Of a stretch of DNA of 64,000 nt, positions 1-64,000 are shown piece after piece; position 1 is the stretch's first letter, and every line of letters begins with the position of its first letter. The DNA is from Streptacidiphilus neutrinimicus (lineage in GTDB: Bacteria > Actinomycetota > Actinomycetes > Streptomycetales > Streptomycetaceae). Location: the NCBI RefSeq assembly GCF_000787815.1, contig NZ_BBPO01000003.1, forward strand, positions 157,032 through 221,031, in the 5' to 3' direction. The notes under the pieces are model-generated. The model saw nothing but the letters and a program-made list of their open reading frames with translations, was not told the origin of the DNA and made no database searches. The translations under genes and the position numbers were made by a program.

Positions 1-1
1 C

Positions 2-307
2 CGGGGAGGCCCCGGTCAAACCTTTTCCTTCGCCCCCGGCGGCCGCCTGCTCCCCCCGCCGCTGAGCTCCGGCTGCCTCGCCGGCATCACCCGCGCGCTC
101 GTGCTGGAGTGGACCGACGCGGAGGAGGCCGACCTGCCGTACTCGGTGCTGGAGGAGGCCGAGGAGGTCTTCCTGACCGGGACGCTGCGCGACGTCCAGG
201 CGGTCGCCCGGATCGACGGGCGCGACCTGCCGGGCGCCCCGGGCCCCGTCGCAGCCAAGGCCATGTCCGTCTTCGTCGAGCGGATGGCCGCCGACTTCGA
301 ACCCTGA
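2..307 (+). CDS. Aminotransferase class IV, C-terminal part (partial)
   Basis: Open in one frame from the left edge of the window to a TGA at 305-307, so the start lies outside. The visible 101 residues contain GRLLPPPLSSGCLAGITRA, followed by an acidic segment and EEVFLTGTLRDVQAV. In the PLP fold-type IV family (aminodeoxychorismate lyase, branched-chain and D-amino acid aminotransferases) these are the cofactor phosphate-binding loop after the catalytic lysine and the second phosphate-binding turn. The lysine itself is off the edge. By family pattern it is closest to 4-amino-4-deoxychorismate lyase-like proteins (p-aminobenzoate/folate), but substrate cannot be decided from this fragment. 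Confidence 0.75.
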   Translation, partial: RGGPGQTFSFAPGGRLLPPPLSSGCLAGITRALVLEWTDAEEADLPYSVLEEAEEVFLTGTLRDVQAVARIDGRDLPGAPGPVAAKAMSVFVERMAADFEP

Positions 308-358
308 CCGCCCCTCTCCCAGCGTCCCCTGAGGCCAGCGACCCGTGAGGAGCACTGC

Positions 359-1255
359 TTGACCACCACTCTGCGGCCGACCGGCCCTGAACGCGTCGAC
401 GAGCACGGCAGCCGGGAGCGCGGGTACGTCGTCTGCGTCAACGGCCGTACCGTCGGCGGCATCCAGCTCCAGGCCTCAGCCGCGGGGAGCGGACGGATCC
501 GCGGGCTCGCGATCGAGGAGCGGGACCGCGGACGCGGACGCGGCACCACGGCGGTGCTGGCCGCCGAGGAGATCCTCCGCTCGTGGGGCTGCACCCGGGC
601 CGAGGGATCCGTCGTCGGGGCGGAGGGCCCGGAGATCGAGCGGGTGCTGCGCTGGACGCGGAGCCTCGGCTACGGGCCGACCGCGCGCAACATGGTCAAG
701 GCCCTCCCGCCGGTGCCGCCGGAGCTGCCCGCCGGTCTCACCCCCCGGCCGCTGACCGCCGCGGAGTTCACGGTCTGGCACGACGCGCAGCAGGCGAGCT
801 ACGCCGAGATGCTGGTCCGGCACACCGGGCACAGCCCCGAGCAGGCCGCTGCCAAGTCGGCCGCGGACCACGCGCACCTGTTCCCGCAGGGGCAGCACTC
901 CCCGGGCGTCTCGATCGACAACCTGCTGGCCGGGGACGAGGTGGTCGGCACGATCTGGGTCTCCACCCTGACCGCGGACACCGCCGCGGAGGCAGGCGCG
1001 GGCACCGGCACGGACGCCGGTACGGACGCGGTCGCGGAGCCGCGGGCCGCGTGGGTCTACAACGTCAAGGTGCGCGAGGCGTTCCGCGGCCGCGGCTACG
1101 GCCGCGCGCTCATGCTGCTGGCCGAGCGGGTGACGCTCGCCGCGGGCCTGCGCGAGCTCGCACTGAACGTCCACGCGGGCAACGTGCCGGCCGAGCGGCT
1201 CTATGAGTCGCTCGGCTACCGCACCTTCCGCTGGGCGGTGGCCAAGCAGCTCTGA
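359..1255 (+). CDS. Tandem-domain GNAT N-acetyltransferase
   Basis: 298 residues starting at TTG, chosen because GAGGAG lies at 347-352 just upstream. The protein has two halves. The N-terminal half ends a degenerate GNAT fold with RGLAIEERDRGRGRGTTAVL (an acetyl-CoA loop of the R/Q-x-x-G-x-G/A type). The C-terminal half has the canonical KVREAFRGRGYGRALML pyrophosphate-binding loop and ends with the usual N-x-x-A-x-x-L-Y-x-x-L-G-Y motif (NVPAERLYESLGYR). Known: the family transfers an acetyl group from acetyl-CoA to amines. The acceptor cannot be inferred. An Ala/Gly/Thr-rich stretch near residues 205-225 looks like a flexible insertion. It lies 51 bases after the aminotransferase fragment and is convergent with the DsbA-like gene. 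Confidence 0.85.
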   Translation: MTTTLRPTGPERVDEHGSRERGYVVCVNGRTVGGIQLQASAAGSGRIRGLAIEERDRGRGRGTTAVLAAEEILRSWGCTRAEGSVVGAEGPEIERVLRWTRSLGYGPTARNMVKALPPVPPELPAGLTPRPLTAAEFTVWHDAQQASYAEMLVRHTGHSPEQAAAKSAADHAHLFPQGQHSPGVSIDNLLAGDEVVGTIWVSTLTADTAAEAGAGTGTDAGTDAVAEPRAAWVYNVKVREAFRGRGYGRALMLLAERVTLAAGLRELALNVHAGNVPAERLYESLGYRTFRWAVAKQL

Positions 1256-1283
1256 GCCGCGCCCCCGACGGCTCGGGATCAGG

Positions 1284-1772
1284 TCATCCCAGGAGGGACT
1301 CGATCCGCTCCCGCAGCCCGTCCTGGCTCTTCGAGCCGTCGAGGAGCTTGCCCGCGACGACGTAGGTCGGCGTGCCCTTGACGCCGATGGCCTTGGCCTC
1401 GGCGTGGTCGGCCTCGACCGTGAAGCTGTGGCGGCCGTCGATCAGCGCGGTGTCCAGCTCCTCGCCGTCCAGCTCCAGCTCGTTGGCCAGCTTGACCAGG
1501 AAGCCTGTGCCGCCGCGGTCCAGCTCCTCCACCCGGCCCAGCAGCGCCTCGACGAACGGCCAGCCACGGCCCTGGGCGAAGGCCTCCTCCGCCGCCTCCG
1601 CGGCCGGGAAGGCGAACTTGTGCTTCTCGAGGGGGAAGTGCCGCAGCACGATGTCGACGGCGTCACCGTGCGCGGCGCGCAGGGCCCGGACGTCGTCGAG
1701 GGCGGTCGCGCAGTCGGGGCACTGGAGGTCGCACCAGAACTCGACGGTCCTGGGCGTGGAACTTTCGGTCAT
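1284..1772 (-). CDS. DsbA-family thioredoxin-fold protein
   Basis: 162 residues. The N-terminal beta strand leads into W-C-D-L-Q-C-P-D-C, giving a C18-P-D-C21 active-site motif. The cis-proline loop is present as KGTPTYVVAG, and a helical insertion lies between them (residues about 45-115). This is the layout of cytoplasmic DsbA-like (FrnE/DSBA) proteins. There is no signal peptide, so it should act in the cytosol. Known: such proteins catalyse thiol-disulfide exchange or bind glutathione/mycothiol-type substrates. GGGAGA lies 11 bases before the ATG. It is divergent from the small membrane protein at 1853, with which it shares an 80-base promoter region. Confidence 0.85.
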   Translation of the reverse strand: MTESSTPRTVEFWCDLQCPDCATALDDVRALRAAHGDAVDIVLRHFPLEKHKFAFPAAEAAEEAFAQGRGWPFVEALLGRVEELDRGGTGFLVKLANELELDGEELDTALIDGRHSFTVEADHAEAKAIGVKGTPTYVVAGKLLDGSKSQDGLRERIESLLG

Positions 1773-1852
1773 GCTCGCAAGTCTCCCATTGTGGGAAGGA
1801 GTGAACGCAGCGGGCAGGATGGAATGGCAGCCGCAGCAAGGGGAGCACGATC

Positions 1853-2302
1853 ATGACAGCGATCATCTGCATGGCACTCTCGGCCCTCGGCGTCGTGATC
1901 GCCGTGCTGACCGCCCTGCGCGGCCGGAGGCGGGCGGCGTTGCGCTGGCTCGCGGTGGCGCTGGTGCCTACGGGCCTGTATCTGACGGGCCTGATCCCGG
2001 TGTTCCACACCATCGGCACCACGCTCGCGCACTGGGCGACCCACCTCGTCTTCGACCCCAGGGTCTGGGTCGGCATCGCCATGCTGGGCGGCACCGTGCT
2101 GCTCCTGCTGGCGACGGGCGTCCGCTTCGGGCGAGGAGGGGGCGGCAAGGAGAAGGGCGAGGTGCCCGCCCGCGGTGGGAAGCCCACCGCTCCGTCCGGA
2201 CGTCCCGCCGGGGCCGCGCTGCCGGCGAAGAAGGACGCGCCGACGGCGGATCTGGGCGACTTCTCGGACGTCGAGGAGATCCTCAAGCGTCGAGGGATCT
2301 GA
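1853..2302 (+). CDS. Small membrane protein of unknown function
   Basis: 149 residues. Three hydrophobic segments are visible (about residues 3-22, 32-50 and 70-92), followed by a hydrophilic Gly/Lys/Ala-rich tail that ends DFSDVEEILKRRGI. The acidic-then-basic C-terminal motif looks conserved rather than random and could be a docking segment. The ATG is preceded by AGGGGAG. Similar short streptomycete proteins are usually annotated only as membrane proteins (sometimes mislabelled cellulose synthase). I cannot assign a function. The 3' end overlaps the convergent LtrA gene by 20 bases. Confidence 0.7.
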   Translation: MTAIICMALSALGVVIAVLTALRGRRRAALRWLAVALVPTGLYLTGLIPVFHTIGTTLAHWATHLVFDPRVWVGIAMLGGTVLLLLATGVRFGRGGGGKEKGEVPARGGKPTAPSGRPAGAALPAKKDAPTADLGDFSDVEEILKRRGI

Positions 2303-3575
2303 ACGGGGCGGGGGAGCCGGGCTGCGGCCTCACCCGGGCCTGCCGCTCCCAGAGGACGAGGCCGACGAGCAGCGCCGTCGTCACGGCGAGCGCCGTGCCG
2401 CCGCCGGACCACCGCAGCGCGGGGACGCCGGCGGCGAGGACCGCGACCGCCGCGACGAGGCGCCGCAGCGGCCAGTCGTCGGCCAGCGCGCGGTGGAAGC
2501 AGGTCATGCCCAGGAGGAACAGCGCGACGCCGAGCGGGAGCAGGACGGCGGAGAGCGCGTGCAGGGGGTGGGTGAACGACTCCAGCGACTTCTGCATGCC
2601 GACCGCCGTGACCGCGATCCCGAAGATCAGCACCAGATAGGCGTACCCGAAGGACCAGAGCGCGGCGTGCGGTCGCCGTTCGGCCGGGATCCGCTCCAGC
2701 AGGGCGGCGCTGTCCTCCTCCTCGCGGTCGAAGTAGAGCCACCACATCGCCGCGGTGGCCGCCAGCGCGAAAAGCGAGCCGACCAGGACGGTGGTGAGGT
2801 CGTCCAGGCGGCTCGCGGCTGCGCCGACCTCCGTGATCGACTCGCCCAGCACGATGATCACCGCGAGCCCGTGCCGTTCGACGAAGTGGCCGACGCCGAC
2901 GGTGAATCCGCCCACGCCGGAGAGGAACGGCGTGACCCACTCCATCAGGCATGCGAGCAGCCACACCCAGGCACGCTGCTCGGCGGGCACGAAACCGGCG
3001 CCCAGCACGACCAGCGCGCTGGCGATGTTGTACGGGCCGATCCGGTGGATGCCGCGCTGCCCGGACGTGCCCAGGAATCCGACGAAGTGGACGGCGACCA
3101 CGGCCAGGTAGGCGGCGCCGAAGACCACGCCCCACGGCCCCGGTCCGGAAGCGCGCGGCACGGCCAGCGACATCACGAAGAAGCCCGCCGTGCCGAGCAG
3201 CAGGTGCAGCCGGGGCCCGGTGCGCTCCAGATCGAGCGCGTTGGTCAGCCAGGCGAAGCCCCCGTACATCCACCAGGTGATCGTCAGCAGCAGAGCGGAG
3301 CGGGCCAGCCCGCCGAGGTCCGGGTGCTCGGCCAGGACGCCCGCGATCTGCGTGATCGTGAAGACGAAGACCAGGTCGAAGAAGAGCTCCAGCGACCGCA
3401 CCGACTCGGCGGCGTCCGGAGCGGCCCCGGAAGCCTCCGGAGCATCCGACGCGGGCGACGCGGGCGACGCGGACGGCTCGGACGACGCGGACGGCTCGGA
3501 CGACGCGGACGGCTCGGGCGGCTCGGACGGCTCGGAGGAGGCTGAGGGATTGCCGGCGGAGGGGTCCGGCGTCAC
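2283..3575 (-). CDS. Low temperature requirement protein A (LtrA) family membrane protein
   Basis: 430 residues. After a Ser/Ala/Glu/Pro-rich N-terminal tail (about 55 residues) comes the LtrA signature: VRSLELFFDLVFVFTITQIA, then WWMYGGFAWLTNAL, HGLAVIIVLGESI and MWWLYFDREEE, with roughly eleven hydrophobic segments. Known: LtrA was named from Listeria growth at low temperature, and its biochemical role is unsettled. It starts at GTG whose TG is shared with the TGA stop of the upstream CGNR gene (GTGA overlap at 3572-3575), so the two are translationally coupled. The tail is encoded by a tandem DNA repeat (3466-3519) and is probably expendable. Confidence 0.88.
   Translation of the reverse strand: MTPDPSAGNPSASSEPSEPPEPSASSEPSASSEPSASPASPASDAPEASGAAPDAAESVRSLELFFDLVFVFTITQIAGVLAEHPDLGGLARSALLLTITWWMYGGFAWLTNALDLERTGPRLHLLLGTAGFFVMSLAVPRASGPGPWGVVFGAAYLAVVAVHFVGFLGTSGQRGIHRIGPYNIASALVVLGAGFVPAEQRAWVWLLACLMEWVTPFLSGVGGFTVGVGHFVERHGLAVIIVLGESITEVGAAASRLDDLTTVLVGSLFALAATAAMWWLYFDREEEDSAALLERIPAERRPHAALWSFGYAYLVLIFGIAVTAVGMQKSLESFTHPLHALSAVLLPLGVALFLLGMTCFHRALADDWPLRRLVAAVAVLAAGVPALRWSGGGTALAVTTALLVGLVLWERQARVRPQPGSPAPFRSLDA
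3466..3519. repeat. 18-bp tandem repeat, three copies, within the LtrA gene
   Basis: Unit GACGCGGACGGCTCGGAC at 3466-3483, 3484-3501 and 3502-3519 (last unit with one change), flanked by partial units. Because the unit is a multiple of three, expansion or contraction keeps the reading frame. On the minus strand it encodes repeating Ser-Ala-Ser-Ser-Glu-Pro. Confidence 0.9.
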
Positions 3576-4165
3576 GAACCGACGCCCACGCCGCCGCGCT
3601 CGGCCTCCGCCGGCGGCGCGGTGCGCTGCCGCGCCCGGTAGGCGGCGACGTGCAGGCGGTTGCCGCAGGTGCGGCTGTCGCAGTAGCGGCGGGAGCGGTT
3701 GCGGGAGAGGTCCACGAAGACGCGCACGCAGTCGGGGGCCTCGCAGTGGCGCAGCCGGTCGCGCTCACCGGCGACGATCACCATCGAGAGGGCGATGCCG
3801 GACTCGGCGGCCAGCCGGTCGGCGAGGGCGGCGCCGGGCGCGAAGTAGTGGACGTGCCAGTCGTGGCCGTCGTGGTCGGTCAGCCGCGGCGTGGTGCCGG
3901 CCCGGGCGATCATCGCGTTGAGCAGCTCGGCCGCGTCCCGGGTGCTCGTCGCGTCAAGCACCTCCCAGAACCGCTGCCGCAGCCGGCGCACGGCGTCCAG
4001 ATCGGTCTGCGTGAGCTGCCCGACGTCGCTCAGCTCGCGCCGGACGACGAACCCGCGCAGCGCGGCGAGGTCCGCCAGCCCCTCGTGGCCGCAGGCCTGG
4101 GGGGAGGTGTTCAGCAGTTCCACCAGCGCGTCGAGTGCGCACTCGGTGTCGTGGGTGATCAGCAC
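3572..4165 (-). CDS. CGNR zinc finger / ABATE domain protein, putative transcriptional regulator
   Basis: 197 residues starting at GTG 4165, chosen because AGGAG lies 9 bases upstream. The open frame runs further upstream, but that part has no RBS and low-complexity Arg-rich content. The N-terminal ABATE-type domain (residues 1-135) is followed by a C-terminal treble-clef finger: C-E-A-P-D-C, then C-D-S-R-T-CGNR, then a basic tail AAYRARQR. Four cysteines for zinc are present and CGNR is intact. Known: these proteins are presumed RNA-polymerase-associated or DNA-binding regulators in actinobacteria. It is translationally coupled to ltrA downstream, which suggests they act together. Confidence 0.85.
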   Translation of the reverse strand: MLITHDTECALDALVELLNTSPQACGHEGLADLAALRGFVVRRELSDVGQLTQTDLDAVRRLRQRFWEVLDATSTRDAAELLNAMIARAGTTPRLTDHDGHDWHVHYFAPGAALADRLAAESGIALSMVIVAGERDRLRHCEAPDCVRVFVDLSRNRSRRYCDSRTCGNRLHVAAYRARQRTAPPAEAERGGVGVGS

Positions 4166-4416
4166 GGCGGGGCTCCTGGCTCGTCCGTACGTGGCGCGAC
4201 TGGTAGCGGAGAGCCTACATGGACCGGCTCGTTGTCGTTCATGTCCACGCCGAGTCGCGTCACGCCGGTGCGACCTGCAACGACGACGCCGCCACGATCG
4301 CTTGGATCGCAGCGGCGTATCGCGCCGCGCCGCGCGCCCCCGAGTCAGCACGCCTGCGCAGTTGGTTGAGTGCGTTGTACGGGCCTCGGACGCCCGGGGT
4401 ACGGGCGCCGGAAGCC

Positions 4417-4830
4417 TCAGCTCTCGGCCAGGATGTGGCTCAGCTCCCTGTCCAGGTCGAAGTGGCGATGCTCCGTCCCCGGAGGGACGGCGGCGTCGGT
4501 GCGCTTGAGGAAGGACTCCAGCGCTCGCGCCGGGGCCTCCAGCAGGGCTTCTCCTTCCGGAGAGCTCAGGGCGATGCAGACGACTCCTTGTCCGTGGCTG
4601 CGGGAGGGCCACACCCGGACATCGCCGGTCCCGGTCGGCCGGTGCAGCCCCTCCGCGAGGAGGTCGCGGGCGAACACCCAGTCGACGGTCTCGTCGGCGC
4701 CCGTGTGGAAGGTGGCGTGCACGGCATAGGGGTCGGCCGTGTCGTAGCGCAGCCCCGCCGGAACGGGGAGGGAAGACTCGCTCGACACGATGAGGCGCAG
4801 GTGCAGCTCGCAGCTGACCGTGGTGTTCAT
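4417..4830 (-). CDS. ssgB: Sporulation and cell division protein SsgB
   Basis: 137 residues beginning MNTTVSCELHLRLIVSSESS, with the typical SsgA-like core (AGLRYDTADPYAVHATFHTG and DVRVWPSRSHG) and the C-terminal FDLDRELSHILAES. It is nearly identical to what I recall of Streptomyces coelicolor SsgB over its full length. Known: SsgB, with SsgA, positions FtsZ rings at sporulation septa of aerial hyphae. It acts at the membrane/cytoplasm face but has no TM segment itself. The ATG at 4830 is chosen by family length. The SD is weak (AAAGG about 13 bases upstream). The 5' region holds a sigma-H-like promoter (see 4942-4985). Gene stands alone, facing the tRNA-Val gene. Confidence 0.96.
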   Translation of the reverse strand: MNTTVSCELHLRLIVSSESSLPVPAGLRYDTADPYAVHATFHTGADETVDWVFARDLLAEGLHRPTGTGDVRVWPSRSHGQGVVCIALSSPEGEALLEAPARALESFLKRTDAAVPPGTEHRHFDLDRELSHILAES

Positions 4831-4941
4831 AAGCGCCAAGGCCTTTCGCTCAGTGTGCGCTCGGGGATCGCACGTCGGCGAACGGACCATCCCACCTTCC
4901 GGCCCGGTGTAAACCCGTCTGTCCGGATTAGTGCGCTGCTG

Positions 4942-4985
4942 ATACCCCATCCGGCGCAGCAGTCACAGTCGTCACACACGTCACA
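4942..4985 (-). promoter_or_regulatory. Putative sigma-H/sigma-B-type promoter of ssgB with triple 9-bp direct repeat
   Basis: On the minus strand a perfect GGGTAT (4947-4942) lies 15 bases downstream of GTGA (4966-4963), a partial match to the sigma-B/H consensus GTTT-N14-16-GGGTAT. TGTGACNNN is repeated three times at an exact 9-base period (plus-strand GTCACA at 4962, 4971 and 4980), and the first copy contains the -35 box. Transcription would begin near 4935, giving a leader of about 105 bases. Known: ssgB of S. coelicolor depends on SigH. The role of the repeat is inference. Confidence 0.5.
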
Positions 4986-5117
4986 GTCTTGGCTGGTCGG
5001 AGCGGGCGAGCGGGCGAGGAAGGAAGGCTTACACGGATCATTTTCAGCCACCGCGTCCGCAGGGCGTTGGGCGTGCCGGAGCAGGTCCCGGCATGCGGTA
5101 GTGTTTTCCCTGCACCC

Positions 5118-5189
5118 GGGCGATTAGCTCAGTGGGAGAGCGCTTCGTTCACACCGAAGAGGTCACTGGTTCGAACCCAGTATCGCCCA
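5118..5189 (+). tRNA. tRNA-Val (anticodon CAC), copy 1
   Basis: 72 bases folding as a full cloverleaf: acceptor GGGCGAT/ATCGCCC, D arm GCTC/GAGC, anticodon arm CTTCG-TTCACAC-CGAAG with anticodon CAC (reads GUG valine codons), variable loop AGGTC, T arm ACTGG-TTCGAAC-CCAGT, discriminator A, no encoded CCA. Confidence 0.97.
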
Positions 5190-5198
5190 CCCGGATGC

Positions 5199-5231
5199 AA
5201 AGGCCCGCAGGTCAGCGACCTGCGGGCCTTT
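5199..5231. terminator. Intrinsic terminator after tRNA-Val copy 1
   Basis: Perfect 15-bp stem AAAGGCCCGCAGGTC / GACCTGCGGGCCTTT around a 3-base AGC loop, starting ten bases after the tRNA. The A- and T-rich stem ends mean it can act in both directions, though the facing gene (5312-5749) ends 80 bases away. Confidence 0.9.
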
Positions 5232-5311
5232 GTCGTTCGAAAAGTTCACCCGGGCGGCTCAGTCCGTCGGCTCCGGTCGGCCCGCGCTCGGGTCGGGCCG
5301 GGTCGGCCGCT

Positions 5312-5749
5312 TCAGCTGAAGGCCACGGCGTCCGCTCCGGCGATCACCGCGCCGGCCGTCGCCAGCTCGTGTTCGATCCGGGGGGCCGCATCCGGGGCGT
5401 AACCCTCGTGCGCGCCGGAGATCAGCACGACGCGGTAGCCGCGCTTGATCGCGCCCAGCCCGGTGGTGCGCACCGCCTCCTCGCTCCACACGCCCGCGAG
5501 CGCGATGCGGCACCCGAGCGGAAGCGCGTCCGTCAGCGCCGAGCCGAGGAAGGCGTCGTCGGCGGTGTGCTCGACGATCTGCTCGCCCGGCCACGAGCCG
5601 AAGATCAGCTCCTCTCTGCCCGTGCGCAGGTGGACCACGGGTGCGCCCTCGTTGCGGGCCCGGTTCAGCAGCTCCCGCAGGGCGGTGGTCACGGAGGGGG
5701 AGAGCAGCATGTCGCGCTGCACATTGATCAGGACGAGCACGGTGGGCAT
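5312..5749 (-). CDS. Isochorismatase-fold protein with degenerate catalytic triad
   Basis: 145 residues. The fold is recognisable from VLVLINVQRDM, VVHLRTG, DDAFLGSAL, IALAGVWSEEAVRTTG and GYRVVLISGAHEG, which line up with the cysteine hydrolase/isochorismatase family. The catalytic Asp-Lys-Cys positions read Asn9 (INVQ for IDMQ), His61 (EHTADDAF for EK..SAF) and Ala92 (SEEAV for TDxCV), so hydrolysis by the family mechanism is unlikely. At 145 residues it is shorter than usual (about 180-210). It sits alone between two tRNA-Val(CAC) genes and is opposite to both. It may be a binding protein or a decaying gene. Reading frame and codon bias look intact. Confidence 0.8.
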   Translation of the reverse strand: MPTVLVLINVQRDMLLSPSVTTALRELLNRARNEGAPVVHLRTGREELIFGSWPGEQIVEHTADDAFLGSALTDALPLGCRIALAGVWSEEAVRTTGLGAIKRGYRVVLISGAHEGYAPDAAPRIEHELATAGAVIAGADAVAFS

Positions 5750-5837
5750 GCCCTCAAGGTAGCACTGGCGTTCGATTCGTTCGAGGCGAAACGCCGCTCG
5801 TCGGAAACGCGTTTTTCGGCATAGGCCCTGGCAGTGC

Positions 5838-5850
5838 TAATGTTCTCTGC
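5838..5850 (+). promoter_or_regulatory. Candidate promoter (-10 TAATGT) of tRNA-Val copy 2
   Basis: TAATGT at 5838-5843 fits the TAnnnT streptomycete -10 pattern and places a start near 5850, seven bases before the mature tRNA. A T-run (TTTTTCGG) sits near the expected -35 distance but does not match TTGACA well. Confidence 0.4.
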
Positions 5851-5856
5851 GTGCCC

Positions 5857-5928
5857 GGGCGATTAGCTCAGTGGGAGAGCGCTTCGTTCACACCGAAGAG
5901 GCCACTGGTTCGAAACCAGTATCGCCCA
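5857..5928 (+). tRNA. tRNA-Val (anticodon CAC), copy 2
   Basis: Same 72-base cloverleaf and CAC anticodon as the copy at 5118-5189. It differs at two bases: variable loop AGGCC (instead of AGGTC) and T loop TTCGAAA (instead of TTCGAAC). All stems remain paired. Confidence 0.97.
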
Positions 5929-5941
5929 CCCGTGCAGCACC

Positions 5942-5969
5942 TGAAGGCCCCTCAGTCGAGGGGTCTTCA
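5942..5969. terminator. Bidirectional terminator between tRNA-Val copy 2 and the exonuclease gene
   Basis: Stem GAAGGCCCCTC / GAGGGGTCTTC (one wobble) with a 4-base AGTC loop. It follows the tRNA by 14 bases and precedes, on the other strand, the stop of the convergent exonuclease gene at 5975. Confidence 0.8.
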
Positions 5970-5974
5970 GTCGT

Positions 5975-6700
5975 TCAGGCCGCCTGCTCCAGTGGCAGCC
6001 GCAGCGGCCAGGCCCGCTCGACCCGGGCCGGGGAGCCGCTGCGGGCGAACCACTGCTCCAGGCCCCGGGCTTGGGCCGCGTGCCAGGTCGCCTGGCGCAG
6101 ATGCAGCTCGGCCACGCTCAGCCCCTCCAGCGCACCGTGGTGCCGCCGCCCTATCGCGCGCGCCAACTCCAGTGCGGCGGTGGCGTCCGCAGCCGCGTCG
6201 TGCGCGGCGGTCAGCGGCACCTCGTAGTGCGCGCACAGGGCGGTCAACGTCCGGCGTCCCTTGCGGTAGCGGTCGACATGGCGGTCCACCACCCACGGGT
6301 CGACGACCAGCAGCGGTGATCCGGACGTGTACTGAGCAAGCGTCAGCCCCCGATGCCGACGCAGCTCGCGGTCCAGCAGGGTGAGGTCGTACGGGGCGTT
6401 CATCACCACCAACGGACGCCCCGTTCGAGCGTTTTCGGCCAGCGCCCGGGCGATCCCCTCCATCGCGGGGCCCGGCGCCGCGCCGTGCTCGCGCGCCCAG
6501 GCGTCGGTGAGTCCGTGCACGGCGGTGGCCTGCGCCGGGATCGGCAGGCCCGGGTCGACGACCCAGTTCTGACGCAGCAGCGGACCTCCCGGCCGCTCCT
6601 GGACCACGAGCGCGGCTGTCACGATCCGGTCGCGTTCCACGTCCACGCCGGTCGTCTCGGTGTCGAAGGACGCGAGTGCGCCCTCGTACCAGAGCGTCAT
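5975..6700 (-). CDS. DnaQ-like 3'-5' exonuclease (DEDDh)
   Basis: 241 residues starting at ATG 6700, chosen because GGGAGG lies about 9 bases upstream and the fold begins at once. The DEDDh residues are visible: SFDTETTG (Asp and Glu of Exo I), NAPYDLTLLDREL (Asp of Exo II) and HDAAADATAALELA (His and Asp of Exo III). Known: this family trims 3' ends of DNA or RNA, and members include the proofreading subunit of DNA polymerase III. It lacks polymerase domains and is a stand-alone enzyme of the type common in Streptomyces. The C-terminal 60 residues form a helical region rich in Arg/Leu of unknown role. Confidence 0.9.
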   Translation of the reverse strand: MTLWYEGALASFDTETTGVDVERDRIVTAALVVQERPGGPLLRQNWVVDPGLPIPAQATAVHGLTDAWAREHGAAPGPAMEGIARALAENARTGRPLVVMNAPYDLTLLDRELRRHRGLTLAQYTSGSPLLVVDPWVVDRHVDRYRKGRRTLTALCAHYEVPLTAAHDAAADATAALELARAIGRRHHGALEGLSVAELHLRQATWHAAQARGLEQWFARSGSPARVERAWPLRLPLEQAA

Positions 6701-6923
6701 CCCCGACCGCCTCCCTCGCCCTTCTCGCCTGGCTCCGTCTCCGCCGTTCCCCGAGAACCGCGAAGTGCTCACGATCGGGTGATACCCGGTCACTTTCCGC
6801 ATTCAACCCTCGATCTGCCAGGTGTTTTTTCGTTTCATGCCACCCGCCGGTGGAAAGACCGGATTTGACGGGGTGTCCGGGACCGGACGGGCTTCCCCGT
6901 CGCCCAGACCGAGAGCGGCAGTG

Positions 6924-7487
6924 ATGGCAATCTCCCTGCCCGAGCCGGCCGAGCGACCGGACGACGGGCGCACGCTTCGCGGCCAACTGGCCGTCACTTC
7001 CTGCATGGAGACGCTGCAGGTCGGCTATCTGCACGCAGTGGCCGCCGCGGCGGGCTGCGCGCTTGCCTCCCCCTTTCCCGACAACGGGATCGACTGGCAC
7101 CTCAGCCACGGCAGCCCGCTGCACGTCGAGGATGACGAGGTCACCATCAAGGTCCAGCTGAAGTGCACTTACCAGATCGCGCCGAATCCGGGCGGACCCT
7201 CGTTCGGCTTCACGCTCGACAACGAGCACCTGCGCAAACTCGCCCATCCGCGGGTCGCGGTCCACAAGATCCTCGTCGTGATGCTGGTACCGCGGGAGGT
7301 CGACCAGTGGCTGCTGGCTGGACCCGACCGGCTGGAGGTGCGGCACTGCTGCTACTGGGTCAACCTGGCCGGCCATCCCGTCACCGGGCGGCGGCGGACG
7401 AATGTCCGGATACCGACTCAGCAGGTCTTCGACGATCGCGCGCTGTGCGCCATCATGGCGCGTGTGGGGGCAGGCGAGCGGCCCTGA
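6924..7487 (+). CDS. DUF4365 domain protein
   Basis: 187 residues from ATG 6924 (GAGAG nearby; an earlier in-frame ATG at 6822 would add a low-complexity leader without RBS). Conserved blocks are VTSCMETLQVGYLHAVAAAA, PDNGIDWHLSH, VTIKVQLKCTYQ and a C-terminal RIPTQQVFDDRALC. The I-D-x(n)-K-x-Q-L-K arrangement resembles the D...Q-x-K core of restriction-like nucleases, which is the fold usually proposed for DUF4365. That is inference. It is divergent from the exonuclease gene and 79 bases upstream of another unknown gene in the same direction. Confidence 0.75.
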   Translation: MAISLPEPAERPDDGRTLRGQLAVTSCMETLQVGYLHAVAAAAGCALASPFPDNGIDWHLSHGSPLHVEDDEVTIKVQLKCTYQIAPNPGGPSFGFTLDNEHLRKLAHPRVAVHKILVVMLVPREVDQWLLAGPDRLEVRHCCYWVNLAGHPVTGRRRTNVRIPTQQVFDDRALCAIMARVGAGERP

Positions 7488-7566
7488 TCGACCTGATCCA
7501 GGGCACCCGGCCGCGGACCGCGGCCACCGATCGGCACAGCACCCCACCGGCGCGGGAGGCGAGGGC

Positions 7567-8847
7567 GTGACAGCCAGGCGGCGTGACACCACGGCAGATG
7601 CGGTGACCCCCGTGGCGCGCGCCGCCGTACGCGCGAGGGGCCCGCGTGCGGCCCTCACGGACAGCGAGGCGACCGGTGACGAGCCGGCCGTCCCCGACGC
7701 GAGCCGCGTCGACCCCGACGTGCTCACCACGCTGCTGACCCGGCATGGCTGGGTACGACGCGGCGGCGCGGGCGGCCGGTACAGCCGCTGGGCGCCACCG
7801 GAGGACCAGGAGCCCGACACCAGCCTGCTCGTCCCCGCCGACCGCGGGTTCGACGACAGCGTGGACCTGATCGAGGAGAGCCTCGGCACGCTCGCCCGCT
7901 CCGGCGTGCCCTCCGCCCGCGCCATCCTTGCGGCGCTGCTCGTGCCCGGCGACGAGATCCACTGGCGCCGGGAGGTGCCGGGCGTCGGCGGCGCGGTGTC
8001 GTGGGCGAGCGAGACGGAGCTGCGAGACGCGGCGACCGCGATGCTCGCTGCCGCCGCGAAGGCCGGACGCGCGCGCTGCGCCTACTTCGGCGCGCGGCTG
8101 GACCGGCACGCCGCCCGCTTCCTCGACCGCGTCCTGGTCGTCGCCCCGGGCACCGGCGCGGGGCTGCTCACCGCCTACACGCCGGCGCCGACCGACCGTC
8201 CCGCCGCGACCACCCTCGTGCTCGCTCTGGAGGCGCTGCGCGAGGCCGTCGACCTGCAGCGCGCCACCGGACGCACGGACGCCTTCGACAACGGCGTCCG
8301 GCTCGGGCTGAGCCGGGAGCTGATCTGCTCCGTCGTGCTGCTGGTGCGCGGCAGCGAGGGCGCCCGGGTCAGCCTGCACTGGTCCGCGCAGGTCGGCCCG
8401 CCGCCGGGCTTCGGCAGCCGGCGCCCCGCGATCGAGTTCTCGCCCGGCGACCTGCCCGCGCTCACGGACGCGGCGGCGCGGCTCGAACGCAGCGAGCCGC
8501 CGGTCGAGGTCGAGCTCACCGGGGCCGTCGTCCGGCTCAAGCGTGCGGCGCCCGGCAGCGCCGGCACGGTCCGCCTGCGCGTCCTGAGCGGCGCGGACGT
8601 GGACGAGGTCCGCGTCAAGCTCCCCGACGCCGAGTACCGCGTCGCCGTGGCCGCGCACCTCGACGGCACCCCCGTCCGCCTGCGCGGCCGCCTCGAACGC
8701 AAGGGCGGCTTCCGCAGGGTCGCCGGCGCGCGCGACCTGACCCCGGTCGAGCTGGACGACGCCGAGCGCGAGCGGCTGGCCAAGACCCTCCGCCTCCGCG
8801 CGGGCCTGGCCGGAGGCGGCGCGGACCCGGAGGACGAGACGGACTGA
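7567..8847 (+). CDS. Conserved hypothetical protein, 426 residues
   Basis: I do not recognise the family. It starts at GTG with GGGAGG eight bases before. Residues 1-55 are low complexity. A short region around LTRHGWVRRGGAGGRYSRWAPP resembles a small substrate-recognition or DNA-contact module. The rest alternates helices and strands, with repeated valine-rich strands near the end (VEVELTGAVVRLKR, VRLRVLSGADVDEVRVKLPD, VRLRGRLERKGGFRRV), suggesting a C-terminal beta-sandwich. There is no TM segment or signal peptide. It follows the DUF4365 gene, and the pair is probably one transcription unit. An inverted-repeat element begins 16 bases after its stop. Confidence 0.7.
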   Translation: MTARRRDTTADAVTPVARAAVRARGPRAALTDSEATGDEPAVPDASRVDPDVLTTLLTRHGWVRRGGAGGRYSRWAPPEDQEPDTSLLVPADRGFDDSVDLIEESLGTLARSGVPSARAILAALLVPGDEIHWRREVPGVGGAVSWASETELRDAATAMLAAAAKAGRARCAYFGARLDRHAARFLDRVLVVAPGTGAGLLTAYTPAPTDRPAATTLVLALEALREAVDLQRATGRTDAFDNGVRLGLSRELICSVVLLVRGSEGARVSLHWSAQVGPPPGFGSRRPAIEFSPGDLPALTDAAARLERSEPPVEVELTGAVVRLKRAAPGSAGTVRLRVLSGADVDEVRVKLPDAEYRVAVAAHLDGTPVRLRGRLERKGGFRRVAGARDLTPVELDDAERERLAKTLRLRAGLAGGGADPEDETD

Positions 8848-8862
8848 GCCGGTCGCACCGCC

Positions 8863-9002
8863 CAGGGGCGTGAGGCTCTGCCCGATACGCGGCTCCGCCG
8901 CTCCGCCGCGTGGGCGCGAGAAGCCCACCCGAGCGGGATGGCTCTGCTCGCTCGGGATCTCCATGCGGCGGGTGGCTGGTCCCGCAGAGCCTCGCGCCCC
9001 TG
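8863..9002. repeat. Long inverted-repeat element, copy 1 (variant arms)
   Basis: Arms CAGGGGCGTGAGGCTCTGC (8863-8881) and GCAGAGCCTCGCGCCCCTG (8984-9002) pair with one mismatch around about 100 bases. It begins 16 bases after the stop of the preceding gene and ends before the thrS promoter. The right arm is followed by ATGAGTGCGAC, resembling the bases after copy 2. Belongs to the family described at 20392, 32519, 39437 and 44269, with a GAGGCTCTGC variant arm. Confidence 0.85.
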
Positions 9003-9021
9003 ATGAGTGCGACTTCCCGGG

Positions 9022-9027
9022 TAACAT
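9022..9027 (+). promoter_or_regulatory. Candidate -10 box of thrS (TAACAT)
   Basis: TAACAT fits the streptomycete TAnnnT pattern and lies directly after the repeat element. It would give a leader of about 45 bases. No convincing -35 box. I saw no T-box or specifier structure in this short leader. Confidence 0.35.
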
Positions 9028-9078
9028 CGTGCTCGCGCAGCGTTCCAGCTGCCGTCAGCCGAGAGTCAGGAGAGTCCG

Positions 9079-11055
9079 GTGTCGGACGTCCGTGTGGTCA
9101 TCAGTCGCGAACCCGATCGGGAAGACCGCGTGGTGACGACGGGCACGACGGCCGCCGAGCTCTTCCAGGGCGAGCGCGCCGTCATCGCCGCCAAGGTCGG
9201 CGGCGAGCTCAAGGACCTCACCTATGTCGTCCAGGACGGCGACGAGGTCGAGCCGGTCGAGATCACCAGCGAGGACGGCCTCAACATCCTGCGCCACTCC
9301 ACCGCGCACGTGATGGCCCAGGCCGTGCAGGAGGTCTTCCCGGAGGCCAAGCTCGGCATCGGCCCGCCGATCAAGGACGGCTTCTACTACGACTTCGACG
9401 TCGAGAAGCCGTTCACTCCCGAGGACCTCAAGGTCATCGAGAAGAAGATGCAGGAGATCCAGAAGCGCGGCCAGCGCTTCCAGCGCCGCGTGGTGACCGA
9501 GGACGCCGCCCGCGAGGAGCTGGCGAGCGAGCCGTACAAGCTGGAGCTGATCGGCCTCAAGGGCTCCGCGAGCTCCGAGGACGGCGCGAACGTCGAGGTG
9601 GGCGGCGGCGAGCTGACCATCTACGACAACCTGGACGCCAAGACCGGCGAGCTCTGCTGGAAGGACCTCTGCCGCGGTCCCCACCTGCCCAGCACGCGCC
9701 TGATCCCGGCCTTCAAGCTGATGCGCAACGCCGCGGCGTACTGGCGCGGCAGCGAGAAGAACCCGATGCTCCAGCGCATCTACGGCACCGCCTGGCCGTC
9801 CAAGGACGAGCTGAAGGCGTACCTCGACTTCCTGGAGGAGGCCGAGAAGCGCGACCACCGCAAGCTCGGCTCCGAGCTGGACCTCTTCTCGATCCCCGAG
9901 CAGATCGGCTCCGGCCTCGCGGTCTTCCACCCCAAGGGCGGCATCATCCGCCGGGCCATGGAGGACTACTCGCGCAAGCGGCACGAGGAGGCGGGCTACG
10001 AGTTCGTCTACACCCCGCACGCCACCAAGGGCACCCTGTTCGAGCAGTCGGGCCACCTGGACTGGTACGCCGACGGCATGTACCCGCCCATGCAGCTCGA
10101 CGAGGGCGTGGACTACTACCTCAAGCCCATGAACTGCCCGATGCACAACCTGATCTTCGACGCCCGCGGGCGCTCCTACCGTGAGCTGCCGCTGCGCCTG
10201 TTCGAGTTCGGGACGGTGTACCGGTACGAGAAGTCCGGCGTGGTGCACGGCCTGACCCGCGCCCGCGGCTTCACCCAGGACGACGCGCACATCTACTGCA
10301 CCAAGGAGCAGATGGCGGACGAGCTCGACTCGCTGCTGACCTTCGTGCTGGATCTGCTGCGCGACTACGGCCTGAACGACTTCTACCTGGAGCTCTCCAC
10401 CAAGGACCCGGAGAAGTACATCGGGTCGGACGAGGTCTGGGAGGAGGCGACCGAGACGCTGCGCAAGGCCGCCGAGAAGCAGGGCCTGCCGCTGGTCCCG
10501 GACCCGGGCGGCGCGGCCTTCTACGGCCCGAAGATCTCCGTCCAGGCCAAGGACGCGATCGGCCGCACCTGGCAGATGTCGACCATCCAGGTCGACTTCA
10601 ACCTGCCGGAGCGCTTCGACCTCGAGTACACCGCGCCCGACGGCTCGCGCCAGCGCCCGGTCATGATCCACCGCGCCCTGTTCGGCTCGATCGAGCGCTT
10701 CTTCGCGGTGCTGCTGGAGCACTACGCCGGCGCGATGCCGCCGTGGCTGGCCCCGGTCCAGGCGGTCGGCATCCCGATCGGCGACGCCCACGTCGAGTAC
10801 CTGCAGGAGTTCGCCCGCGAGGCGAAGGCCAAGGGCCTGCGGGTGGACGTGGACGCCTCCGGCGACCGGATGCAGAAGAAGATCCGCAACCACCAGAAGC
10901 TGAAGACCCCGTTCATGATCATCGTCGGCGACGAGGACATGGCGGCCGGCACGGTCTCGTTCCGCTACCGCGACGGCTCCCAGGAGAACGGCGTCGCGCG
11001 CGCCGACGCCCTGGCCAAGCTCGTCGACGTGGTCGAGCGCCGGGTGCAGGTGTGA
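9079..11055 (+). CDS. thrS: Threonyl-tRNA synthetase
   Basis: 658 residues, normal full length. It starts at GTG with AGGAGAG six bases upstream. Domains in order: TGS (about 1-65); editing domain with the HxxxH site H73-STA-H77 and CRGPH; catalytic class II core with M-N-C-P-M-H (zinc cysteine), motif 2 [23 protein letters not shown], and the zinc histidines of DDAHIYC and MIHRALFGS; anticodon-binding domain at the C terminus (from about 555). It charges tRNA-Thr in the cytoplasm and removes mischarged Ser. Gene order thrS-HIT-(insert)-pgsA matches other actinobacteria, including Mycobacterium. Confidence 0.98.
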
Positions 11056-11094
11056 GCGGCAGCCGAGTCTGACCGCCGAGTAGGGCGAAGGTGA

Positions 11095-11117
11095 GGGCGG
11101 TCCCGACCGGACCGCCC
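11095..11117 (+). terminator. Hairpin terminator after thrS
   Basis: Stem GGGCGGTCC / GGACCGCCC with a 5-base loop, 39 bases after the thrS stop and just before the -10 box of the HIT gene. No U-tract, as is usual in Streptomyces. It implies the HIT gene is transcribed from its own promoter. Confidence 0.55.
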
Positions 11118-11124
11118 CCACGTC

Positions 11125-11137
11125 TATGCTGATCAGC
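11125..11137 (+). promoter_or_regulatory. Putative leaderless promoter of the HIT gene
   Basis: TATGCT (11125-11130) lies exactly seven bases before ATG 11138 and there is no Shine-Dalgarno sequence, so transcription probably starts at or next to the start codon. An alternative ATG at 11126 overlaps this box and is therefore disfavoured. Confidence 0.45.
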
Positions 11138-11683
11138 ATGACGACGGAGCCGGAGCAGCAGTACGGAGCGGGCGCCCCCGACGGGTTCGGGCGCCTGTGG
11201 ACCCCGCATCGGATGGCGTACATCCAGGGCGAGTCCAAGCCCACCGGCCCGGCCCCCGACGACGGCTGCCCGTTCTGCGCGATCCCGTCCATGACGGACG
11301 AGGACGGCCTCATCGTCCGCCGCGGCGTCCACGCGTACGCGGTCCTCAACAAGTACCCGTACAACGGCGGTCACTTGATGGCCGTCCCGTACCGCCACGT
11401 GGCCGACTACACGGAGTTGACGGCGGACGAGACCCTGGAGATCGCCGAGCTCACCAAGCAGGCCATGACGGCCCTGCGCAAGGCGTCCAACGCCCACGGC
11501 TTCAACATCGGCATCAACCAGGGCTCCGCCGGCGGCGCCGGCATCGCCGCCCACCTCCACCAGCACGTGGTCCCGAGGTGGGGCGGCGACACCAACTTCA
11601 TGCCCGTCGTCGGTCACGTGAAGGTGCTGCCGCAGATGCTCGGCGACACCCGCAAGCTGATCGCCGACGCCTGGCCGGAGTAG
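11138..11683 (+). CDS. HIT-family dinucleoside polyphosphate enzyme (Ap4A phosphorylase-like)
   Basis: 181 residues. The histidine triad HLHQHVVPRW is intact near the C terminus, and CPFC near residue 45 supplies a zinc-binding or structural pair. The length and the N-terminal PHRMAYI segment match the mycobacterial HIT protein Rv2613c, shown to be an Ap4A phosphorylase and likewise encoded beside thrS and pgsA. Inferred role: degrading dinucleoside polyphosphates such as those made by aminoacyl-tRNA synthetases. The neighbouring thrS fits that. Start chosen as ATG 11138 (see the promoter entry). Confidence 0.9.
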   Translation: MTTEPEQQYGAGAPDGFGRLWTPHRMAYIQGESKPTGPAPDDGCPFCAIPSMTDEDGLIVRRGVHAYAVLNKYPYNGGHLMAVPYRHVADYTELTADETLEIAELTKQAMTALRKASNAHGFNIGINQGSAGGAGIAAHLHQHVVPRWGGDTNFMPVVGHVKVLPQMLGDTRKLIADAWPE

Positions 11684-11698
11684 CCGCCGGGCAGCCGG

Positions 11699-12379
11699 CT
11701 ACATCAGCAGGGCGCGTTCGCCGAAGGTCCAGGCCGTCGTGGTGAGCAGGTAGAGCGCGCCGGCCAGCGGCAGCACCAGCGCGAACAGCGCCGTACCGAA
11801 CGGCAGCAGGGCCAGCAGACGCGGGCCCTGCGGTGAAAGACGCCGTCCTCGGCGGTAGTTGAGAAAGCCGAGGGCCAGCAGGACGAGCAGGATCGCGCCG
11901 AAGACCATCGCGGTGGGCAGGCTCGTGCCGGCCACGGCCAGGTGGGCGCCGAGCGGCACGCCGAGAAGCGTGTGCGCGAGCAGGGCCTGGCCGGTCGGGT
12001 CAGCGACGCCGGTGAAGAGCCGGTACATCACCGAGAAGACCGGGATCTGCAGCAGCATCGGCAGGCACCCGGCCAGCGGCGAGGCGCCCTCCTCCCGGTA
12101 GAGCGCGGAGAGCTCGCGCTGCATCCGCTCCGGGCTTCCCGCGTGCTTCCTGCGCAGCGCGGCCACGCGCGGCGCAAGGCGGGCGCGGGTCTTCTCGCCC
12201 CGGGCGGCGGCCCGGGCGAACGGGTGGAGCAGCAGCCGGATGACCACCGTGAACAGGACCACGGCGAGCGCGGCCGGGACCAGGTGGGCGAGGGCGGCGA
12301 CGAGCTGTCCCGCCTCCCGGGCCACCGGATCGAGGAGCGCGAACGGGGAGAGCGCGGGCAGCGCGAGGTAGGCGTGCAT
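11699..12379 (-). CDS. YidC/Oxa1-family membrane insertase paralogue
   Basis: 226 residues with about five hydrophobic segments. Diagnostic blocks: VVIRLLLHPF, carrying the conserved positively charged Arg48 of the hydrophilic groove; a basic cytoplasmic loop LAPRVAALRRKHAGSPERM; and the signature YREEGASPLAGCLPMLLQIPVFSVMYRLF region. Known: YidC inserts and folds membrane proteins. This is shorter than the main YidC of the dnaA-end locus and lacks a long basic C-terminal tail, so it is probably a specialised second insertase. It is the last gene of a minus-strand operon after the DUF6412 gene, 80 bases downstream. Start ATG 12379 (the frame is open further but antisense-like there). Confidence 0.88.
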   Translation of the reverse strand: MHAYLALPALSPFALLDPVAREAGQLVAALAHLVPAALAVVLFTVVIRLLLHPFARAAARGEKTRARLAPRVAALRRKHAGSPERMQRELSALYREEGASPLAGCLPMLLQIPVFSVMYRLFTGVADPTGQALLAHTLLGVPLGAHLAVAGTSLPTAMVFGAILLVLLALGFLNYRRGRRLSPQGPRLLALLPFGTALFALVLPLAGALYLLTTTAWTFGERALLM

Positions 12380-12459
12380 GACAGAGGAACCCTTCGACGG
12401 CGTCGCGTGACGCGGTGATGTGCCGGGACGCGGAAGGGCGGGTACGGACTGCGGCTGCG

Positions 12460-12750
12460 CTAGTCGGTGACCGCCCGGAGGCGGGCGGCCGGGGCTCGTG
12501 GGCGGCGTCGGCCGCGCGCGTCCGGGTCGCGTTGCGGCATGAAGTCGGTGTGCCACGCGTACGCGCGCAGCGGCCCCCGCCGCCGTGCGGCTCCAGCGTC
12601 GGCCGCCAGCAGCCGGACGCTCTCGCGGACCGCGCGGTGGGTCGCGGAGCTCACCAGCAGGGCGAGTGTGGCGAGGGCGGCGACCGCGAGGAGCGGCCCG
12701 TGAGCGGGCAGCAGCAGGTGGAGCGTCTGCGCAGGCAGCAAGGTCAGCAC
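12460..12750 (-). CDS. DUF6412-like small membrane protein
   Basis: 96 residues from GTG 12750, only two bases after the stop of the upstream 544-residue protein, so translation is likely coupled. A Leu-rich N terminus and one strong TM segment (about residues 17-37) are followed by a basic tail with AYAWHTDFMPQRDPDARGRRRPR. It resembles the small DUF6412 proteins that accompany YidC paralogues in Streptomyces. No biochemical role is known to me. The operon position suggests it is a client or partner of the adjacent insertase. Confidence 0.7.
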   Translation of the reverse strand: MLTLLPAQTLHLLLPAHGPLLAVAALATLALLVSSATHRAVRESVRLLAADAGAARRRGPLRAYAWHTDFMPQRDPDARGRRRPRAPAARLRAVTD

Positions 12751-12752
12751 GG

Positions 12753-14387
12753 TCAGTCCGCGTCGTAGACGTCGGCCTTGAAGGGCCGGATGTTCTGGAC
12801 CTCGCCGCTGAGCATCGCGGAGCGGGCCTGGAAGCGCTCGAGGTTGATGTCGTGGTCGGCCAGCAGCTCCATCGCGCCCGCGTGGCAGGCACGGAGGAAC
12901 GGGGTGGCGACGCGGATCGCGTCGTCCGCCATGAAGCGGTGGGTCCACGGACGGCCCGCCCAGGCGGAGCGGATGCCGAAGGGCTCGGGGAGCTTGACCG
13001 AGCCGCCGAGCCAGTTGAGCAGCGTCGCGCTCCACGGCCAGGTGAAGGGCGCGCGGGTGGCGAGGCGGACCACCTCGGCGTTGTTGACGATCGGCAGCTT
13101 GACCGTCACCTCCTCCCAGAACTTGCCGCGCTTGGCGACGGTCTTCTCCGGGGGCGCCGCCTTCTTGCCGAAGAGCGGGTTGACCGGCCCGAGCGCGTGG
13201 CCGGTCACCTCGATGCGCAGGGTGTCGTGCAGGACGGAGACGTTCGCCATCAAGGTGACGATCAACTGTCCGTTCCAGAGCACGAACTGGGCCCCCAGGT
13301 AGTGGCGGGGGCCCTCGCCGAAGGTCTGCTTGTTGGCCAGGTCCGCGACCGAGACCTGGCGCATCCGGAAGCCGTCCATGTCCGGGCCCGAGGGCCGGGA
13401 GATCTCGTCGGCGCCCTCGCCGACCGGTAGCAGCACCCAGTGGTCCACCCGGACGCCGGGGATGCCGCCCTCGGAGACCGCGCTGCGCCCGAGCCGGTGC
13501 AGATGCTCCTCGATCTTGCGGACCAGGTCGAAGTTGTGGAACGGCCGGATCTCCTGGTGCCCCTCGGCCGGGGTCAGCTGCTCCGCCAGACTCCAGGAGG
13601 CCCAGCGCGGGCCTATCCCGAGGATGCCCTTGGAGCCCGCGTAGTGGCCGATGTTGGAGTCCTGCTCGGCCAGCAGCTCGGCGAGGCGCTGACGCTGGTT
13701 CTCCGCCTTGTGGTCGTCCGGCCCCTTCGGCACCGCGCCCGGCACGGTCGGCCCGAGGGCGGTGCCCTCCAGCAGCCCGTTCCACCGGTCGCGCAGCTTC
13801 TGCGCCGTGTTGAGGCAGATCCGTCGCGCCAGGTACCAGCCGACCAGCGGCACGATCGTCATCACGCGCAGGTAGAGCCCCCAGAACCCGCTGGTGTGCG
13901 GCCGCCAGGCGAGCAGCCCGGCGATCACCATGACCACGCCCAGGCCGATGTTCTGGTACAGCTCGCGGTTCTTCTCGGGCGTGCGGCGGGCGATCTCGAA
14001 CACCAGCAGCCACAGCAGCGTGCCCGGCAGGAAGAGCAGCCCGAAGACCGCCGCGACCAGCGTCAGCTGCTTGTCCCGCTGGTGCCGCACGTCCTCCGCC
14101 TCGAGGCAGTGCTCGACGACGATGCGCGGTTGGAGGCCGTACGACGGCACGATCGGCTTGCGCTTCGCGCCCAGGGTGCGGGCGATCAGCGCCTCGCAGA
14201 AGGCCTCGCCCAGGTTCGGGGAGAGCAGCTTGATCCGTCCCGGCTTGGACTTGGTCTCCGGGTGCAGATCGATCAACTGCTTGAAGTCGCCGTCCCGGTA
14301 GGCCATGGACGACAGGGAGGTCGTGGCCCCGGAACTGGGCGACGGGTCGGTACGGAGCACCTGGGGCCCGAAGGGTCCATCGCTCAT
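12753..14387 (-). CDS. Large membrane protein of unknown function
   Basis: 544 residues, family not recognised. A cytoplasmic-looking N-terminal 105 residues is followed by three hydrophobic segments (about 108-135, 150-165, 170-192) and then a long soluble C-terminal part of about 350 residues. Motifs seen: ETKSKPGRIKLLSPNLGEAFC near residue 45, RPFHNFDLVRKIEEHL, FGEGPRHYLGAQFVLWNGQL and the terminal GEVQNIRPFKADVYDAD. There is no Walker, kinase or protease motif. It is first in an operon with the DUF6412 and YidC-like genes, which makes a membrane-assembly or envelope role likely but unproven. ATG 14387 is preceded by GGGGAGGAACC. Confidence 0.72.
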   Translation of the reverse strand: MSDGPFGPQVLRTDPSPSSGATTSLSSMAYRDGDFKQLIDLHPETKSKPGRIKLLSPNLGEAFCEALIARTLGAKRKPIVPSYGLQPRIVVEHCLEAEDVRHQRDKQLTLVAAVFGLLFLPGTLLWLLVFEIARRTPEKNRELYQNIGLGVVMVIAGLLAWRPHTSGFWGLYLRVMTIVPLVGWYLARRICLNTAQKLRDRWNGLLEGTALGPTVPGAVPKGPDDHKAENQRQRLAELLAEQDSNIGHYAGSKGILGIGPRWASWSLAEQLTPAEGHQEIRPFHNFDLVRKIEEHLHRLGRSAVSEGGIPGVRVDHWVLLPVGEGADEISRPSGPDMDGFRMRQVSVADLANKQTFGEGPRHYLGAQFVLWNGQLIVTLMANVSVLHDTLRIEVTGHALGPVNPLFGKKAAPPEKTVAKRGKFWEEVTVKLPIVNNAEVVRLATRAPFTWPWSATLLNWLGGSVKLPEPFGIRSAWAGRPWTHRFMADDAIRVATPFLRACHAGAMELLADHDINLERFQARSAMLSGEVQNIRPFKADVYDAD

Positions 14388-14509
14388 CGTCGCGGTTCCT
14401 CCCCTGAACGCGTGTCAACGGGCGTGCCCTGCCAGGGTATCGCTGTGGATCACGCCATGTCAGCGGGTTGCCCCCACGCACTCGCGGAGGGACCTGCGAG
14501 AATGCGTTC

Positions 14510-14893
14510 ATGGACATCTCGGCGGGCACACCGGTCCTGGTCTACGACGGCGACTGCGCGTTCTGCACGTCCTCGCTGCTGTTCGGCGAGCGCCTGCTGG
14601 GCACGGAGGGGTGGGCCTCGGTCCCGTTCCAGTTCGCGGACCTGGACCCGGCGCTGCGGGCCCGCGCCCGGACCGAGGTCCTCTGGATCACCCCGACCGG
14701 CCGCGTCTACGGCGGGGCCGACGCGGTCGCCAAGGTCCTGCTGCGGACCCGCCGCGCGCCGTGGAACGCGCTCGGCGGGGCGATGCTGCTCCCGGGCGTG
14801 CGTGCGGCCACGGCCGCCCTCTACCGCCTGGTGGCCCTGAACCGCCACCGCCTCCCGGGCGGCACCCCCGCCTGCGCCCTCCCGCCCCGCTAG
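14510..14893 (+). CDS. DCC-family (DUF393) thiol-disulfide oxidoreductase-like protein
   Basis: 127 residues. The hallmark V-Y-D-G-D-C-x-F-C lies at residues 11-19 (YDGDCAFC), after a first beta strand, with the rest consistent with the short DCC family (DLDPALRAR, TPTGRVYGGADAVAKVL). Known: the family is predicted to have a thioredoxin-like fold and redox activity, with little experimental proof. The start codon has only a weak RBS. It is divergent from the membrane-protein operon, with about 120 bases between the two starts. Confidence 0.85.
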   Translation: MDISAGTPVLVYDGDCAFCTSSLLFGERLLGTEGWASVPFQFADLDPALRARARTEVLWITPTGRVYGGADAVAKVLLRTRRAPWNALGGAMLLPGVRAATAALYRLVALNRHRLPGGTPACALPPR

Positions 14894-14908
14894 GGCCGGT
14901 CCGGGGAG

Positions 14909-15070
14909 CTACCCCTGGACCAGCCCCGGAGCCCGGCTTTCCGGCCGTCCCAGCTCCGCGGCCTGACGGCGGCCCAGCTCCGAGAGGCGGCTCGGGAGCC
15001 GGCCGGTGGCGATGCCCGCCGCGTTGTCGGTGGTCGTGCAGTGGGTCTCGTAGACGATCTCTACGGCCAT
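14909..15070 (-). pseudogene. Truncated histidine phosphatase (phosphoglycerate mutase family) gene
   Basis: A 53-codon reading frame whose first 42 residues (MAVEIVYETHCTTTDN, ATGRLPSRLSELGRRQAAEL) match the N terminus of actinobacterial histidine phosphatases, including the catalytic His of the ETH motif and the GRxxAxxLG turn. It then runs into unrelated sequence and a TAG. A good RBS (GGGAG) and the ATG remain. Family members are about 200-230 residues, so some 80% of the gene is missing. The remnant lies between the DCC gene and the EF-G paralogue. I interpret it as the 5' relic of a deletion. Confidence 0.75.
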
Positions 15071-15122
15071 CGGACTCCCTCGGCGGAGTCGCCGGGTCGG
15101 CCCGGTCGAGCCCTTCGGCGCC

Positions 15123-15158
15123 GAGTGGCTCCCCCAGCCGGGGCCGGGGGAGCCACTC
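15123..15158 (-). terminator. Terminator of the EF-G paralogue gene
   Basis: Perfect 13-bp stem GAGTGGCTCCCCC / GGGGGAGCCACTC with a 10-base loop, starting 21 bases past the stop of the minus-strand EF-G-like gene. Confidence 0.8.
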
Positions 15159-15178
15159 GCAGGTGGATCGGGAAGGTG

Positions 15179-17329
15179 CTACTTCGCCGCGGCCTTCAGA
15201 ACCTTGGTGGAGATCGCGTCCGGGAGGGTCTCGTGGCGGGCGTAGGCGCGGGTGAAGGAGCCCGCGCCGTGGCTGAGGCTGCGGAGGTCGACCGCGTAAC
15301 GGACGATCTCGAGTTCCGGGACCTCCGCGTGGACCGCGGTGCGGCCGCCCGTGCCGACCGGCTCCGTGCCCAGCACCCGGCCCCTGCGGCCGGAGAGGTC
15401 GCTGAGGACGGCGCCCACGTAGTCGTCGGGGACGAGCACGTGCACCTCGGCCACCGGTTCCAGCAGTCGCACGTTGTCCGCCGCGGCCTCGCGCAGCGCC
15501 AGCGCTCCCGCCGTCTGGAACGCGGCGTCGGAGGAGTCGACGGAGTGGGCCTTGCCGTCGACGAGGGTGACCCGGACGTCGACGAGCGGGAAGCCCGCCG
15601 CCACGCCGCGCGCCAGCTGCGCGCGGACGCCCTTCTCGACGGAGCCGATGAACTGGCGCGGGACCGAGCCGCCCACCACCTTGTCGACGAACTCGAAGCC
15701 CCCGCCGGTCGGCAGCGGCTCGACCTCGATCTCGCAGATGGCGTACTGCCCGTGGCCGCCGGACTGCTTCACGTGCCGGCCGCGGCCCGTCGCCGGACCG
15801 GCGATCGTCTCGCGGAAGGGGACGATGTAGTCGACCGTGTCGATGTGGACGCCGAACCGCCCGCGCAGGCGCTCCAGCATGACGTCCGCATGGGCCTCGC
15901 CGAGGCACCACAGGACCAGCTGGCGGGTCTCGGGGTTCTGCTCCAGACGCAGCGTCGGGTCCTCGGCCGCGAGGCGGGCCAGACCCTGGGAGAGCTTGTC
16001 CTCGTCGGCCTTGCTGTGGGCCGCGATGGCGACGGGCAGCAGCGGCTCAGGGAGCGCCCAGTGGTCCAGGCCCACGTGGTGCTCGGGGAGGCTCAGGGTG
16101 TCCTCGGTCGTGCCGTGGCTGAGCTTGGCGACGCAGACGATGTCGCCGGCCACTGCCTGCGGGACGGGGCGCAGCGTCTTGCCGAAGGGGGACGACAGCG
16201 CGCCGACGCGCTCGTCGGTGTCGGCGTCGGCCATGTGGACCTGGCCGTCGGGCCGGAGCGTGCCGGAGAAGATCCGGCACAGGGTGAGCCGGCCGACGTA
16301 CGGGTCGCTGGTGACCTTCAGGACCTGCGCGGCCAGCGGTCCGGCCGGGTCGCAGGCGATCGCCTCCTCGCCCTCGTGGACAGGCGTGACGTGCTCGACG
16401 GGGGAGGGGAACGCCGAGGTGACGAGCTCCAGCAGCTCGGCGGTGCCGACGCCCTCCTTGGAGCCGTCCGCCGCCGGGAGGACCGCGATGACGGGGTGGA
16501 AGTGACCGCGGGCGACCGCGCTCTCCAGGTCGTCGATGACGGTCTTGGTGTCGATGGTCTCGCCGCCGAGGTAGCGGTCCAGCAGCGTCTCGTCCTCGCT
16601 CTCGGTGATGACGCCCTCGATCAGCCGTTCCCGCGCGGCGTCGATCTCCGCGGTCAGCTCGGGGCCGGCCTCGGCGTCGACGCGCTTGCCGCTGGCGTAG
16701 TCGTAGGTGTGCCGGCTCAGCAGGCCGACCAGGCCGGTGACGGCGGGGACGCCGTCGGAACCGGGCGCGCCCTCGCGCAGCGGCAGGTAGAGCGGCAGGA
16801 CCGTCTCGGGGGCGTCGAGGGCGAACGCCTCGCGGCAGCGCTCGACGGTGGCGTCGAAGTCGCCCTGGGGCGCGTCCAGCTTGGTGACGAGCAGGGCGCG
16901 GGGCATGTTCACCGCCGCGCACTCGTCCCACAGGCCGCGCGTCGCGCCGTCGATCTCCTCGTTCGCCGGGACGACGAAGAGCGCGGCGTCGGCGGCCCGC
17001 AGACCGGCCCGCAGCTCGCCGGTGAAGTCGGCGTAGCCGGGGGTGTCCAGGAGGTTGATCTTGAAGCCCGCGTGTTCCAGCGGGACCAGGGACAACTGGA
17101 CCGAGCGCTGCTGGCGGTGCTCGATCTCGTCGTAGTCGGAGACGGTCGTGCCGTCCTGCACCCGGCCGGCCCGGTTGATCGCCCCCGTGGCCAGGGCGAG
17201 GGTCTCGGCGATCGTCGTCTTCCCCGCTCCGCTGTGGCCGACCAGCACCACGTTCCGAATCTGCTCGGGCCGGTCGGCCGCCGGTGCCCTGCCGGCGGCT
17301 CCTGCGGCTGTGTTCGCCTTGTCAGCCAT
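15179..17329 (-). CDS. Elongation factor G-like GTPase (EF-G2)
   Basis: 716 residues from ATG 17329, chosen for the strong GGGAGGAG RBS upstream. All five EF-G domains are present: P-loop GHSGAGKTT (31-39), G3 DTPGYADF, domains II-V with RGRHVKQSGGHGQY in domain IV. Two GTPase motifs deviate from EF-G: switch I reads RSVQLS where EF-G has RGITIT (Gln78 replaces the invariant Thr), and G4 reads TKLD (149-152) instead of NKxD. As I recall, mycobacterial FusA2 shows the same pattern, so this is a paralogue with altered GTP handling rather than the housekeeping translocase. Its cellular role is not settled. Divergent from pgsA. Confidence 0.92.
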   Translation of the reverse strand: MADKANTAAGAAGRAPAADRPEQIRNVVLVGHSGAGKTTIAETLALATGAINRAGRVQDGTTVSDYDEIEHRQQRSVQLSLVPLEHAGFKINLLDTPGYADFTGELRAGLRAADAALFVVPANEEIDGATRGLWDECAAVNMPRALLVTKLDAPQGDFDATVERCREAFALDAPETVLPLYLPLREGAPGSDGVPAVTGLVGLLSRHTYDYASGKRVDAEAGPELTAEIDAARERLIEGVITESEDETLLDRYLGGETIDTKTVIDDLESAVARGHFHPVIAVLPAADGSKEGVGTAELLELVTSAFPSPVEHVTPVHEGEEAIACDPAGPLAAQVLKVTSDPYVGRLTLCRIFSGTLRPDGQVHMADADTDERVGALSSPFGKTLRPVPQAVAGDIVCVAKLSHGTTEDTLSLPEHHVGLDHWALPEPLLPVAIAAHSKADEDKLSQGLARLAAEDPTLRLEQNPETRQLVLWCLGEAHADVMLERLRGRFGVHIDTVDYIVPFRETIAGPATGRGRHVKQSGGHGQYAICEIEVEPLPTGGGFEFVDKVVGGSVPRQFIGSVEKGVRAQLARGVAAGFPLVDVRVTLVDGKAHSVDSSDAAFQTAGALALREAAADNVRLLEPVAEVHVLVPDDYVGAVLSDLSGRRGRVLGTEPVGTGGRTAVHAEVPELEIVRYAVDLRSLSHGAGSFTRAYARHETLPDAISTKVLKAAAK

Positions 17330-17586
17330 GTTCGTGATCTCCTCCCGCACGCGCGCTGCAGAGACGCCACGGGGCCGCGTCGGTTGAACCGGTCGGTGAT
17401 TCTGGAGGGACGTCTGATGTGACGCAGGTCACCCGCGGTACTTTGGAGCCTCCCACTCTGTTCGCCGCAGGTCCATACGCCGGTCAGGTGCAGTCGGCCC
17501 GATACCATGACGCTCACCTGGACAACGCGCTGCCGACGCGTGCGCACCCGCCGGAACCTGCCTGAAACGGAGCGGTCGGAAGACCC

Positions 17587-18255
17587 ATGCTCAACAAATA
17601 CGCCCGAGCGTTCTTCACCCGCGTCTTCACCCCTCTCGCGGCGTTCCTGCTGCGCATGGGCGTCAGCCCGGACGCGGTCACCCTGGTCGGGACCGCCGGG
17701 GTGGTGGCCGGGGCGCTCGTCTTCTTCCCGCGCGGCAGCTTCTTCTGGGGGACGCTGGTCATCACCGCCTTCGTCTTCTCCGACCTGGTCGACGGCAACA
17801 TGGCTCGTCAGGCCGGCCGCTCGGGGCCGTGGGGCGCGTTCCTGGACTCCACGCTCGACCGGGTCGCCGACAGCGCGATCTTCGGCGGCATCGCCATGTG
17901 GTACGCAGGCAAGGGCGACAACCTGATGCTCTGCGCGGTGACGCTGTTCTGCCTGGCCAGCGGCCAGGTGGTCTCCTACACCAAAGCCCGCGCCGAGAGC
18001 CTCGGTCTCAAGTGTGCCGTCAACGGCGTCGTCGAGCGCGCCGAGCGGCTGGTCGGCACACTGGTCGCGGCGGGCCTCGCCGGCCTGCACCAGTTCGGCG
18101 TGCCGGGTATCGAATGGCTGCTGCCGGTCGCCCTGTGGGCGGTCGCCGCAGGCAGCCTGATCACCGTGTTCCAGCGGGTGCTCACGGTCCGCCGCGAGGC
18201 GGCGGAGTGGGTGGCACTGAACGCCGCACCGGCGGCGGAGGGGGAGGCCCAGTGA
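17587..18255 (+). CDS. pgsA: Phosphatidylinositol phosphate synthase (CDP-alcohol phosphatidyltransferase)
   Basis: 222 residues, multi-pass membrane enzyme. The CDP-alcohol motif D-x2-D-G-x2-A-R-x8-G-x3-D-x3-D is complete, beginning at Asp66 (DLVDGNMAR then GAFLDSTLDRVAD). Known for the actinobacterial orthologue (Rv2612c): it joins CDP-diacylglycerol and inositol 3-phosphate to give phosphatidylinositol phosphate, the precursor of PI and PIMs. The stop is shared with the GTG start of the acyltransferase (GTGA). The context with the acyltransferase and pimA supports this assignment over phosphatidylglycerophosphate synthase. Confidence 0.93.
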   Translation: MLNKYARAFFTRVFTPLAAFLLRMGVSPDAVTLVGTAGVVAGALVFFPRGSFFWGTLVITAFVFSDLVDGNMARQAGRSGPWGAFLDSTLDRVADSAIFGGIAMWYAGKGDNLMLCAVTLFCLASGQVVSYTKARAESLGLKCAVNGVVERAERLVGTLVAAGLAGLHQFGVPGIEWLLPVALWAVAAGSLITVFQRVLTVRREAAEWVALNAAPAAEGEAQ

Positions 18256-19196
18256 AGGACCAGCTCACCTATCTCGCCTACGCGACCGGCTGGGGCCTGG
18301 TGAAACGCCTGCCCGAGCCGGCCGCCGACGCGCTGTTCCGGCGCATCGCCGACTCCGCGTGGAAGCGGCAGGGCAAGAGCGTGCTGCGCCTGGAGTCCAA
18401 TCTGCGCCGGGTCCGTCCGGACCTGGACGAGGCGGGCATCCGTGAGCTGAGCCGCGAGGGCATGCGCTCCTACCTGCGCTACTGGTGCGAGTCCTTCCGC
18501 ATGCCGGTGTGGAGCAAGGACAAGATCCGCGGCTCCTTCACCCCCGAGCACATCGAGCGCCTCGACGACACCCTCGCCGCCGGGCGCGGCGTGATCCTCG
18601 CCCTGCCGCACATGGGCAACTGGGACCTGGCCGGCGCCTGGGTCGTGGTGCGCGGCTACCCGTTCACCACCGTCGCCGAGCGGCTCAAGCCCGAGAAGCT
18701 GTTCGACGCCTTCGTCGCCTACCGCGAGGGTCTCGGCATGGAGGTGCTGCCGCTGACCGGCGGCGCCCACACCATGGCCACCCTGGCCAAGCGGCTGCGC
18801 GCCGGCAGGCTGGTCTGCCTCGTCGGAGACCGCGACCTCTCCGCCTCCGGCATCGAGGTCGAGTTCCTCGGCGAGAAGACCCGGATGCCGGCCGGTCCGG
18901 CCGCGCTGGCCGCGCAGACCGGCGCCGCGCTGCTGCCGGTCACGCTCTGGTACGACGAGACGAAGACCATGCGCGGCTGCGTGCACGAGGAGGTCCTCGT
19001 CCCCGAGGAGGGCACCCGCCGCGAGAAGACGGCCGCGATGACGCAGGCCATGGCCGACGTCTGGGCCGAGGGCGTGCGCGCCCACGCCGAGGACTGGCAC
19101 ATGCTCCAGCGGTTCTGGCTGGCCGACCTCGAGCCCCGGCCGGGCAGTCCCGCCGACCCGGACTCCGACGCGCAGCCCGTGGAGGCCCAGGCGTGA
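18252..19196 (+). CDS. Phosphatidylinositol mannoside acyltransferase (LpxL/HtrB-like)
   Basis: 314 residues. The acyltransferase H(x)4D motif is H120-MGNW-D125, and a second block GRLVCLVGDRDLS with FLGEKTRMPAGPAALA matches the lysophospholipid acyltransferase family used by PatA (Rv2611c). Known: PatA adds an acyl chain from acyl-CoA to the mannose of PIM1/PIM2 on the cytoplasmic membrane face. GTG start overlaps the pgsA stop, and its own TGA overlaps the pimA GTG, so the three genes are one translationally coupled operon in the same order as in mycobacteria. Confidence 0.93.
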   Translation: MKDQLTYLAYATGWGLVKRLPEPAADALFRRIADSAWKRQGKSVLRLESNLRRVRPDLDEAGIRELSREGMRSYLRYWCESFRMPVWSKDKIRGSFTPEHIERLDDTLAAGRGVILALPHMGNWDLAGAWVVVRGYPFTTVAERLKPEKLFDAFVAYREGLGMEVLPLTGGAHTMATLAKRLRAGRLVCLVGDRDLSASGIEVEFLGEKTRMPAGPAALAAQTGAALLPVTLWYDETKTMRGCVHEEVLVPEEGTRREKTAAMTQAMADVWAEGVRAHAEDWHMLQRFWLADLEPRPGSPADPDSDAQPVEAQA

Positions 19197-20356
19197 GGAT
19201 CGGCATCGTCTGCCCGTACGCCTGGGACGTCCCCGGCGGCGTCCAGTTCCACGTCCGCGACCTGGCCGAGCACCTGATCGGCCTCGGCCACGAGGTCTCC
19301 GTGCTCGCCCCCGCCGACGACGAGACCCCGGTGCCGCCGTACGTCGTCTCCGCCGGTCGTGCCGTCCCGGTGCCCTACAACGGCTCGGTGGCCCGGCTGA
19401 ACTTCGGCTTCCTCTCCGCCGCGCGGGTGCGCCGCTGGCTGCACGAGGGCAAGTTCGAAGTCCTGCACATCCACGAGCCGGCCACGCCCAGCCTCTCGCT
19501 GCTGGCCTGCTGGGCCGCCAACGGCCCGATCGTGGCGACCTTCCACACCTCGAACCCGCGCTCGCGCGCGATGATCGCCGCGTACCCGATCCTCCAGCCC
19601 GCGCTGGAGAAGATCTCCGCGCGCATCGCGGTCAGCGAGTACGCCCGCACCACGCTCGTCGAGCACCTCGGCGGCGACGCGGTCGTCATCCCCAACGGCG
19701 TCGACGTCGAGTTCTTCGCGAGCGCGGAGCCGCGCCCCGAGTGGCAGGGCGACACCATCGGCTTCGTCGGCCGCATCAACGAGCCGCGCAAGGGCCTGCC
19801 GACGCTGCTGGACGCGCTGCCGACGATCCTCGCCTCCCGCCCGCAGGCGCGGCTGCTGGTCGCCGGCAAGGGCGACGAGGAGGAGGCCGTCAAGGACCTC
19901 CCGGCCGAGATCCGCGAGCGGATCACCTTCCTCGGCATGGTCTCCGACGAGGAGAAGGCGCGGCTGCTGCGCAGCGTGGACGTCTACGTCGCGCCGAACA
20001 CCGGCGGCGAGAGCTTCGGCATCATCCTGGTCGAGGCGCTGTCGGCGCGAGCGCCGGTCGTCGCCTCCGATCTCGACGCCTTCCGGCAGGTCCTCGACGG
20101 CGGCTCCAGCGGCGAACTCTTCCCCGTCGAGGACGCGGACTCGCTCGCCAAGGCCGTCCTCCGCCTTCTCGCCGATCCCGCCCGCCGCGAGGCGCTGCGC
20201 GACACCGGAGCGCGGCACGTCCGCCGCTTCGACTGGTCCACGGTGGGCGCGGACATCCTCGCCGTCTACGAAACCGTCGCCACGGGCGCGGCGGCGGTGA
20301 CGGAGGCCGAGCCCACCCCGGGCTGGCGCTCCAAGCTGGGCCTGGCCCGCGACTGA
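19193..20356 (+). CDS. pimA: Phosphatidylinositol alpha-mannosyltransferase PimA (GT4)
   Basis: 387 residues, two Rossmann domains of a GT-B fold. Visible: N-terminal IVCPYAWDVPGGVQFHVRDL, acceptor/phosphate loop HIHEPATPS, PNGVDVEFF, FVGRINEPRKGLPTLL (donor-binding Arg/Lys) and the GT4 E-x7-E signature GGESFGIILVEAL. Known: PimA transfers the first mannose from GDP-mannose to position 2 of the inositol ring of PI. It acts at the inner membrane leaflet without TM segments. Third gene of the pgsA-acyltransferase-pimA operon. An inverted-repeat element starts 36 bases after its stop. Confidence 0.95.
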   Translation: MRIGIVCPYAWDVPGGVQFHVRDLAEHLIGLGHEVSVLAPADDETPVPPYVVSAGRAVPVPYNGSVARLNFGFLSAARVRRWLHEGKFEVLHIHEPATPSLSLLACWAANGPIVATFHTSNPRSRAMIAAYPILQPALEKISARIAVSEYARTTLVEHLGGDAVVIPNGVDVEFFASAEPRPEWQGDTIGFVGRINEPRKGLPTLLDALPTILASRPQARLLVAGKGDEEEAVKDLPAEIRERITFLGMVSDEEKARLLRSVDVYVAPNTGGESFGIILVEALSARAPVVASDLDAFRQVLDGGSSGELFPVEDADSLAKAVLRLLADPARREALRDTGARHVRRFDWSTVGADILAVYETVATGAAAVTEAEPTPGWRSKLGLARD

Positions 20357-20391
20357 GCCAAGGCTCTGCTTCCGCAGACGGCCGCACCGTC

Positions 20392-20495
20392 CAGGGGCGC
20401 GGGGAACTGCGCGACAAGCCACCGGCGTGCGGATGGTCCTCGTCGAACAGGGCCCTCCGCACAGGGTGTTGCTCGCGCAGTTCCCCGCGCCCCTG
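20392..20495. repeat. Long inverted-repeat element, copy 2 (opposite orientation)
   Basis: Left arm CAGGGGCGCGGGGAACTGCG from 20392 pairs with CGCAGTTCCCCGCGCCCCTG ending at 20495, about 20 bp perfectly. The interior reads GACAAGCCAC near the left and GTTGCTCGCGC near the right, which is the reverse complement of the order in copies 4 and 5 (GAGCAACCA... GTGGCTTGTC). It sits between the convergent pimA and DUF2332 genes, where it could terminate both. Confidence 0.92.
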
Positions 20496-20523
20496 AAGAG
20501 TGCGACTGACGGGGGGAAGGACG

Positions 20524-20583
20524 CCTGCGGCTGCCTCGCGGTCACGCTGCGGAGCCGCACATCAGCAGAGCCTCGCGCCCCGT
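20524..20583. repeat. Second module associated with repeat copy 2
   Basis: CTGCGGCTG...GCGGAGCCGCA...AGAGCCTCGCGCCCC follows copy 2 by about 30 bases. A very similar block follows copy 5 at 44388-44446, and related pieces (GCGGCTCCGCC, GCAGAGCCTCGCGCCCC) occur inside copy 1. Confidence 0.6.
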
Positions 20584-20599
20584 TGTGGTGGCAACTTGC

Positions 20600-21601
20600 T
20601 CAGTGGGAGAACCAGTCGAGGCGTTCGCCGTGGGGGCCGGTGAAGGCGACGGGCTTGCCGTCAAGGGCGAGGATGTTGACGCCGCGTTCGGTCGGAGCCG
20701 GATAGGGGAGGCGTGCGTCGATGTCCGTCAGGACGTCGGGGGCCTCGTTGGAGATCCAGCGGCAGGGCAGGTCCCGGACCGTGGTGGTGAAGGCGTGGCG
20801 GGCCTCGGACGGCAGGTAGCAGAGCACCGAGGTGTGGAAGACCACCGGCGTGCTGCCCTGCGGCGCGGCCGCGACCAGCTCGGCGACGCGGGCGTTGAGG
20901 TCGCCGCGCACGATCCGGGCCGGATCGGACGCGTCGCGGGCGACGGAGAGCGCGGCCCGGAGCCGGTCGAAGCGTGCCTGCTGGCCGGGCCAGACCAGGC
21001 TCTCCAGCCAGCGGGCGTCGTCTGCGTCGGCGGGGTCCAGCGGGTTGAGGTCCACCCCCGTGCGGGAGACGACCCGCGGCAGGCGGTCGGGCCGGGGGAG
21101 CGGGACGGGGCCGGTCGTCGCGCAGGGGATCGTCACCGGGCTCCCGTCTGCGCCGAACGCGGGGGTCCCGTCGTAGCGGTACCGGTAGCGGTCCGGGTAG
21201 AGGCAGAGCCCCGCCGAGGCGCCGACCTCTATCAGGGCCAGCGGCTGCGGGAGGGACGCGAGCAGCGGCAGCAGGGTCGCGCAGCGGCCCGCCTCGTTGG
21301 TCTGCGTGGCACGCGCCAGGATCACCGGACGCACCTCCTCCCAGTGGTCCAGCGCCCAGGCGACGAACGCGTCGCCGGAGTCGACCGGGCCGCCGAGATA
21401 GCGCACGGCGGCCAGCAGCAGGTTCGGCTGCCGCTTGATCGGCGGCAGCGCCGTCAGGCGCTCCACCAGCTCCGGCGACTCGGCGACGGCCACGCCGATC
21501 CGCTCGTAGGCGGGGGAGTGGTCCTTGGTGTGCACCGTCCCGAAGACGTGGTAGGCCTCGGCGGTCTCTTCGCGCAGCTGCTGCAGCTCGTCGGCGTTCA
21601 T
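20600..21601 (-). CDS. DUF2332 domain protein
   Basis: 333 residues starting MNADELQQLREE. Hallmarks of DUF2332 are LIEVGASAGLCLYPDRYRY, a glycine-rich acidic loop resembling SAM-binding motif I, followed by a strongly conserved aromatic/Arg run. WLESLVWPGQQ and a late VVFHTSVLCYLP strand are also typical. The fold may be methyltransferase-like (inference from the EVGASAG loop). No activity is known to me. It is divergent from the HTH-citrate synthase gene across a short AT-rich region with palindromes, and convergent with pimA. Confidence 0.82.
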   Translation of the reverse strand: MNADELQQLREETAEAYHVFGTVHTKDHSPAYERIGVAVAESPELVERLTALPPIKRQPNLLLAAVRYLGGPVDSGDAFVAWALDHWEEVRPVILARATQTNEAGRCATLLPLLASLPQPLALIEVGASAGLCLYPDRYRYRYDGTPAFGADGSPVTIPCATTGPVPLPRPDRLPRVVSRTGVDLNPLDPADADDARWLESLVWPGQQARFDRLRAALSVARDASDPARIVRGDLNARVAELVAAAPQGSTPVVFHTSVLCYLPSEARHAFTTTVRDLPCRWISNEAPDVLTDIDARLPYPAPTERGVNILALDGKPVAFTGPHGERLDWFSH

Positions 21602-21633
21602 ATTGCCAATCTCGCCCGGGTCGTCAATAGTTG

Positions 21634-21656
21634 TCAACGTTGATCGACTCAATCAA
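21634..21656. promoter_or_regulatory. Palindromic operator-like region between DUF2332 and citrate synthase genes
   Basis: Two inverted repeats overlap: a perfect 10-bp palindrome TCAACGTTGA (21634-21643), and TTGAT-N7-ATCAA (21640-21656). The stretch is unusually AT-rich for this genome and lies in the 77-base divergent promoter region. Confidence 0.5.
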
Positions 21657-21678
21657 TGTAAGAGCGGAGGCGGCGCAC

Positions 21679-22926
21679 ATGCCGGGTGCCGGTGGGGGAA
21701 TGCTGACGACGCAGCAGGCCGCGGAGCGGCTGGGGGTGAAGCCGCAGACGCTGTACGCGTACGTGAGCCGTGGGCTGATCACCCGCGTGCGCGCCGCCGA
21801 CGGCAAGGGGAGCCTCTTCGCGGCCGCCGACGTGGACGCCCTCGCCGACCGCGGCGCCGTGGGCCGCGGCGGTGCGGCCGGGGCCGCGCCCGCCATCCGC
21901 ACCGAGCTGACCCTGCTGGAGGACGACCGGCTGTTCTTCCGCGGTCGCGACGCGGCCGGGCTCGCCGAGCGGGGGACCTTCGAGGCGACGGCGGTGTGGC
22001 TGTGGACCGGCCGGGACGAGCCCGAGGCGCGGTTCGCCCCGCTGCGCCCCGGGCTGCGGGAGGCGGTGCGGGCCTGCGCCGACGCGCTGCCCGCCTCGGC
22101 ACGGGTGGTCGACCGTTTCAAGGCCGCCGTGCTGGCCGCGTCCGTGGCCGATCCGCTCAGTCTCGACCTGCGGCCGGAGAGCGTCGCCGCCACGGGCCGC
22201 GCGCTGATCGGCGCGCTGCTCGCCGCCGTGCCGGAGCGGAGCGCGGCCACGGGGGAGTCGGTGGCCGAGCGCCTCTGGGCGCGGCTGAGCGCGGACGCGC
22301 CGAGCGCGGAGGCGCTGCGGGCGTTGGACGCGGCGTTGACCCTGTTGGCCGACCACGACATCGCCACCTCCACCTACGCGGCCCGGCTCGCCGCGTCCAC
22401 CCGGGCCAATCCGTACGCCGTGGTCACCGCAGGCCTCGCCGTCCTCGACGGCCCGCTCCACGGCGGCGCGGGGGCGCTGGCCCGCCGTGTGCTCGTGCGC
22501 GCGCACGAGACCGACCCCGTCACCGCGCTGGCGGCGACCCTGCGCGAGACGGGCTCCGTCCCGGGCTTCGGCCACGTCCTCTACCGCACGCGCGACCCCC
22601 GGGCGGAGACGCTGCTGCGCCTGCTCGACCCGCTCCCGGACCCGCGCGGGCTGCGCGGCGTCACCGCCGAGCTGGTCCAGGTCGCGGCGGACCGCTTCGG
22701 CGCGTTCCCGAACAGCGACCTCGCCCTGGCCCTCCTCGCCGAGCTCTGCGCCTTCCCCCTGGACGCGGAGGAGGCGATCTTCGCGCTGGCGCGCACGGTC
22801 GGCTGGATCGCCCACGCCCTGGAGGAGTACGCGGCCCCGCCCCTCCGCCACCGGCCAGCCGGCCTCTACACCGGCCCGCGGCCCGGAGCCGGTGCAGCGG
22901 CTCTCCAGCCCCGGCGTGCCCGATAG
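21679..22926 (+). CDS. Citrate synthase-family protein with N-terminal helix-turn-helix
   Basis: 415 residues from ATG 21679 (GGAGG eight bases upstream). Residues about 8-60 form a MerR/excisionase-type HTH (TTQQAAERLGVKPQTLYAYV then RGLI). Residues 75-400 are citrate synthase: catalytic His261 (GPLHGGAG), His299 (GFGHVLYRTRDPRA) and Asp347 (PNSDLA) are all present, with a downstream Arg (LARTVGWIAHALEEY). Known: the enzyme condenses acetyl-CoA (or propionyl-CoA) with oxaloacetate. HTH-fused paralogues occur in actinobacteria and their role is unclear. The N-terminal HTH suggests DNA binding, possibly autoregulation through the adjacent palindromes. Confidence 0.88.
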   Translation: MPGAGGGMLTTQQAAERLGVKPQTLYAYVSRGLITRVRAADGKGSLFAAADVDALADRGAVGRGGAAGAAPAIRTELTLLEDDRLFFRGRDAAGLAERGTFEATAVWLWTGRDEPEARFAPLRPGLREAVRACADALPASARVVDRFKAAVLAASVADPLSLDLRPESVAATGRALIGALLAAVPERSAATGESVAERLWARLSADAPSAEALRALDAALTLLADHDIATSTYAARLAASTRANPYAVVTAGLAVLDGPLHGGAGALARRVLVRAHETDPVTALAATLRETGSVPGFGHVLYRTRDPRAETLLRLLDPLPDPRGLRGVTAELVQVAADRFGAFPNSDLALALLAELCAFPLDAEEAIFALARTVGWIAHALEEYAAPPLRHRPAGLYTGPRPGAGAAALQPRRAR

Positions 22927-22937
22927 GGTCACCCCCT
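22924..22937 (+). promoter_or_regulatory. Putative leaderless promoter before the gene at 22938
   Basis: TAGGGT (22924-22929) lies eight bases before the GTG at 22938, spanning the stop of the citrate synthase gene. No Shine-Dalgarno sequence is visible. Confidence 0.35.
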
Positions 22938-23477
22938 GTGAGCACATGGATCTGGATCGGCGTCGTCGTCCTCGCCTTCGGGCTGTACCTGAGCTGGACC
23001 GCCGGGCGTCTCGATCGGCTGCACGCGCGGATCGACGCGGCGCGGGCCGCGTTGGACGCGGCGCTGCTGCGGCGCGCCTCCGGTGCGCTGGAGCTGGGGA
23101 CGTCGACGATGCTGGACCCGGCCGCGTCGATCCTGCTCTACCAGGCCGCGCACGCCGCGCGGACCGCGCAGGAGGACGCCCGGGAGGTCGCCGAGAGCGA
23201 GCTCTCGCAGGCGCTGCGCGCCGTCTTCGCGGAGCAGGAGCAACTGGAGGCGCTGGCCGCGCTGCCCGGCGGCGCGGAGGCGCTCGTGGAGCTGGGCGAG
23301 GCCGTGCGACGGGTGCCGATGGCACGGCGGTTCCACAACGACTCGGTACGCGCGGCGCGCGCGGTGCGGCGGCACCGGATCGTCCGGCTGTTCCGCCTGG
23401 CGGGTCGCGCGCCCTTCCCGTTGGCCTTCGAGATGGACGACGAGCCGCCGCGCACACTCGAAGCAGTACGCACCTGA
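22938..23477 (+). CDS. Membrane-anchored coiled-coil protein of unknown function
   Basis: 179 residues. An N-terminal TM segment (WIWIGVVVLAFGLYLSW, residues 4-20) is followed by long Ala/Glu/Arg-rich helices with heptad spacing, for example RLDRLHARIDAARAALDAAL. This is the layout of LemA-like proteins, although I do not see the full LemA signature. The C terminus contains RVPMARRFHNDSVRAARAVR and a Pro/Phe segment that also recalls LemA. The bulk should be cytoplasmic. GTG start without an SD sequence. It lies 11 bases after the citrate synthase gene. Confidence 0.7.
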   Translation: MSTWIWIGVVVLAFGLYLSWTAGRLDRLHARIDAARAALDAALLRRASGALELGTSTMLDPAASILLYQAAHAARTAQEDAREVAESELSQALRAVFAEQEQLEALAALPGGAEALVELGEAVRRVPMARRFHNDSVRAARAVRRHRIVRLFRLAGRAPFPLAFEMDDEPPRTLEAVRT

Positions 23478-23719
23478 AGGGGTGACAATCGGTGGCGATC
23501 TGATAACGACATCAGGTCGATGACGTCCGCCCTGTGGACAGAACGCCCCGTCGCCCGGAAATTACTGACGGTGCCTCACCCGGCACCGCGACGTCGTGGA
23601 CTCCGAGCGGCGGCTCGACCCAGGGGTGCGCCTCCGCCTGCCCGTGGTTCGGCGCCTGACGCCCCCACGGCGCCACTTGTGCATCGAACCTCGTACCTCG
23701 ATCGCAGGAGGCGCTCCAC

Positions 23720-25561
23720 ATGCCACGCACACCCCGAAGAACCCGCACCCTGGCGCTGGGCGCCATGCTGACGACCGTCGCACTCGCGGCCGCCGGCTGT
23801 TCCTCCGGAAAACCCGCGCCCGGTCCCAGCCAGGGGACCTCCTCCGACAACGCGGCCAACATCAACGCCACGGGTCAGCCGGTCAAGGGCGGCACGCTCA
23901 AGCTGATCGGCAGCGGAGACGTCGACCACCTCGACACCGCCAGCGGCTACTACACGGCCACGTACACCCTCGAACGCGCCTACACCCGACAGCTGTTCAC
24001 CTACCCGGCGTCGACGGACCCGACCAAGTCCACCACGATCGTCCCGGACCTGGCCACCGAGATTCCGACCACCGCCAACAACGGGATCAGCGCGGACGGC
24101 CTCACCTACACGGTCCACCTGCGCCCGGATGCGATGTGGGACACCTCCCCGGCCCGCGCGGTCACCGCCCAGGACGAGGTCCTGGGCATGAAGCGGCTGT
24201 GCAACCCGACGCCCAACGCGGTCGGCGCGCCGGGCTACTACGAGGGCGTCATCGCCGGCTTCCAGCAGTACTGCGACGGTTTCGCCAAGGTCAGCCCGAC
24301 CATCCCGGCGATCAAGGCCTACATCGACGGCCACGACATCTCCGGCATCAAGGCCGTGGACGCCACGACCGTCCAGTTCACGCTGGTGAAGAAGGCCAAC
24401 GACTTCCTGAACATCCTGGCGATGCCGTTCTCGTCGCCGGCGCCCGTGGAGTACCTGAACTACCTCCCGGACGACGCCAACTTCCGCTCGCACACGATCT
24501 CCGACGGTCCGTACGCCATCACGTCGTACACCGCCAACCAGTCGATCAAGCTGGACCGGAACCCGGCCTGGACCAAGGCGTCCGACCCGGCCCGCGACGC
24601 CTACGTCGACCACATCACCGTCACCGAGGGCCAGGACGAGGGCCCGGTGCAGCAGCAGCTCCAGGCGGGCACCGCCGACATGCAGTGGGACACCACCGTG
24701 CCGACCGCCTCCGTGCCGGCGCTGAAGGCCACCAAGGACCCGCGGCTGGGCGTCTACCCCTCCGGCAGCACCAACCCGTTCCTGGTCTTCAACGAGCAGA
24801 GTCCGAGCAACCAGGGCGCGCTCGGCAAGGTGGCGGTGCGTCAGGCGCTGGAGTACGCGGTCGACAAGGTCGCGATCGGCCAGATCTACGGCGGCCCCAC
24901 GCTCAACACCCCCCTGGGCCAGGCCATCCCGCCGGGCAGCCTCGGCTACGAGAAGTACGACGCGTACCCGACCCCGGGCAGCAAGGGCGACCCGGCCAAG
25001 TGCAAGTCGATGCTGGCCGCAGCCGGTTACCCCAACGGTCTGGTGCTCAAGGACCTGGCCCGCAACGCCGGCAAGCACCCGGCCGTGGCCCAGTCCGTCC
25101 AGGCGGACTTCAAGGCCTGCGGCGTCACCACGCAGATCGTCCCGGTCTCGCAGGGCGACTACTACGGCAAGTACCTGAACCTGCCGAGCGCCGCGAAGGC
25201 GGGCAGCTGGGACATCACCGAGCCTGGCTGGGTGCCGGACTGGTTCGGCAACAACGGCCGCGCCAACCTCGAGCCGCTCTTCGACGGCCGCAACTACGGC
25301 CCCGGCTCGACCGACTGGGGCGACTACAACAGTCCGGCCTTCAACGCCCTGCTCGACCAGGCCATGACCGCGCCCGACCAGGCCACGGCCGAGTCGCTGT
25401 GGCACCAGGCCGACCAGCAGGTCATGAAGGACGCGGCGATCATCCCGTTCGAGACGCAGAACGACGCGATGTTCCGGTCCAGCCGGGTCCACAACGCGAT
25501 CTTCGAGCTGTTCTCGCAGAACTACGACGTCACCGAGGTCTGGCTCTCGCCCGGCAGCTGA
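23720..25561 (+). CDS. Oligopeptide-type ABC transporter substrate-binding lipoprotein
   Basis: 613 residues. Signal peptide with Arg-rich n-region, hydrophobic stretch and lipobox LAAAGC, so Cys27 should be lipidated and the protein anchored outside the cell membrane. The rest matches the SBP_bac_5 family (VPDLATEIPTTANNGISADG, YTVHLRPDAMWDT, SDGPYAITSY, RQALEYAVDK, DITEPGWVPDWFGNNG). Known: the family captures peptides, nickel or other solutes for ABC import. Ligand not predictable. CAGGAGG precedes the ATG. The cognate ATPases and permeases follow after two hairpins at 25576-25647. Confidence 0.94.
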   Translation: MPRTPRRTRTLALGAMLTTVALAAAGCSSGKPAPGPSQGTSSDNAANINATGQPVKGGTLKLIGSGDVDHLDTASGYYTATYTLERAYTRQLFTYPASTDPTKSTTIVPDLATEIPTTANNGISADGLTYTVHLRPDAMWDTSPARAVTAQDEVLGMKRLCNPTPNAVGAPGYYEGVIAGFQQYCDGFAKVSPTIPAIKAYIDGHDISGIKAVDATTVQFTLVKKANDFLNILAMPFSSPAPVEYLNYLPDDANFRSHTISDGPYAITSYTANQSIKLDRNPAWTKASDPARDAYVDHITVTEGQDEGPVQQQLQAGTADMQWDTTVPTASVPALKATKDPRLGVYPSGSTNPFLVFNEQSPSNQGALGKVAVRQALEYAVDKVAIGQIYGGPTLNTPLGQAIPPGSLGYEKYDAYPTPGSKGDPAKCKSMLAAAGYPNGLVLKDLARNAGKHPAVAQSVQADFKACGVTTQIVPVSQGDYYGKYLNLPSAAKAGSWDITEPGWVPDWFGNNGRANLEPLFDGRNYGPGSTDWGDYNSPAFNALLDQAMTAPDQATAESLWHQADQQVMKDAAIIPFETQNDAMFRSSRVHNAIFELFSQNYDVTEVWLSPGS

Positions 25562-25575
25562 GCCGCAGCTGACGC

Positions 25576-25601
25576 GCCGTCGGCTCCTCGAAGCCGACGG
25601 C
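25576..25601 (+). terminator. Hairpin 1 between binding-protein gene and transporter genes
   Basis: Perfect 10-bp stem GCCGTCGGCT / AGCCGACGGC with a 6-base loop, 15 bases after the stop of the binding-protein gene. Probably a partial terminator or 3'-end stabiliser that keeps the binding protein in excess. Confidence 0.7.
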
Positions 25602-25613
25602 ACCGTGGCCCCA

Positions 25614-25647
25614 CCCCGTCCGGCACGGCGACCCCGTGCCGGCGGGG
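25614..25647 (+). terminator. Hairpin 2 between binding-protein gene and transporter genes
   Basis: Stem CCCCG-CCGGCACGG / CCGTGCCGG-CGGGG with one bulged T and a 5-base loop, directly after hairpin 1. Confidence 0.6.
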
Positions 25648-25720
25648 TCCCGCATGTCCCCACGCCCCAACGGGCCGGGGGCGCGAGCCCCCCTCGCCCG
25701 TTCATGAGCTGCGAGGCGCC

Positions 25721-26806
25721 ATGAGCCTTCTCGAGGTCTCCGACCTCCATGTCTCCTTCCGCACCACCGACGGCGACGTCCAGGCGGTGCGAGGGGTCTC
25801 CTTCGAACTCGATGCCGGCCGCACCCTGGGCATCGTCGGCGAGTCCGGTTCGGGCAAGAGCGTCTGCACCCAGACGCTGCTCGGCCTGACGACCGGCGCA
25901 CGCGTCCGCGGCACCGCCCGCTTCGAGGGCGAGGACCTGCTCTCCGTGAGCGAGGACGAGTTCCGCGCGGTGCGCGGCGCGAAGATCGCGGCGATCTTCC
26001 AGGACCCGCTCTCCAGCCTGCACCCGCTCTACAAGGTGGGTTGGCAGATCGTGGAGATGATCCGCGCCCACGAGCCGGTGAACCGGGCGGTGGCCCGCAG
26101 GCGCGCCGTCGACCTGCTCGGCCTGGTCGGCATCCCGCACCCCGCTCAGCGCATCGACGACTACCCGCACCAGTTCTCCGGCGGCATGCGCCAACGCGCG
26201 CTCATCGCCATGGCGTTGGCGCTGGATCCGAAGCTCGTGATCGCGGACGAGCCCACCACCGCCCTCGACGCCACCGTGCAGGCCCAGATCCTGGACCTGC
26301 TGCTGCGGTTGCAGCAGGAGAACGGGATGGCGCTGATCATGATCACGCACGATCTCGGCGTCATCGCCGGTCTCGCGGACGAGGTCATGGTCATGTACGC
26401 GGGCCGCGCCGCCGAGCGCGCGGACCGGCGCGGGCTCTACTACCGCGCCCACCACCCCTACACCAACGGCCTGTTGGAGTCGATCCCGTCCTCCGGCGCG
26501 GCCGGCGCCCGGCTGCGCCCGATCCCCGGCCAGCCGCCGAGCCTGATCCGCCTGCCCTCCGGCTGCGCCTTCCACCCGCGCTGCGAGTTCGCCATGGACC
26601 GTTGCACCCGCGAGCAGCCCGAGCTGGTCCCCGTCGAAGACGGAGTCCGGCACGCCTCCGCCTGCTGGCTGCCGGGCCGTCTGCTCGGCACGACCGAGGA
26701 GATGAAGCGGGCCCGGCAGGACGCCGGCGCCGCCGGACGCACGGTGGAACGCGTGCCGGGACAGAGCACGGGCCAGGACGCAGCAGTCGAGGAAGGCGCG
26801 GCATGA
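25721..26806 (+). CDS. Oligopeptide ABC transporter ATP-binding protein (OppD/DppD-like)
   Basis: 361 residues. Walker A GESGSGKS (about residue 40), Q-loop IFQDPLSSLHPLYKVG, signature FSGGMRQRALIAMAL, Walker B LVIADEPTTALD and the H-loop ITHDLG are complete. The C-terminal oligopeptide/dipeptide extension contains LPSGCAFHPRCEFAMDRC, the cysteine cluster that binds an iron-sulfur centre in some DppD/OppD proteins. A 40-residue hydrophilic tail follows. It energises import together with the OppF-like partner. The stop overlaps the next start (ATGA). Confidence 0.95.
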   Translation: MSLLEVSDLHVSFRTTDGDVQAVRGVSFELDAGRTLGIVGESGSGKSVCTQTLLGLTTGARVRGTARFEGEDLLSVSEDEFRAVRGAKIAAIFQDPLSSLHPLYKVGWQIVEMIRAHEPVNRAVARRRAVDLLGLVGIPHPAQRIDDYPHQFSGGMRQRALIAMALALDPKLVIADEPTTALDATVQAQILDLLLRLQQENGMALIMITHDLGVIAGLADEVMVMYAGRAAERADRRGLYYRAHHPYTNGLLESIPSSGAAGARLRPIPGQPPSLIRLPSGCAFHPRCEFAMDRCTREQPELVPVEDGVRHASACWLPGRLLGTTEEMKRARQDAGAAGRTVERVPGQSTGQDAAVEEGAA

Positions 26807-27912
26807 GCACCGACAGCACGAGCGGCGGCGCCGAGGTGGGGCAGCCCCCGACGGCCGAGTCGGCGGCGACCGGGCCGCTGGTCGAGGTCCGGGAGGCGGT
26901 CAAGTACTTCCCGATCAGGCAGGGCATCGTCTTCAAGCGCGAGGCGGGCCGCGTCCACGCCGTCGAGGGCGTGTCCCTCACGGTCCGCCGCGGCGAGACG
27001 CTGGGCCTGGTCGGCGAGACCGGGTGCGGCAAGTCGACCCTGGCCCGGTGCATCACCAAGCTGCACCCGCTGACGTCCGGGACGCTGCTGTTCGAGGGCC
27101 AGGACATCACCGGACTCAGCCGGTCCCAGGTGCGCCCGTTCCGGCGCCGGATGCAGATGATCTTCCAGGACCCGTACGGCTCGCTCAACCCGCGCCGCCG
27201 GGTCGGCTCGATCATCGGCGACCCCTTCGCCATCCACGGCGAGGGGGCACGGGACGAGCGCAAGCCCAAGGTCCAGGAGCTGATGGAGCTGGTCGGGCTC
27301 AACCCCGAGCACTACAACCGGTTCCCCGCCGAGTTCTCCGGCGGCCAGCGCCAGCGCATCGGCGTCGCGCGGGCGCTCGCGCTCAAGCCCAGCCTGATCG
27401 TCGCCGACGAGCCGGTCTCCGCGCTGGACGTGTCGATCCAGGCGCAGATCCTCAACCTGCTGGAGGACCTCCAGCGGGAGTTCGGGCTGACCTACGTGTT
27501 CATCAGCCACGACCTGTCCGTGGTGCGGCACGTCAGCGACCGGATCGCGGTGATGTACCTGGGGCAGGTCGTCGAACTGGCCGGGTCCGAGGAACTGCAC
27601 GGCCGACCACGTCACCCGTACACCAACGCCCTGCTCTCGGCGGCGTCGGTCGCCGACCCCGACCAGGCGGCGGCCCGGCAGCGGATCGTGCTCACCGGGG
27701 ACGTGCCGTCCCCGATCGCGCCGCCCACCGGCTGCCGGTTCCATCCGCGCTGTCCCAAGGCGCAGGAGATCTGCGTGGAGCAGACCCCGCCGCTGGTCGC
27801 CCGTGCGGGCGATCCCGACTCACACCTGACGGCCTGTCACTTCCCGGTGGCGCCGGGAGAGGACCTCACCCGCGTCACCGCGACCATTCCCGAGGAGGAG
27901 CGGGCCGAATGA
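26803..27912 (+). CDS. Oligopeptide ABC transporter ATP-binding protein (OppF/DppF-like)
   Basis: 369 residues from ATG 26803, which overlaps the stop of the previous gene and is preceded by GAGGAAGG. Walker [11 protein letters not shown]-loop [13 protein letters not shown], signature [15 protein letters not shown], Walker [13 protein letters not shown] and ISHDLSVV are intact. The C-terminal extension has [17 protein letters not shown], again with the four-cysteine pattern. Second ATPase of the importer. The first 25 residues are a disordered Ser/Gly/Ala tail. Confidence 0.95.
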
Positions 27913-28922
27913 GCGCAGACCCGACCCCCGGCGGCGCCCCCGAGCCCGCCGACCGCACCCCTGCCCTCGACGGCGCCGGCCTGGCCCTCGCCGAGCCGCC
28001 CGCCGCAGCCGCGCCCCGGCCTGGGGCCGCCGACATCGAGGGCCGCAGCCCCTGGCAGCTCGCCTGGATCCACGTGCGCAGGGACCGGGCCGCGATGATC
28101 TCGCTGGCCTTCATCCTGCTTCTCGCGCTGCTCTCCGTCTCCGCCCCGCTGCTCGCGCACTGGATCGGCTGGAGCCCCACCGACCAGGACCGCACCCAGG
28201 GCCTGACGGTGGACGGCCTCCCGGTCGGCCCGAGCGGCCGCCACCTGCTCGGCACCGACAACCTCGGCCGCGACATCCTGGTCCGCGTCCTGTACGGCAG
28301 CCAGGTATCGCTGCTGGTCGGCGTGGTGTCCACGCTGCTGGCGGTGGCCATGGGCGTCCTGGTCGGCCTGGTGGCCGGCTACTTCGGCTCCGCCGTGGAC
28401 ACCGTGCTGTCGCGGGTGATGGACCTGGTGCTCTCGTTCCCGTTCCTGCTCTTCGCGATCGCGCTGGTGTCGATCTTCGGCTCCAGCCTCGCCATCTCGG
28501 TGTTCGTGATCGCCTTCTTCTCCTGGGCGGCGGTCGGCCGCATCGTGCGCGGGCAGACGCTCTCGATCCGGGAGAAGGAGTACATCGAGGCGGCCCGCTC
28601 GCTCGGCGCCAACGACCTGCGGATCATGTTCGTGGACGTGCTGCCCAACCTGCTCGCGCCCGTGATCGTCTACACCACGCTGCTGATCCCGATCGCGATC
28701 GTCTTCGAGGCCACGCTGTCCTTCCTCGGCCTCGGCGTCGTCCCGCCGTCGCCGACCTGGGGCAACATGCTGAGCGACTCGCTGGACTTCTACCAGGTCG
28801 CCTGGTGGTTCCCGCTCTTCCCCGGCCTGGCGCTGCTGCTGACGACGCTGGCCTTCAACCTGCTCGGCGACGGGGTGCGCGACGCGCTCGACCCGCGCGC
28901 CGAGCGCCTGTTCCAGGACTGA
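27909..28922 (+). CDS. Oligopeptide ABC transporter permease (OppC/DppC-like)
   Basis: 337 residues. A 50-residue Ala/Pro-rich cytoplasmic tail precedes six hydrophobic segments. The OppC signature [20 protein letters not shown] and the ATPase-contacting EAA-type loop ([21 protein letters not shown]) are present. It pairs with the OppB-like permease encoded next. ATG overlaps the oppF-like stop (ATGA). Confidence 0.95.
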
Positions 28923-28937
28923 GCGGGAGGCTCGTCG

Positions 28938-29897
28938 ATGTTGCGGTTCCTCGTCCGCCGGGTCCTCTCCGGCGTCCTGGTGCTCTGGCTGATCAGCCTG
29001 TTCACCTTCGGGCTGTTCTACGTGGCGCCGTCCAACGTGCCGCGGATGATCTGCGGCCGTCTCTGCACCCAGAGCCAGGTCGAGCTGATCACCAAGCAAC
29101 TGGGCCTCAACCAGCCGCTGCCGGTGCAGTACTGGCACTTCCTCGACCGTCTGCTCCACGGCGACCTCGGCTACTCGTACTACAACTCCCAGCCGGTCTC
29201 CACGCTGATCGGCAACGCGCTGCCGATCACCGCCTCGCTCGCGATCGGCGCCGCCGTGCTCTGGCTGGTCGGGGGCGTCGCCATCGGCGTCGTCTCCGCC
29301 GTGCGCCCGCGCAGCCTGCTGGACCGGGCCGGGACGATCTTCGCGCTGATCGGGCTGTCGATGCCGTCGTTCCTGATCGGCATCCTGTTGCTGTACTTCC
29401 TCTTCTTCAAGCTCACCACGGCGGGGCTGGCCTGGTTCCCGCCCTCGGGATACGTGGGCATCACCAGCGACCCGCTCGAGTGGGCCCACCACCTGCTCCT
29501 GCCGTGGTTCGCGCTCGCCTTCATCACCGCGGCGACCTATGTGCGGCTCACCCGCAACCAGATGCTCGAGGTGCTGGGGGAGGACTACATCCGCACCGCC
29601 CGCTCCAAGGGCGTCGCCCGCAGCCGGGTCACCATCCGGCACGCGCTGCGGGCCGCGCTGACGCCGGTGGTCACCCAGTTCGGCATCGACCTCGCCGGGC
29701 TGCTCGGCGGGGCCATCGTGACCGAGCGGCTGTTCGGCCTGCCCGGCCTCGGAGAACTGGCCGTGAGCTCGGTCACCCGGCAGGACCAGCCCGTCGTCAT
29801 CGCCACGGTGCTGCTGGCCGCGGTGTTCATCGTCGTCGCCAACATCGTGGTGGACCTGCTGTACGCGGTCCTCGACCCACGCGTCCGCCTCGGCTGA
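28938..29897 (+). CDS. Oligopeptide ABC transporter permease (OppB/DppB-like)
   Basis: 319 residues with six hydrophobic segments. Typical OppB features: short N-terminal TM ([19 protein letters not shown]), [35 protein letters not shown] and [21 protein letters not shown] as coupling loop, and [20 protein letters not shown] precedes the ATG. The order binding protein-ATPase-ATPase-permease C-permease B differs from the classic oppABCDF order. Last gene of the operon, followed by a G-rich stretch and the pdxS promoter region. Confidence 0.95.
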
Positions 29898-30064
29898 GCG
29901 GGGGGGCGGGAGGGGGAGCGGAGGCACACGAACCGGCCTGCGAGGTGCTACGAATCGGCGCGATCGGTGGCGTCCGGCTGGACCGGGTGGAGCATCGGAT
30001 AAGGTCGGTACACGCCTACCATTGGGCTTATCGCACCGAATCCGCGTCTTCAGTGAGGTCATTC

Positions 30065-30979
30065 GTGTCCACCAACACCCCCTCCACCTCCGACCAGCCT
30101 GCGGTCGGCACCGCCCGCGTCAAGCGCGGCATGGCCGAGCAGCTCAAGGGCGGTGTGATCATGGACGTGGTCACCCCGGAGCAGGCGAAGATCGCCGAGG
30201 ACGCCGGTGCCGTGGCCGTCATGGCCCTCGAGCGCGTCCCCGCCGACATCCGCAAGGACGGCGGCGTGGCCCGCATGTCCGACCCGGACATGATCGAGGG
30301 CATCATCAACGCCGTGTCCATCCCGGTCATGGCCAAGTCGCGCATCGGCCACTTCGTCGAGGCCCAGGTGCTGCAGGCCCTCGGCGTCGACTACATCGAC
30401 GAGTCCGAGGTGCTGACCCCGGCCGACGAGGTCAACCACTCCGACAAGTGGGCCTTCACCACCCCCTTCGTCTGCGGCGCCACCAACCTGGGCGAGGCCC
30501 TGCGCCGCATCGCCGAGGGTGCGGCCATGATCCGCTCGAAGGGTGAGGCCGGCACCGGCAACGTCGTCGAGGCCGTCCGCCACCTGCGCCAGATCAAGGG
30601 CGAGATCGCCAAGCTGCGCGGCTATGACAACAACGAGCTCTACGCCGCGGCCAAGGAGCTGCGCGCCCCCTACGAGCTCGTCGCCGAGGTCGCCGAGCTG
30701 GGCAAGCTCCCCGTCGTGCTCTTCTCCGCCGGTGGCGTGGCCACCCCGGCCGACGCCGCGCTGATGCGCCAGCTGGGCGCCGAGGGCGTCTTCGTCGGCT
30801 CCGGCATCTTCAAGTCGGGCGACCCGGCCAAGCGCGCCGCCGCCATCGTGAAGGCCACCACCTTCTACGACGACCCGAAGATCATCGCCGACGCCTCCCG
30901 CAACCTGGGCGAGGCCATGGTCGGCATCAACTGCGACACCCTGCCGGAGACCGAGCGCTACGCCAACCGCGGCTGGTAG
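30065..30979 (+). CDS. pdxS: Pyridoxal 5'-phosphate synthase lyase subunit PdxS
   Basis: 304 residues from GTG 30065 (GTGAGG seven bases upstream). The (beta/alpha)8 barrel is one of the most conserved proteins known: [81 protein letters not shown] and [12 protein letters not shown] are all present, including both catalytic lysines. With PdxT it makes PLP from ribose 5-phosphate, glyceraldehyde 3-phosphate and glutamine-derived ammonia. It has a short Ser/Thr-rich N-terminal extension. Confidence 0.98.
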
Positions 30980-31000
30980 TCCCGGTTCTTCGCGCGTGGT

Positions 31001-31027
31001 AGCCCCGGCCCTTCCAGGACCGGGGCT
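31001..31027 (+). terminator. Hairpin between pdxS and pdxT
   Basis: Stem AGCCCCGG / CCGGGGCT around about 11 bases, 22 bases after pdxS. Possible partial terminator giving more PdxS than PdxT, although the complex itself is 12:12. Confidence 0.5.
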
Positions 31028-31066
31028 CCTCCCGTTCGTCCGTTCGTCCATTGAAGAGGTCCTCTC

Positions 31067-31693
31067 GTGTCGTCCAGCTCCACTCCCGTCATCGGCGTCC
31101 TCGCCCTCCAGGGCGACGTGCGTGAGCACCTGATCGCCCTCGCCGAGGCCGACGCGGTCGCCCGCCCGGTCCGCCGGCCCGAGGAGCTGGCGGAGATCGA
31201 CGCCCTCGTCATCCCCGGCGGCGAGTCCACCACCATGTCCAAGCTCGCCCTGCTCTTCGGCGTGATGGAGCCGCTGCGGGCCCGCGTCGCGGCTGGTATG
31301 CCCGTCTACGGCACCTGCGCGGGCATGATCATGCTGGCCGACAAGATCCTCGACGGCCGCGACGACCAGGAGACGGTCGGCGGCATCGACATGGTCGTCC
31401 GCCGTAACGCCTTCGGCCGCCAGAACGAGTCCTTCGAGCAGGGCGTCGCGTTCAAGGGCCTGGAGGAGGACGGTGACGTCCACGGCGTCTTCATCCGCGC
31501 CCCCTGGGTCGAGTCGGTCGGCGCCGACGTCGAGGTGCTGGCCTCGCTGTACGCCGACACGGCGGACGAGCACATCGTGGCGGTCCGTCAGGGCAACCTG
31601 CTCGCCACCTCGTTCCACCCGGAGCTCACCGGCGACCACCGCGTGCACGCCTACTTCGTGGAGATGGTCCGGGCCGCCCGTCACGGCGGGTGA
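31067..31693 (+). CDS. pdxT: Pyridoxal 5'-phosphate synthase glutaminase subunit PdxT
   Basis: 208 residues from GTG (GAAGAGG upstream). Class I glutaminase of the triad type: [12 protein letters not shown] at the N terminus, [12 protein letters not shown] oxyanion region, nucleophile Cys in VYGTCAGMI, and the His-x-Glu of SFHPEL. It releases ammonia from glutamine and channels it to PdxS. Lies 87 bases downstream of pdxS in the same direction. Confidence 0.97.
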
Positions 31694-31696
31694 CGG

Positions 31697-31702
31697 TAAG
31701 AT
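31697..31702 (+). promoter_or_regulatory. Candidate -10 box of yebC (TAAGAT)
   Basis: TAAGAT lies just after the pdxT stop and would give a leader of about 42 bases before yebC, which has a separate strong RBS (AAGGAG). No -35 match. Confidence 0.35.
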
Positions 31703-31750
31703 CTCTTCGTTCGTTCACTTCCACCTGGGCCTGTTCTAAGGAGCAACTCG

Positions 31751-32512
31751 ATGTCCGGCCACTCCAAGTGGGCTACCACCAAGCACAAGAAGGCCGTCAT
31801 CGACGCGAAGCGCGGCAAGCTCTTCGCCAAGATGATCAAGAACATCGAGGTGGCGGCCCGCACCGGCGGTGGAGACCCCACCGGTAACCCGACGCTCTAC
31901 GACGCCATCCAGAAGGCGAAGAAGAGCTCGGTCCCCAACGACAACATCGACCGCGCCGTCAAGCGCGGCTCCGGCGCGGAGGCCGGCGGCGCCGACTACT
32001 CCACCATCATGTACGAGGGCTACGGCCCGAACGGCGTGGCGGTGCTGATCGAGTGCCTCACCGACAACCGCAACCGCGCCGCGTCCGACGTGCGCGTCGC
32101 GATGACCCGCAACGGCGGCTCCATGGCCGACCCTGGCTCGGTGTCGTACATGTTCTCCCGCAAGGGCGTCATCATCGTGCCGAAGGCCGACAAGGTCGAC
32201 GAGGACACGATCATGGAGGTCACCCTCGAGGTGGGCGCGGAGGAGGTCAACGACCTCGGCGACAGCTTCGAGATCCAGACCGAGGCCAGCGACATGGTCG
32301 CGGTCCGCACGGCGCTGCAGGACGCGGGCATCGACTACGACTCGGCCGAGGCGAACTTCGTCCCCTCCGTCCAGGTCCAGCTGGACGCGGACGGCGCGCG
32401 CAAGATCTTCAAGCTGATCGACGCGCTCGAGGACAGCGACGACGTCCAGAACGTCTTCGCCAACTTCGACCTCACCCCCGAGGTCGAGGCGGAGCTCGAC
32501 GCCGAGGACTGA
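31751..32512 (+). CDS. yebC: YebC/PmpR/TACO1-family protein
   Basis: 253 residues. It begins [21 protein letters not shown], the family hallmark, followed by [42 protein letters not shown] and the acidic C-terminal domain. AAGGAG precedes the ATG. Known: YebC proteins were described as transcriptional regulators, and more recent work assigns some of them a role in translation at polyproline stretches. Position between pdxT and ruvC is conserved in actinobacteria, hinting at the DNA repair operon. Soluble cytoplasmic protein. Confidence 0.96.
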
Positions 32513-32518
32513 GTCCCC

Positions 32519-32595
32519 CAGGGGCGCGGGGAACTGCGCGAGCAGCCATCGCCTACGTGACTGGGTGGCTGGGCGCGCAGTTCCCCGCGCCCCTG
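32519..32595. repeat. Long inverted-repeat element, copy 3 (short loop)
   Basis: Left arm CAGGGGCGCGGGGAACTGCG starting seven bases after the yebC stop pairs with CGCAGTTCCCCGCGCCCCTG ending at 32595. The interior is only about 35 bases, the shortest of the five, so most of the usual interior is missing. Confidence 0.92.
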
Positions 32596-32660
32596 ATGTG
32601 CACGGTCCCCGTGCCCCTGATCAGTCCCCGTGCCCCTGATCGGTCCCCGTGCCCCTGAAC
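32580..32660. repeat. 19-bp tandem array derived from the repeat arm
   Basis: Three contiguous 19-base units, consensus (G/A)GTCCCCGTGCCCCTGATC, at 32604-32622, 32623-32641 and 32642-32660. A fourth, diverged unit (GTTCCCCGCGCCCCTGATG, 32580-32598) is the right arm of the inverted-repeat element itself. The array ends 22 bases before the ruvC -10 box. Confidence 0.9.
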
Positions 32661-32681
32661 AGTTCTGTCGGTCGCAGCCGA

Positions 32682-32693
32682 TAGCCTGCGGGC
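32682..32693 (+). promoter_or_regulatory. Putative leaderless promoter of ruvC
   Basis: TAGCCT (32682-32687) lies six bases before ATG 32694. There is no upstream purine-rich SD sequence. No clear -35. Confidence 0.35.
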
Positions 32694-33218
32694 ATGCGTG
32701 TTCTCGGGGTGGATCCAGGGCTGACCAGGTGCGGGGTCGGGGTTGTCGACGGTGCGCCCGGGCGGCCGCTCACGATGGTCGCCTGCGGTGTCGTGCGGAC
32801 CCCGGCGGAGGAGGACGTCCCGCTGCGGCTGCTCAGGATCGAGCAGGGCATCGAGGAGTGGCTGGACCTGCACCGGCCGGACAAGGTCGCCGTCGAGCGC
32901 GTCTTCGCCCAGCACAACGTGCGGACGGTCATGGGCACCGCCCAGGCCAGCGCCGTGGCCATGCTGTGCGCCACCCGGCGTGGGATACCGGTCGCGCTGC
33001 ACACCCCCAGTGAGGTCAAGGCCGCCGTCTCCGGCTCGGGGCGGGCCGAGAAGGCCCAGGTGGGCGCGATGGTCACGCGCATCCTGCGGTTGGACGCGCC
33101 GCCCAAGCCCGCGGACGCGGCCGACGCGCTCGCGCTCGCCATCTGCCACATCTGGCGCGGCACCGCCACCAACAGGATCGCCGCCGCCCTCAGCCGCGTC
33201 AGGGAGCCCCGACCGTGA
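32694..33218 (+). CDS. ruvC: Holliday junction resolvase RuvC
   Basis: 174 residues, RNase H-like fold. Catalytic acidic residues are in place: Asp7 (LGVDPGLT), Glu in VAVERVF, and the two Asp of [33 protein letters not shown] is the usual conserved helix. Known: the dimer cleaves Holliday junctions symmetrically after RuvAB branch migration. The TGA stop overlaps the ruvA GTG start, giving a coupled ruvC-ruvA-ruvB operon. Confidence 0.97.
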
Positions 33219-33835
33219 TCGCCTTCGTCAGCGGCCCCGTAGCCGCGCTCACGCCCTCCAGCGCCGTGATCCAGGTCGGCGGCGTGGGCATGCTCGTGCA
33301 CTGCTCCCCGGGCACGCTCGCCCGCCTGCACCTGGGGGAGGAGGCGCGCCTGGCCACCTCCCTCGTCGTGCGCGAGGACTCCCTGACGCTCTACGGCTTC
33401 GCCGACGACGACGAGCGGCAGACCTTCGAGCTGCTGCAGACGGCCAGCGGCGTAGGGCCCAAGGTGGCCCAGGCGATGCTCGCCGTGCACAGCCCGGAGG
33501 CGCTGCGGGTGGCCGTCGCGCGCGGCGACGCGAAGGCGCTGACCGCCGTGCCCGGGATCGGGCCCAAGGGGGCGCAGAAGCTGCTCCTGGAGCTCAAGGA
33601 CCGCCTCGGCGCGCCGACGGGCGCCGTCCCGCCCCAGCAGGCCGCCGCAGCCGTCGCCACGGCCCCCGCGCCGTGGCACGAGCAACTGCACGCCGCGCTC
33701 GTCGGCCTCGGGTTCGCGCCCAGGGAGGCCGAGGAGGCCGTCGCGGCGGTGGCGCCCGAGGCCGAGGCCATGGAGAAGCCGAACGTCTCCGCGCTGCTGC
33801 GCACCGCCCTGCAGAGCCGCAACCGCACCCGCTGA
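33215..33835 (+). CDS. ruvA: Holliday junction branch migration protein RuvA
   Basis: 206 residues from GTG (GTGA overlap with ruvC). N-terminal OB fold ([20 protein letters not shown]), tandem helix-hairpin-helix DNA-binding motifs ([21 protein letters not shown] and [19 protein letters not shown]) and the C-terminal RuvB-contact domain after an Ala-rich linker. Tetramers bind the junction and load RuvB. Confidence 0.97.
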
Positions 33836-33873
33836 GCCCGCCCGACCCCGTCCGACCGAGGAGCCGAGAGAGC

Positions 33874-34965
<1,092 letters not shown>

Positions 34966-35104
34966 GCGGGGGCCTGCCGGCCACCCCGGGAGCGGGTGGC
35001 CCACGGGTGCCCGGGCGGCCTCGGAGCAGCCCTTGACGGGCTATGTGCACGTCGAGTCCGTCACGTCACTCGCCATTCGGCTCTCTCGGATGACATGCTG
35101 GACG

Positions 35105-35133
35105 TTGTTGTACTGCGTGCGGTCCCCTAGACT
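35105..35133 (+). promoter_or_regulatory. Vegetative promoter of yajC-secD-secF
   Basis: TTGTTG (35105-35110), 17-base spacer, TAGACT (35128-35133). This matches the streptomycete HrdB-type consensus TTGACN-N17-TAGANT at most positions and lies 82 bases before the yajC start. Confidence 0.65.
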
Positions 35134-35214
35134 CCGCCCGCTCCCGCCCTTACGGGGTGGGCCCCGATATCGACTGGCCGCCGCCTCCTGCGGCCTCGCA
35201 AAGGACTGTCTGCC

Positions 35215-35694
35215 GTGGGTAACCCGCTCATCTTCATGGTCATCGTCTTGGCCGGACTCATGTTCGTGACGATGCGGAGCAACAAGAAGCGCCAGCAGCA
35301 GGCGCAGGACATGCGCACCCGCCTGGAGCCGGGCGCGGGTGTGCGCACCATCGGGGGGATGTACGCGCTGGTCAAGGACGTGACCGACGAGGCTGTCGAG
35401 CTCGAGGTCGCCCCGGGCGTCCACGCCCTGTACGCGAAGCAGGCCATCGCGCAGGTGCTGGACCCGATCGAGTACAACCGCATCGTCCACGGCGAGGAGC
35501 CGGAGACGGACGAGGCGGCCGACGGCGCCGAGGCTGACGCCGAGGCCGTCGTCGAGGACGCCACCCCCGCCGAGGCGGCGAAGGACGAGGCCGGCCAGGC
35601 CGAGACTCCCGCTGAGACCCCCGCCGCGGCCGACACCGAGGCCGGGAAGGTCGACGCCAAGGTGGGTGGCGACAAGGACGCTTCCGCCAAGTAG
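35215..35694 (+). CDS. yajC: Preprotein translocase subunit YajC
   Basis: 159 residues from GTG (AAAGGA upstream). One N-terminal TM segment (LIFMVIVLAGLMFVTM), then the family core SNKKRQQQAQDMRTRLEPGAGVRTIGGMYALV with VAPGVHALYAKQAIAQVL. The last 60 residues are an Ala/Glu/Asp-rich acidic tail not needed for the fold and typical of actinobacteria. YajC associates with SecDF at the translocon. Confidence 0.95.
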   Translation: MGNPLIFMVIVLAGLMFVTMRSNKKRQQQAQDMRTRLEPGAGVRTIGGMYALVKDVTDEAVELEVAPGVHALYAKQAIAQVLDPIEYNRIVHGEEPETDEAADGAEADAEAVVEDATPAEAAKDEAGQAETPAETPAAADTEAGKVDAKVGGDKDASAK

Positions 35695-35840
35695 CCTTGC
35701 CCGCTACGGAACCCGGTCGGTCGTAACCGTCCGACCGGGCCCAAGGACCGCTGCGTCGTGGCCGAGCCGCCCCCTGTCCGCCGGTACGCCGGTGTGGGCG
35801 ACTTGACCTGCCCACGGCATGGACAGAGAGAATCGAGAAG

Positions 35841-37703
35841 GTGGCATCACCCAAGTCCCGTCCCCGTGACGGATACCCGGGGCGTGCGCTGAGCCTGATC
35901 CTCGTGATCATGGTGGCCCTGGTGGCGACCATGGTCGGGACCGGCAACATCAAGCCGCGGCTCGGCATCGACCTCGCCGGTGGTACCAGCGTGACGCTCC
36001 AGGCGACGTCGAGCGACAAGAACGCGATCAACCCCGCCAACATGGGGATCGCCTCCGGCATCATGCGCGACCGCGTCAACGGCACCGGCGTGACCGAAGC
36101 GACGGTGCAGGTCCAGGGCAACGACGAGATCGTCGTCAACGTTCCCAAGGGCACCAGCTCGACTCAGCTCGCCACGGAGCTGGCCCAGACCGCCAAGCTG
36201 TACTTCCGCCCGGTGCTCGCCGAGCAGCAGCAGGTCAACGCGGCCTCCCTGCCCAAGAGCAGCGCCTCGCCGTCCGCCTCGTCCAGCGGCGGCGCCAAGC
36301 CGTCCGGCTCGGCGAGCCCGGCCGCGAGCAGCTCCGGCAAGCCGAAGGCGTCCGGTTCCGGCGCGGCCGCCGCGCCGAGCGCGAGCAAGACGCAGGGTGA
36401 CGCCCTCTCGCAGGACCTGAAGGCGAGCTCGTCGGCCTCCGCGAAGGCCTCCGCCTCGGCCAGTGCGCACGCCTCCTCCTCCGCGGCCGCGGCCGGCACC
36501 CCCAAGGCCGCCGCGACCCCGAGCGCCGTCCCGACCACCGGCACGGTCGCCGGTCAGCTCGGCGGCACCGTGCCCGCCGCGCTGCAGCAGCAGTTCAACG
36601 CGATCGACTGCACCACCAACGCCGGCCGCCTGGCCGCGCAGAACGCGGCGAACAACGCCCACGAGACCGACCAGGTCGTCTCCTGCTCCACGACCGCCGG
36701 CAGCAGCGGCGCCTGGACCAAGTACGCGCTGGACAAGGTCGCCGTCGACGGCACCTCGATCAGCAAGGCCCAGGCCAACCTGAGCACCCAGACCGGGCAG
36801 TGGGAGGTCGACCTCTCCTTCAACTCCCACGGCAGCAGCCAGTTCGCCGCCATCACCGGTCAGCTCGCCAAGAACCAGACGCCGACCAACGAGTTCGCCA
36901 TCCAGCTCGACGGCCTGGTCCAGTCCTCGCCCTATGTCAGCAACGCGATCACCGGCGGCCAGGCGACGATCTCCGGCAGCTTCGACCAGGCGAGCGCGAC
37001 CTCGCTGGCCAACGTGCTCAGCTACGGCTCGCTCCCGCTGAACTTCAAGCAGCTCGAGGTCGTGACGGTCTCGCCGGAGCTCGGCGGCAGCCAGCTCGAC
37101 GCGGGTCTGATCGCCGGCCTGATCGGCCTGATCCTGGTCGTGCTGTACTCGCTGGTCTACTATCGCGGCCTCGGCCTGGTGGCGGTCGCCTCGCTGCTCG
37201 TCTCCGCGATCCTCACCTGGTCGCTGATGTCGCTGCTCGGTGGCGCGATCGGCTTCGCGCTGAACCTGCCCGCCGTCTGTGGCGCCATCGTCGCCATCGG
37301 CATCACCGCCGACTCGTTCGTCGTCTACTTCGAACGCGTCCGTGACGAGCTGCGCGAGGGCGCCACGCTGCGCCCGGCCGTCCGCAACGCCTGGCCGCGC
37401 GCCCGCCGTACCATCCTGGTGTCGGACTTCGTGTCCTTCCTGGCCGCCGCGGTGCTGTACTTCTTCACCGTCGGGAAGGTGCAGGGCTTCGCCTTCACGC
37501 TGGGCCTGACCACCCTGCTCGACGTCGTCGTGGTCTTCCTGTTCACGAAGCCGCTGATGACGCTGCTCGCCCGCCGGAACTTCTTCAACTCCGGTCACCC
37601 GTGGTCGGGGCTCTCGCCCGAGCGCCTCGGCGTCCGCAACCCGCTCCGTGACAGCCGCGGCTCGCGGCGTCCGGTCCGTCCCACCGCCGGCAAGGAGGCC
37701 TGA
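35841..37703 (+). CDS. secD: Protein translocase subunit SecD
   Basis: 620 residues from GTG. First TM at about residues 13-33, then the periplasmic-side P1 domain starting IKPRLGIDLAGGTSVTLQA (the conserved D-L-x-G-G), and five further TM segments in the C-terminal 200 residues with the proton-path motif of the RND family. P1 is interrupted by a Ser/Ala/Lys low-complexity insert (about residues 135-245). Known: SecDF uses the proton gradient to pull exported proteins out of SecYEG. Four bases separate it from secF. Confidence 0.97.
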   Translation: MASPKSRPRDGYPGRALSLILVIMVALVATMVGTGNIKPRLGIDLAGGTSVTLQATSSDKNAINPANMGIASGIMRDRVNGTGVTEATVQVQGNDEIVVNVPKGTSSTQLATELAQTAKLYFRPVLAEQQQVNAASLPKSSASPSASSSGGAKPSGSASPAASSSGKPKASGSGAAAAPSASKTQGDALSQDLKASSSASAKASASASAHASSSAAAAGTPKAAATPSAVPTTGTVAGQLGGTVPAALQQQFNAIDCTTNAGRLAAQNAANNAHETDQVVSCSTTAGSSGAWTKYALDKVAVDGTSISKAQANLSTQTGQWEVDLSFNSHGSSQFAAITGQLAKNQTPTNEFAIQLDGLVQSSPYVSNAITGGQATISGSFDQASATSLANVLSYGSLPLNFKQLEVVTVSPELGGSQLDAGLIAGLIGLILVVLYSLVYYRGLGLVAVASLLVSAILTWSLMSLLGGAIGFALNLPAVCGAIVAIGITADSFVVYFERVRDELREGATLRPAVRNAWPRARRTILVSDFVSFLAAAVLYFFTVGKVQGFAFTLGLTTLLDVVVVFLFTKPLMTLLARRNFFNSGHPWSGLSPERLGVRNPLRDSRGSRRPVRPTAGKEA

Positions 37704-37707
37704 CCCG

Positions 37708-38829
37708 ATGTCTCGCTTCGGCAATATCGGCCACCGCCTCTACACCGGTGAGGTCAGTTTCGACTTCGTCGGTCGGCGCAGGCTGTGGACGATCATCTCG
37801 GGCGTCATCCTGGTCGCCGCCATCCTGGGCCTGTCGGTCCGGGGCCTGAACCTCGGCATCGAGTTCAAGGGCGGCCAGATCTACACCGTCACCAAGCCGG
37901 GCGTCACGGTCGCCCAGGCCCAGAAGGCGGCCAACGACCTGACGCACGACAGCTCGGCTCTCGTGCAGACGGCCAACGGCGCCAAGGGCGAGCAGATCCT
38001 CATCCAGATCAGCTCGGCCGAGAAGATCGACCCCACCACCGGGCAGAACACGCTGTCGCAGTCGCTGGGCCTGAGCCAGAACCAGATCAGCACCCAGTCG
38101 CTGAGCGCCAGCTGGGGCCACGACATCAGCCAGAAGGCCCTCGAGGGTCTGGTCGTCTTCATGGTGCTGGTGACGTTGTACCTGGCCTTCGCCTTCGAGT
38201 GGCGGCTCGCGCTCGGCGCGCTGGTCGCGCTGCTGCACGACCTGGTGATCACCGTCGGCGTCTACGCCCTGGTCGGCTTCGAGGTCACCTCGGGCACGGT
38301 CATCGGCTTCCTGACCATCCTCGGTTACTCGCTCTACGACACCGTCGTCGTCTTCGACGGCCTCAAGTCCGCGACGAACAAGCTCACCAAGCAGAACAAG
38401 CTGACCTACAGCGACGCCGCCAACGCCTCGCTGAACAGCACCCTGGTCCGCTCGATCAACACCTCCGTACTGGCGCTGCTGCCGGTCGCCGCGCTGCTCT
38501 TCATCGGCGGCGGCCTGCTCGGCGCGGGTGTCCTCAACGACATCTCGCTGGCGCTGTTCGTCGGTCTGACCGCCGGCGCCTACTCCTCGATCTGCGTGGC
38601 CACCCCGATGGTCGCCTGGCTCCAGGAGAAGCGCCCGGAGTACATCGAGCTGGCCCGCAAGGTGAAGCAGCGCCGCGCGGCCGAGGCCAAGGCCGCGGCC
38701 GAGGGCCGCACGCTCGAGGACGACGCCCCGCAGGCCGAGGTCACCGTCCCCGCGCCGACCGGCGGTCCGCGCAACCAGCCCGTCAACCGCACCCGCAGCG
38801 AGCGCCGGTCCTCCGGCGGCCGCCGCTGA
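37708..38829 (+). CDS. secF: Protein translocase subunit SecF
   Basis: 373 residues from ATG 37708, with AAGGAGG inside the end of secD. RLYTGEVSFDFVGRRR leads to TM1; the extracytoplasmic loop has LGIEFKGGQIY (D/E-F-x-G-G motif); five further TM segments contain TIGFLTILGYSLYDTVVVFD-type sequence around residue 210, with the conserved Asp. The C-terminal 70 residues are a basic hydrophilic tail. Works as a heterodimer with SecD. Confidence 0.97.
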   Translation: MSRFGNIGHRLYTGEVSFDFVGRRRLWTIISGVILVAAILGLSVRGLNLGIEFKGGQIYTVTKPGVTVAQAQKAANDLTHDSSALVQTANGAKGEQILIQISSAEKIDPTTGQNTLSQSLGLSQNQISTQSLSASWGHDISQKALEGLVVFMVLVTLYLAFAFEWRLALGALVALLHDLVITVGVYALVGFEVTSGTVIGFLTILGYSLYDTVVVFDGLKSATNKLTKQNKLTYSDAANASLNSTLVRSINTSVLALLPVAALLFIGGGLLGAGVLNDISLALFVGLTAGAYSSICVATPMVAWLQEKRPEYIELARKVKQRRAAEAKAAAEGRTLEDDAPQAEVTVPAPTGGPRNQPVNRTRSERRSSGGRR

Positions 38830-38875
38830 CGGCGTCGAAGCAGACGCCGTCAACACCAGAGGAGCAGACGACCGC

Positions 38876-39424
38876 ATGAGCGGCAACGACCTGGCGGGCC
38901 TTCTCGCCGCCAAGATCCGCGACGTCCCGGACTACCCGAAGCCCGGTGTGGTCTTCAAGGACATCGCACCGCTCCTCGCCGACGCCGAGGCGCTGGCCGC
39001 GCTGGTGGACCACCTCGCGGCCCGCGCGAAGGCGCTGGGCGTGACCAAGGTCGTCGGCCTCGAAGCCCGAGGCTTCATCCTGGCCGCGCCGGCGGCGTAC
39101 GCCGCCGGCGCCGGCTTCGTCCCCGTCCGCAAGGAGGGCAAGCTCCCCGGGGACTGCTACCGCCAGGCCTACGACCTCGAGTACGGCTCGGCGGTCATCG
39201 AGGTCCAGATGGACGCGTTCCTCCCGGGCGAGCGGGTCCTGGTCGTCGACGACGTGCTGGCCACCGGCGGCACGGTGGAGGCGGCCCTGGACCTCATCCA
39301 CCGCGGCGGCGCGGAGCTCGCGGGCGTCGAGGTCCTGATGGAACTCGGCTTCCTCGGCGGCCGCGCCCGGCTGGCCCCCCTCATGGGGGACGCACCGCTG
39401 AAGACCGTGATCTCGATCCAGTAG
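38876..39424 (+). CDS. apt: Adenine phosphoribosyltransferase
   Basis: 182 residues; AGAGGAG precedes the ATG. The PRPP-binding motif VLVVDDVLATGGT (about residues 121-133) and the N-terminal RDVPDYPKPGVVFKDIAPLL, GLEARGFIL and VRKEGKLPG blocks identify Apt. Converts adenine and PRPP to AMP. The secDF-apt-relA order is conserved in actinobacteria and links purine salvage with the GTP/ATP-consuming stringent response. Confidence 0.97.
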   Translation: MSGNDLAGLLAAKIRDVPDYPKPGVVFKDIAPLLADAEALAALVDHLAARAKALGVTKVVGLEARGFILAAPAAYAAGAGFVPVRKEGKLPGDCYRQAYDLEYGSAVIEVQMDAFLPGERVLVVDDVLATGGTVEAALDLIHRGGAELAGVEVLMELGFLGGRARLAPLMGDAPLKTVISIQ

Positions 39425-39436
39425 TTGCACTGTCGA

Positions 39437-39566
39437 GGGGGCGCGGGGAACGGCGAGAGCAACCACCCCCCAGCCTTCGGCCGGGAGGCGCCCCTATGCG
39501 GATGGCCCTGCGGGTTCGGGGCTCTCCGTGGGTGAGTGGCTTGTCGCGCAGTTCCCCGCGCCCCTG
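39437..39566. repeat. Long inverted-repeat element, copy 4
   Basis: Left arm GGGGGCGCGGGGAA (from 39437, 13 bases after the apt stop) and right arm TTCCCCGCGCCCCT (to 39566) with interior GAGCAACCA...CGGATGGCCCTGC...GTGGCTTGTCGCGCAG, nearly the same as copy 5. The left arm has lost the ACTGCGCG part (reads ACGGCGAG), so the outer stem is shorter. Confidence 0.9.
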
Positions 39567-39654
39567 ACGTTTGCAACGGATCCCGGGTAGCCCAGGCCGA
39601 GGCGCCTCTGGGCGTTCGCGCGGGGCCGTGAACGCAGGTGGCTGTGACGCTCGG

Positions 39655-39660
39655 TACCAT
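39655..39660 (+). promoter_or_regulatory. Candidate -10 box of relA (TACCAT)
   Basis: TACCAT lies 31 bases before the TTG start chosen for relA and would place transcription start near 39667, downstream of the alternative GTG at 39638. No clear -35. Confidence 0.35.
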
Positions 39661-39691
39661 TGAGATCCGGTCTCGCTCCCGAGGAGTGCAG

Positions 39692-42124
<2,433 letters not shown>

Positions 42125-42147
42125 GGCACCACAGCGGCACCTGAGCT

Positions 42148-42181
42148 CCCCTGGAGACGGAATCGAGGATTCGTCCAGGGG
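42148..42181 (+). terminator. Terminator after relA
   Basis: CCCCTGGA / TCCAGGGG outer stem with an inner AATC / GATT stem, 24 bases after the relA stop. No U-tract. Confidence 0.65.
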
Positions 42182-42211
42182 GGCCCGAGCGCGCGGGCGA
42201 ACGATCGCGCC

Positions 42212-42982
42212 ATGACTCCAAGAGAAGAGCGGTACGGGGACCGCCTCTACTCGCACCGAAACCCTGGCGAGGCGGACCGCCTCGGGGCGCTGGCGCGGGT
42301 CTTCGACCCCTACTCGTTCCAACGCCTGCGTCCGCTCGTCACGCCCGGCCTGCGCACCTGCGACGTGGGCGCGGGCCTCGGCACCGTCGCCGCATGGCTC
42401 ATGGACGCCTGCGACGAGCAGGCCACCGTCGTCGACCTCGACGTCCGCCACCTGGGCGGTCGAGGCTTCCACGAGATCCAGGCGGACATCACCGAGCCGG
42501 CCTTCACGCCCGGCCTGTTCGACCTGGTCCACACCCGGTTCCTGCTGATGCACCTGCGCGAGCGCGAGCAGGTGCTGACGCGCATGGCGCAGTGGGTCCG
42601 TCCCGGCGGCTGGCTCGTCGTCTCGGACGCCTGGGACATGGGCGCGTCCAGCTCACCCAACGCCGCCTACCGGGAGACCGCCGCGGTCGCGAGCGAGCTC
42701 GCCGCGCGGACCACCGGCAGCGACCTCAACCTGGGACGCGGCTACCCGCGGCCCCTCGCCGATCTCGGCTTCACGGAGGTCGGCCTCGCCGTCGACGTGC
42801 CGGTGCTGAACGGCGGCGGCCCGCTGGCCCGCTTCTGGTCCGGCACCGCGAACGCCTCGCGCCCCGCCCTGGTGGCACGGCTCGGTGAGGCGACCGTCGA
42901 CGACGCGCTGGCCTATCTGGCCGATCCCGCCACCAAGGACCTCGGCATCGCCATGGTCACCATGTGGGGCCGACGCCCGTGA
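42212..42982 (+). CDS. Class I SAM-dependent methyltransferase
   Basis: 256 residues. Motif I is CDVGAGLGTVAAWL (about residues 50-63), with an acidic VVDLDV strand end, then the QADITEP loop, FDLVHTRFLLMHLRERE and VRPGGWLVVSDAW (post-motif III). The N-terminal GDRLYSHRNPGEADRL is typical of small-molecule methyltransferases of secondary metabolism. Substrate unknown. Only 55 bases upstream of a P450 gene, so the two probably act on the same compound. The relA terminator separates it from the stringent-response gene. Confidence 0.87.
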   Translation: MTPREERYGDRLYSHRNPGEADRLGALARVFDPYSFQRLRPLVTPGLRTCDVGAGLGTVAAWLMDACDEQATVVDLDVRHLGGRGFHEIQADITEPAFTPGLFDLVHTRFLLMHLREREQVLTRMAQWVRPGGWLVVSDAWDMGASSSPNAAYRETAAVASELAARTTGSDLNLGRGYPRPLADLGFTEVGLAVDVPVLNGGGPLARFWSGTANASRPALVARLGEATVDDALAYLADPATKDLGIAMVTMWGRRP

Positions 42983-43037
42983 GCGCGCCCCGCCCGTCAG
43001 GTCCATGGGCAGACCCATGTGTTCACCGGAGGCATCG

Positions 43038-44240
43038 ATGACCACCGCCGACATGCTCTTCAACCCCTTCGCCCCCGGCTTCGCCGACGACCCGTACCCC
43101 ACCTACCGCCGGATGCGGGAGGTGGACCCGGTGCACCGGCACCCCTTCGGCTTCTGGGTGCTGACCGCCTACGACGACATCGCGGCCCTGCTGCGCGCGG
43201 GGCTCTCCGTCGACGACCGGCAGGTCCTCGACGGACAGATCCGCGAGCAGATGGACCGCCTCGACCTCGGCGTGATCAACATGTCGATGGTCCACCGTGA
43301 CCCGCCCGACCACACCCGGCTGCGCTCGCTGGTCGGCAAGGTCTTCACCTCCCGCTCCGTCGCCGCGCTGGAGGGTGAGATCACCCGGCTTCTCGACGCC
43401 GCGCTGGACCGCATCGCGGAGGAGGGACAGGCCGACCTCGTCGAGGCGCTCGCCTTCCCGCTGCCGTTCGCGGTCATCTCGCAGATGCTCGGGATGCCAC
43501 CCGCCGACCACGCCCGCATCCGCGAGCTGACCGGCATCCTGGCGCTCACCCTCCAGGTCGTCACCGACCCCGAGGAGATGCGGCGCATCAGCGAGGCGGC
43601 GCGGGAGATGACCGCGCTGGCGCGCGAGCTGATCGCCTGGAAGCGCGCCAACCCGGCCGAGGACCTGCTCACCGCGCTGATCGCGGCGGAGCACGAGGGC
43701 GGCCGGCTCAGTGACGACGAACTCGTCGCCCAGGTCGTCATGCTGTACATCGCCGGCCACGAGACGACGGTCAACCTCATCTCCAACGGCACGCTCGCGC
43801 TGCTGCGCAACCCTGAGCAGCTCGCGCTGCTCCGGGCGCGGCCCGGGTTGGCGGCCAACGCGGTGGAGGAGTTCCTGCGCTACGACAGCCCCGTCCAGCA
43901 GTCCAAGCGGATCACGCTCACCCCGCACGCGGTGCGCGACCGCACCATCCCGGCGGGCGCGTTCGTCTTCGCGTGCCTGGCCTCAGCCAACCGTGACCCT
44001 GACTACTGGGGCCCCGACGCGGACGAACTCCGCATCGACCGCCCCAACGCCCGCCATCACGTCTCCTTCGGCGCCGGCCCGCACCACTGCCTGGGCGCCG
44101 CCCTCGCCCGTCTCGAAGGCCGGCTGGCGATCGGGACTCTCGTCCAGCGCTTCCCCTCGCTCTCGCTCGGGGGCGACGTCACCTGGAACGGCCGCATCAA
44201 CCTCCGCGGACCGTCCACCCTCCCCATCACCGTGGGGTAG
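43038..44240 (+). CDS. Cytochrome P450
   Basis: 400 residues from ATG 43038 (GGAGG six bases upstream). I-helix oxygen-activation motif AGHETT (about 238-243), K-helix E-x-x-R in EEFLRYD, and the heme loop FGAGPHHCLGAALAR with ligand Cys351 are all intact. This is a soluble class I bacterial P450 that needs ferredoxin and ferredoxin reductase, neither encoded nearby. Fits the tailoring P450s (CYP105/107-like), but I cannot give a CYP family. With the methyltransferase it forms an isolated two-gene cassette between relA and the DUF349 gene. Confidence 0.93.
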   Translation: MTTADMLFNPFAPGFADDPYPTYRRMREVDPVHRHPFGFWVLTAYDDIAALLRAGLSVDDRQVLDGQIREQMDRLDLGVINMSMVHRDPPDHTRLRSLVGKVFTSRSVAALEGEITRLLDAALDRIAEEGQADLVEALAFPLPFAVISQMLGMPPADHARIRELTGILALTLQVVTDPEEMRRISEAAREMTALARELIAWKRANPAEDLLTALIAAEHEGGRLSDDELVAQVVMLYIAGHETTVNLISNGTLALLRNPEQLALLRARPGLAANAVEEFLRYDSPVQQSKRITLTPHAVRDRTIPAGAFVFACLASANRDPDYWGPDADELRIDRPNARHHVSFGAGPHHCLGAALARLEGRLAIGTLVQRFPSLSLGGDVTWNGRINLRGPSTLPITVG

Positions 44241-44268
44241 GACCGTGAGAGCGACCAGGCAACGCCAA

Positions 44269-44372
44269 AGGGGCGCGAGGAACCGCGCGAGCAACCACCC
44301 TGTACGGATGGCCCTGCTCGTGCGGCGACTCACCACACTGCGTGGCTTGTCGCGCAGGTCCCCGCGCCCCTG
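44269..44372. repeat. Long inverted-repeat element, copy 5
   Basis: Left arm AGGGGCGCGAGGAACCGCGC (from 44269, 29 bases after the P450 stop) and right arm GCGCAGGTCCCCGCGCCCCT (to 44372) with a few mismatches. Interior GAGCAACCACCCTGTACGGA...GTGGCTTGTCGC, same orientation as copy 4. Lies between convergent genes. Confidence 0.9.
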
Positions 44373-44387
44373 AGGAGGTGCAACTGA

Positions 44388-44446
44388 CTGCGGCTGGTCG
44401 TGCCCTGGCGGCGGAGCCGCAGGTCGGTACAGCCTCGCGTTCCTGA
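44388..44446. repeat. Second module associated with repeat copy 5
   Basis: CTGCGGCTGGTCGTGCCC...GCGGAGCCGCAGGTC...CAGCCTCGCGTTCCTGA resembles the block at 20524-20583 after copy 2, at a similar distance from the arm. Confidence 0.6.
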
Positions 44447-44465
44447 GGTAGTGCAGCCGGCTGCG

Positions 44466-45695
44466 TCAGCCGCTGAACTCCTCGAGGCCCTTTTGGGCCT
44501 GGGCGAGCAGTTCCTTGCGGCCGGCGAGTTCGGACTGGAGCTTGGCGACCTGGCGGGCGTCACCCTTCGCCTCAGCTGTGGCGATCTGCTTCTCCAGCTT
44601 GTCCACCGCCGCCTGCAGCAGGCCCGTCATGCCCGCGGCACGCGCCCGCGCCTCGGGGTTGCTGCGCTGCCACTCGGCCTCCTCCGCCTCGCGGATGGCC
44701 TGCTCCACGTGGCGCAGGCGGGACTCCAGGCGGGGGCGGGCGTCGCGCGGGACGTGGCCGATGGCCTCCCAGCGCTCCGCGATGTCGCGGTAGTGGGTCT
44801 TGGCGACCTTCAGGTCGCCGATCGGGAGCAGCGCCTCCGCCTCGACCAGGAGGGCCTCCTTGGCGTGCTGGTTCTCGCGCTCGTCGGCGTCGCGCTCGTC
44901 GAAGACGGCCGAGCGGGCCTGGAAGAAGACATCCTGCGCGCCGCGGAAGCGGGTCCACAGCTCGTCCTCGGCCTCGCGCTGCGCACGACCCGCGGCCTTC
45001 CACTCCGCCATCAGCTCGCGGTAGCGGGCGGCCGTGGCGCCCCAGTCGGTCGAGTCGGCCAGCGACTCGGCCTCGAGGACCAGCTTCTCCTTCTTCAGGC
45101 GGGCCTCCTCGCGCTGCTGGTCCAGCTGCGCGAAGTGCGCCTTGCGGCGCTTGGAGAACGCGGAGCGGGCGTGCGAGAAGCGGTGCCACAGCTCGTCGTC
45201 GGACTTGCGGTCCAGTCGGGGCAGGCCCTTCCAGGTGTCGACCAGGGCCCGCAGGCGGTCGCCCGCCTCGCGCCACTGGGTGGACTCCACGAGCTGCTCG
45301 GCCTCGGCGACCAGGGCCTCCTTGGAAGCGCGGGCCTCCTCCTGGGCCTTGGCGCGCGCCGCCTTCTTCTCCTCGCGGCGGGACTCGACCTCCTCGGCCA
45401 GCGTCGTCAGACGCTTGGCGAGGGCGTCCAGGTCGCCGACCGCGTGGCCCTCGGTCACCTGCGCCTGCAGGTGCTCGATGGCCGTCTGGGCGTCCTTCGC
45501 GGCGAGGTCCGTGGTGCGCACGCGGCGCTCCAGCAGGCCGATCTCCACGGCGATGCCCTCGTACTTGCGGGTGAAGTAGGCAAGTGCCTCCTCGGGGGAG
45601 CCCGCCTGCCACGAACCGACGACGCGTTCGCCGTCGGCCGTCCGCACGTAGACGGTCCCCTCGTCGTCGACACGGCCCCACGGGTCGCTGGTCAC
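44466..45695 (-). CDS. DUF349 repeat protein
   Basis: 409 residues from GTG 45695 (GGAGGAGG upstream). The N-terminal WGRVDDEGTVYVRTADGERVVGSWQ-type domain is followed by a long Ala/Glu/Arg-rich coiled coil and three DUF349 repeats, each recognisable by W-x-x-x-G and ELW-x-R-F (WKGLPRLDRKSDDELWHRF, WKAAGRAQREAEDELWTRF, WEAIGHVPRD). Known: DUF349 proteins have been linked to DNA damage or ribosome-related functions in other bacteria, without an agreed role. Gene order DUF349-cyclophilin-MBL-hisS is conserved in Streptomyces. Soluble. Confidence 0.88.
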   Translation of the reverse strand: MTSDPWGRVDDEGTVYVRTADGERVVGSWQAGSPEEALAYFTRKYEGIAVEIGLLERRVRTTDLAAKDAQTAIEHLQAQVTEGHAVGDLDALAKRLTTLAEEVESRREEKKAARAKAQEEARASKEALVAEAEQLVESTQWREAGDRLRALVDTWKGLPRLDRKSDDELWHRFSHARSAFSKRRKAHFAQLDQQREEARLKKEKLVLEAESLADSTDWGATAARYRELMAEWKAAGRAQREAEDELWTRFRGAQDVFFQARSAVFDERDADERENQHAKEALLVEAEALLPIGDLKVAKTHYRDIAERWEAIGHVPRDARPRLESRLRHVEQAIREAEEAEWQRSNPEARARAAGMTGLLQAAVDKLEKQIATAEAKGDARQVAKLQSELAGRKELLAQAQKGLEEFSG

Positions 45696-45903
45696 AGCGC
45701 CTCCTCCATATGGCGGCCGCGGGTCCTGCACCTGGCAGGGCGGCCGCCGTCCACGTTCGATTGCCCGGCCGGTTTGGTCTCCGCGCCGCCGGGAAGCGCA
45801 GAAGCGCACCCTACAAGACGCCAACATAGGCGACGGGCAGGGGCGCTGTCCGTATCCCCGCGAGGTTGATTTGGCTGCGCCGCCCGCCCGTCACCTAAAG
45901 CGT

Positions 45904-46770
45904 TCAGTTCTTGGTCGCAGTGACCGTGTTCATGACGACCGGATCGACCGGCTTTCCGTCGCCCGGACCGTTGGCGCTGTCGGAGCCCTTGGCGGCGATC
46001 GCGTTCAGCACGTCCATGCCGCCGGTGATGGTGCCGAACGGCGTGTAGTTGGCCGGCAGCGGGCTGTCCTTGTAGACGAGGAAGAACTGCGAGCCGTTGG
46101 TGTTCGCGCCCGAGTTCGCCATCGCGACCGTGCCGGCCGGGTAGGTGCCGCCCTTGAGGGACGGGGCGGTCAGGTTCTCGTCCTTGAAGGAGTAGCCGGG
46201 CCCGCCGGAGCCGGTGCCGGTCGGGTCGCCGCACTGCAGCACGTACAGACCCTCGGTGGTGATCCGGTGGCAGTACACGCCGTCGAAGAAGTGCTGGCCG
46301 GCGAGGAACACGAAGGAGTTCACCGTGTGCGGCGCGTCCTTGGCGTCCAGCTTGAGGGTGACCAGGCCCTGACCGAGGTTGATCTTCGCGGTGTAGGTCG
46401 CCGAGGTGTCGATCGTCATCGGCGGCTCGGTCTTCCAGCTGCCCTCGTTCTTCTTGGGCGTGATGGTGTAGTTCGCCTTCGCCGCGGACGGGGAGCTCGC
46501 GGCCGACGGCGAGCTGCTCGCGGTGTCCGCGGAGGCCGTCGTCTTGGGCTTGCCGCCCGACGGCCACAGGACGACCGTCCCGACCGCGATCGCCGCGACG
46601 GCGACGACGCACGCGCCGATGATCGCGGTGCGCTTGCGCGCCTCGGCGATCCGCGCGCGGCGCAGCTGGGCCTGACGCTCCAGCTTCCTGCGCTGCAGTT
46701 CGCGCCGGCGCTTCTCCGGGTCCTTGGGGAGAGGCCCAGCCTTCGGCCGCTGCGTGTCGTTGGGGGCCAC
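45904..46770 (-). CDS. Membrane-anchored cyclophilin-type peptidyl-prolyl isomerase
   Basis: 288 residues from GTG 46770, chosen because AGGAG is 10 bases upstream; a GTG at 46779 would sit almost on the RBS. A very basic N-terminal helix (residues 20-47) precedes one TM segment (about 48-70), a Ser/Ala/Thr linker, and a cyclophilin domain (FFDGVYCHRITTEGLYVLQCGDPTGTG, TVAMANSGANTNGSQFFL, YTPFGTITGGMDVL). The catalytic Arg (CHRI) and Gln (GSQFF) are present. The catalytic part should be outside the membrane, assisting folding of secreted proteins. Confidence 0.92.
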   Translation of the reverse strand: MAPNDTQRPKAGPLPKDPEKRRRELQRRKLERQAQLRRARIAEARKRTAIIGACVVAVAAIAVGTVVLWPSGGKPKTTASADTASSSPSAASSPSAAKANYTITPKKNEGSWKTEPPMTIDTSATYTAKINLGQGLVTLKLDAKDAPHTVNSFVFLAGQHFFDGVYCHRITTEGLYVLQCGDPTGTGSGGPGYSFKDENLTAPSLKGGTYPAGTVAMANSGANTNGSQFFLVYKDSPLPANYTPFGTITGGMDVLNAIAAKGSDSANGPGDGKPVDPVVMNTVTATKN

Positions 46771-47000
46771 CGCCCACACTCCTGCCGTGAAGTCGTTCGT
46801 ACGTCGTCGGTCTGTGTGCTGTCGCGGGGGATCTTCCCACCCGACGGCGGCCCAGTGTAGGGAGCAATTCTGTAAACGCGCGGTGAAAGCGGCCGATGGG
46901 GCGACAGGCGGGCGCCGGATACGGTTCGCGATCGGTCCCCTGCCGCCGGTACCCTGCTGACAGCAGTCACCGCCATTTCTCGACGTGAGTAGGGACCCAC

Positions 47001-47708
47001 GTGTTCATCGCCGGCTTTCCCGCTGGAGCCTGGGGCACCAACTGCTACCTCGTGGCCCCGGCCGCCGGCGAGGAGTGCGTCATCGTGGACCCGGGGCACG
47101 AGGCCGCCGCCGGTGTCGAGGAGGCGGTGCGCGAGCACGGGCTGAAGCCGGTCGCGGTGGTGCTCACCCACGGGCACATCGACCACGTGGCCTCGGTCGT
47201 TCCCGTCTGCGGCGCGCGCGGCATTCCGGCGTGGATCCACCCCGAGGACCGCTACATGCTCTCCGACCCGGAGAAGGCCCTCGGCCGTTCGTTCGGGGCG
47301 CAGCTCATGGGCGAGATCACCGTCGGCGAGCCCGACGACGTGCGGGTTCTCACCGACGGCAGCGTGCTGGAGCTCGCGGGGCTGAGCCTCACGGTCGACC
47401 ACGCGCCCGGCCATACCGGGGGGTCGGTGACGTTCAGGACGCCCGCCGCCCCGGAGCTGCCTCCGGTGCTGTTCTCGGGCGACCTGCTCTTCGCCGGCTC
47501 CGTCGGACGCACCGATCTCCCCGGGGGCGACCACGACGCCCTCCTGCGGTCGCTGGCCCGCGTGTGCCTGCCGCTGCCGGACGAGACCGTGGTCCTCTCC
47601 GGACACGGCCCCCAGACCACCATCGGTCGCGAGCGCGTCGCCAACCCGTACCTGCTCCAGGTCGCCGGCAGCGCCGCGCCGACCGGCGCCCAGCGCCGCG
47701 GACTGTAG
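47001..47708 (+). CDS. MBL-fold metallo-hydrolase (glyoxalase II-like)
   Basis: 235 residues from GTG. Zinc ligands: T-H-G-H-I-D-H, a downstream His in DHAPGHTGGS, Asp in LFSGDLLFAGSVGRTDL and the terminal His in VLSGHGPQTTIGRE. GTNCYLV near the N terminus is typical of the hydroxyacylglutathione hydrolase-like group. Probable thioester hydrolase acting on mycothiol adducts in an actinomycete (inference). A candidate -10 TACCCT lies at 46950. It is 12 bases upstream of hisS. Confidence 0.9.
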   Translation: MFIAGFPAGAWGTNCYLVAPAAGEECVIVDPGHEAAAGVEEAVREHGLKPVAVVLTHGHIDHVASVVPVCGARGIPAWIHPEDRYMLSDPEKALGRSFGAQLMGEITVGEPDDVRVLTDGSVLELAGLSLTVDHAPGHTGGSVTFRTPAAPELPPVLFSGDLLFAGSVGRTDLPGGDHDALLRSLARVCLPLPDETVVLSGHGPQTTIGRERVANPYLLQVAGSAAPTGAQRRGL

Positions 47709-47720
47709 AAGAGACGAGAC

Positions 47721-49001
47721 GTGAGCAGTACTTCCCAGGCTTTCCAGGCCCCCAAGGGCACCTACGACATCCTCCCGGCCACCGCCGGCACCGTCCTCGC
47801 CGTGCGCGAGGCGCTGGCCGCGCCGCTGCGCCGGGCCGGCTACGGCTACGTGGAGACCCCCGTCTTCGAGGACGTCAAGCTCTTCTCGCGCGGCGTCGGT
47901 GAGTCCACCGACATCGTGACGAAGGAGATGTTCACCCTCACCTCCCGCACGGAGGAGGGCCAGGACCTCGCGCTGCGCCCCGAGGCCACCGCCTCCGTGC
48001 TGCGCGCGACGCTCCAGGCCAACCTGCACCGGACCGGCAACCTCCCGGTCAAGCTCTGGTACAGCGGTTCGCAGTACCGCTACGAGCGCCCGCAGAAGGG
48101 CCGCTACCGCCAGTTCTGGCAGGTCGGCGCCGAGGCGATCGGCGCGGAGGACCCGGCGTTGGACGCCGAGCTCATCATCCTGGCCGACGACGCCTACCGC
48201 TCGCTGGGCCTGCGCAACTTCCGCATCCTGCTGAACAGCCTCGGCGACAAGCAGTGCCGCCCGGTCTACCGCGAAGCGCTGCAGAACTACCTGCGCGGCC
48301 TCGACCTCGACGCGGAGACGCTGCGCCGCGCGGAGATCAACCCGCTGCGTGTGCTGGACGACAAGCGTCCGGAGGTCCAGGACCAGCTCGGCGGCGCGCC
48401 GATGCTCGTCGACTACCTCTGTGAGGACTGCAAGGCCTACCACGAGCAGGTCCGCGAGCTGCTGCTCGCCGCGGGCGTCCGCTTCGAGGACGACCCGAAG
48501 TTGGTCCGCGGCCTCGACTACTACACCCGCACCACCTTCGAGTTCGTCCACGACGGCCTCGGCGCGCAGTCCGCGGTGGGCGGCGGCGGTCGTTACGACG
48601 GCCTGTCCGAGATGATCGGCGGCCCCGAACTGCCGTCGGTCGGCTGGGCCCTGGGTGTGGACCGCACCGTGCTCGCGCTGGAGGCCGAGGGCATCACCCT
48701 CGACATCCCCGCCACCACCGACGTCTTCGCCGTCCCGATGGGCGAGCAGGCCCGGCGGGTGCTGTTCGGCAAGGTCACCGAGCTGCGCCGGGTCGGCGTC
48801 TCCGCGGACCTGGTCTTCGGCGGCAAGAGCGTCAAGGCCGGCTTCAAGGCCGCCGACCGCTCCGGCGCTCGCTACGCGATCGTCGCCGGCGAGCGTGATC
48901 TCGCCGACGGCGTGGTTCAGTTGAAGGACCTCGGTTCCGGTGACCAGACCCCGGTCGCCCTCGACGCTCTCGTCACCACTCTGAAGGAGAAGCTCCAGTG
49001 A
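47721..49001 (+). CDS. hisS: Histidyl-tRNA synthetase
   Basis: 426 residues. Class II motifs: motif 1 around [18 protein letters not shown], motif 2 [27 protein letters not shown], histidine motifs [15 protein letters not shown] and the GGGGRYDGL, motif 3 [17 protein letters not shown]-terminal anticodon domain. Charges tRNA-His. GTG start with GAAGAGACGAG upstream. The stop overlaps the aspS start (GTGA). Confidence 0.97.
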
Positions 49002-50782
49002 TCCGCACCCACGAGGCCGGCACGCTCCGCCCGGAGCACGCCGGCACCACCGTCACCCTCGCCGGCTGGGTCGCCCGCCGCCGCGACCACGGCGGCGTGG
49101 CCTTCGTCGACGTGCGGGACTCCTCCGGTACCGTCCAGGTCGTCTTCCGCGACCTGGAGGCCGTGGGCGAGCTGCGCTCCGAGTGGTGCGTCAAGATCAC
49201 CGGTGACGTCCGGGTCCGTCCCGAGGGCAACGAGAACCCCGACATCCCGACCGGCCAGGTCGAGGTCGTCGTGACCGACCTGACGGTGCTCTCCGAGGCA
49301 GCCGCGCTGCCGTTCCAGGTCGCCGAGTACGAGCCCGGTTCGGTCAACGAGGAGGTCCGCCTCAAGTACCGCTACCTGGACCTGCGCCGCGAGGGCCCGG
49401 CCCGCGCGCTGCGCCTGCGCTCGCGCGCCACCCACATCATCCGCACGGTGATGGAGGAGAACGGCTTCCTCGACATCGAGACGCCGTACCTCACCCGCTC
49501 CACCCCCGAGGGCGCCCGCGACTTCCTCGTCCCGGTCCGCCTGCAGCCGGGCCACTGGTACGCCCTGCCGCAGTCGCCGCAGCTGTTCAAGCAGCTGCTG
49601 ATGGTCGCCGGCATGGAGCGCTACTACCAGATCGCGCGCTGCTTCCGTGACGAGGACTTCCGCGCCGACCGCCAGCCGGAGTTCACCCAGCTCGACATCG
49701 AGGCCTCGTTCGTCGACCAGGAGGACATCCTCAAGCTGGGCGAGGAGGTCGTCTCCCGCGTCTGGGGCGAGGTCCTCGGCTACGAGGTGCCGCTGCCGCT
49801 GCCGCGCATGTCCTACGCGGACGCGATGTCCCGCTACGGCTCCGACAAGCCGGACGTCCGCTTCGACAACGAGCTCACCGAGCTGACCGAGTACTTCTCC
49901 GGCACCTCGTTCCGCGTCTTCCAGGCCCCGTACGTGGGCGCCGTGGTCATGCCGGGCGGCGCCTCGCAGCCGCGCAAGCAGCTGGACGCATGGCAGGACT
50001 GGGCCAAGGCGCGCGGCGCGCGCGGCCTCGCCTACGTGCTGATCGACGAGGAGACCGGCGAGCTGCGCGGCCCGGTCGCGAAGAACCTCAGCGAGGAGCA
50101 CCTCGCCGGCCTGGCCGACGCGGTCGGCGCCAAGCCGGGCGACTGCATCTTCTTCGCCGCGGGCAAGAAGACCGCCTCGCAGGAGCTGCTGGGCGCGGCG
50201 CGCCTGGAGATCGGCAAGCGCTGCGAGCTCATCGACGAGTCCAAGTGGGCCTTCCTCTGGGTCGTCGACTTCCCGATGTTCGAGCCCATCGAGGACGACA
50301 AGGGCGAGTTCCAGGGCTGGCACGCGGTGCACCATCCCTTCACGGCCCCGACGGCCGAGTCGATGGCGACCTTCGACACCGACCCGGGCAGCGCGCTCTC
50401 CAACGCGTACGACCTGGTGCTCAACGGTTCGGAGATCGGCGGCGGCTCGATCCGTATCCACCAGAAGGACGTGCAGAAGCGCGCGTTCGACGCGATCGGG
50501 CTCTCGCAGGAGGAGGCCCAGTCGCAGTTCGGCTTCCTGCTGAACGCCTTCGACTTCGGCCCGCCGCCGCACGGCGGCATCGCGCTGGGCCTGGACCGTC
50601 TGGTCACCCTGCTGGGCGGCTACGACACCATCCGCGACGTCATCGCCTTCCCGAAGACCTCCACCGGCGGCGACCCGCTGACCGGCGCCCCGACGCCGAT
50701 CACCGCTGCGCAGCGCAGGGAGGCCGGCGTCGACGCGACGCCGAAGTCCGAGCAGCAGGCCGCCGCGAAGGCCGAGCAGTAA
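48998..50782 (+). CDS. aspS: Aspartyl-tRNA synthetase, bacterial type
   Basis: 594 residues from GTG (AAGGAG upstream, GTGA overlap with hisS). OB-fold anticodon domain ([21 protein letters not shown]), class II core ([22 protein letters not shown]), the bacterial-type GAD insertion (about 290-410) and motif 3 [15 protein letters not shown]. As I recall the organism lacks AsnRS/GlnRS like many actinobacteria, in which case this may be a non-discriminating enzyme. The sequence alone does not decide. The last 30 residues are an Ala/Lys/Glu tail. Confidence 0.97.
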
Positions 50783-50802
50783 CACCACGCACCCACACGC
50801 GC

Positions 50803-50845
50803 GAACAAGCGGGGCCCCTGCCGATGGCAGGGGCCCCGCTTGTTC
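50803..50845. terminator. Strong bidirectional terminator between aspS and the TetR gene
   Basis: Perfect 20-bp stem GAACAAGCGGGGCCCCTGCC / GGCAGGGGCCCCGCTTGTTC with a 3-base loop, 20 bases after aspS and three bases from the stop of the convergent TetR gene. Confidence 0.93.
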
Positions 50846-50848
50846 TGC

Positions 50849-51559
50849 TCATCCGACTCGGGCCCCGGCCTGGAGGCGCAGGCCCGCGAGGGTGAGTTCC
50901 AGGGCGGAGCGGAACTGGTCGGCGTCGTCGTGGCCGTCGAACTCGTCGACGATCTCATGGACGAAGGGGTAGGCCGCCGGGTCGAGGTCCCGCCAGGCCG
51001 CGGCGGCGCGGCCGAGGTACGTGTCGCGGTCGACGGCGCCGTCGAGGACCTCCTGGGGCGGTTCCTGGCCGAGGTCGACCGCGGAGCCGACCACGACGCC
51101 GATGATCGCGGAGACGGCGTGGAAGCGCTGGCGCGCGCTGAGGTCGAGGCGGAGGGTCTGCTCTCCGAGCCGCTCGTACAGGCGGATCGAGTTGCTCTGG
51201 GCGTTGATGTTGCGCATGAAGTACGCGCCCAGCCAGGGCCGCGCCACGATCGCGTCGAACAGGGTGACCGACATCGCCCGCAGGTCGTCGATCGGGTCGG
51301 CGCTGCCCGGGAGAGCCTCGATGTCGGCCAGGACCGAGCCGATCACGTGGTCCGTGGCGAGGTCGAGCAGCTCGTCCTTGTTGGCCACGTACCAGTAGAT
51401 GCTGGCGACGCCGCCGCCGAGGCGCTCGGCCAGGGCCCGGAAGGTGAGCGCGGGCGGGCCCGCCTCGTCCAGCAGGGCCACTGCCTCCGTCAGCACCGAC
51501 TCCATCGAGTGCGAAGCGCGTCGGCGTCCCTGACCCGGACGGTTCTGCAGGCGTGCCAT
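50849..51559 (-). CDS. TetR-family transcriptional repressor
   Basis: 236 residues from ATG 51559. HTH at about residues 35-65 (LTFRALAERLGGGVASIYWYVANKDELLDLATD, a textbook TetR helix-turn-helix with the Y-W-Y-V recognition end), followed by a TetR_C-like ligand domain of the type found with drug efflux pumps (VGSAVDLGQEP). Divergent from an MFS exporter across 102 bases containing repeated TCGAAC half-sites, so it very probably represses that exporter and itself. Confidence 0.92.
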   Translation of the reverse strand: MARLQNRPGQGRRRASHSMESVLTEAVALLDEAGPPALTFRALAERLGGGVASIYWYVANKDELLDLATDHVIGSVLADIEALPGSADPIDDLRAMSVTLFDAIVARPWLGAYFMRNINAQSNSIRLYERLGEQTLRLDLSARQRFHAVSAIIGVVVGSAVDLGQEPPQEVLDGAVDRDTYLGRAAAAWRDLDPAAYPFVHEIVDEFDGHDDADQFRSALELTLAGLRLQAGARVG

Positions 51560-51588
51560 GGCTCGCGTCCCTCCACCTTGCACCAGCA

Positions 51589-51646
51589 TCGAACGTTGTT
51601 CTATCGTACGTCATCGTACGGCGTTCGATACTCGGACGATGTTCGA
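51589..51646. promoter_or_regulatory. TetR operator region between repressor and MFS genes
   Basis: TCGAACGTTG (51589-51598) and its inverted relative CGATGTTCGA (51637-51646) flank CGTTCGA (51622-51628) and two copies of CGTACG (51605-51610, 51615-51620, ten bases apart). Several overlapping dyads are possible. Which one is the operator is not decidable by eye. Confidence 0.6.
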
Positions 51647-51661
51647 TCGAAGGGGGATGTC

Positions 51662-53137
51662 ATGACGACCGCCACGCTGCAACGCCCGTTGCACACCTAC
51701 CCGTCGCTACGCGCGGCCTGGATACCTCTGGCCGCGCTCTGCCTGGCCTTCTTCGTCGAGATGGTCGACAACACGCTGCTGTCGATCGCGCTGCCCACCA
51801 TCGGCCGCGACCTCGGCGGCGGCACCACCGCCCTGCAGTGGGTCACCGGCGCGTACTCGCTGACCTTCGGCGGGTTGCTGCTGACGGCCGGGTCGACGGC
51901 CGACAGGTTCGGCCGCCGCCGGGTGCTGCTGGTCGGGCTGGCCGTGTTCGGCTCGCTCAGCCTGTGCGTCGTGTTCGTGGGCACGGCGGGTGAGCTCATC
52001 GCGCTGCGGGCCGCACTCGGCGTCGCGGCGGCGGCGATGGCCCCGATCACGAACTCGCTCGTGTTCCGGCTGTTCGACGAGAAGACCCTGCAGATGCGCG
52101 CGATGACGGTGATGATCGTCGTCGGCATGTCGGGCTTCGTCCTCGGTCCGCTGCTCGGCGGCACCGCGCTGGCCCACGTGAGCTGGCAGTGGCTGCTGGT
52201 CGTCAACGCCCCGATCGCGGCGCTCGCGTGCATCGGCGTCCGGCTCGGCGTGCCGGCGGACCAGCCGGAGGGTCTGACGAGCGATGCGCTCGACCTGGCG
52301 GGTGCCGCGCTGAGCATCACCGCCATCGGGCTCGCCTGCTACTCGCTGACCAGCGGCGTCCAGAACGGCTGGCTCTCCCCGCTCACCCTCGCCTCGATCA
52401 TGGGCGCGCTCGTGGCCGGGTTCGCGTTCGTCCGCCACGAGCGCCGAAGCACGGCGCCGATGCTGGACCTGCGCCTGTTCGCGAACGGCACGGTCCGCGG
52501 CGCCGCCATCGCGCAGATCGGCACCTCGATCGCCATGGCCAGCGTGATGTTCGGGCTGATCCTGCACTTCCAGTACGCCTACGGCTGGAGCCCCGTCAGG
52601 GCCGGCCTGGCCAACCTGCCCATCATCGTGACGATGCTGGCCGCGACCCCGCTGTCCGAGTGGCTCGCGCGCCGGTTCGGCCACCGCATCGCCTGCCTGA
52701 TCGGCGCGGCCTGCCTGGCCGGCGCGCTGGCGGGGCTGTCCTGGGCCGTCGGCCACGGCTACGCCGCCATCGCCGTCTGCATGGTGCTCATGACCGTGGG
52801 GCTCCGCACCGTGATGACGATCTGCGCGGTGGCTCTCGTCGACGCGATGCCCGGCAACCGCACCTCCGTCGGCGCGGCCCTCAACGACACCGCCCAGGAG
52901 GTCGGCTCCAGCGTCGGCACCGCCGTGGTCGGCACCATGATCGCCGCCCTGGTCACCACCCGGCTGCCACGCGGTACGTGGAGCAGCAGTCTCGTCGAGT
53001 CCTTCTTCCGGGGCGAGCGGATCACCTACGCCCTGCTGGCTGTGGTCGTGGGCGTGATCGCGGTGGGCGGCGCGCTGAGCCTCACGGACTCCCACAGCGT
53101 CGAGGAGCATCACGGCGACGAGGAGGATGCGGCCTGA
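51662..53137 (+). CDS. MFS drug exporter (DHA2/EmrB-QacA type)
   Basis: 491 residues with about 14 hydrophobic segments. Motif A-like loop GSTADRFGRRRVLL follows TM2, and the TM1 acidic motif (FFVEMVDNTLLSIALPTIGRDL) and motif C region (VIVVGMSGFVLGPLLGG in TM5) mark a proton-driven antiporter of the DHA2 group. Exports hydrophobic drugs or the cell's own metabolites. GGGGGA precedes the ATG. Controlled by the divergent TetR gene (inferred from layout). Confidence 0.92.
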   Translation: MTTATLQRPLHTYPSLRAAWIPLAALCLAFFVEMVDNTLLSIALPTIGRDLGGGTTALQWVTGAYSLTFGGLLLTAGSTADRFGRRRVLLVGLAVFGSLSLCVVFVGTAGELIALRAALGVAAAAMAPITNSLVFRLFDEKTLQMRAMTVMIVVGMSGFVLGPLLGGTALAHVSWQWLLVVNAPIAALACIGVRLGVPADQPEGLTSDALDLAGAALSITAIGLACYSLTSGVQNGWLSPLTLASIMGALVAGFAFVRHERRSTAPMLDLRLFANGTVRGAAIAQIGTSIAMASVMFGLILHFQYAYGWSPVRAGLANLPIIVTMLAATPLSEWLARRFGHRIACLIGAACLAGALAGLSWAVGHGYAAIAVCMVLMTVGLRTVMTICAVALVDAMPGNRTSVGAALNDTAQEVGSSVGTAVVGTMIAALVTTRLPRGTWSSSLVESFFRGERITYALLAVVVGVIAVGGALSLTDSHSVEEHHGDEEDAA

Positions 53138-53153
53138 CCGGCGGGCGCGCCCT

Positions 53154-53183
53154 GACCGGCCGGGCGCCTCGGCCCGGCCGGTC
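53154..53183. terminator. Terminator between convergent MFS and dctA genes
   Basis: Perfect 12-bp stem GACCGGCCGGGC / GCCCGGCCGGTC with a 6-base loop in the 58-base gap between the two stop codons. Confidence 0.85.
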
Positions 53184-53195
53184 TCGGGTCAGGGC

Positions 53196-54533
53196 TCAGG
53201 CCGTGGCCGGTGCCTGAGTCGGGACGGCCGACGGAGCGTCCGGCGTCGCCGCGTCCACCGCGGACTCGTCGAAGGCGAGGCGGCCGGTGAGGACGAGGCG
53301 CATCCGGTCGTGGTCGAGCTCGCCGGTCCAGTGGCCGATGAGAACGGTGGCGACGGCGTTGCCCGCGAAGTTCGTCAGGGCGCGTGCCTCGCTCATGAAG
53401 CGGTCGATGCCGACGATGAGGCCGACGCCGTCGACCAGGGCCGGCTGGTGGGACTGGAGGCCGCCCGCGAGGGTGGCGAGGCCCGCGCCGGTGACGCCGG
53501 CGGCGCCCTTGCTGGCGATCACCATGAAGAGCAGCAGCGAGACCTGCTGGCCGATCGACATCGGCCGGTCCATCGCCTGGGCGATGAACAGCGAGGACAT
53601 CGTCAGGTAGATGGCGGTGCCGTCCAGGTTGAAGCTGTAGCCCGCCGGGACGGTGATGCCCGCGACCGGTCGGCTGACGCCCAGGTGCTCCATCTTCGCG
53701 ATGAGGCGCGGGAACGCGCTCTCGCTCGAGGAGGTGGACAGGATCAGCAGGAACTCGCGGCCGAGGTAGGTGAGCAGCGCGAAGACGTTGACGCCCGCGA
53801 CGAGACGGAGCATCAGGCCGAGGACCACGATCACGAAGATCGCGCAGGTCAGGTAGAAGCCCAGCATGATCATCGCCAGCGACTTCAGCGCCGCCCAGCC
53901 CGACGCGCCGACCACGGCGGCGATCGCGCCGAACGCGCCCACCGGGGCCGCCCACATGATCATCGACAGCACCCGGAAGACCAGCTTCTGCAGGTGCTCG
54001 ACTCCGCGCAGGATCGGCGCGCCCGATGCGCCGAGGGACTGCAGGGCGAAGCCGACCAGCAGCGCGACCAGCAGGGTCTGCAGCACCTGGCCGCCGGTGA
54101 GGGCGGAGACCAGGGTGGTCGGGATCATCCCCAACAGGAAGTCGGAGGTCCCCTCCGCGCCGCCGGTCGCGGCCTGGGCGTGGCCCGCCTTCGCCAGCTC
54201 CGCGGTGAGGTGCAGTCCGTGGCCGGGGTTGATCACGTTGCCGACGACGAGGCCGATGGCCAGCGCGACCGTCGACATCACCAGGAAGTAGCCGAGCGCG
54301 AGGCCGCCGACCCTGCCGACCTTCGCGGCCTTGGACACCGAGCCGATGCCCAGCACGATCGTGGTGAAGATGACGGGGCTGATCATCATCTTGATCAGGT
54401 TCACGAACCCGGTGCCGACCGGCTTCAGGTTCACGGCGAAGTGCGGCGCCGCCAGGCCGACGACGATGCCCAGCACGACGGCGGCGATCACGGCCAGATA
54501 CAGATACTGCGTGCGTTCCCGTGCGGCTCTCAT
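53196..54533 (-). CDS. dctA: C4-dicarboxylate transporter DctA (DAACS family)
   Basis: 445 residues with eight TM segments and two re-entrant loops. Family signatures: MISPVIFTTIVLGIGSV, serine-rich loop STSSSESAFPRL, SFNLDGTAIYLTMSSLFIAQA, GAAGVTGAGLATLAGGL and DRFMSEARALTNFAGNAVAT. The STSSSES/ DRFMSEARALTN set is that of DctA rather than glutamate GltP, so succinate/fumarate/malate symport with protons or sodium is most likely. The C terminus has a short Ala/Pro tail. Divergent from a CitA/DcuS-type sensor gene that probably controls it. Confidence 0.93.
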   Translation of the reverse strand: MRAARERTQYLYLAVIAAVVLGIVVGLAAPHFAVNLKPVGTGFVNLIKMMISPVIFTTIVLGIGSVSKAAKVGRVGGLALGYFLVMSTVALAIGLVVGNVINPGHGLHLTAELAKAGHAQAATGGAEGTSDFLLGMIPTTLVSALTGGQVLQTLLVALLVGFALQSLGASGAPILRGVEHLQKLVFRVLSMIMWAAPVGAFGAIAAVVGASGWAALKSLAMIMLGFYLTCAIFVIVVLGLMLRLVAGVNVFALLTYLGREFLLILSTSSSESAFPRLIAKMEHLGVSRPVAGITVPAGYSFNLDGTAIYLTMSSLFIAQAMDRPMSIGQQVSLLLFMVIASKGAAGVTGAGLATLAGGLQSHQPALVDGVGLIVGIDRFMSEARALTNFAGNAVATVLIGHWTGELDHDRMRLVLTGRLAFDESAVDAATPDAPSAVPTQAPATA

Positions 54534-54681
54534 GGCTGCGGCTCCCTTGCCGGAGTGTCGTTCCCACCGGACCGAGGTGGCGGGCCGGTTCCGACGAATA
54601 TCCGGGCGGGCGTGGCGGGCGTCACGTTTGCGTTCATATCGTTCACGGCCCGCGGCCTACTCATCTCCTCGGACGACCGGG

Positions 54682-54694
54682 CAGACTGGCCGGC
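54682..54694 (+). promoter_or_regulatory. Putative leaderless promoter of the sensor kinase gene
   Basis: CAGACT (54682-54687, five of six bases of TAGACT) lies seven bases before ATG 54695. No Shine-Dalgarno sequence. Confidence 0.35.
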
Positions 54695-56404
54695 ATGCCC
54701 GTACGCACCGCCCCACGTCCGCGCCGACGCCACCGCGTCGCGCGCAGCCTCGCCGGGCAGCTGTTCGCGGTGCAGGTGCTGATCGTGACGCTGGTGGTGG
54801 CCGGCTGCGCGGTCCTCGCGTACGTGCTGACCAGCGACCGGGCCACGCAGGCGGCGGAGCGGCAGGTGGTCGCGACGGCCACGACCGTCGCCGACGCGCC
54901 GACCGTCGTGCAGGCCGCCCAGCGGCCCGACCCGACCGCCGTGCTCCAGCCGTACGCGCAGCGGGTCACCCGGGACGCCGACGTCGACTTCGTCACGATC
55001 ATGGACACCCACGGTGTGCGCTGGACCCACCCCGACCCGGCGGAGATCGGCAGGCACTTCCTCGGGCACATCGGCCCGGCCCTGGCCGGGCACACCTTCA
55101 CCGAGACCTACACCGGCACGCTCGGCCCGTCCGTGCGCGCCGTCACGCCGGTGCGGGACGCGCAGGGCGAGGTCGTCGCGCTGGTCAGCGTCGGGATCAC
55201 GGTGCAGCAGCTGAGCGGGCAGCTGCGCGGGGCGATCACCGCGCTGGTCCTGGTCGCCGTTGCGGCCCTGGCGCTGGGCGGTCTGGGCACCTGGCTGGCC
55301 AACCGCCGGCTGCGCCGCCACACCCACGGGATGGGCGCGGCCGAACTGAGCCACCTGTACGAGTACCACCAGGCGACGCTGCACGCCGTGCGGGAGGGCC
55401 TGGTGCTGCTCGACCGCGAGGGGATCGTCCTGCTGTGCAACGACGCGGCGCGCGAGCTGCTGGCCCTGGACGATCCGGCCGAGGGGCGGCCCTTCGCGGA
55501 CCTGGACCTGCCCGCGCCGCTGCGCGCGGCCGTCGCCGGTCCCGAGCCCGTCCGCGACCAGCTGCACCTGACGGCCGACCGCGTCGTCGTGGTCAACACC
55601 TCGCCCATCGGTGACGGCCCCGGCCTCGGGACCGTGGTCACCCTCCGCGACCACACCGAACTCCAGGCCCTGAGTGGCGAGTTGGACTCGGTCCGCGGCT
55701 TCGCCGAGGCACTGAGCGCGCAGGCGCACGAGGCGGCGAACCGCCTGCACGCGGTGGTGTCGCTCATCGAGACCGGACAGCACCGCCAGGCGGTCGACTT
55801 CGCCACCTCCGAGCTGGAGCTGGCCCAGCAGCTCACCGACCGCGTCGTCGGCGCCGTCAACGAGCCGGTCGTGGCCGCGTTGCTGCTCGGCAAGGCCGCG
55901 CAGGCCGCCGAGCGCGGCGTGGACCTGGTGCTGACCGAGGAGAGTCGGATCGACGACGCGCTGCCCGAGCAGCTCAGCGCGCGGGACCTGGTGACGCTGC
56001 TCGGCAACCTGATCGACAACGCCATCGACGCCGCGATCGAGGGCGCCGGCGAGCACGAGGGCGCGCCGACCGTCACCGTCACCGCCCGGACGGACACCGC
56101 CCCCGGCACCGACGCCCGCGAGCTGCTGCTGCGCGTCGCCGACACCGGACCGGGCGTCGAGCCCGACGCGGTCGAGCGGATCTTCGAGCGCGGCTGGTCC
56201 ACGAAGCGGCCCGGGCCGGGCGGCGCGCGCGGCATCGGCCTCGCGCTCGTCGCCCAGGCCGCGCGCCGCAACGGCGGCCGCGTGGAAGTCGACAGCGGCC
56301 GCGGCGCGGTGCTGACCGTGCACCTTCCGTTTCAGCACAGCCCTGTTCGGCACAGCCCGTCTCGGCACGGCGCCCTCCGGTCCGACGCGGTGCGTGTCCC
56401 GTGA
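54695..56404 (+). CDS. CitA/DcuS-type sensor histidine kinase
   Basis: 569 residues. TM1 (about 25-48), extracytoplasmic PAS-like ligand domain (about 49-175, with DFVTIMDTHGVRWTHPDPAEIGRHFLG typical of citrate/C4-dicarboxylate sensors), TM2 (about 180-205), cytoplasmic PAS (about 225-330), an SpoOB-type dimerisation helix with phospho-acceptor His345 (AQAHEAANRLHAVVSLIE) and an HATPase domain (N box NLIDNAIDAAIE, G1 VADTGPGV, G2 GGARGIGLALV). Probably senses C4-dicarboxylates or citrate. The last 25 residues form a His/Ser/Arg repeat tail. Stop overlaps the regulator start (GTGA). Confidence 0.93.
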   Translation: MPVRTAPRPRRRHRVARSLAGQLFAVQVLIVTLVVAGCAVLAYVLTSDRATQAAERQVVATATTVADAPTVVQAAQRPDPTAVLQPYAQRVTRDADVDFVTIMDTHGVRWTHPDPAEIGRHFLGHIGPALAGHTFTETYTGTLGPSVRAVTPVRDAQGEVVALVSVGITVQQLSGQLRGAITALVLVAVAALALGGLGTWLANRRLRRHTHGMGAAELSHLYEYHQATLHAVREGLVLLDREGIVLLCNDAARELLALDDPAEGRPFADLDLPAPLRAAVAGPEPVRDQLHLTADRVVVVNTSPIGDGPGLGTVVTLRDHTELQALSGELDSVRGFAEALSAQAHEAANRLHAVVSLIETGQHRQAVDFATSELELAQQLTDRVVGAVNEPVVAALLLGKAAQAAERGVDLVLTEESRIDDALPEQLSARDLVTLLGNLIDNAIDAAIEGAGEHEGAPTVTVTARTDTAPGTDARELLLRVADTGPGVEPDAVERIFERGWSTKRPGPGGARGIGLALVAQAARRNGGRVEVDSGRGAVLTVHLPFQHSPVRHSPSRHGALRSDAVRVP

Positions 56405-57138
56405 TCGACGTGCTGGTGGTCGAGGACGACCCGGTCGCCGCCGAGGCCCACGGCAGCTACGTCGAGCGCGCCTCCGGCTTCCGCTGCGCGGGCGTCGCCC
56501 ACAGCGCGGCGGAGGCGCTGCGCTTCCTCGACCGCGCGCGCCGCGAGGGCGCGCCGGTCGCGCTGCTGCTGCTCGACCTCTACCTCCCGGACGGCCACGG
56601 CCTGGACCTGCTCCGTGCGATACGCACGGCCGGGCACGGCGCCGACGTCATCGCCGTCACCTCGGCCCGGGACCTGGCGACGGTGCGACGGGCGGTCTCG
56701 ATCGGCGTGGTGCAGTACCTGCTCAAGCCCTTCGCGGCGGCGACGCTGCAGGACCGTCTCGCCCGGTACGCGCGCTACCGCGCCAGCCTGGAGCGCGGGG
56801 GAGAGGCGCTCGGCCAGGACGAGGTGGACCGCGCCTTCGCCGAGCTGCGCTCCCCGCGCGGCACCACCCTGCCCAAGGGGCTCACCACCCCCACGCTCGA
56901 CGCGGTGGCCGCGGTCCTGCGCGCCGCCGACACCGGCCTGTCCGCCGCCGCGGTCGGCACGGCCGCGGGCGTCTCCCGCATCACCGCCCGCCGCTACCTG
57001 GAACACCTCGTCGAGACCGGCCGCGCCCGCCGCGAACCCCAGTACGGCCAGGTCGGCCGCCCGGAACTGGCCTACCGCTGGCGCTGGCCCCGGCCCCCGG
57101 GGAGTGACGAGAGCGGGGGTGTCGGCGCCCGCAGGTAG
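56401..57138 (+). CDS. CitB/DcuR-type response regulator
   Basis: 245 residues. Receiver domain with acidic pocket VVEDDPVAAE, phospho-acceptor Asp59 (LLLLDLYLPD), switch Thr (AVTSAR) and Lys109 (YLLKPF). The C-terminal DNA-binding half is the CitB type: a helix-turn-helix around LSAAAVGTAAGVSRITARRYLEHLVETGRARREPQYGQVGRP with the usual Y-G-x-x-G-R-P ending. With the upstream kinase it should activate dctA in response to dicarboxylates (inference from family and divergent layout). Confidence 0.93.
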   Translation: MIDVLVVEDDPVAAEAHGSYVERASGFRCAGVAHSAAEALRFLDRARREGAPVALLLLDLYLPDGHGLDLLRAIRTAGHGADVIAVTSARDLATVRRAVSIGVVQYLLKPFAAATLQDRLARYARYRASLERGGEALGQDEVDRAFAELRSPRGTTLPKGLTTPTLDAVAAVLRAADTGLSAAAVGTAAGVSRITARRYLEHLVETGRARREPQYGQVGRPELAYRWRWPRPPGSDESGGVGARR

Positions 57139-57148
57139 GGTCTAGACC
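57136..57148 (+). promoter_or_regulatory. Putative leaderless promoter of rarA
   Basis: TAGGGT (57136-57141) overlaps the end of the response-regulator gene and lies seven bases before GTG 57149. No SD sequence. Confidence 0.35.
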
Positions 57149-58534
57149 GTGGAGCCAGACCTGTTCACCGCTGCAGCCGAGGAGATCCAGGCCAAGGAGC
57201 CCGGTCGCGCGCCCCTTGCGGTGCGGATGCGGCCGCGTTCCCTGGACGAGGTCGCGGGGCAGCGGCACCTGCTGAGGCCCGGCTCGCCGTTGCGGAGACT
57301 CGTCGCCGCGACGAGCGGGCCCGCCGCGACGTCCTCGGTGATCCTGTGGGGGCCGCCCGGGACGGGCAAGACCACGCTCGCGTACGTGATCAGCCAGGCC
57401 ACCGACCGGCGGTTCGTCGAGCTCTCCGCGATCACCGCCGGGGTCAAGGAGGTCCGCGCGGTCATCGAGGGCGCGCGGCGGGCCGTGGGGACGAGCGGCA
57501 AGGAGACGGTCCTCTTCCTCGACGAGATCCACCGCTTCTCCAAGGCGCAGCAGGACAGTCTGCTGCCCGCGGTCGAGAACCGCTGGGTGACGCTGATCGC
57601 CGCGACCACGGAGAACCCGTACTTCTCGGTGATCTCCCCGCTGCTCTCCCGCTCGCTGCTGCTGACGCTGGAGTCGCTGACCGACGACGACATCCGCGCC
57701 CTGCTGCGCCGCGCGGTCACGGACGAGCGGGGGCTGGACGGCGCCGTCGAGCTCGCCGAGGAGGCGCAGGAGCACCTGGTGCGGATCGCGGGCGGCGACG
57801 CCCGCAAGGCGCTGACCTCACTGGAGGCCGCCGCCGGGGCCGCGATCGAGGAGCGGTTGGGGACGGTCACGCTCGAGCTGACCGAGTCCGCCGTCAACCG
57901 TGCCGCCGTCCGCTACGACAAGGACGGCGACCAGCACTACGACGTCGCCAGCGCGCTGATCAAGTCGATCCGGGGCAGCGACGTCGACGCGGCGCTGCAC
58001 TACCTCGCCCGGATGATCGAGGCGGGCGAGGACCCGCGCTTCATCGCTCGGCGGCTGATGATCTCCGCCAGCGAGGACATCGGCGTCGCCGACCCTCACG
58101 CGCTGCCGACGGCCGTCGCCGCCGCGCAGGCCGTGGCGATGATCGGCTTCCCGGAGGCGTCGCTGACGCTGTCGCACGCGGTGATCGCCCTCGCCCTCGC
58201 GCCGAAGTCGAACTCCGCGACGATCGCCATCGGCGAGGCGCTCGCCGACGTCCGCGCCGGGCTGGCCGGCGCGGTGCCGGCGCATCTGCGGGACGGGCAC
58301 TACGCGGGGGCGAAGAAGCTCGGCCACGCGCAGGGCTACGTCTATCCGCACGACCTCCCGGAGGGCATCGCGGCCCAGCAGTACGCGCCGGACACGGTGC
58401 AGGGCAAGCAGTACTACCGTCCGACCCGTCACGGCGCGGAGGCCCGGTACGCCGACGCGGTCAGCTGGACCCGAGCCCGGCTGCGCGGGGAGAGCGGCTC
58501 AGACGAGCGGTCCGACGAGCGGCCGCCGTCCTGA
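57149..58534 (+). CDS. rarA: Replication-associated recombination protein A (RarA/MgsA AAA+ ATPase)
   Basis: 461 residues. AAA+ core: Walker [10 protein letters not shown], Walker [16 protein letters not shown], sensor 1 [12 protein letters not shown], arginine finger LLSRS, then the RarA C-terminal domain ([56 protein letters not shown]). Acts at stalled replication forks with single-strand DNA-binding protein. Its neighbourhood with hisS/aspS and (expected) alaS is conserved in actinobacteria. The 3' end overlaps the convergent amidase gene by 36 bases. Confidence 0.96.
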
Positions 58535-59953
58535 GACGTAGGCCCACGGCCGCGCCTCCTCGACCGCCGCGCCGACGCGGAACACCGTCGCGTCGTCGTA
58601 GCTGCGCCCGACGATCTGCACGCCCGTCGGCACGCCGTTCGCCGCGAAGCCCGAGGGGACGGAGAGGACCGGGCAGCGCGAGCAGATGTTGAACCCGATG
58701 GTCATCGCCATCGCCATGTAGTGGTCCTGCTCGACGCCCGCGATGGACAGCCGGGTCTCGGTGTACTCCTCGTCCGCGGCCAGCGCCGGGACGGCCGTGG
58801 TGGGGCAGAGCAGCGCGTCGTGGCGCTCCAGCACGGCGCCGAGCTCGGCGTAGAGACGGCCCTCCAGCTCCAGCCCCTCCAGGAAGCCGGTCTCGCGGGC
58901 GGCCCGCGCCGCCCGTTCGGCGAAGGCGCGGGTGTAGCCGTTGAGCTGTTCGGGCGCCTCGGCGGCCGCCTGGCCGATCGACGGTCCGAAGATCGCGCCG
59001 AAGTGCGCCCACGCGGCGCGGTCGAGCAGCTCGCGGGTCCACCCGAGGGTGACCTCCTCGACCACCGCGCCCGCGCCGCGCAGCGCGTCGGCGACGGCGC
59101 GCGTGTTCGCCTCGACGTCCGCGTCGAGCACGTAGTCGCCCAGGGTGAGGCAGAGCGCGATGCGCATCCCGGCGACCCCGGCCGCGCCCTGGTACTCCCA
59201 CGGCACCTCGACCTTGGGCCGCAGCGAGACGACGTCGCCGGCCCAGGGCCCGGCGATGGTGTTCTGCAGCAGCGCGGTGTCCGCGACGGTGCGGGCCATC
59301 GGGCCGTCGTGGCAGTAGGTGTCGAGGTTGAACGGCGGCATCGCCGGGACCCGGCCGTAGGGCGGCTTGAACCCGACGACGCCGTTGAACGACGCGGGGA
59401 TCCGGATCGACCCGCCGATGTCGGAGCCCGTCGCGAGCGGCGCGTTCCCGGCCGCGAGGGCCGCGCCGGAGCCGCCGGAGGAGCCGCCGCAGGAGTGTCC
59501 GAGCGACCACGGGTTGCGGGTGACGCCCCAGAGCTTGGACTGCGTGAAGGCGGCGCAGCAGAACTCGGGCGTGGTGGTCCGGGCGTGGACGATTCCGCCT
59601 GCGCCCCGGATCCGCTGGATCACCGGGTGGGTCTCCGTCGCGACCTCGTCCGCCAGCAGCAGGGAACCCTCGCTGCAGACGCGGCCGGCGATGGGGTGCT
59701 CGTCCTTCGCCGCCACCGGGAGCCCCTCCAGCGCACGCGGGGCGGGGCCGTGGCCGACATAGCGCCGCTCCGCCTCGCGCGCGGCGGCGAGGCCCTCCTC
59801 GAAGAGCCGCTCGCTGAGGCAGTTGACGTCGGGCTCGGTGCGTTCGGCCCGCGCGATCACGGCTTCCATGAGCTCGACGGGGGAGAGCCGCCGCGCACGG
59901 AACGCGCGCAGGGCGTCGGTCGCGGGGAGGTAGGCGAGTTCGGTTGCGTCCAT
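58499..59953 (-). CDS. Amidase signature family enzyme
   Basis: 484 residues from ATG 59953, chosen because GAAGG lies 8 bases upstream. A GTG at 59962 is too close to it. The Ser-cisSer-Lys triad is complete: Lys in [14 protein letters not shown], cis-Ser in [18 protein letters not shown] and nucleophile Ser in [13 protein letters not shown]. Hydrolyses an amide to acid and ammonia; substrate unknown (not GatA-like because no partner gatC/B genes are nearby). A perfect 6-5-6 palindrome at 59985-60001 lies upstream and probably binds a regulator. Confidence 0.92.
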
Positions 59954-59984
59954 GCCGGACACCTTCGCCGCGTGCCGACGGCGA

Positions 59985-60001
59985 TGTCAATAGCGTTGAC
60001 A
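59985..60001. promoter_or_regulatory. Palindromic operator candidate upstream of the amidase gene
   Basis: TGTCAA-TAGCG-TTGACA, a perfect 6-5-6 inverted repeat, 32 bases before the amidase ATG and 350 bases before rpsD. Confidence 0.6.
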
Positions 60002-60056
60002 ATGACGATGACACACGAGAAGCAGGGCCGTGTCGGTCCGGGCCTCCCAGATCCCG

Positions 60057-60352
60057 TAGACTTTCCCGAGCGAGACGTCCCGTGAGCGCATCGTCAGATG
60101 CGACATCACCGGCGGGGCGTCATACAGGCCGCCCGCGGGCAACCGCGGACGGCAGGAGCGTTGCGCACCCTTCGGGTGTCGCGTGCAGCCCACCACCCCT
60201 CGGGTCGGTGGGCCACTCGCGTGCAGCACGTTGTGCCCGGTCCCGGGAGCGGCTGCCGGCCTGCCTTCACGGTGGGACGGTTTCCCGGACCGCGAGAGGC
60301 GACCTCCTTCAACAGCGGTGAGCCAGTAAACAACCGAAAGAGGTAATGGTTC
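60057..60352 (+). promoter_or_regulatory. rpsD promoter (-10 TAGACT) and long structured 5' leader
   Basis: TAGACT at 60057-60062 is a good vegetative -10 box. The -35 is weak (TCGGTC at 18 bases). The predicted transcript has about 284 bases before the rpsD ATG and no convincing gene. Small hairpins are visible: GCATC-GTCA-GATGC near 60088, CACCC-TTC-GGGTG near 60168, and GC-rich dyads near 60130 and 60190. This 399-base gap between amidase and rpsD holds nothing else I can identify apart from the operator at 59985. The leader may carry an autoregulatory S4-binding structure (inference). Confidence 0.45.
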
Positions 60353-60967
60353 ATGGCGAACCAGAAGCGCCCCAAGGTCAAGATTGCCCGTGCACTGGGC
60401 ATTCCGCTGACCCCGAAGTCCGTCAAGTACTTCGAGGCCCGCCCGTACCCGCCGGGGCAGCACGGCCGTGGCCGCAAGCAGAACTCGGACTACAAGGTCC
60501 GTCTGGTCGAGAAGCAGCGTCTGCGCGCCCAGTACGACCTGTCCGAGACCCAGCTCTCCCGTGCGTTCGACCGTGCCCGCAAGGTCGAGGGCAAGACCGG
60601 TGAGGCGCTGGTCGCTCTGCTGGAGACCCGTCTCGACGCCCTGGTCCTGCGTTCGGGCATCGCCCGCACCATCTACCAGGCCCGCCAGATGGTCGTCCAC
60701 GGCCACATCGAGGTCAACGGCCAGAAGGTCAACCGCCCGTCGTACCAGATGAAGCCCGGCTTTGTCGTCACGGTCCGCGAGCGTTCCAAGGAGAAGACCC
60801 CGTTCGTCGTCGCCCGTGAGGGTGGCAACGCGGGTGAGGGTCAGACCGCCAAGTACCTCGAGGTCAACCTGAAGGCCCTGGCCTTCCGTCTGGACCGCCT
60901 GCCCCAGCGGCGTGAGGTTCCGGTCATCTGCGACGAGCAGCTCGTCGTCGAGTACTACTCGCGCTGA
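60353..60967 (+). CDS. rpsD: 30S ribosomal protein S4
   Basis: 204 residues, full length. [20 protein letters not shown] replaces the cysteine-containing N terminus of zinc-binding S4 proteins, so this is a zinc-independent form. [27 protein letters not shown] and the S4 RNA-binding domain ([33 protein letters not shown]) are intact. A primary 16S rRNA binder that starts 30S assembly. AAAGAGG precedes the ATG. Its C-terminal codons overlap the convergent NB-ARC gene by 13 bases. Confidence 0.98.
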
Positions 60968-63117
60968 CCCGCGAGCGGTTCTCGCAGCGCCCCCACGGCC
61001 GACCGGCCGTGGGGGCGCTGTGCTGTTCCGGCCCGCTCGGCGGGCCGCTGCTCCAGGGCGCGGCCGACGAGCTCGTCCAAGTCCAGCGTGGTGCCCCGGC
61101 GGAACGCCTCGGCGGCCTCGACCTCCCGCAGCCCCGCCCGGACGCGCCGCGCGCACGCCTCGTGGGCGGCGTTGAAGCTGGACGAGCCGAAGAGCGGCAC
61201 CCCGACCGAACGCCACACGGTGTGCGCGGCGCCCTGCAGCGTGGCCGCCTCCCGCAGGTCGCCGGGTGTGCCGTCGGCCTCCGGCTCGGTGGCGAGGAGG
61301 GCCAGCAGCTCCACCCCGAGGACCAGGCCGACCAGGTCGCGGAAGGCGTGGTTCAGCCGGACGCACTCGCGCGCCCGGACCCGCGCCTGCGCGAGGTCGC
61401 CCACGGCCCAGGCCGCGTACGCGGACGCGAAGAGGCCGTACGCGTAGGCCCAGCGCTCGCCGAAGCGCTCGCACTCGACCAGCACCTTGGCGATCCACGC
61501 CGCGCCGGTGGCCGCGTCGCCGCGGAAGGTGTGCGCGAGGCCCAGCTCGAACATGCCCATCAGCACGTTGCTGTTCAGCTCGCCGAGCTGGTCGTAGTGC
61601 CACAGGGCCTCGTCGAACAGGGCCACCGCGCGGTCGAGGTCGTCGGCGATCAGGGCGGCGCAGCCCTGGCGGTGGACGGCGTAGGCGAGCGCCCGGTCGT
61701 CGCCGGTGTCCAGAGCCTGCCGCCGGCACTCCTCCAGCAGCCGCAGCGCGTGCAGCCGGTCGCCCTGGAGGATCGACAGGTAGCCGGTGACCCAGAGCGC
61801 CTTGGCCCGCGCCTCTGTCGGCTCCGGGGCGAGCTGCAGCGCGCGGTCCAGCCAGACCCGGCCCTCGCCCAGGTGGCCGCAGCCGACCCAGAAGTACCAC
61901 AGGGTGCCCGCGAGGAAGAGCGCCAACTGCTCCTCGCCCGGGTCGGTGAGGCAGTACTCCAGCGCGGCGCGCAGGTTGCTGTGCGCGCCCTGGGTGCGCG
62001 CCGAGGTCTCCAGCTGACGCGGACTGAACCACTCGACCTCGCCCCAGGTGGCCAGGCCCAGGTACCAGTCGCGATGGCGACGGCGCAGCAGGCTCTCCGC
62101 CTCGGAGGCGCGCAGCCACCCGAGGCCGTACTCGCGCACCGTGTCGAGCAGTCGGTAGCGGGCCTGGCCGTCCGCGAGCCCCGGCAGCCGCAGCACCACC
62201 GACTTGGCGACCAGCGCGCCGAGCACCTCCAGCACCTCGTCGGCGGTGATGCCCTGACCGGCGCAGACGTACTGTGCGGCGTCGAGGTCGAAGGCGCCGA
62301 CGAAGACCGAGAGGCGGCCCCAGAGCAGGCGCTCCTGCGGTGAGCACAGCTCGTGGCTCCAGCCGATGGCGGTGCGCAGCGTCTGGTGGCGCGGGAGCGC
62401 CCCGCGGGCGCCGCCGGTGAGCAGCGCGAAGCGGTCGTCGAGCCGCTCGGTGATCTGCGGGACGGACAGCACCGACAGCCGTCCGGCCGCCAGTTCGAGC
62501 GCGAGCGGGATGCCGTCCAGGCGACGGCAGAGCGCGACGACCTGCTCGGAGTTGTCGGCCGTGACGGCGAAGCCGGGGAGCACGGCCGCGGCCCGCTGCG
62601 CGAACAGCGTCACCGCGTCGGCCTGCGGCCCCTCGGTGGGCAGCGGCGCGAGCGGCAGCCGCTGCTCGCCCTCGACGCCCAACGGCTCGCGGCTGCTCAC
62701 CAGCACCTTCAGCCCCGGTGCGGCCGCGAGCAGGCCCGCGACCAGCGGCGCGGCCTCCTCGACGAGGTGCTCGCAGCCGTCGAGCACGAGCAGCAGACGG
62801 CGCGGGGCGAGGTAGTCCCGCAGCACCTCCCGCGCCGGGCGGGCGGTGCCGTCGGTGAGCCGCAGCGCCTCGGCGACGGTGTGGCCGAGCAGCGCCGGAT
62901 CGGTCAGCTCGGCGCAAGGGACCAGCCACGCGCCGTCAGCGAAGTCCGGCTCGGCCGCCGCGGCGGCGCGCAGGGCGAGCCGGCTCTTGCCGACCCCGCC
63001 GGCGCCCACGACCGTCACCAGCCGGACGCGGCGCAGCATCCGCTGCGCCATGGCCAGCTCGACCCGGCGACCCACGAAACCGGTCAGCTCGGCGGGCAGA
63101 TTTCCGGTGCCTGGCAC
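60955..63117 (-). CDS. NB-ARC/AfsR-like ATPase with TPR-type C-terminal half, no HTH
   Basis: 720 residues from GTG 63117 (AAGGGGGT upstream). The STAND ATPase core begins with [12 protein letters not shown], then Walker A GAGGVGKS (38-45), Walker [12 protein letters not shown] (about 108-117), a sensor [24 protein letters not shown] and winged-helix sequence around [26 protein letters not shown]. The C-terminal 350 residues are helical repeats of the TPR type ([31 protein letters not shown]). Usual LuxR or SARP DNA-binding domains are absent at both ends. Known relatives regulate development and metabolism in Streptomyces. Here a partner must supply DNA contact, if any. Confidence 0.86.
60985..61020. 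terminator. rpsD terminator, located inside the 3' end of the convergent gene
   Basis: Perfect 16-bp stem CAGCGCCCCCACGGCC / GGCCGTGGGGGCGCTG with a 4-base loop, 17 bases after rpsD. It lies within the coding sequence of the minus-strand ATPase gene (last 25 codons). Confidence 0.88.
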
Positions 63118-63362
63118 GGGACCCCCTTCGGAGGTGAACGCTCCCCTGGACGGCCCAACGAGCTGACTGATCGGTAGGTTACGTCCGCCGGTCGCGCGGG
63201 CGGCGGAATCCGTCGTTGCCCGGGCGGCTCCGCGCGTTCGGTGATATAGATGCGCGAGCAGCCACATGCGGGTCGGCGTGCCGGTCGCGCGGTCGGGATT
63301 AGTCCTCCTGGCGCGATAGGGTTTCGCAGATAGACCAGCTTTTGCTGCGAGGGAGCGCCAAG

Positions 63363-63848
63363 GTGTCGGGTGGAGAGGTTGCAGGCCTCGTCGTCGCCGT
63401 CTTCTGGGCGGTGCTGGTCACTCTCCTGGCCGTGGTGCTGGTGCGCCTCGCGCGGGCCCTGCGGGAGGCGACCGTCCTGGTCGAGGCGGTGACCGAGCGG
63501 GCCGTGCCGCTGCTCGACGAGGCGGCGGAGACGTTGCGCGCCGCGAACGACCAGCTCGTGCGCGTCGACGCGATCACCGCGGACGTCCAGGACGCCGCCG
63601 CGAACGCGCAGGCGCTCTCCTCGACGATGGCCGCGACCCTCGGCGGACCCCTGGTCAAGCTGTCCGCGTTCAGCTACGGCGTACGCAGCGCCGTGGCGAA
63701 GCAGCGCGCCGCCGGGCGTCCCGACAAGTACGTCCCGCACCAGTCGGAGCGGGAGATCATCGAACGGATGGTGAAGGCCGAGGTGCAGCGGGCGACGGTG
63801 CGTCGCAACGGCCTGCTGCGCCTGGTGGGCCTCGGAAGGAGGGGCTGA
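63363..63848 (+). CDS. DUF948 membrane protein
   Basis: 161 residues from GTG 63363 (GAGGGAG upstream). An N-terminal TM segment (VAGLVVAVFWAVLVTLLAVVLV) is followed by an amphipathic coiled helix of the type LLDEAAETLRAANDQLVRVDAITADVQ, characteristic of DUF948, and LSAFSYGVRSAV. Known: usually encoded directly before the DUF6167 gene and alaS in Streptomyces, as seems to be the case here. Function unknown. Confidence 0.9.
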   Translation: MSGGEVAGLVVAVFWAVLVTLLAVVLVRLARALREATVLVEAVTERAVPLLDEAAETLRAANDQLVRVDAITADVQDAAANAQALSSTMAATLGGPLVKLSAFSYGVRSAVAKQRAAGRPDKYVPHQSEREIIERMVKAEVQRATVRRNGLLRLVGLGRRG

Positions 63849-63852
63849 GCCG

Positions 63853-64000
63853 ATGCGCAGGATCTTCTGGATGGCGGTGGGCGCCGGCGCCACCCTCTGG
63901 ACCATCAACAAGGCCAACCGCGTGGCACGTTCGCTCACCCCGGGCGGCGTGGCCGAGGGCGCGGCCCTCGGATCGCTCGAAGTCGGCCGCGCCGTGCGGA
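63853..64000 (+). CDS. DUF6167-like protein, N-terminal part (partial)
   Basis: Open to the end of the window. Visible 49 residues start MRRIFWMAVGAGATLWTIN, a short hydrophobic segment, followed by KANRVARSLTPGGVAEG and GSLEVGRAVR. It matches the small proteins that follow DUF948 genes upstream of alaS. Four bases separate it from the DUF948 stop. Confidence 0.8.
   Translation, partial: MRRIFWMAVGAGATLWTINKANRVARSLTPGGVAEGAALGSLEVGRAVR

Follow-up and report, generated by a model that had tools for sequence, protein, structure and literature searches.

A helix-turn-helix-citrate synthase fusion as a probable autoregulatory transcription factor with a conserved operator-like element in Streptacidiphilus neutrinimicus and other bacteria

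A window of 64,000 nucleotides from the acidophilic soil actinomycete Streptacidiphilus neutrinimicus (contig NZ_BBPO01000003.1) carries a gene in which a helix-turn-helix (HTH) domain is fused to a citrate synthase (CS) domain with intact active-site residues. Beside it lies a single conserved operator-like element, which co-occurs with the gene and is conserved across phyla. Judged from the sequence and its comparison, the fusion protein, here called HTH-CS, is probably a one-component, autoregulatory local transcription factor, in which the CS fold would serve as the effector domain and which would control the divergently transcribed gene. If so, HTH-CS would represent a family of gene switches, so far little noticed, in which the fold of a central-metabolism enzyme acts as the sensor.

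The fusion protein and its active site

The HTH-CS gene (21679-22926, plus strand) encodes 415 amino acids. The mechanical open reading frame opens at TTG 21631, and ATG 21700 is also possible; the likely start is ATG 21679, which stands behind a ribosome-binding site, GGAGG, at 21666-21670 on the same strand. Position 21634, given as the gene start in the earlier note, is the first base of a palindrome. With the likely start at ATG 21679, both palindromes described below would thus be intergenic.

The winged HTH domain occupies residues 8-58 (21700-21852, plus strand), as indicated by Pfam HTH_17 (33.1 bits against a cut-off of 27) and by the secondary structure of the AlphaFold2 model, and contains the recognition region KPQTLYAYVSRG. 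The Pfam models MerR (27.1 against 28.2) and MerR_1 (19.2 against 21.6) fell just under their cut-offs, as did the NCBIfam model 'excise' (27.0 against 28.8), and the NCBIfam BldC model gave only 12.7 bits against a cut-off of 77. The CS domain follows at residues 71-386 (21889-22836, plus strand), with a Citrate_synt match of 194 bits. Its best structural matches by Foldseek were all CS or 2-methylcitrate synthase (E 2.5e-14), and the C-terminal domain thus has the fold of the citrate synthase superfamily by both Pfam and Foldseek. The CS equivalog and subfamily models of NCBIfam remained far under their cut-offs, and the substrate is not nameable from these models. The fusion of an HTH, read as MerR/excisionase-type in the earlier note, with a CS that keeps all the catalytic residues checked was borne out.

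In the AlphaFold2 model, built from 35 orthologues (mean pLDDT 87.6), a winged HTH is followed by a short linker of low confidence (residues 64-66) and then by the CS domain. The long dimerisation helix (coiled coil) of the MerR type is absent from this model, in which a short helix of residues 49-64 leads through the short linker into the CS domain. A profile built from HTH sequences of several phyla had structures of BldC as its nearest solved relatives (6amk, E 0.006; 6ama, E 0.012). BldC is a Streptomyces protein with a MerR-like HTH, but it is a stand-alone protein of 68 residues that forms multimers on direct repeats (PMC5859096), whereas HTH-CS carries a CS domain and its predicted site is a dyad.

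The catalytic His-His-Asp set corresponds to His261, His299 and Asp347, and the oxaloacetate-binding arginines to Arg308, Arg372 and Arg392; all six are present, Arg392 just past the end of the CS domain and the others inside it. Five of them (His261, Arg308, Asp347, Arg372 and Arg392) were found in 99 of 99 actinomycete HTH-CS sequences and His299 in 98 of 99, and all six in 27 of 27 cross-phylum sequences, that of the window included. The recognition region, T(L/V/I)YA(Y/N)(V/A)SRG, is nearly invariant across phyla, which would be expected of a single family of proteins recognizing a single site, and its conservation equals that of the active site.

HTH-CS proteins form one clade, and a branch with support 100/99 separates them from the CSs encoded beside them in Streptomyces and other genera (partner CSs), in a tree that warns of long branches and in which the CS2 of this genome also falls among the partner CSs. 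The gene described here, an HTH fused to a CS, within this single clade and with a TCAANNTTGAT...ATCAA element nearby, is thus of the citA3 type. The partner CSs carry Glu at the position of the catalytic Asp in all 100 rows covering it, and so does CitA of Mycobacterium tuberculosis, a solved relative of the partner type, whereas HTH-CS keeps Asp; it is therefore the HTH protein that has the textbook active site. The S. neutrinimicus genome has three CS genes in all, and one unlinked copy of the partner type (contig C179:90632-91645) also has Glu.

HTH-CS would thus either turn over a substrate or need the whole site to sense one. In the former case, HTH-CS would be a true trigger enzyme, a sub-case that shares the DNA-binding part of the autoregulator explanation: it would produce citrate or something related, and, as with PutA, substrate turnover would determine when it leaves the DNA and when it returns, which makes catalysis part of the switch. 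Such a role seems possible but is rather doubtful: the active-site residues are invariant over phyla, more than a dead sensor would need, and the catalytic Asp is kept where the partner CSs have Glu, but the same conservation could result from ligand sensing by itself.

The operator-like element and the divergent promoters

The divergent gene encodes a DUF2332 protein (20600-21601, minus strand; PF10094, 258.5 bits) and is the predicted target of HTH-CS. Its AlphaFold2 model, from 5 sequences, reached a pLDDT of 47 and was set aside. The most likely start of the DUF2332 gene is ATG 21601, which would leave an intergenic region of 77 bp (21602-21678) between the two genes. Within this region are located the palindrome TCAACGTTGA at 21634-21643, the left part of the predicted operator, and the dyad TTGAT-N7-ATCAA (TTGATCGACTCAATCAA) at 21640-21656, its predicted core. 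Each is the sole one of its kind in the window, and both share TTGA at 21640-21643, so that the two look like one composite element. The palindromes which the earlier note had placed upstream of the start are thus real, intergenic, unique in the window and, as described below, conserved.

Scans with exact patterns rather than a weight matrix detected TCAAYRTTGAY-N1-9-TCAAY once in the whole 8.4-Mb genome, at the HTH-CS locus, and the reversed control pattern not at all. A slightly stricter composite pattern was found exactly once per genome in 18 of 20 relatives (7.7-10.9 Mb), its reversed control never; the two exceptions were an Amycolatopsis, whose site deviates, and S. rishiriensis, which has none. 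Chance occurrence of the palindromes was ruled out by these counts and reversed controls, together with the shuffles described below.

The predicted -35 of the DUF2332 promoter, TTGACA at 21632-21637 (minus strand), overlaps the predicted operator, and therefore protein bound there would cover the -35 of the divergent gene. The predicted -10, GAGATT at 21608-21613 (minus strand), is separated from TTGACA by 18 bp and from ATG 21601 by 6 bp, which would make the transcript leaderless. Of 105 actinomycete loci, 101 carry TCAANNTTGACA in the orientation of the DUF2332 promoter. GAGATT is kept at the equivalent place in five Streptacidiphilus and two Kitasatospora loci.

On the plus strand, a possible HTH-CS promoter at 21631-21662 consists of TTGTCA, a 20-bp spacer holding the dyad, and TGTAAG, with a spacing like the 19-20 bp of MerR promoters. 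This predicted arrangement, TTGTCA-N20-TATACG/TGTACG/TGTAAG with the dyad in the spacer, was found in all five Streptacidiphilus loci (TATACG replacing TGTAAG in three of the five) and its geometry was not evident elsewhere. In the Streptomyces loci, GGATACGGTG is conserved a few bases upstream of the HTH-CS ATG and resembles the -10 of a leaderless transcript.

Conservation of the element with the gene

The earlier note implied that such a fusion is rare, but the HTH-CS gene was present in 236 of 395 sampled genomes of the family Streptomycetaceae and in 5 of 14 of the genus Streptacidiphilus, to which the genome belongs, with the relatives S. melanogenes, S. anmyonensis, S. pinicola and S. 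jiangxiensis. The motif was detected in 221 of the 236 genomes with the gene, leaving 15 without, as against 3 of the 159 genomes lacking the gene, 156 having neither (Fisher p about 1e-87, a value that ignores the relatedness of the species, whose trials are not independent). The three genomes with the motif but no detected gene may hold orphan sites or pseudogenes, or may reflect limits of detection. The family counts, the matches in several phyla and the clade tree ruled out that the fusion is a rare or recent event confined to this genome. The distance from the site to the HTH-CS gene match downstream was 56-99 bp in the 20 genomes inspected manually.

The consensus anchored over 95 Actinomycetota was TGTCAATaTTGATTgAATCAAT, and TCAANNTTGA is kept in 5 of 5 Streptacidiphilus, in 95 of 96 other Actinomycetota and in 18 of 24 upstream regions of other phyla. 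The dyad TTGAT-N7-ATCAA is conserved in all five Streptacidiphilus and is common to this genus and the phyla outside Actinomycetota. In S. rishiriensis, HTH-CS is retained, but the divergent CS and the operator-like site are both gone.

Outside Actinomycetota, tblastn against plasmid records, a sample biased to large replicons, detected HTH-CS genes in Alpha-, Beta- and Gammaproteobacteria and in Deinococcus, and the motif thus spans three phyla, Actinomycetota included. Among the 24 upstream regions, several of them from close relatives (Ensifer, Burkholderia) so that the independent number is smaller, TTGAY-N7-RTCAA was likewise present in 18, and either this or TCAANNTTGA in 20. Shuffles that keep the dinucleotides gave means of 0.08 for TCAANNTTGA, 0.04 for TTGAY-N7-RTCAA and 0.23 for either (maximum 2). 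The site of Caballeronia Lep1P3, TCAATCTTGATCGACTCAATCAA, matches that of the window except for the central two bases of the left-hand palindrome. In Roseomonas gilardii, HTH-CS beside DUF2332 (locus 1253-2371) is split over frames, by frameshifts or as a pseudogene, and TTGAT-N7-ATCAA is still present at 2397.

The four regions lacking the site belong to Burkholderia and Paraburkholderia genes, which lie inside an operon in the three with annotated records. For Burkholderia cepacia, a full site, TCAATATTGATTGGTTCGATCAA, was found between the start of the HTH-CS operon and a divergent D-glycerate dehydrogenase gene; this promoter was inspected only after the other sites were known, and the site there is therefore an independent hit for the motif. 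The presence or absence of the palindromes upstream of orthologues, which the earlier note had named as the point to check, was thus settled in favor of their presence, both within Actinomycetota and outside it.

Some observations run counter to the autoregulator reading, namely the 15 family genomes with the gene but without the exact site, the change of spacing between lineages (N3 or N7), and the strictly invariant catalytic set, which would also fit a plain enzyme. It is nevertheless unlikely that HTH-CS is a citrate or 2-methylcitrate synthase isoenzyme, in which the HTH is vestigial or serves as a module for oligomerisation or localisation and the palindrome is read by another factor. 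Such an isoenzyme agrees with the retention of all six active-site residues and with the pairing of HTH-CS with a second CS in Streptomyces, but not with a recognition region as conserved as the active site, with a motif that tracks the gene over genomes and phyla and, for the internal operon gene of B. cepacia, is found at the operon promoter, or with the joint loss of divergent CS and site in S. rishiriensis while the gene was kept.

Proposed mode of regulation and the neighboring genes

CS enzymes are dimers. Two HTHs would therefore be paired, fitting a dyad, and HTH-CS as the proposed autoregulator, its winged HTHs paired through the CS dimer, would bind one site per genome, TCAANNTTGAT-N3 or N7-ATCAA, in the region that separates its gene from the divergent metabolic gene. 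Bound over the DUF2332 -35 and just upstream of its own start, it would most simply repress both DUF2332 and its own gene. As an alternative to repression, the resemblance of the plus-strand layout to a MerR promoter makes activation of its own gene by DNA distortion possible. Occupation of the CS active site by a 2-oxoacid (oxaloacetate or a relative), an acyl-CoA or both would alter how the domain closes or how the dimer is arranged, and the DNA-bound HTH-CS would thereby be released or switched.

The earlier note had proposed that the enzyme binds its own promoter and may control the divergent gene. Comparison strongly supports this proposal, through the conserved site and its overlap with the DUF2332 -35; binding by HTH-CS itself we infer, as we do the sign of regulation, the ligand and the turnover of substrate. 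The response to oxaloacetate or acyl-CoA, also proposed there, is made plausible by the invariant active site.

In Streptomyces coelicolor, citA3 (SCO5831) and citA4 have been described as putative CSs, and the response regulator MtrA binds between the two genes and lowers both (PMC12323332), and therefore other regulators act there. The protein level of SCO5831 varies with phosphate supply in S. lividans (PMC9739823), and in both reports SCO5831 was treated as a putative enzyme, not as a regulator (PMC12323332, PMC9739823). The SCO5831/SCO5832 pair, matched to the present locus by layout and literature, is alike in having HTH-CS and the same operator-like motif in a divergent intergenic region, the sequence figures, about 47-52% identity, coming from other Streptomyces orthologues. 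The Streptomyces loci differ in that the divergent gene is a second CS, with Glu at the catalytic Asp position, instead of DUF2332, and in a spacing of N3 instead of N7. That the conserved element is the operator of another regulator or no more than a promoter pair, with HTH-CS not binding, is very improbable: MtrA does act at citA3-citA4, GlnR does control citA and citA4 in Saccharopolyspora erythraea (PMC10704036) and TTGACA in the motif does read as a -35, but a global regulator would have many sites where the composite site occurs about once per genome, the site is unlike the MtrA consensus GTAACC-N5-GTAACC, the element recurs with the gene in Proteobacteria and Deinococcus, and its conservation reaches well past the -35 hexamer.

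With HTH-CS as a proposed autoregulator, several known systems can be compared. MocR/GabR proteins are also one-component regulators with an enzyme-fold effector domain and a local, usually divergent target, but they combine a GntR-type HTH with an aminotransferase fold, and MocR senses its ligand via PLP, which has no counterpart in HTH-CS; neither a GntR HTH nor an aminotransferase class I/II domain was among the Pfam matches of the protein. BzdR has an enzyme fold of the shikimate kinase-like type. It is a published case of an enzyme that became a regulator through the acquisition of a DNA-binding domain (PMC3602430), but with another enzyme fold and HTH, whereas the CS domain of HTH-CS keeps all the catalytic residues checked. 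An enzyme fold as effector domain is thus already known from MocR/GabR and BzdR (PMC8739950, PMC3602430). PutA and Caulobacter CitA are similar as metabolic enzymes that also control gene expression or the cell cycle, but Caulobacter CitA acts independently of its enzymatic activity and is GltA-like (65% identical to E. coli GltA), with no HTH mentioned (PMC7083601). In the open-access full-text literature searched, no description of HTH-CS as a regulator was found.

We give an even chance to the wider proposal that HTH-CS is an undescribed multi-phylum class of transcription factors, with one operator code and a turnover-capable CS sensor, wired independently to many local genes of 2-oxoacid and CoA metabolism. 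If this subset of proteins are regulators, the common annotation 'citrate synthase family protein' is misleading, the extra CS copies of Streptomyces and Rhizobiaceae acquire a function, and it becomes possible to test whether intermediates of central metabolism act directly on transcription. With such an operator code, targets would be predictable from sequence, and the HTH-CS fold might be used as it stands to build biosensors of oxoacids or CoA esters.

The divergent gene encodes a second CS in Streptomyces, Kitasatospora, Actinoplanes, Ensifer and Agrobacterium, DUF2332 in all five Streptacidiphilus with HTH-CS and also in Pseudoroseomonas and Roseomonas (both Acetobacteraceae), a CoA transferase in Comamonas, Azospirillum and Ewingella, a pyruvate carboxyltransferase in two Deinococcus, and an MFS transporter in Thioclava and Caballeronia; in two Comamonadaceae, a divergent 2-hydroxyacid dehydrogenase-FAH-SDR operon takes this place. 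The neighbors vary while HTH, CS and site persist, and this is therefore the pattern of a local regulator. Like CS, many of the neighbors have 2-oxoacids or CoA esters as substrates, which is the sole hint to the ligand.

In the five Streptacidiphilus genomes, the DUF2332/HTH-CS pair sits between a PimA-like glycosyltransferase gene and a small ORF (22940-23476), and no partner CS of the Streptomyces type adjoins HTH-CS in genomes of this genus. In nine Streptacidiphilus genomes without HTH-CS, the glycosyltransferase gene and the small ORF adjoin each other, although for one of the nine a second search re-detected the glycosyltransferase only, the small ORF being the match that had brought the locus in. 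From this arrangement, the pair and its intergenic region appear to move as one unit, an insertion cassette with its own predicted operator. The small ORF, directly after HTH-CS, matched no Pfam or NCBIfam family and was found in 14 of 14 genus genomes. After the locus, an operon for an oligopeptide-type ABC transporter (SBP_bac_5 and two ATPase-like ORFs) extends over 23720-27912.
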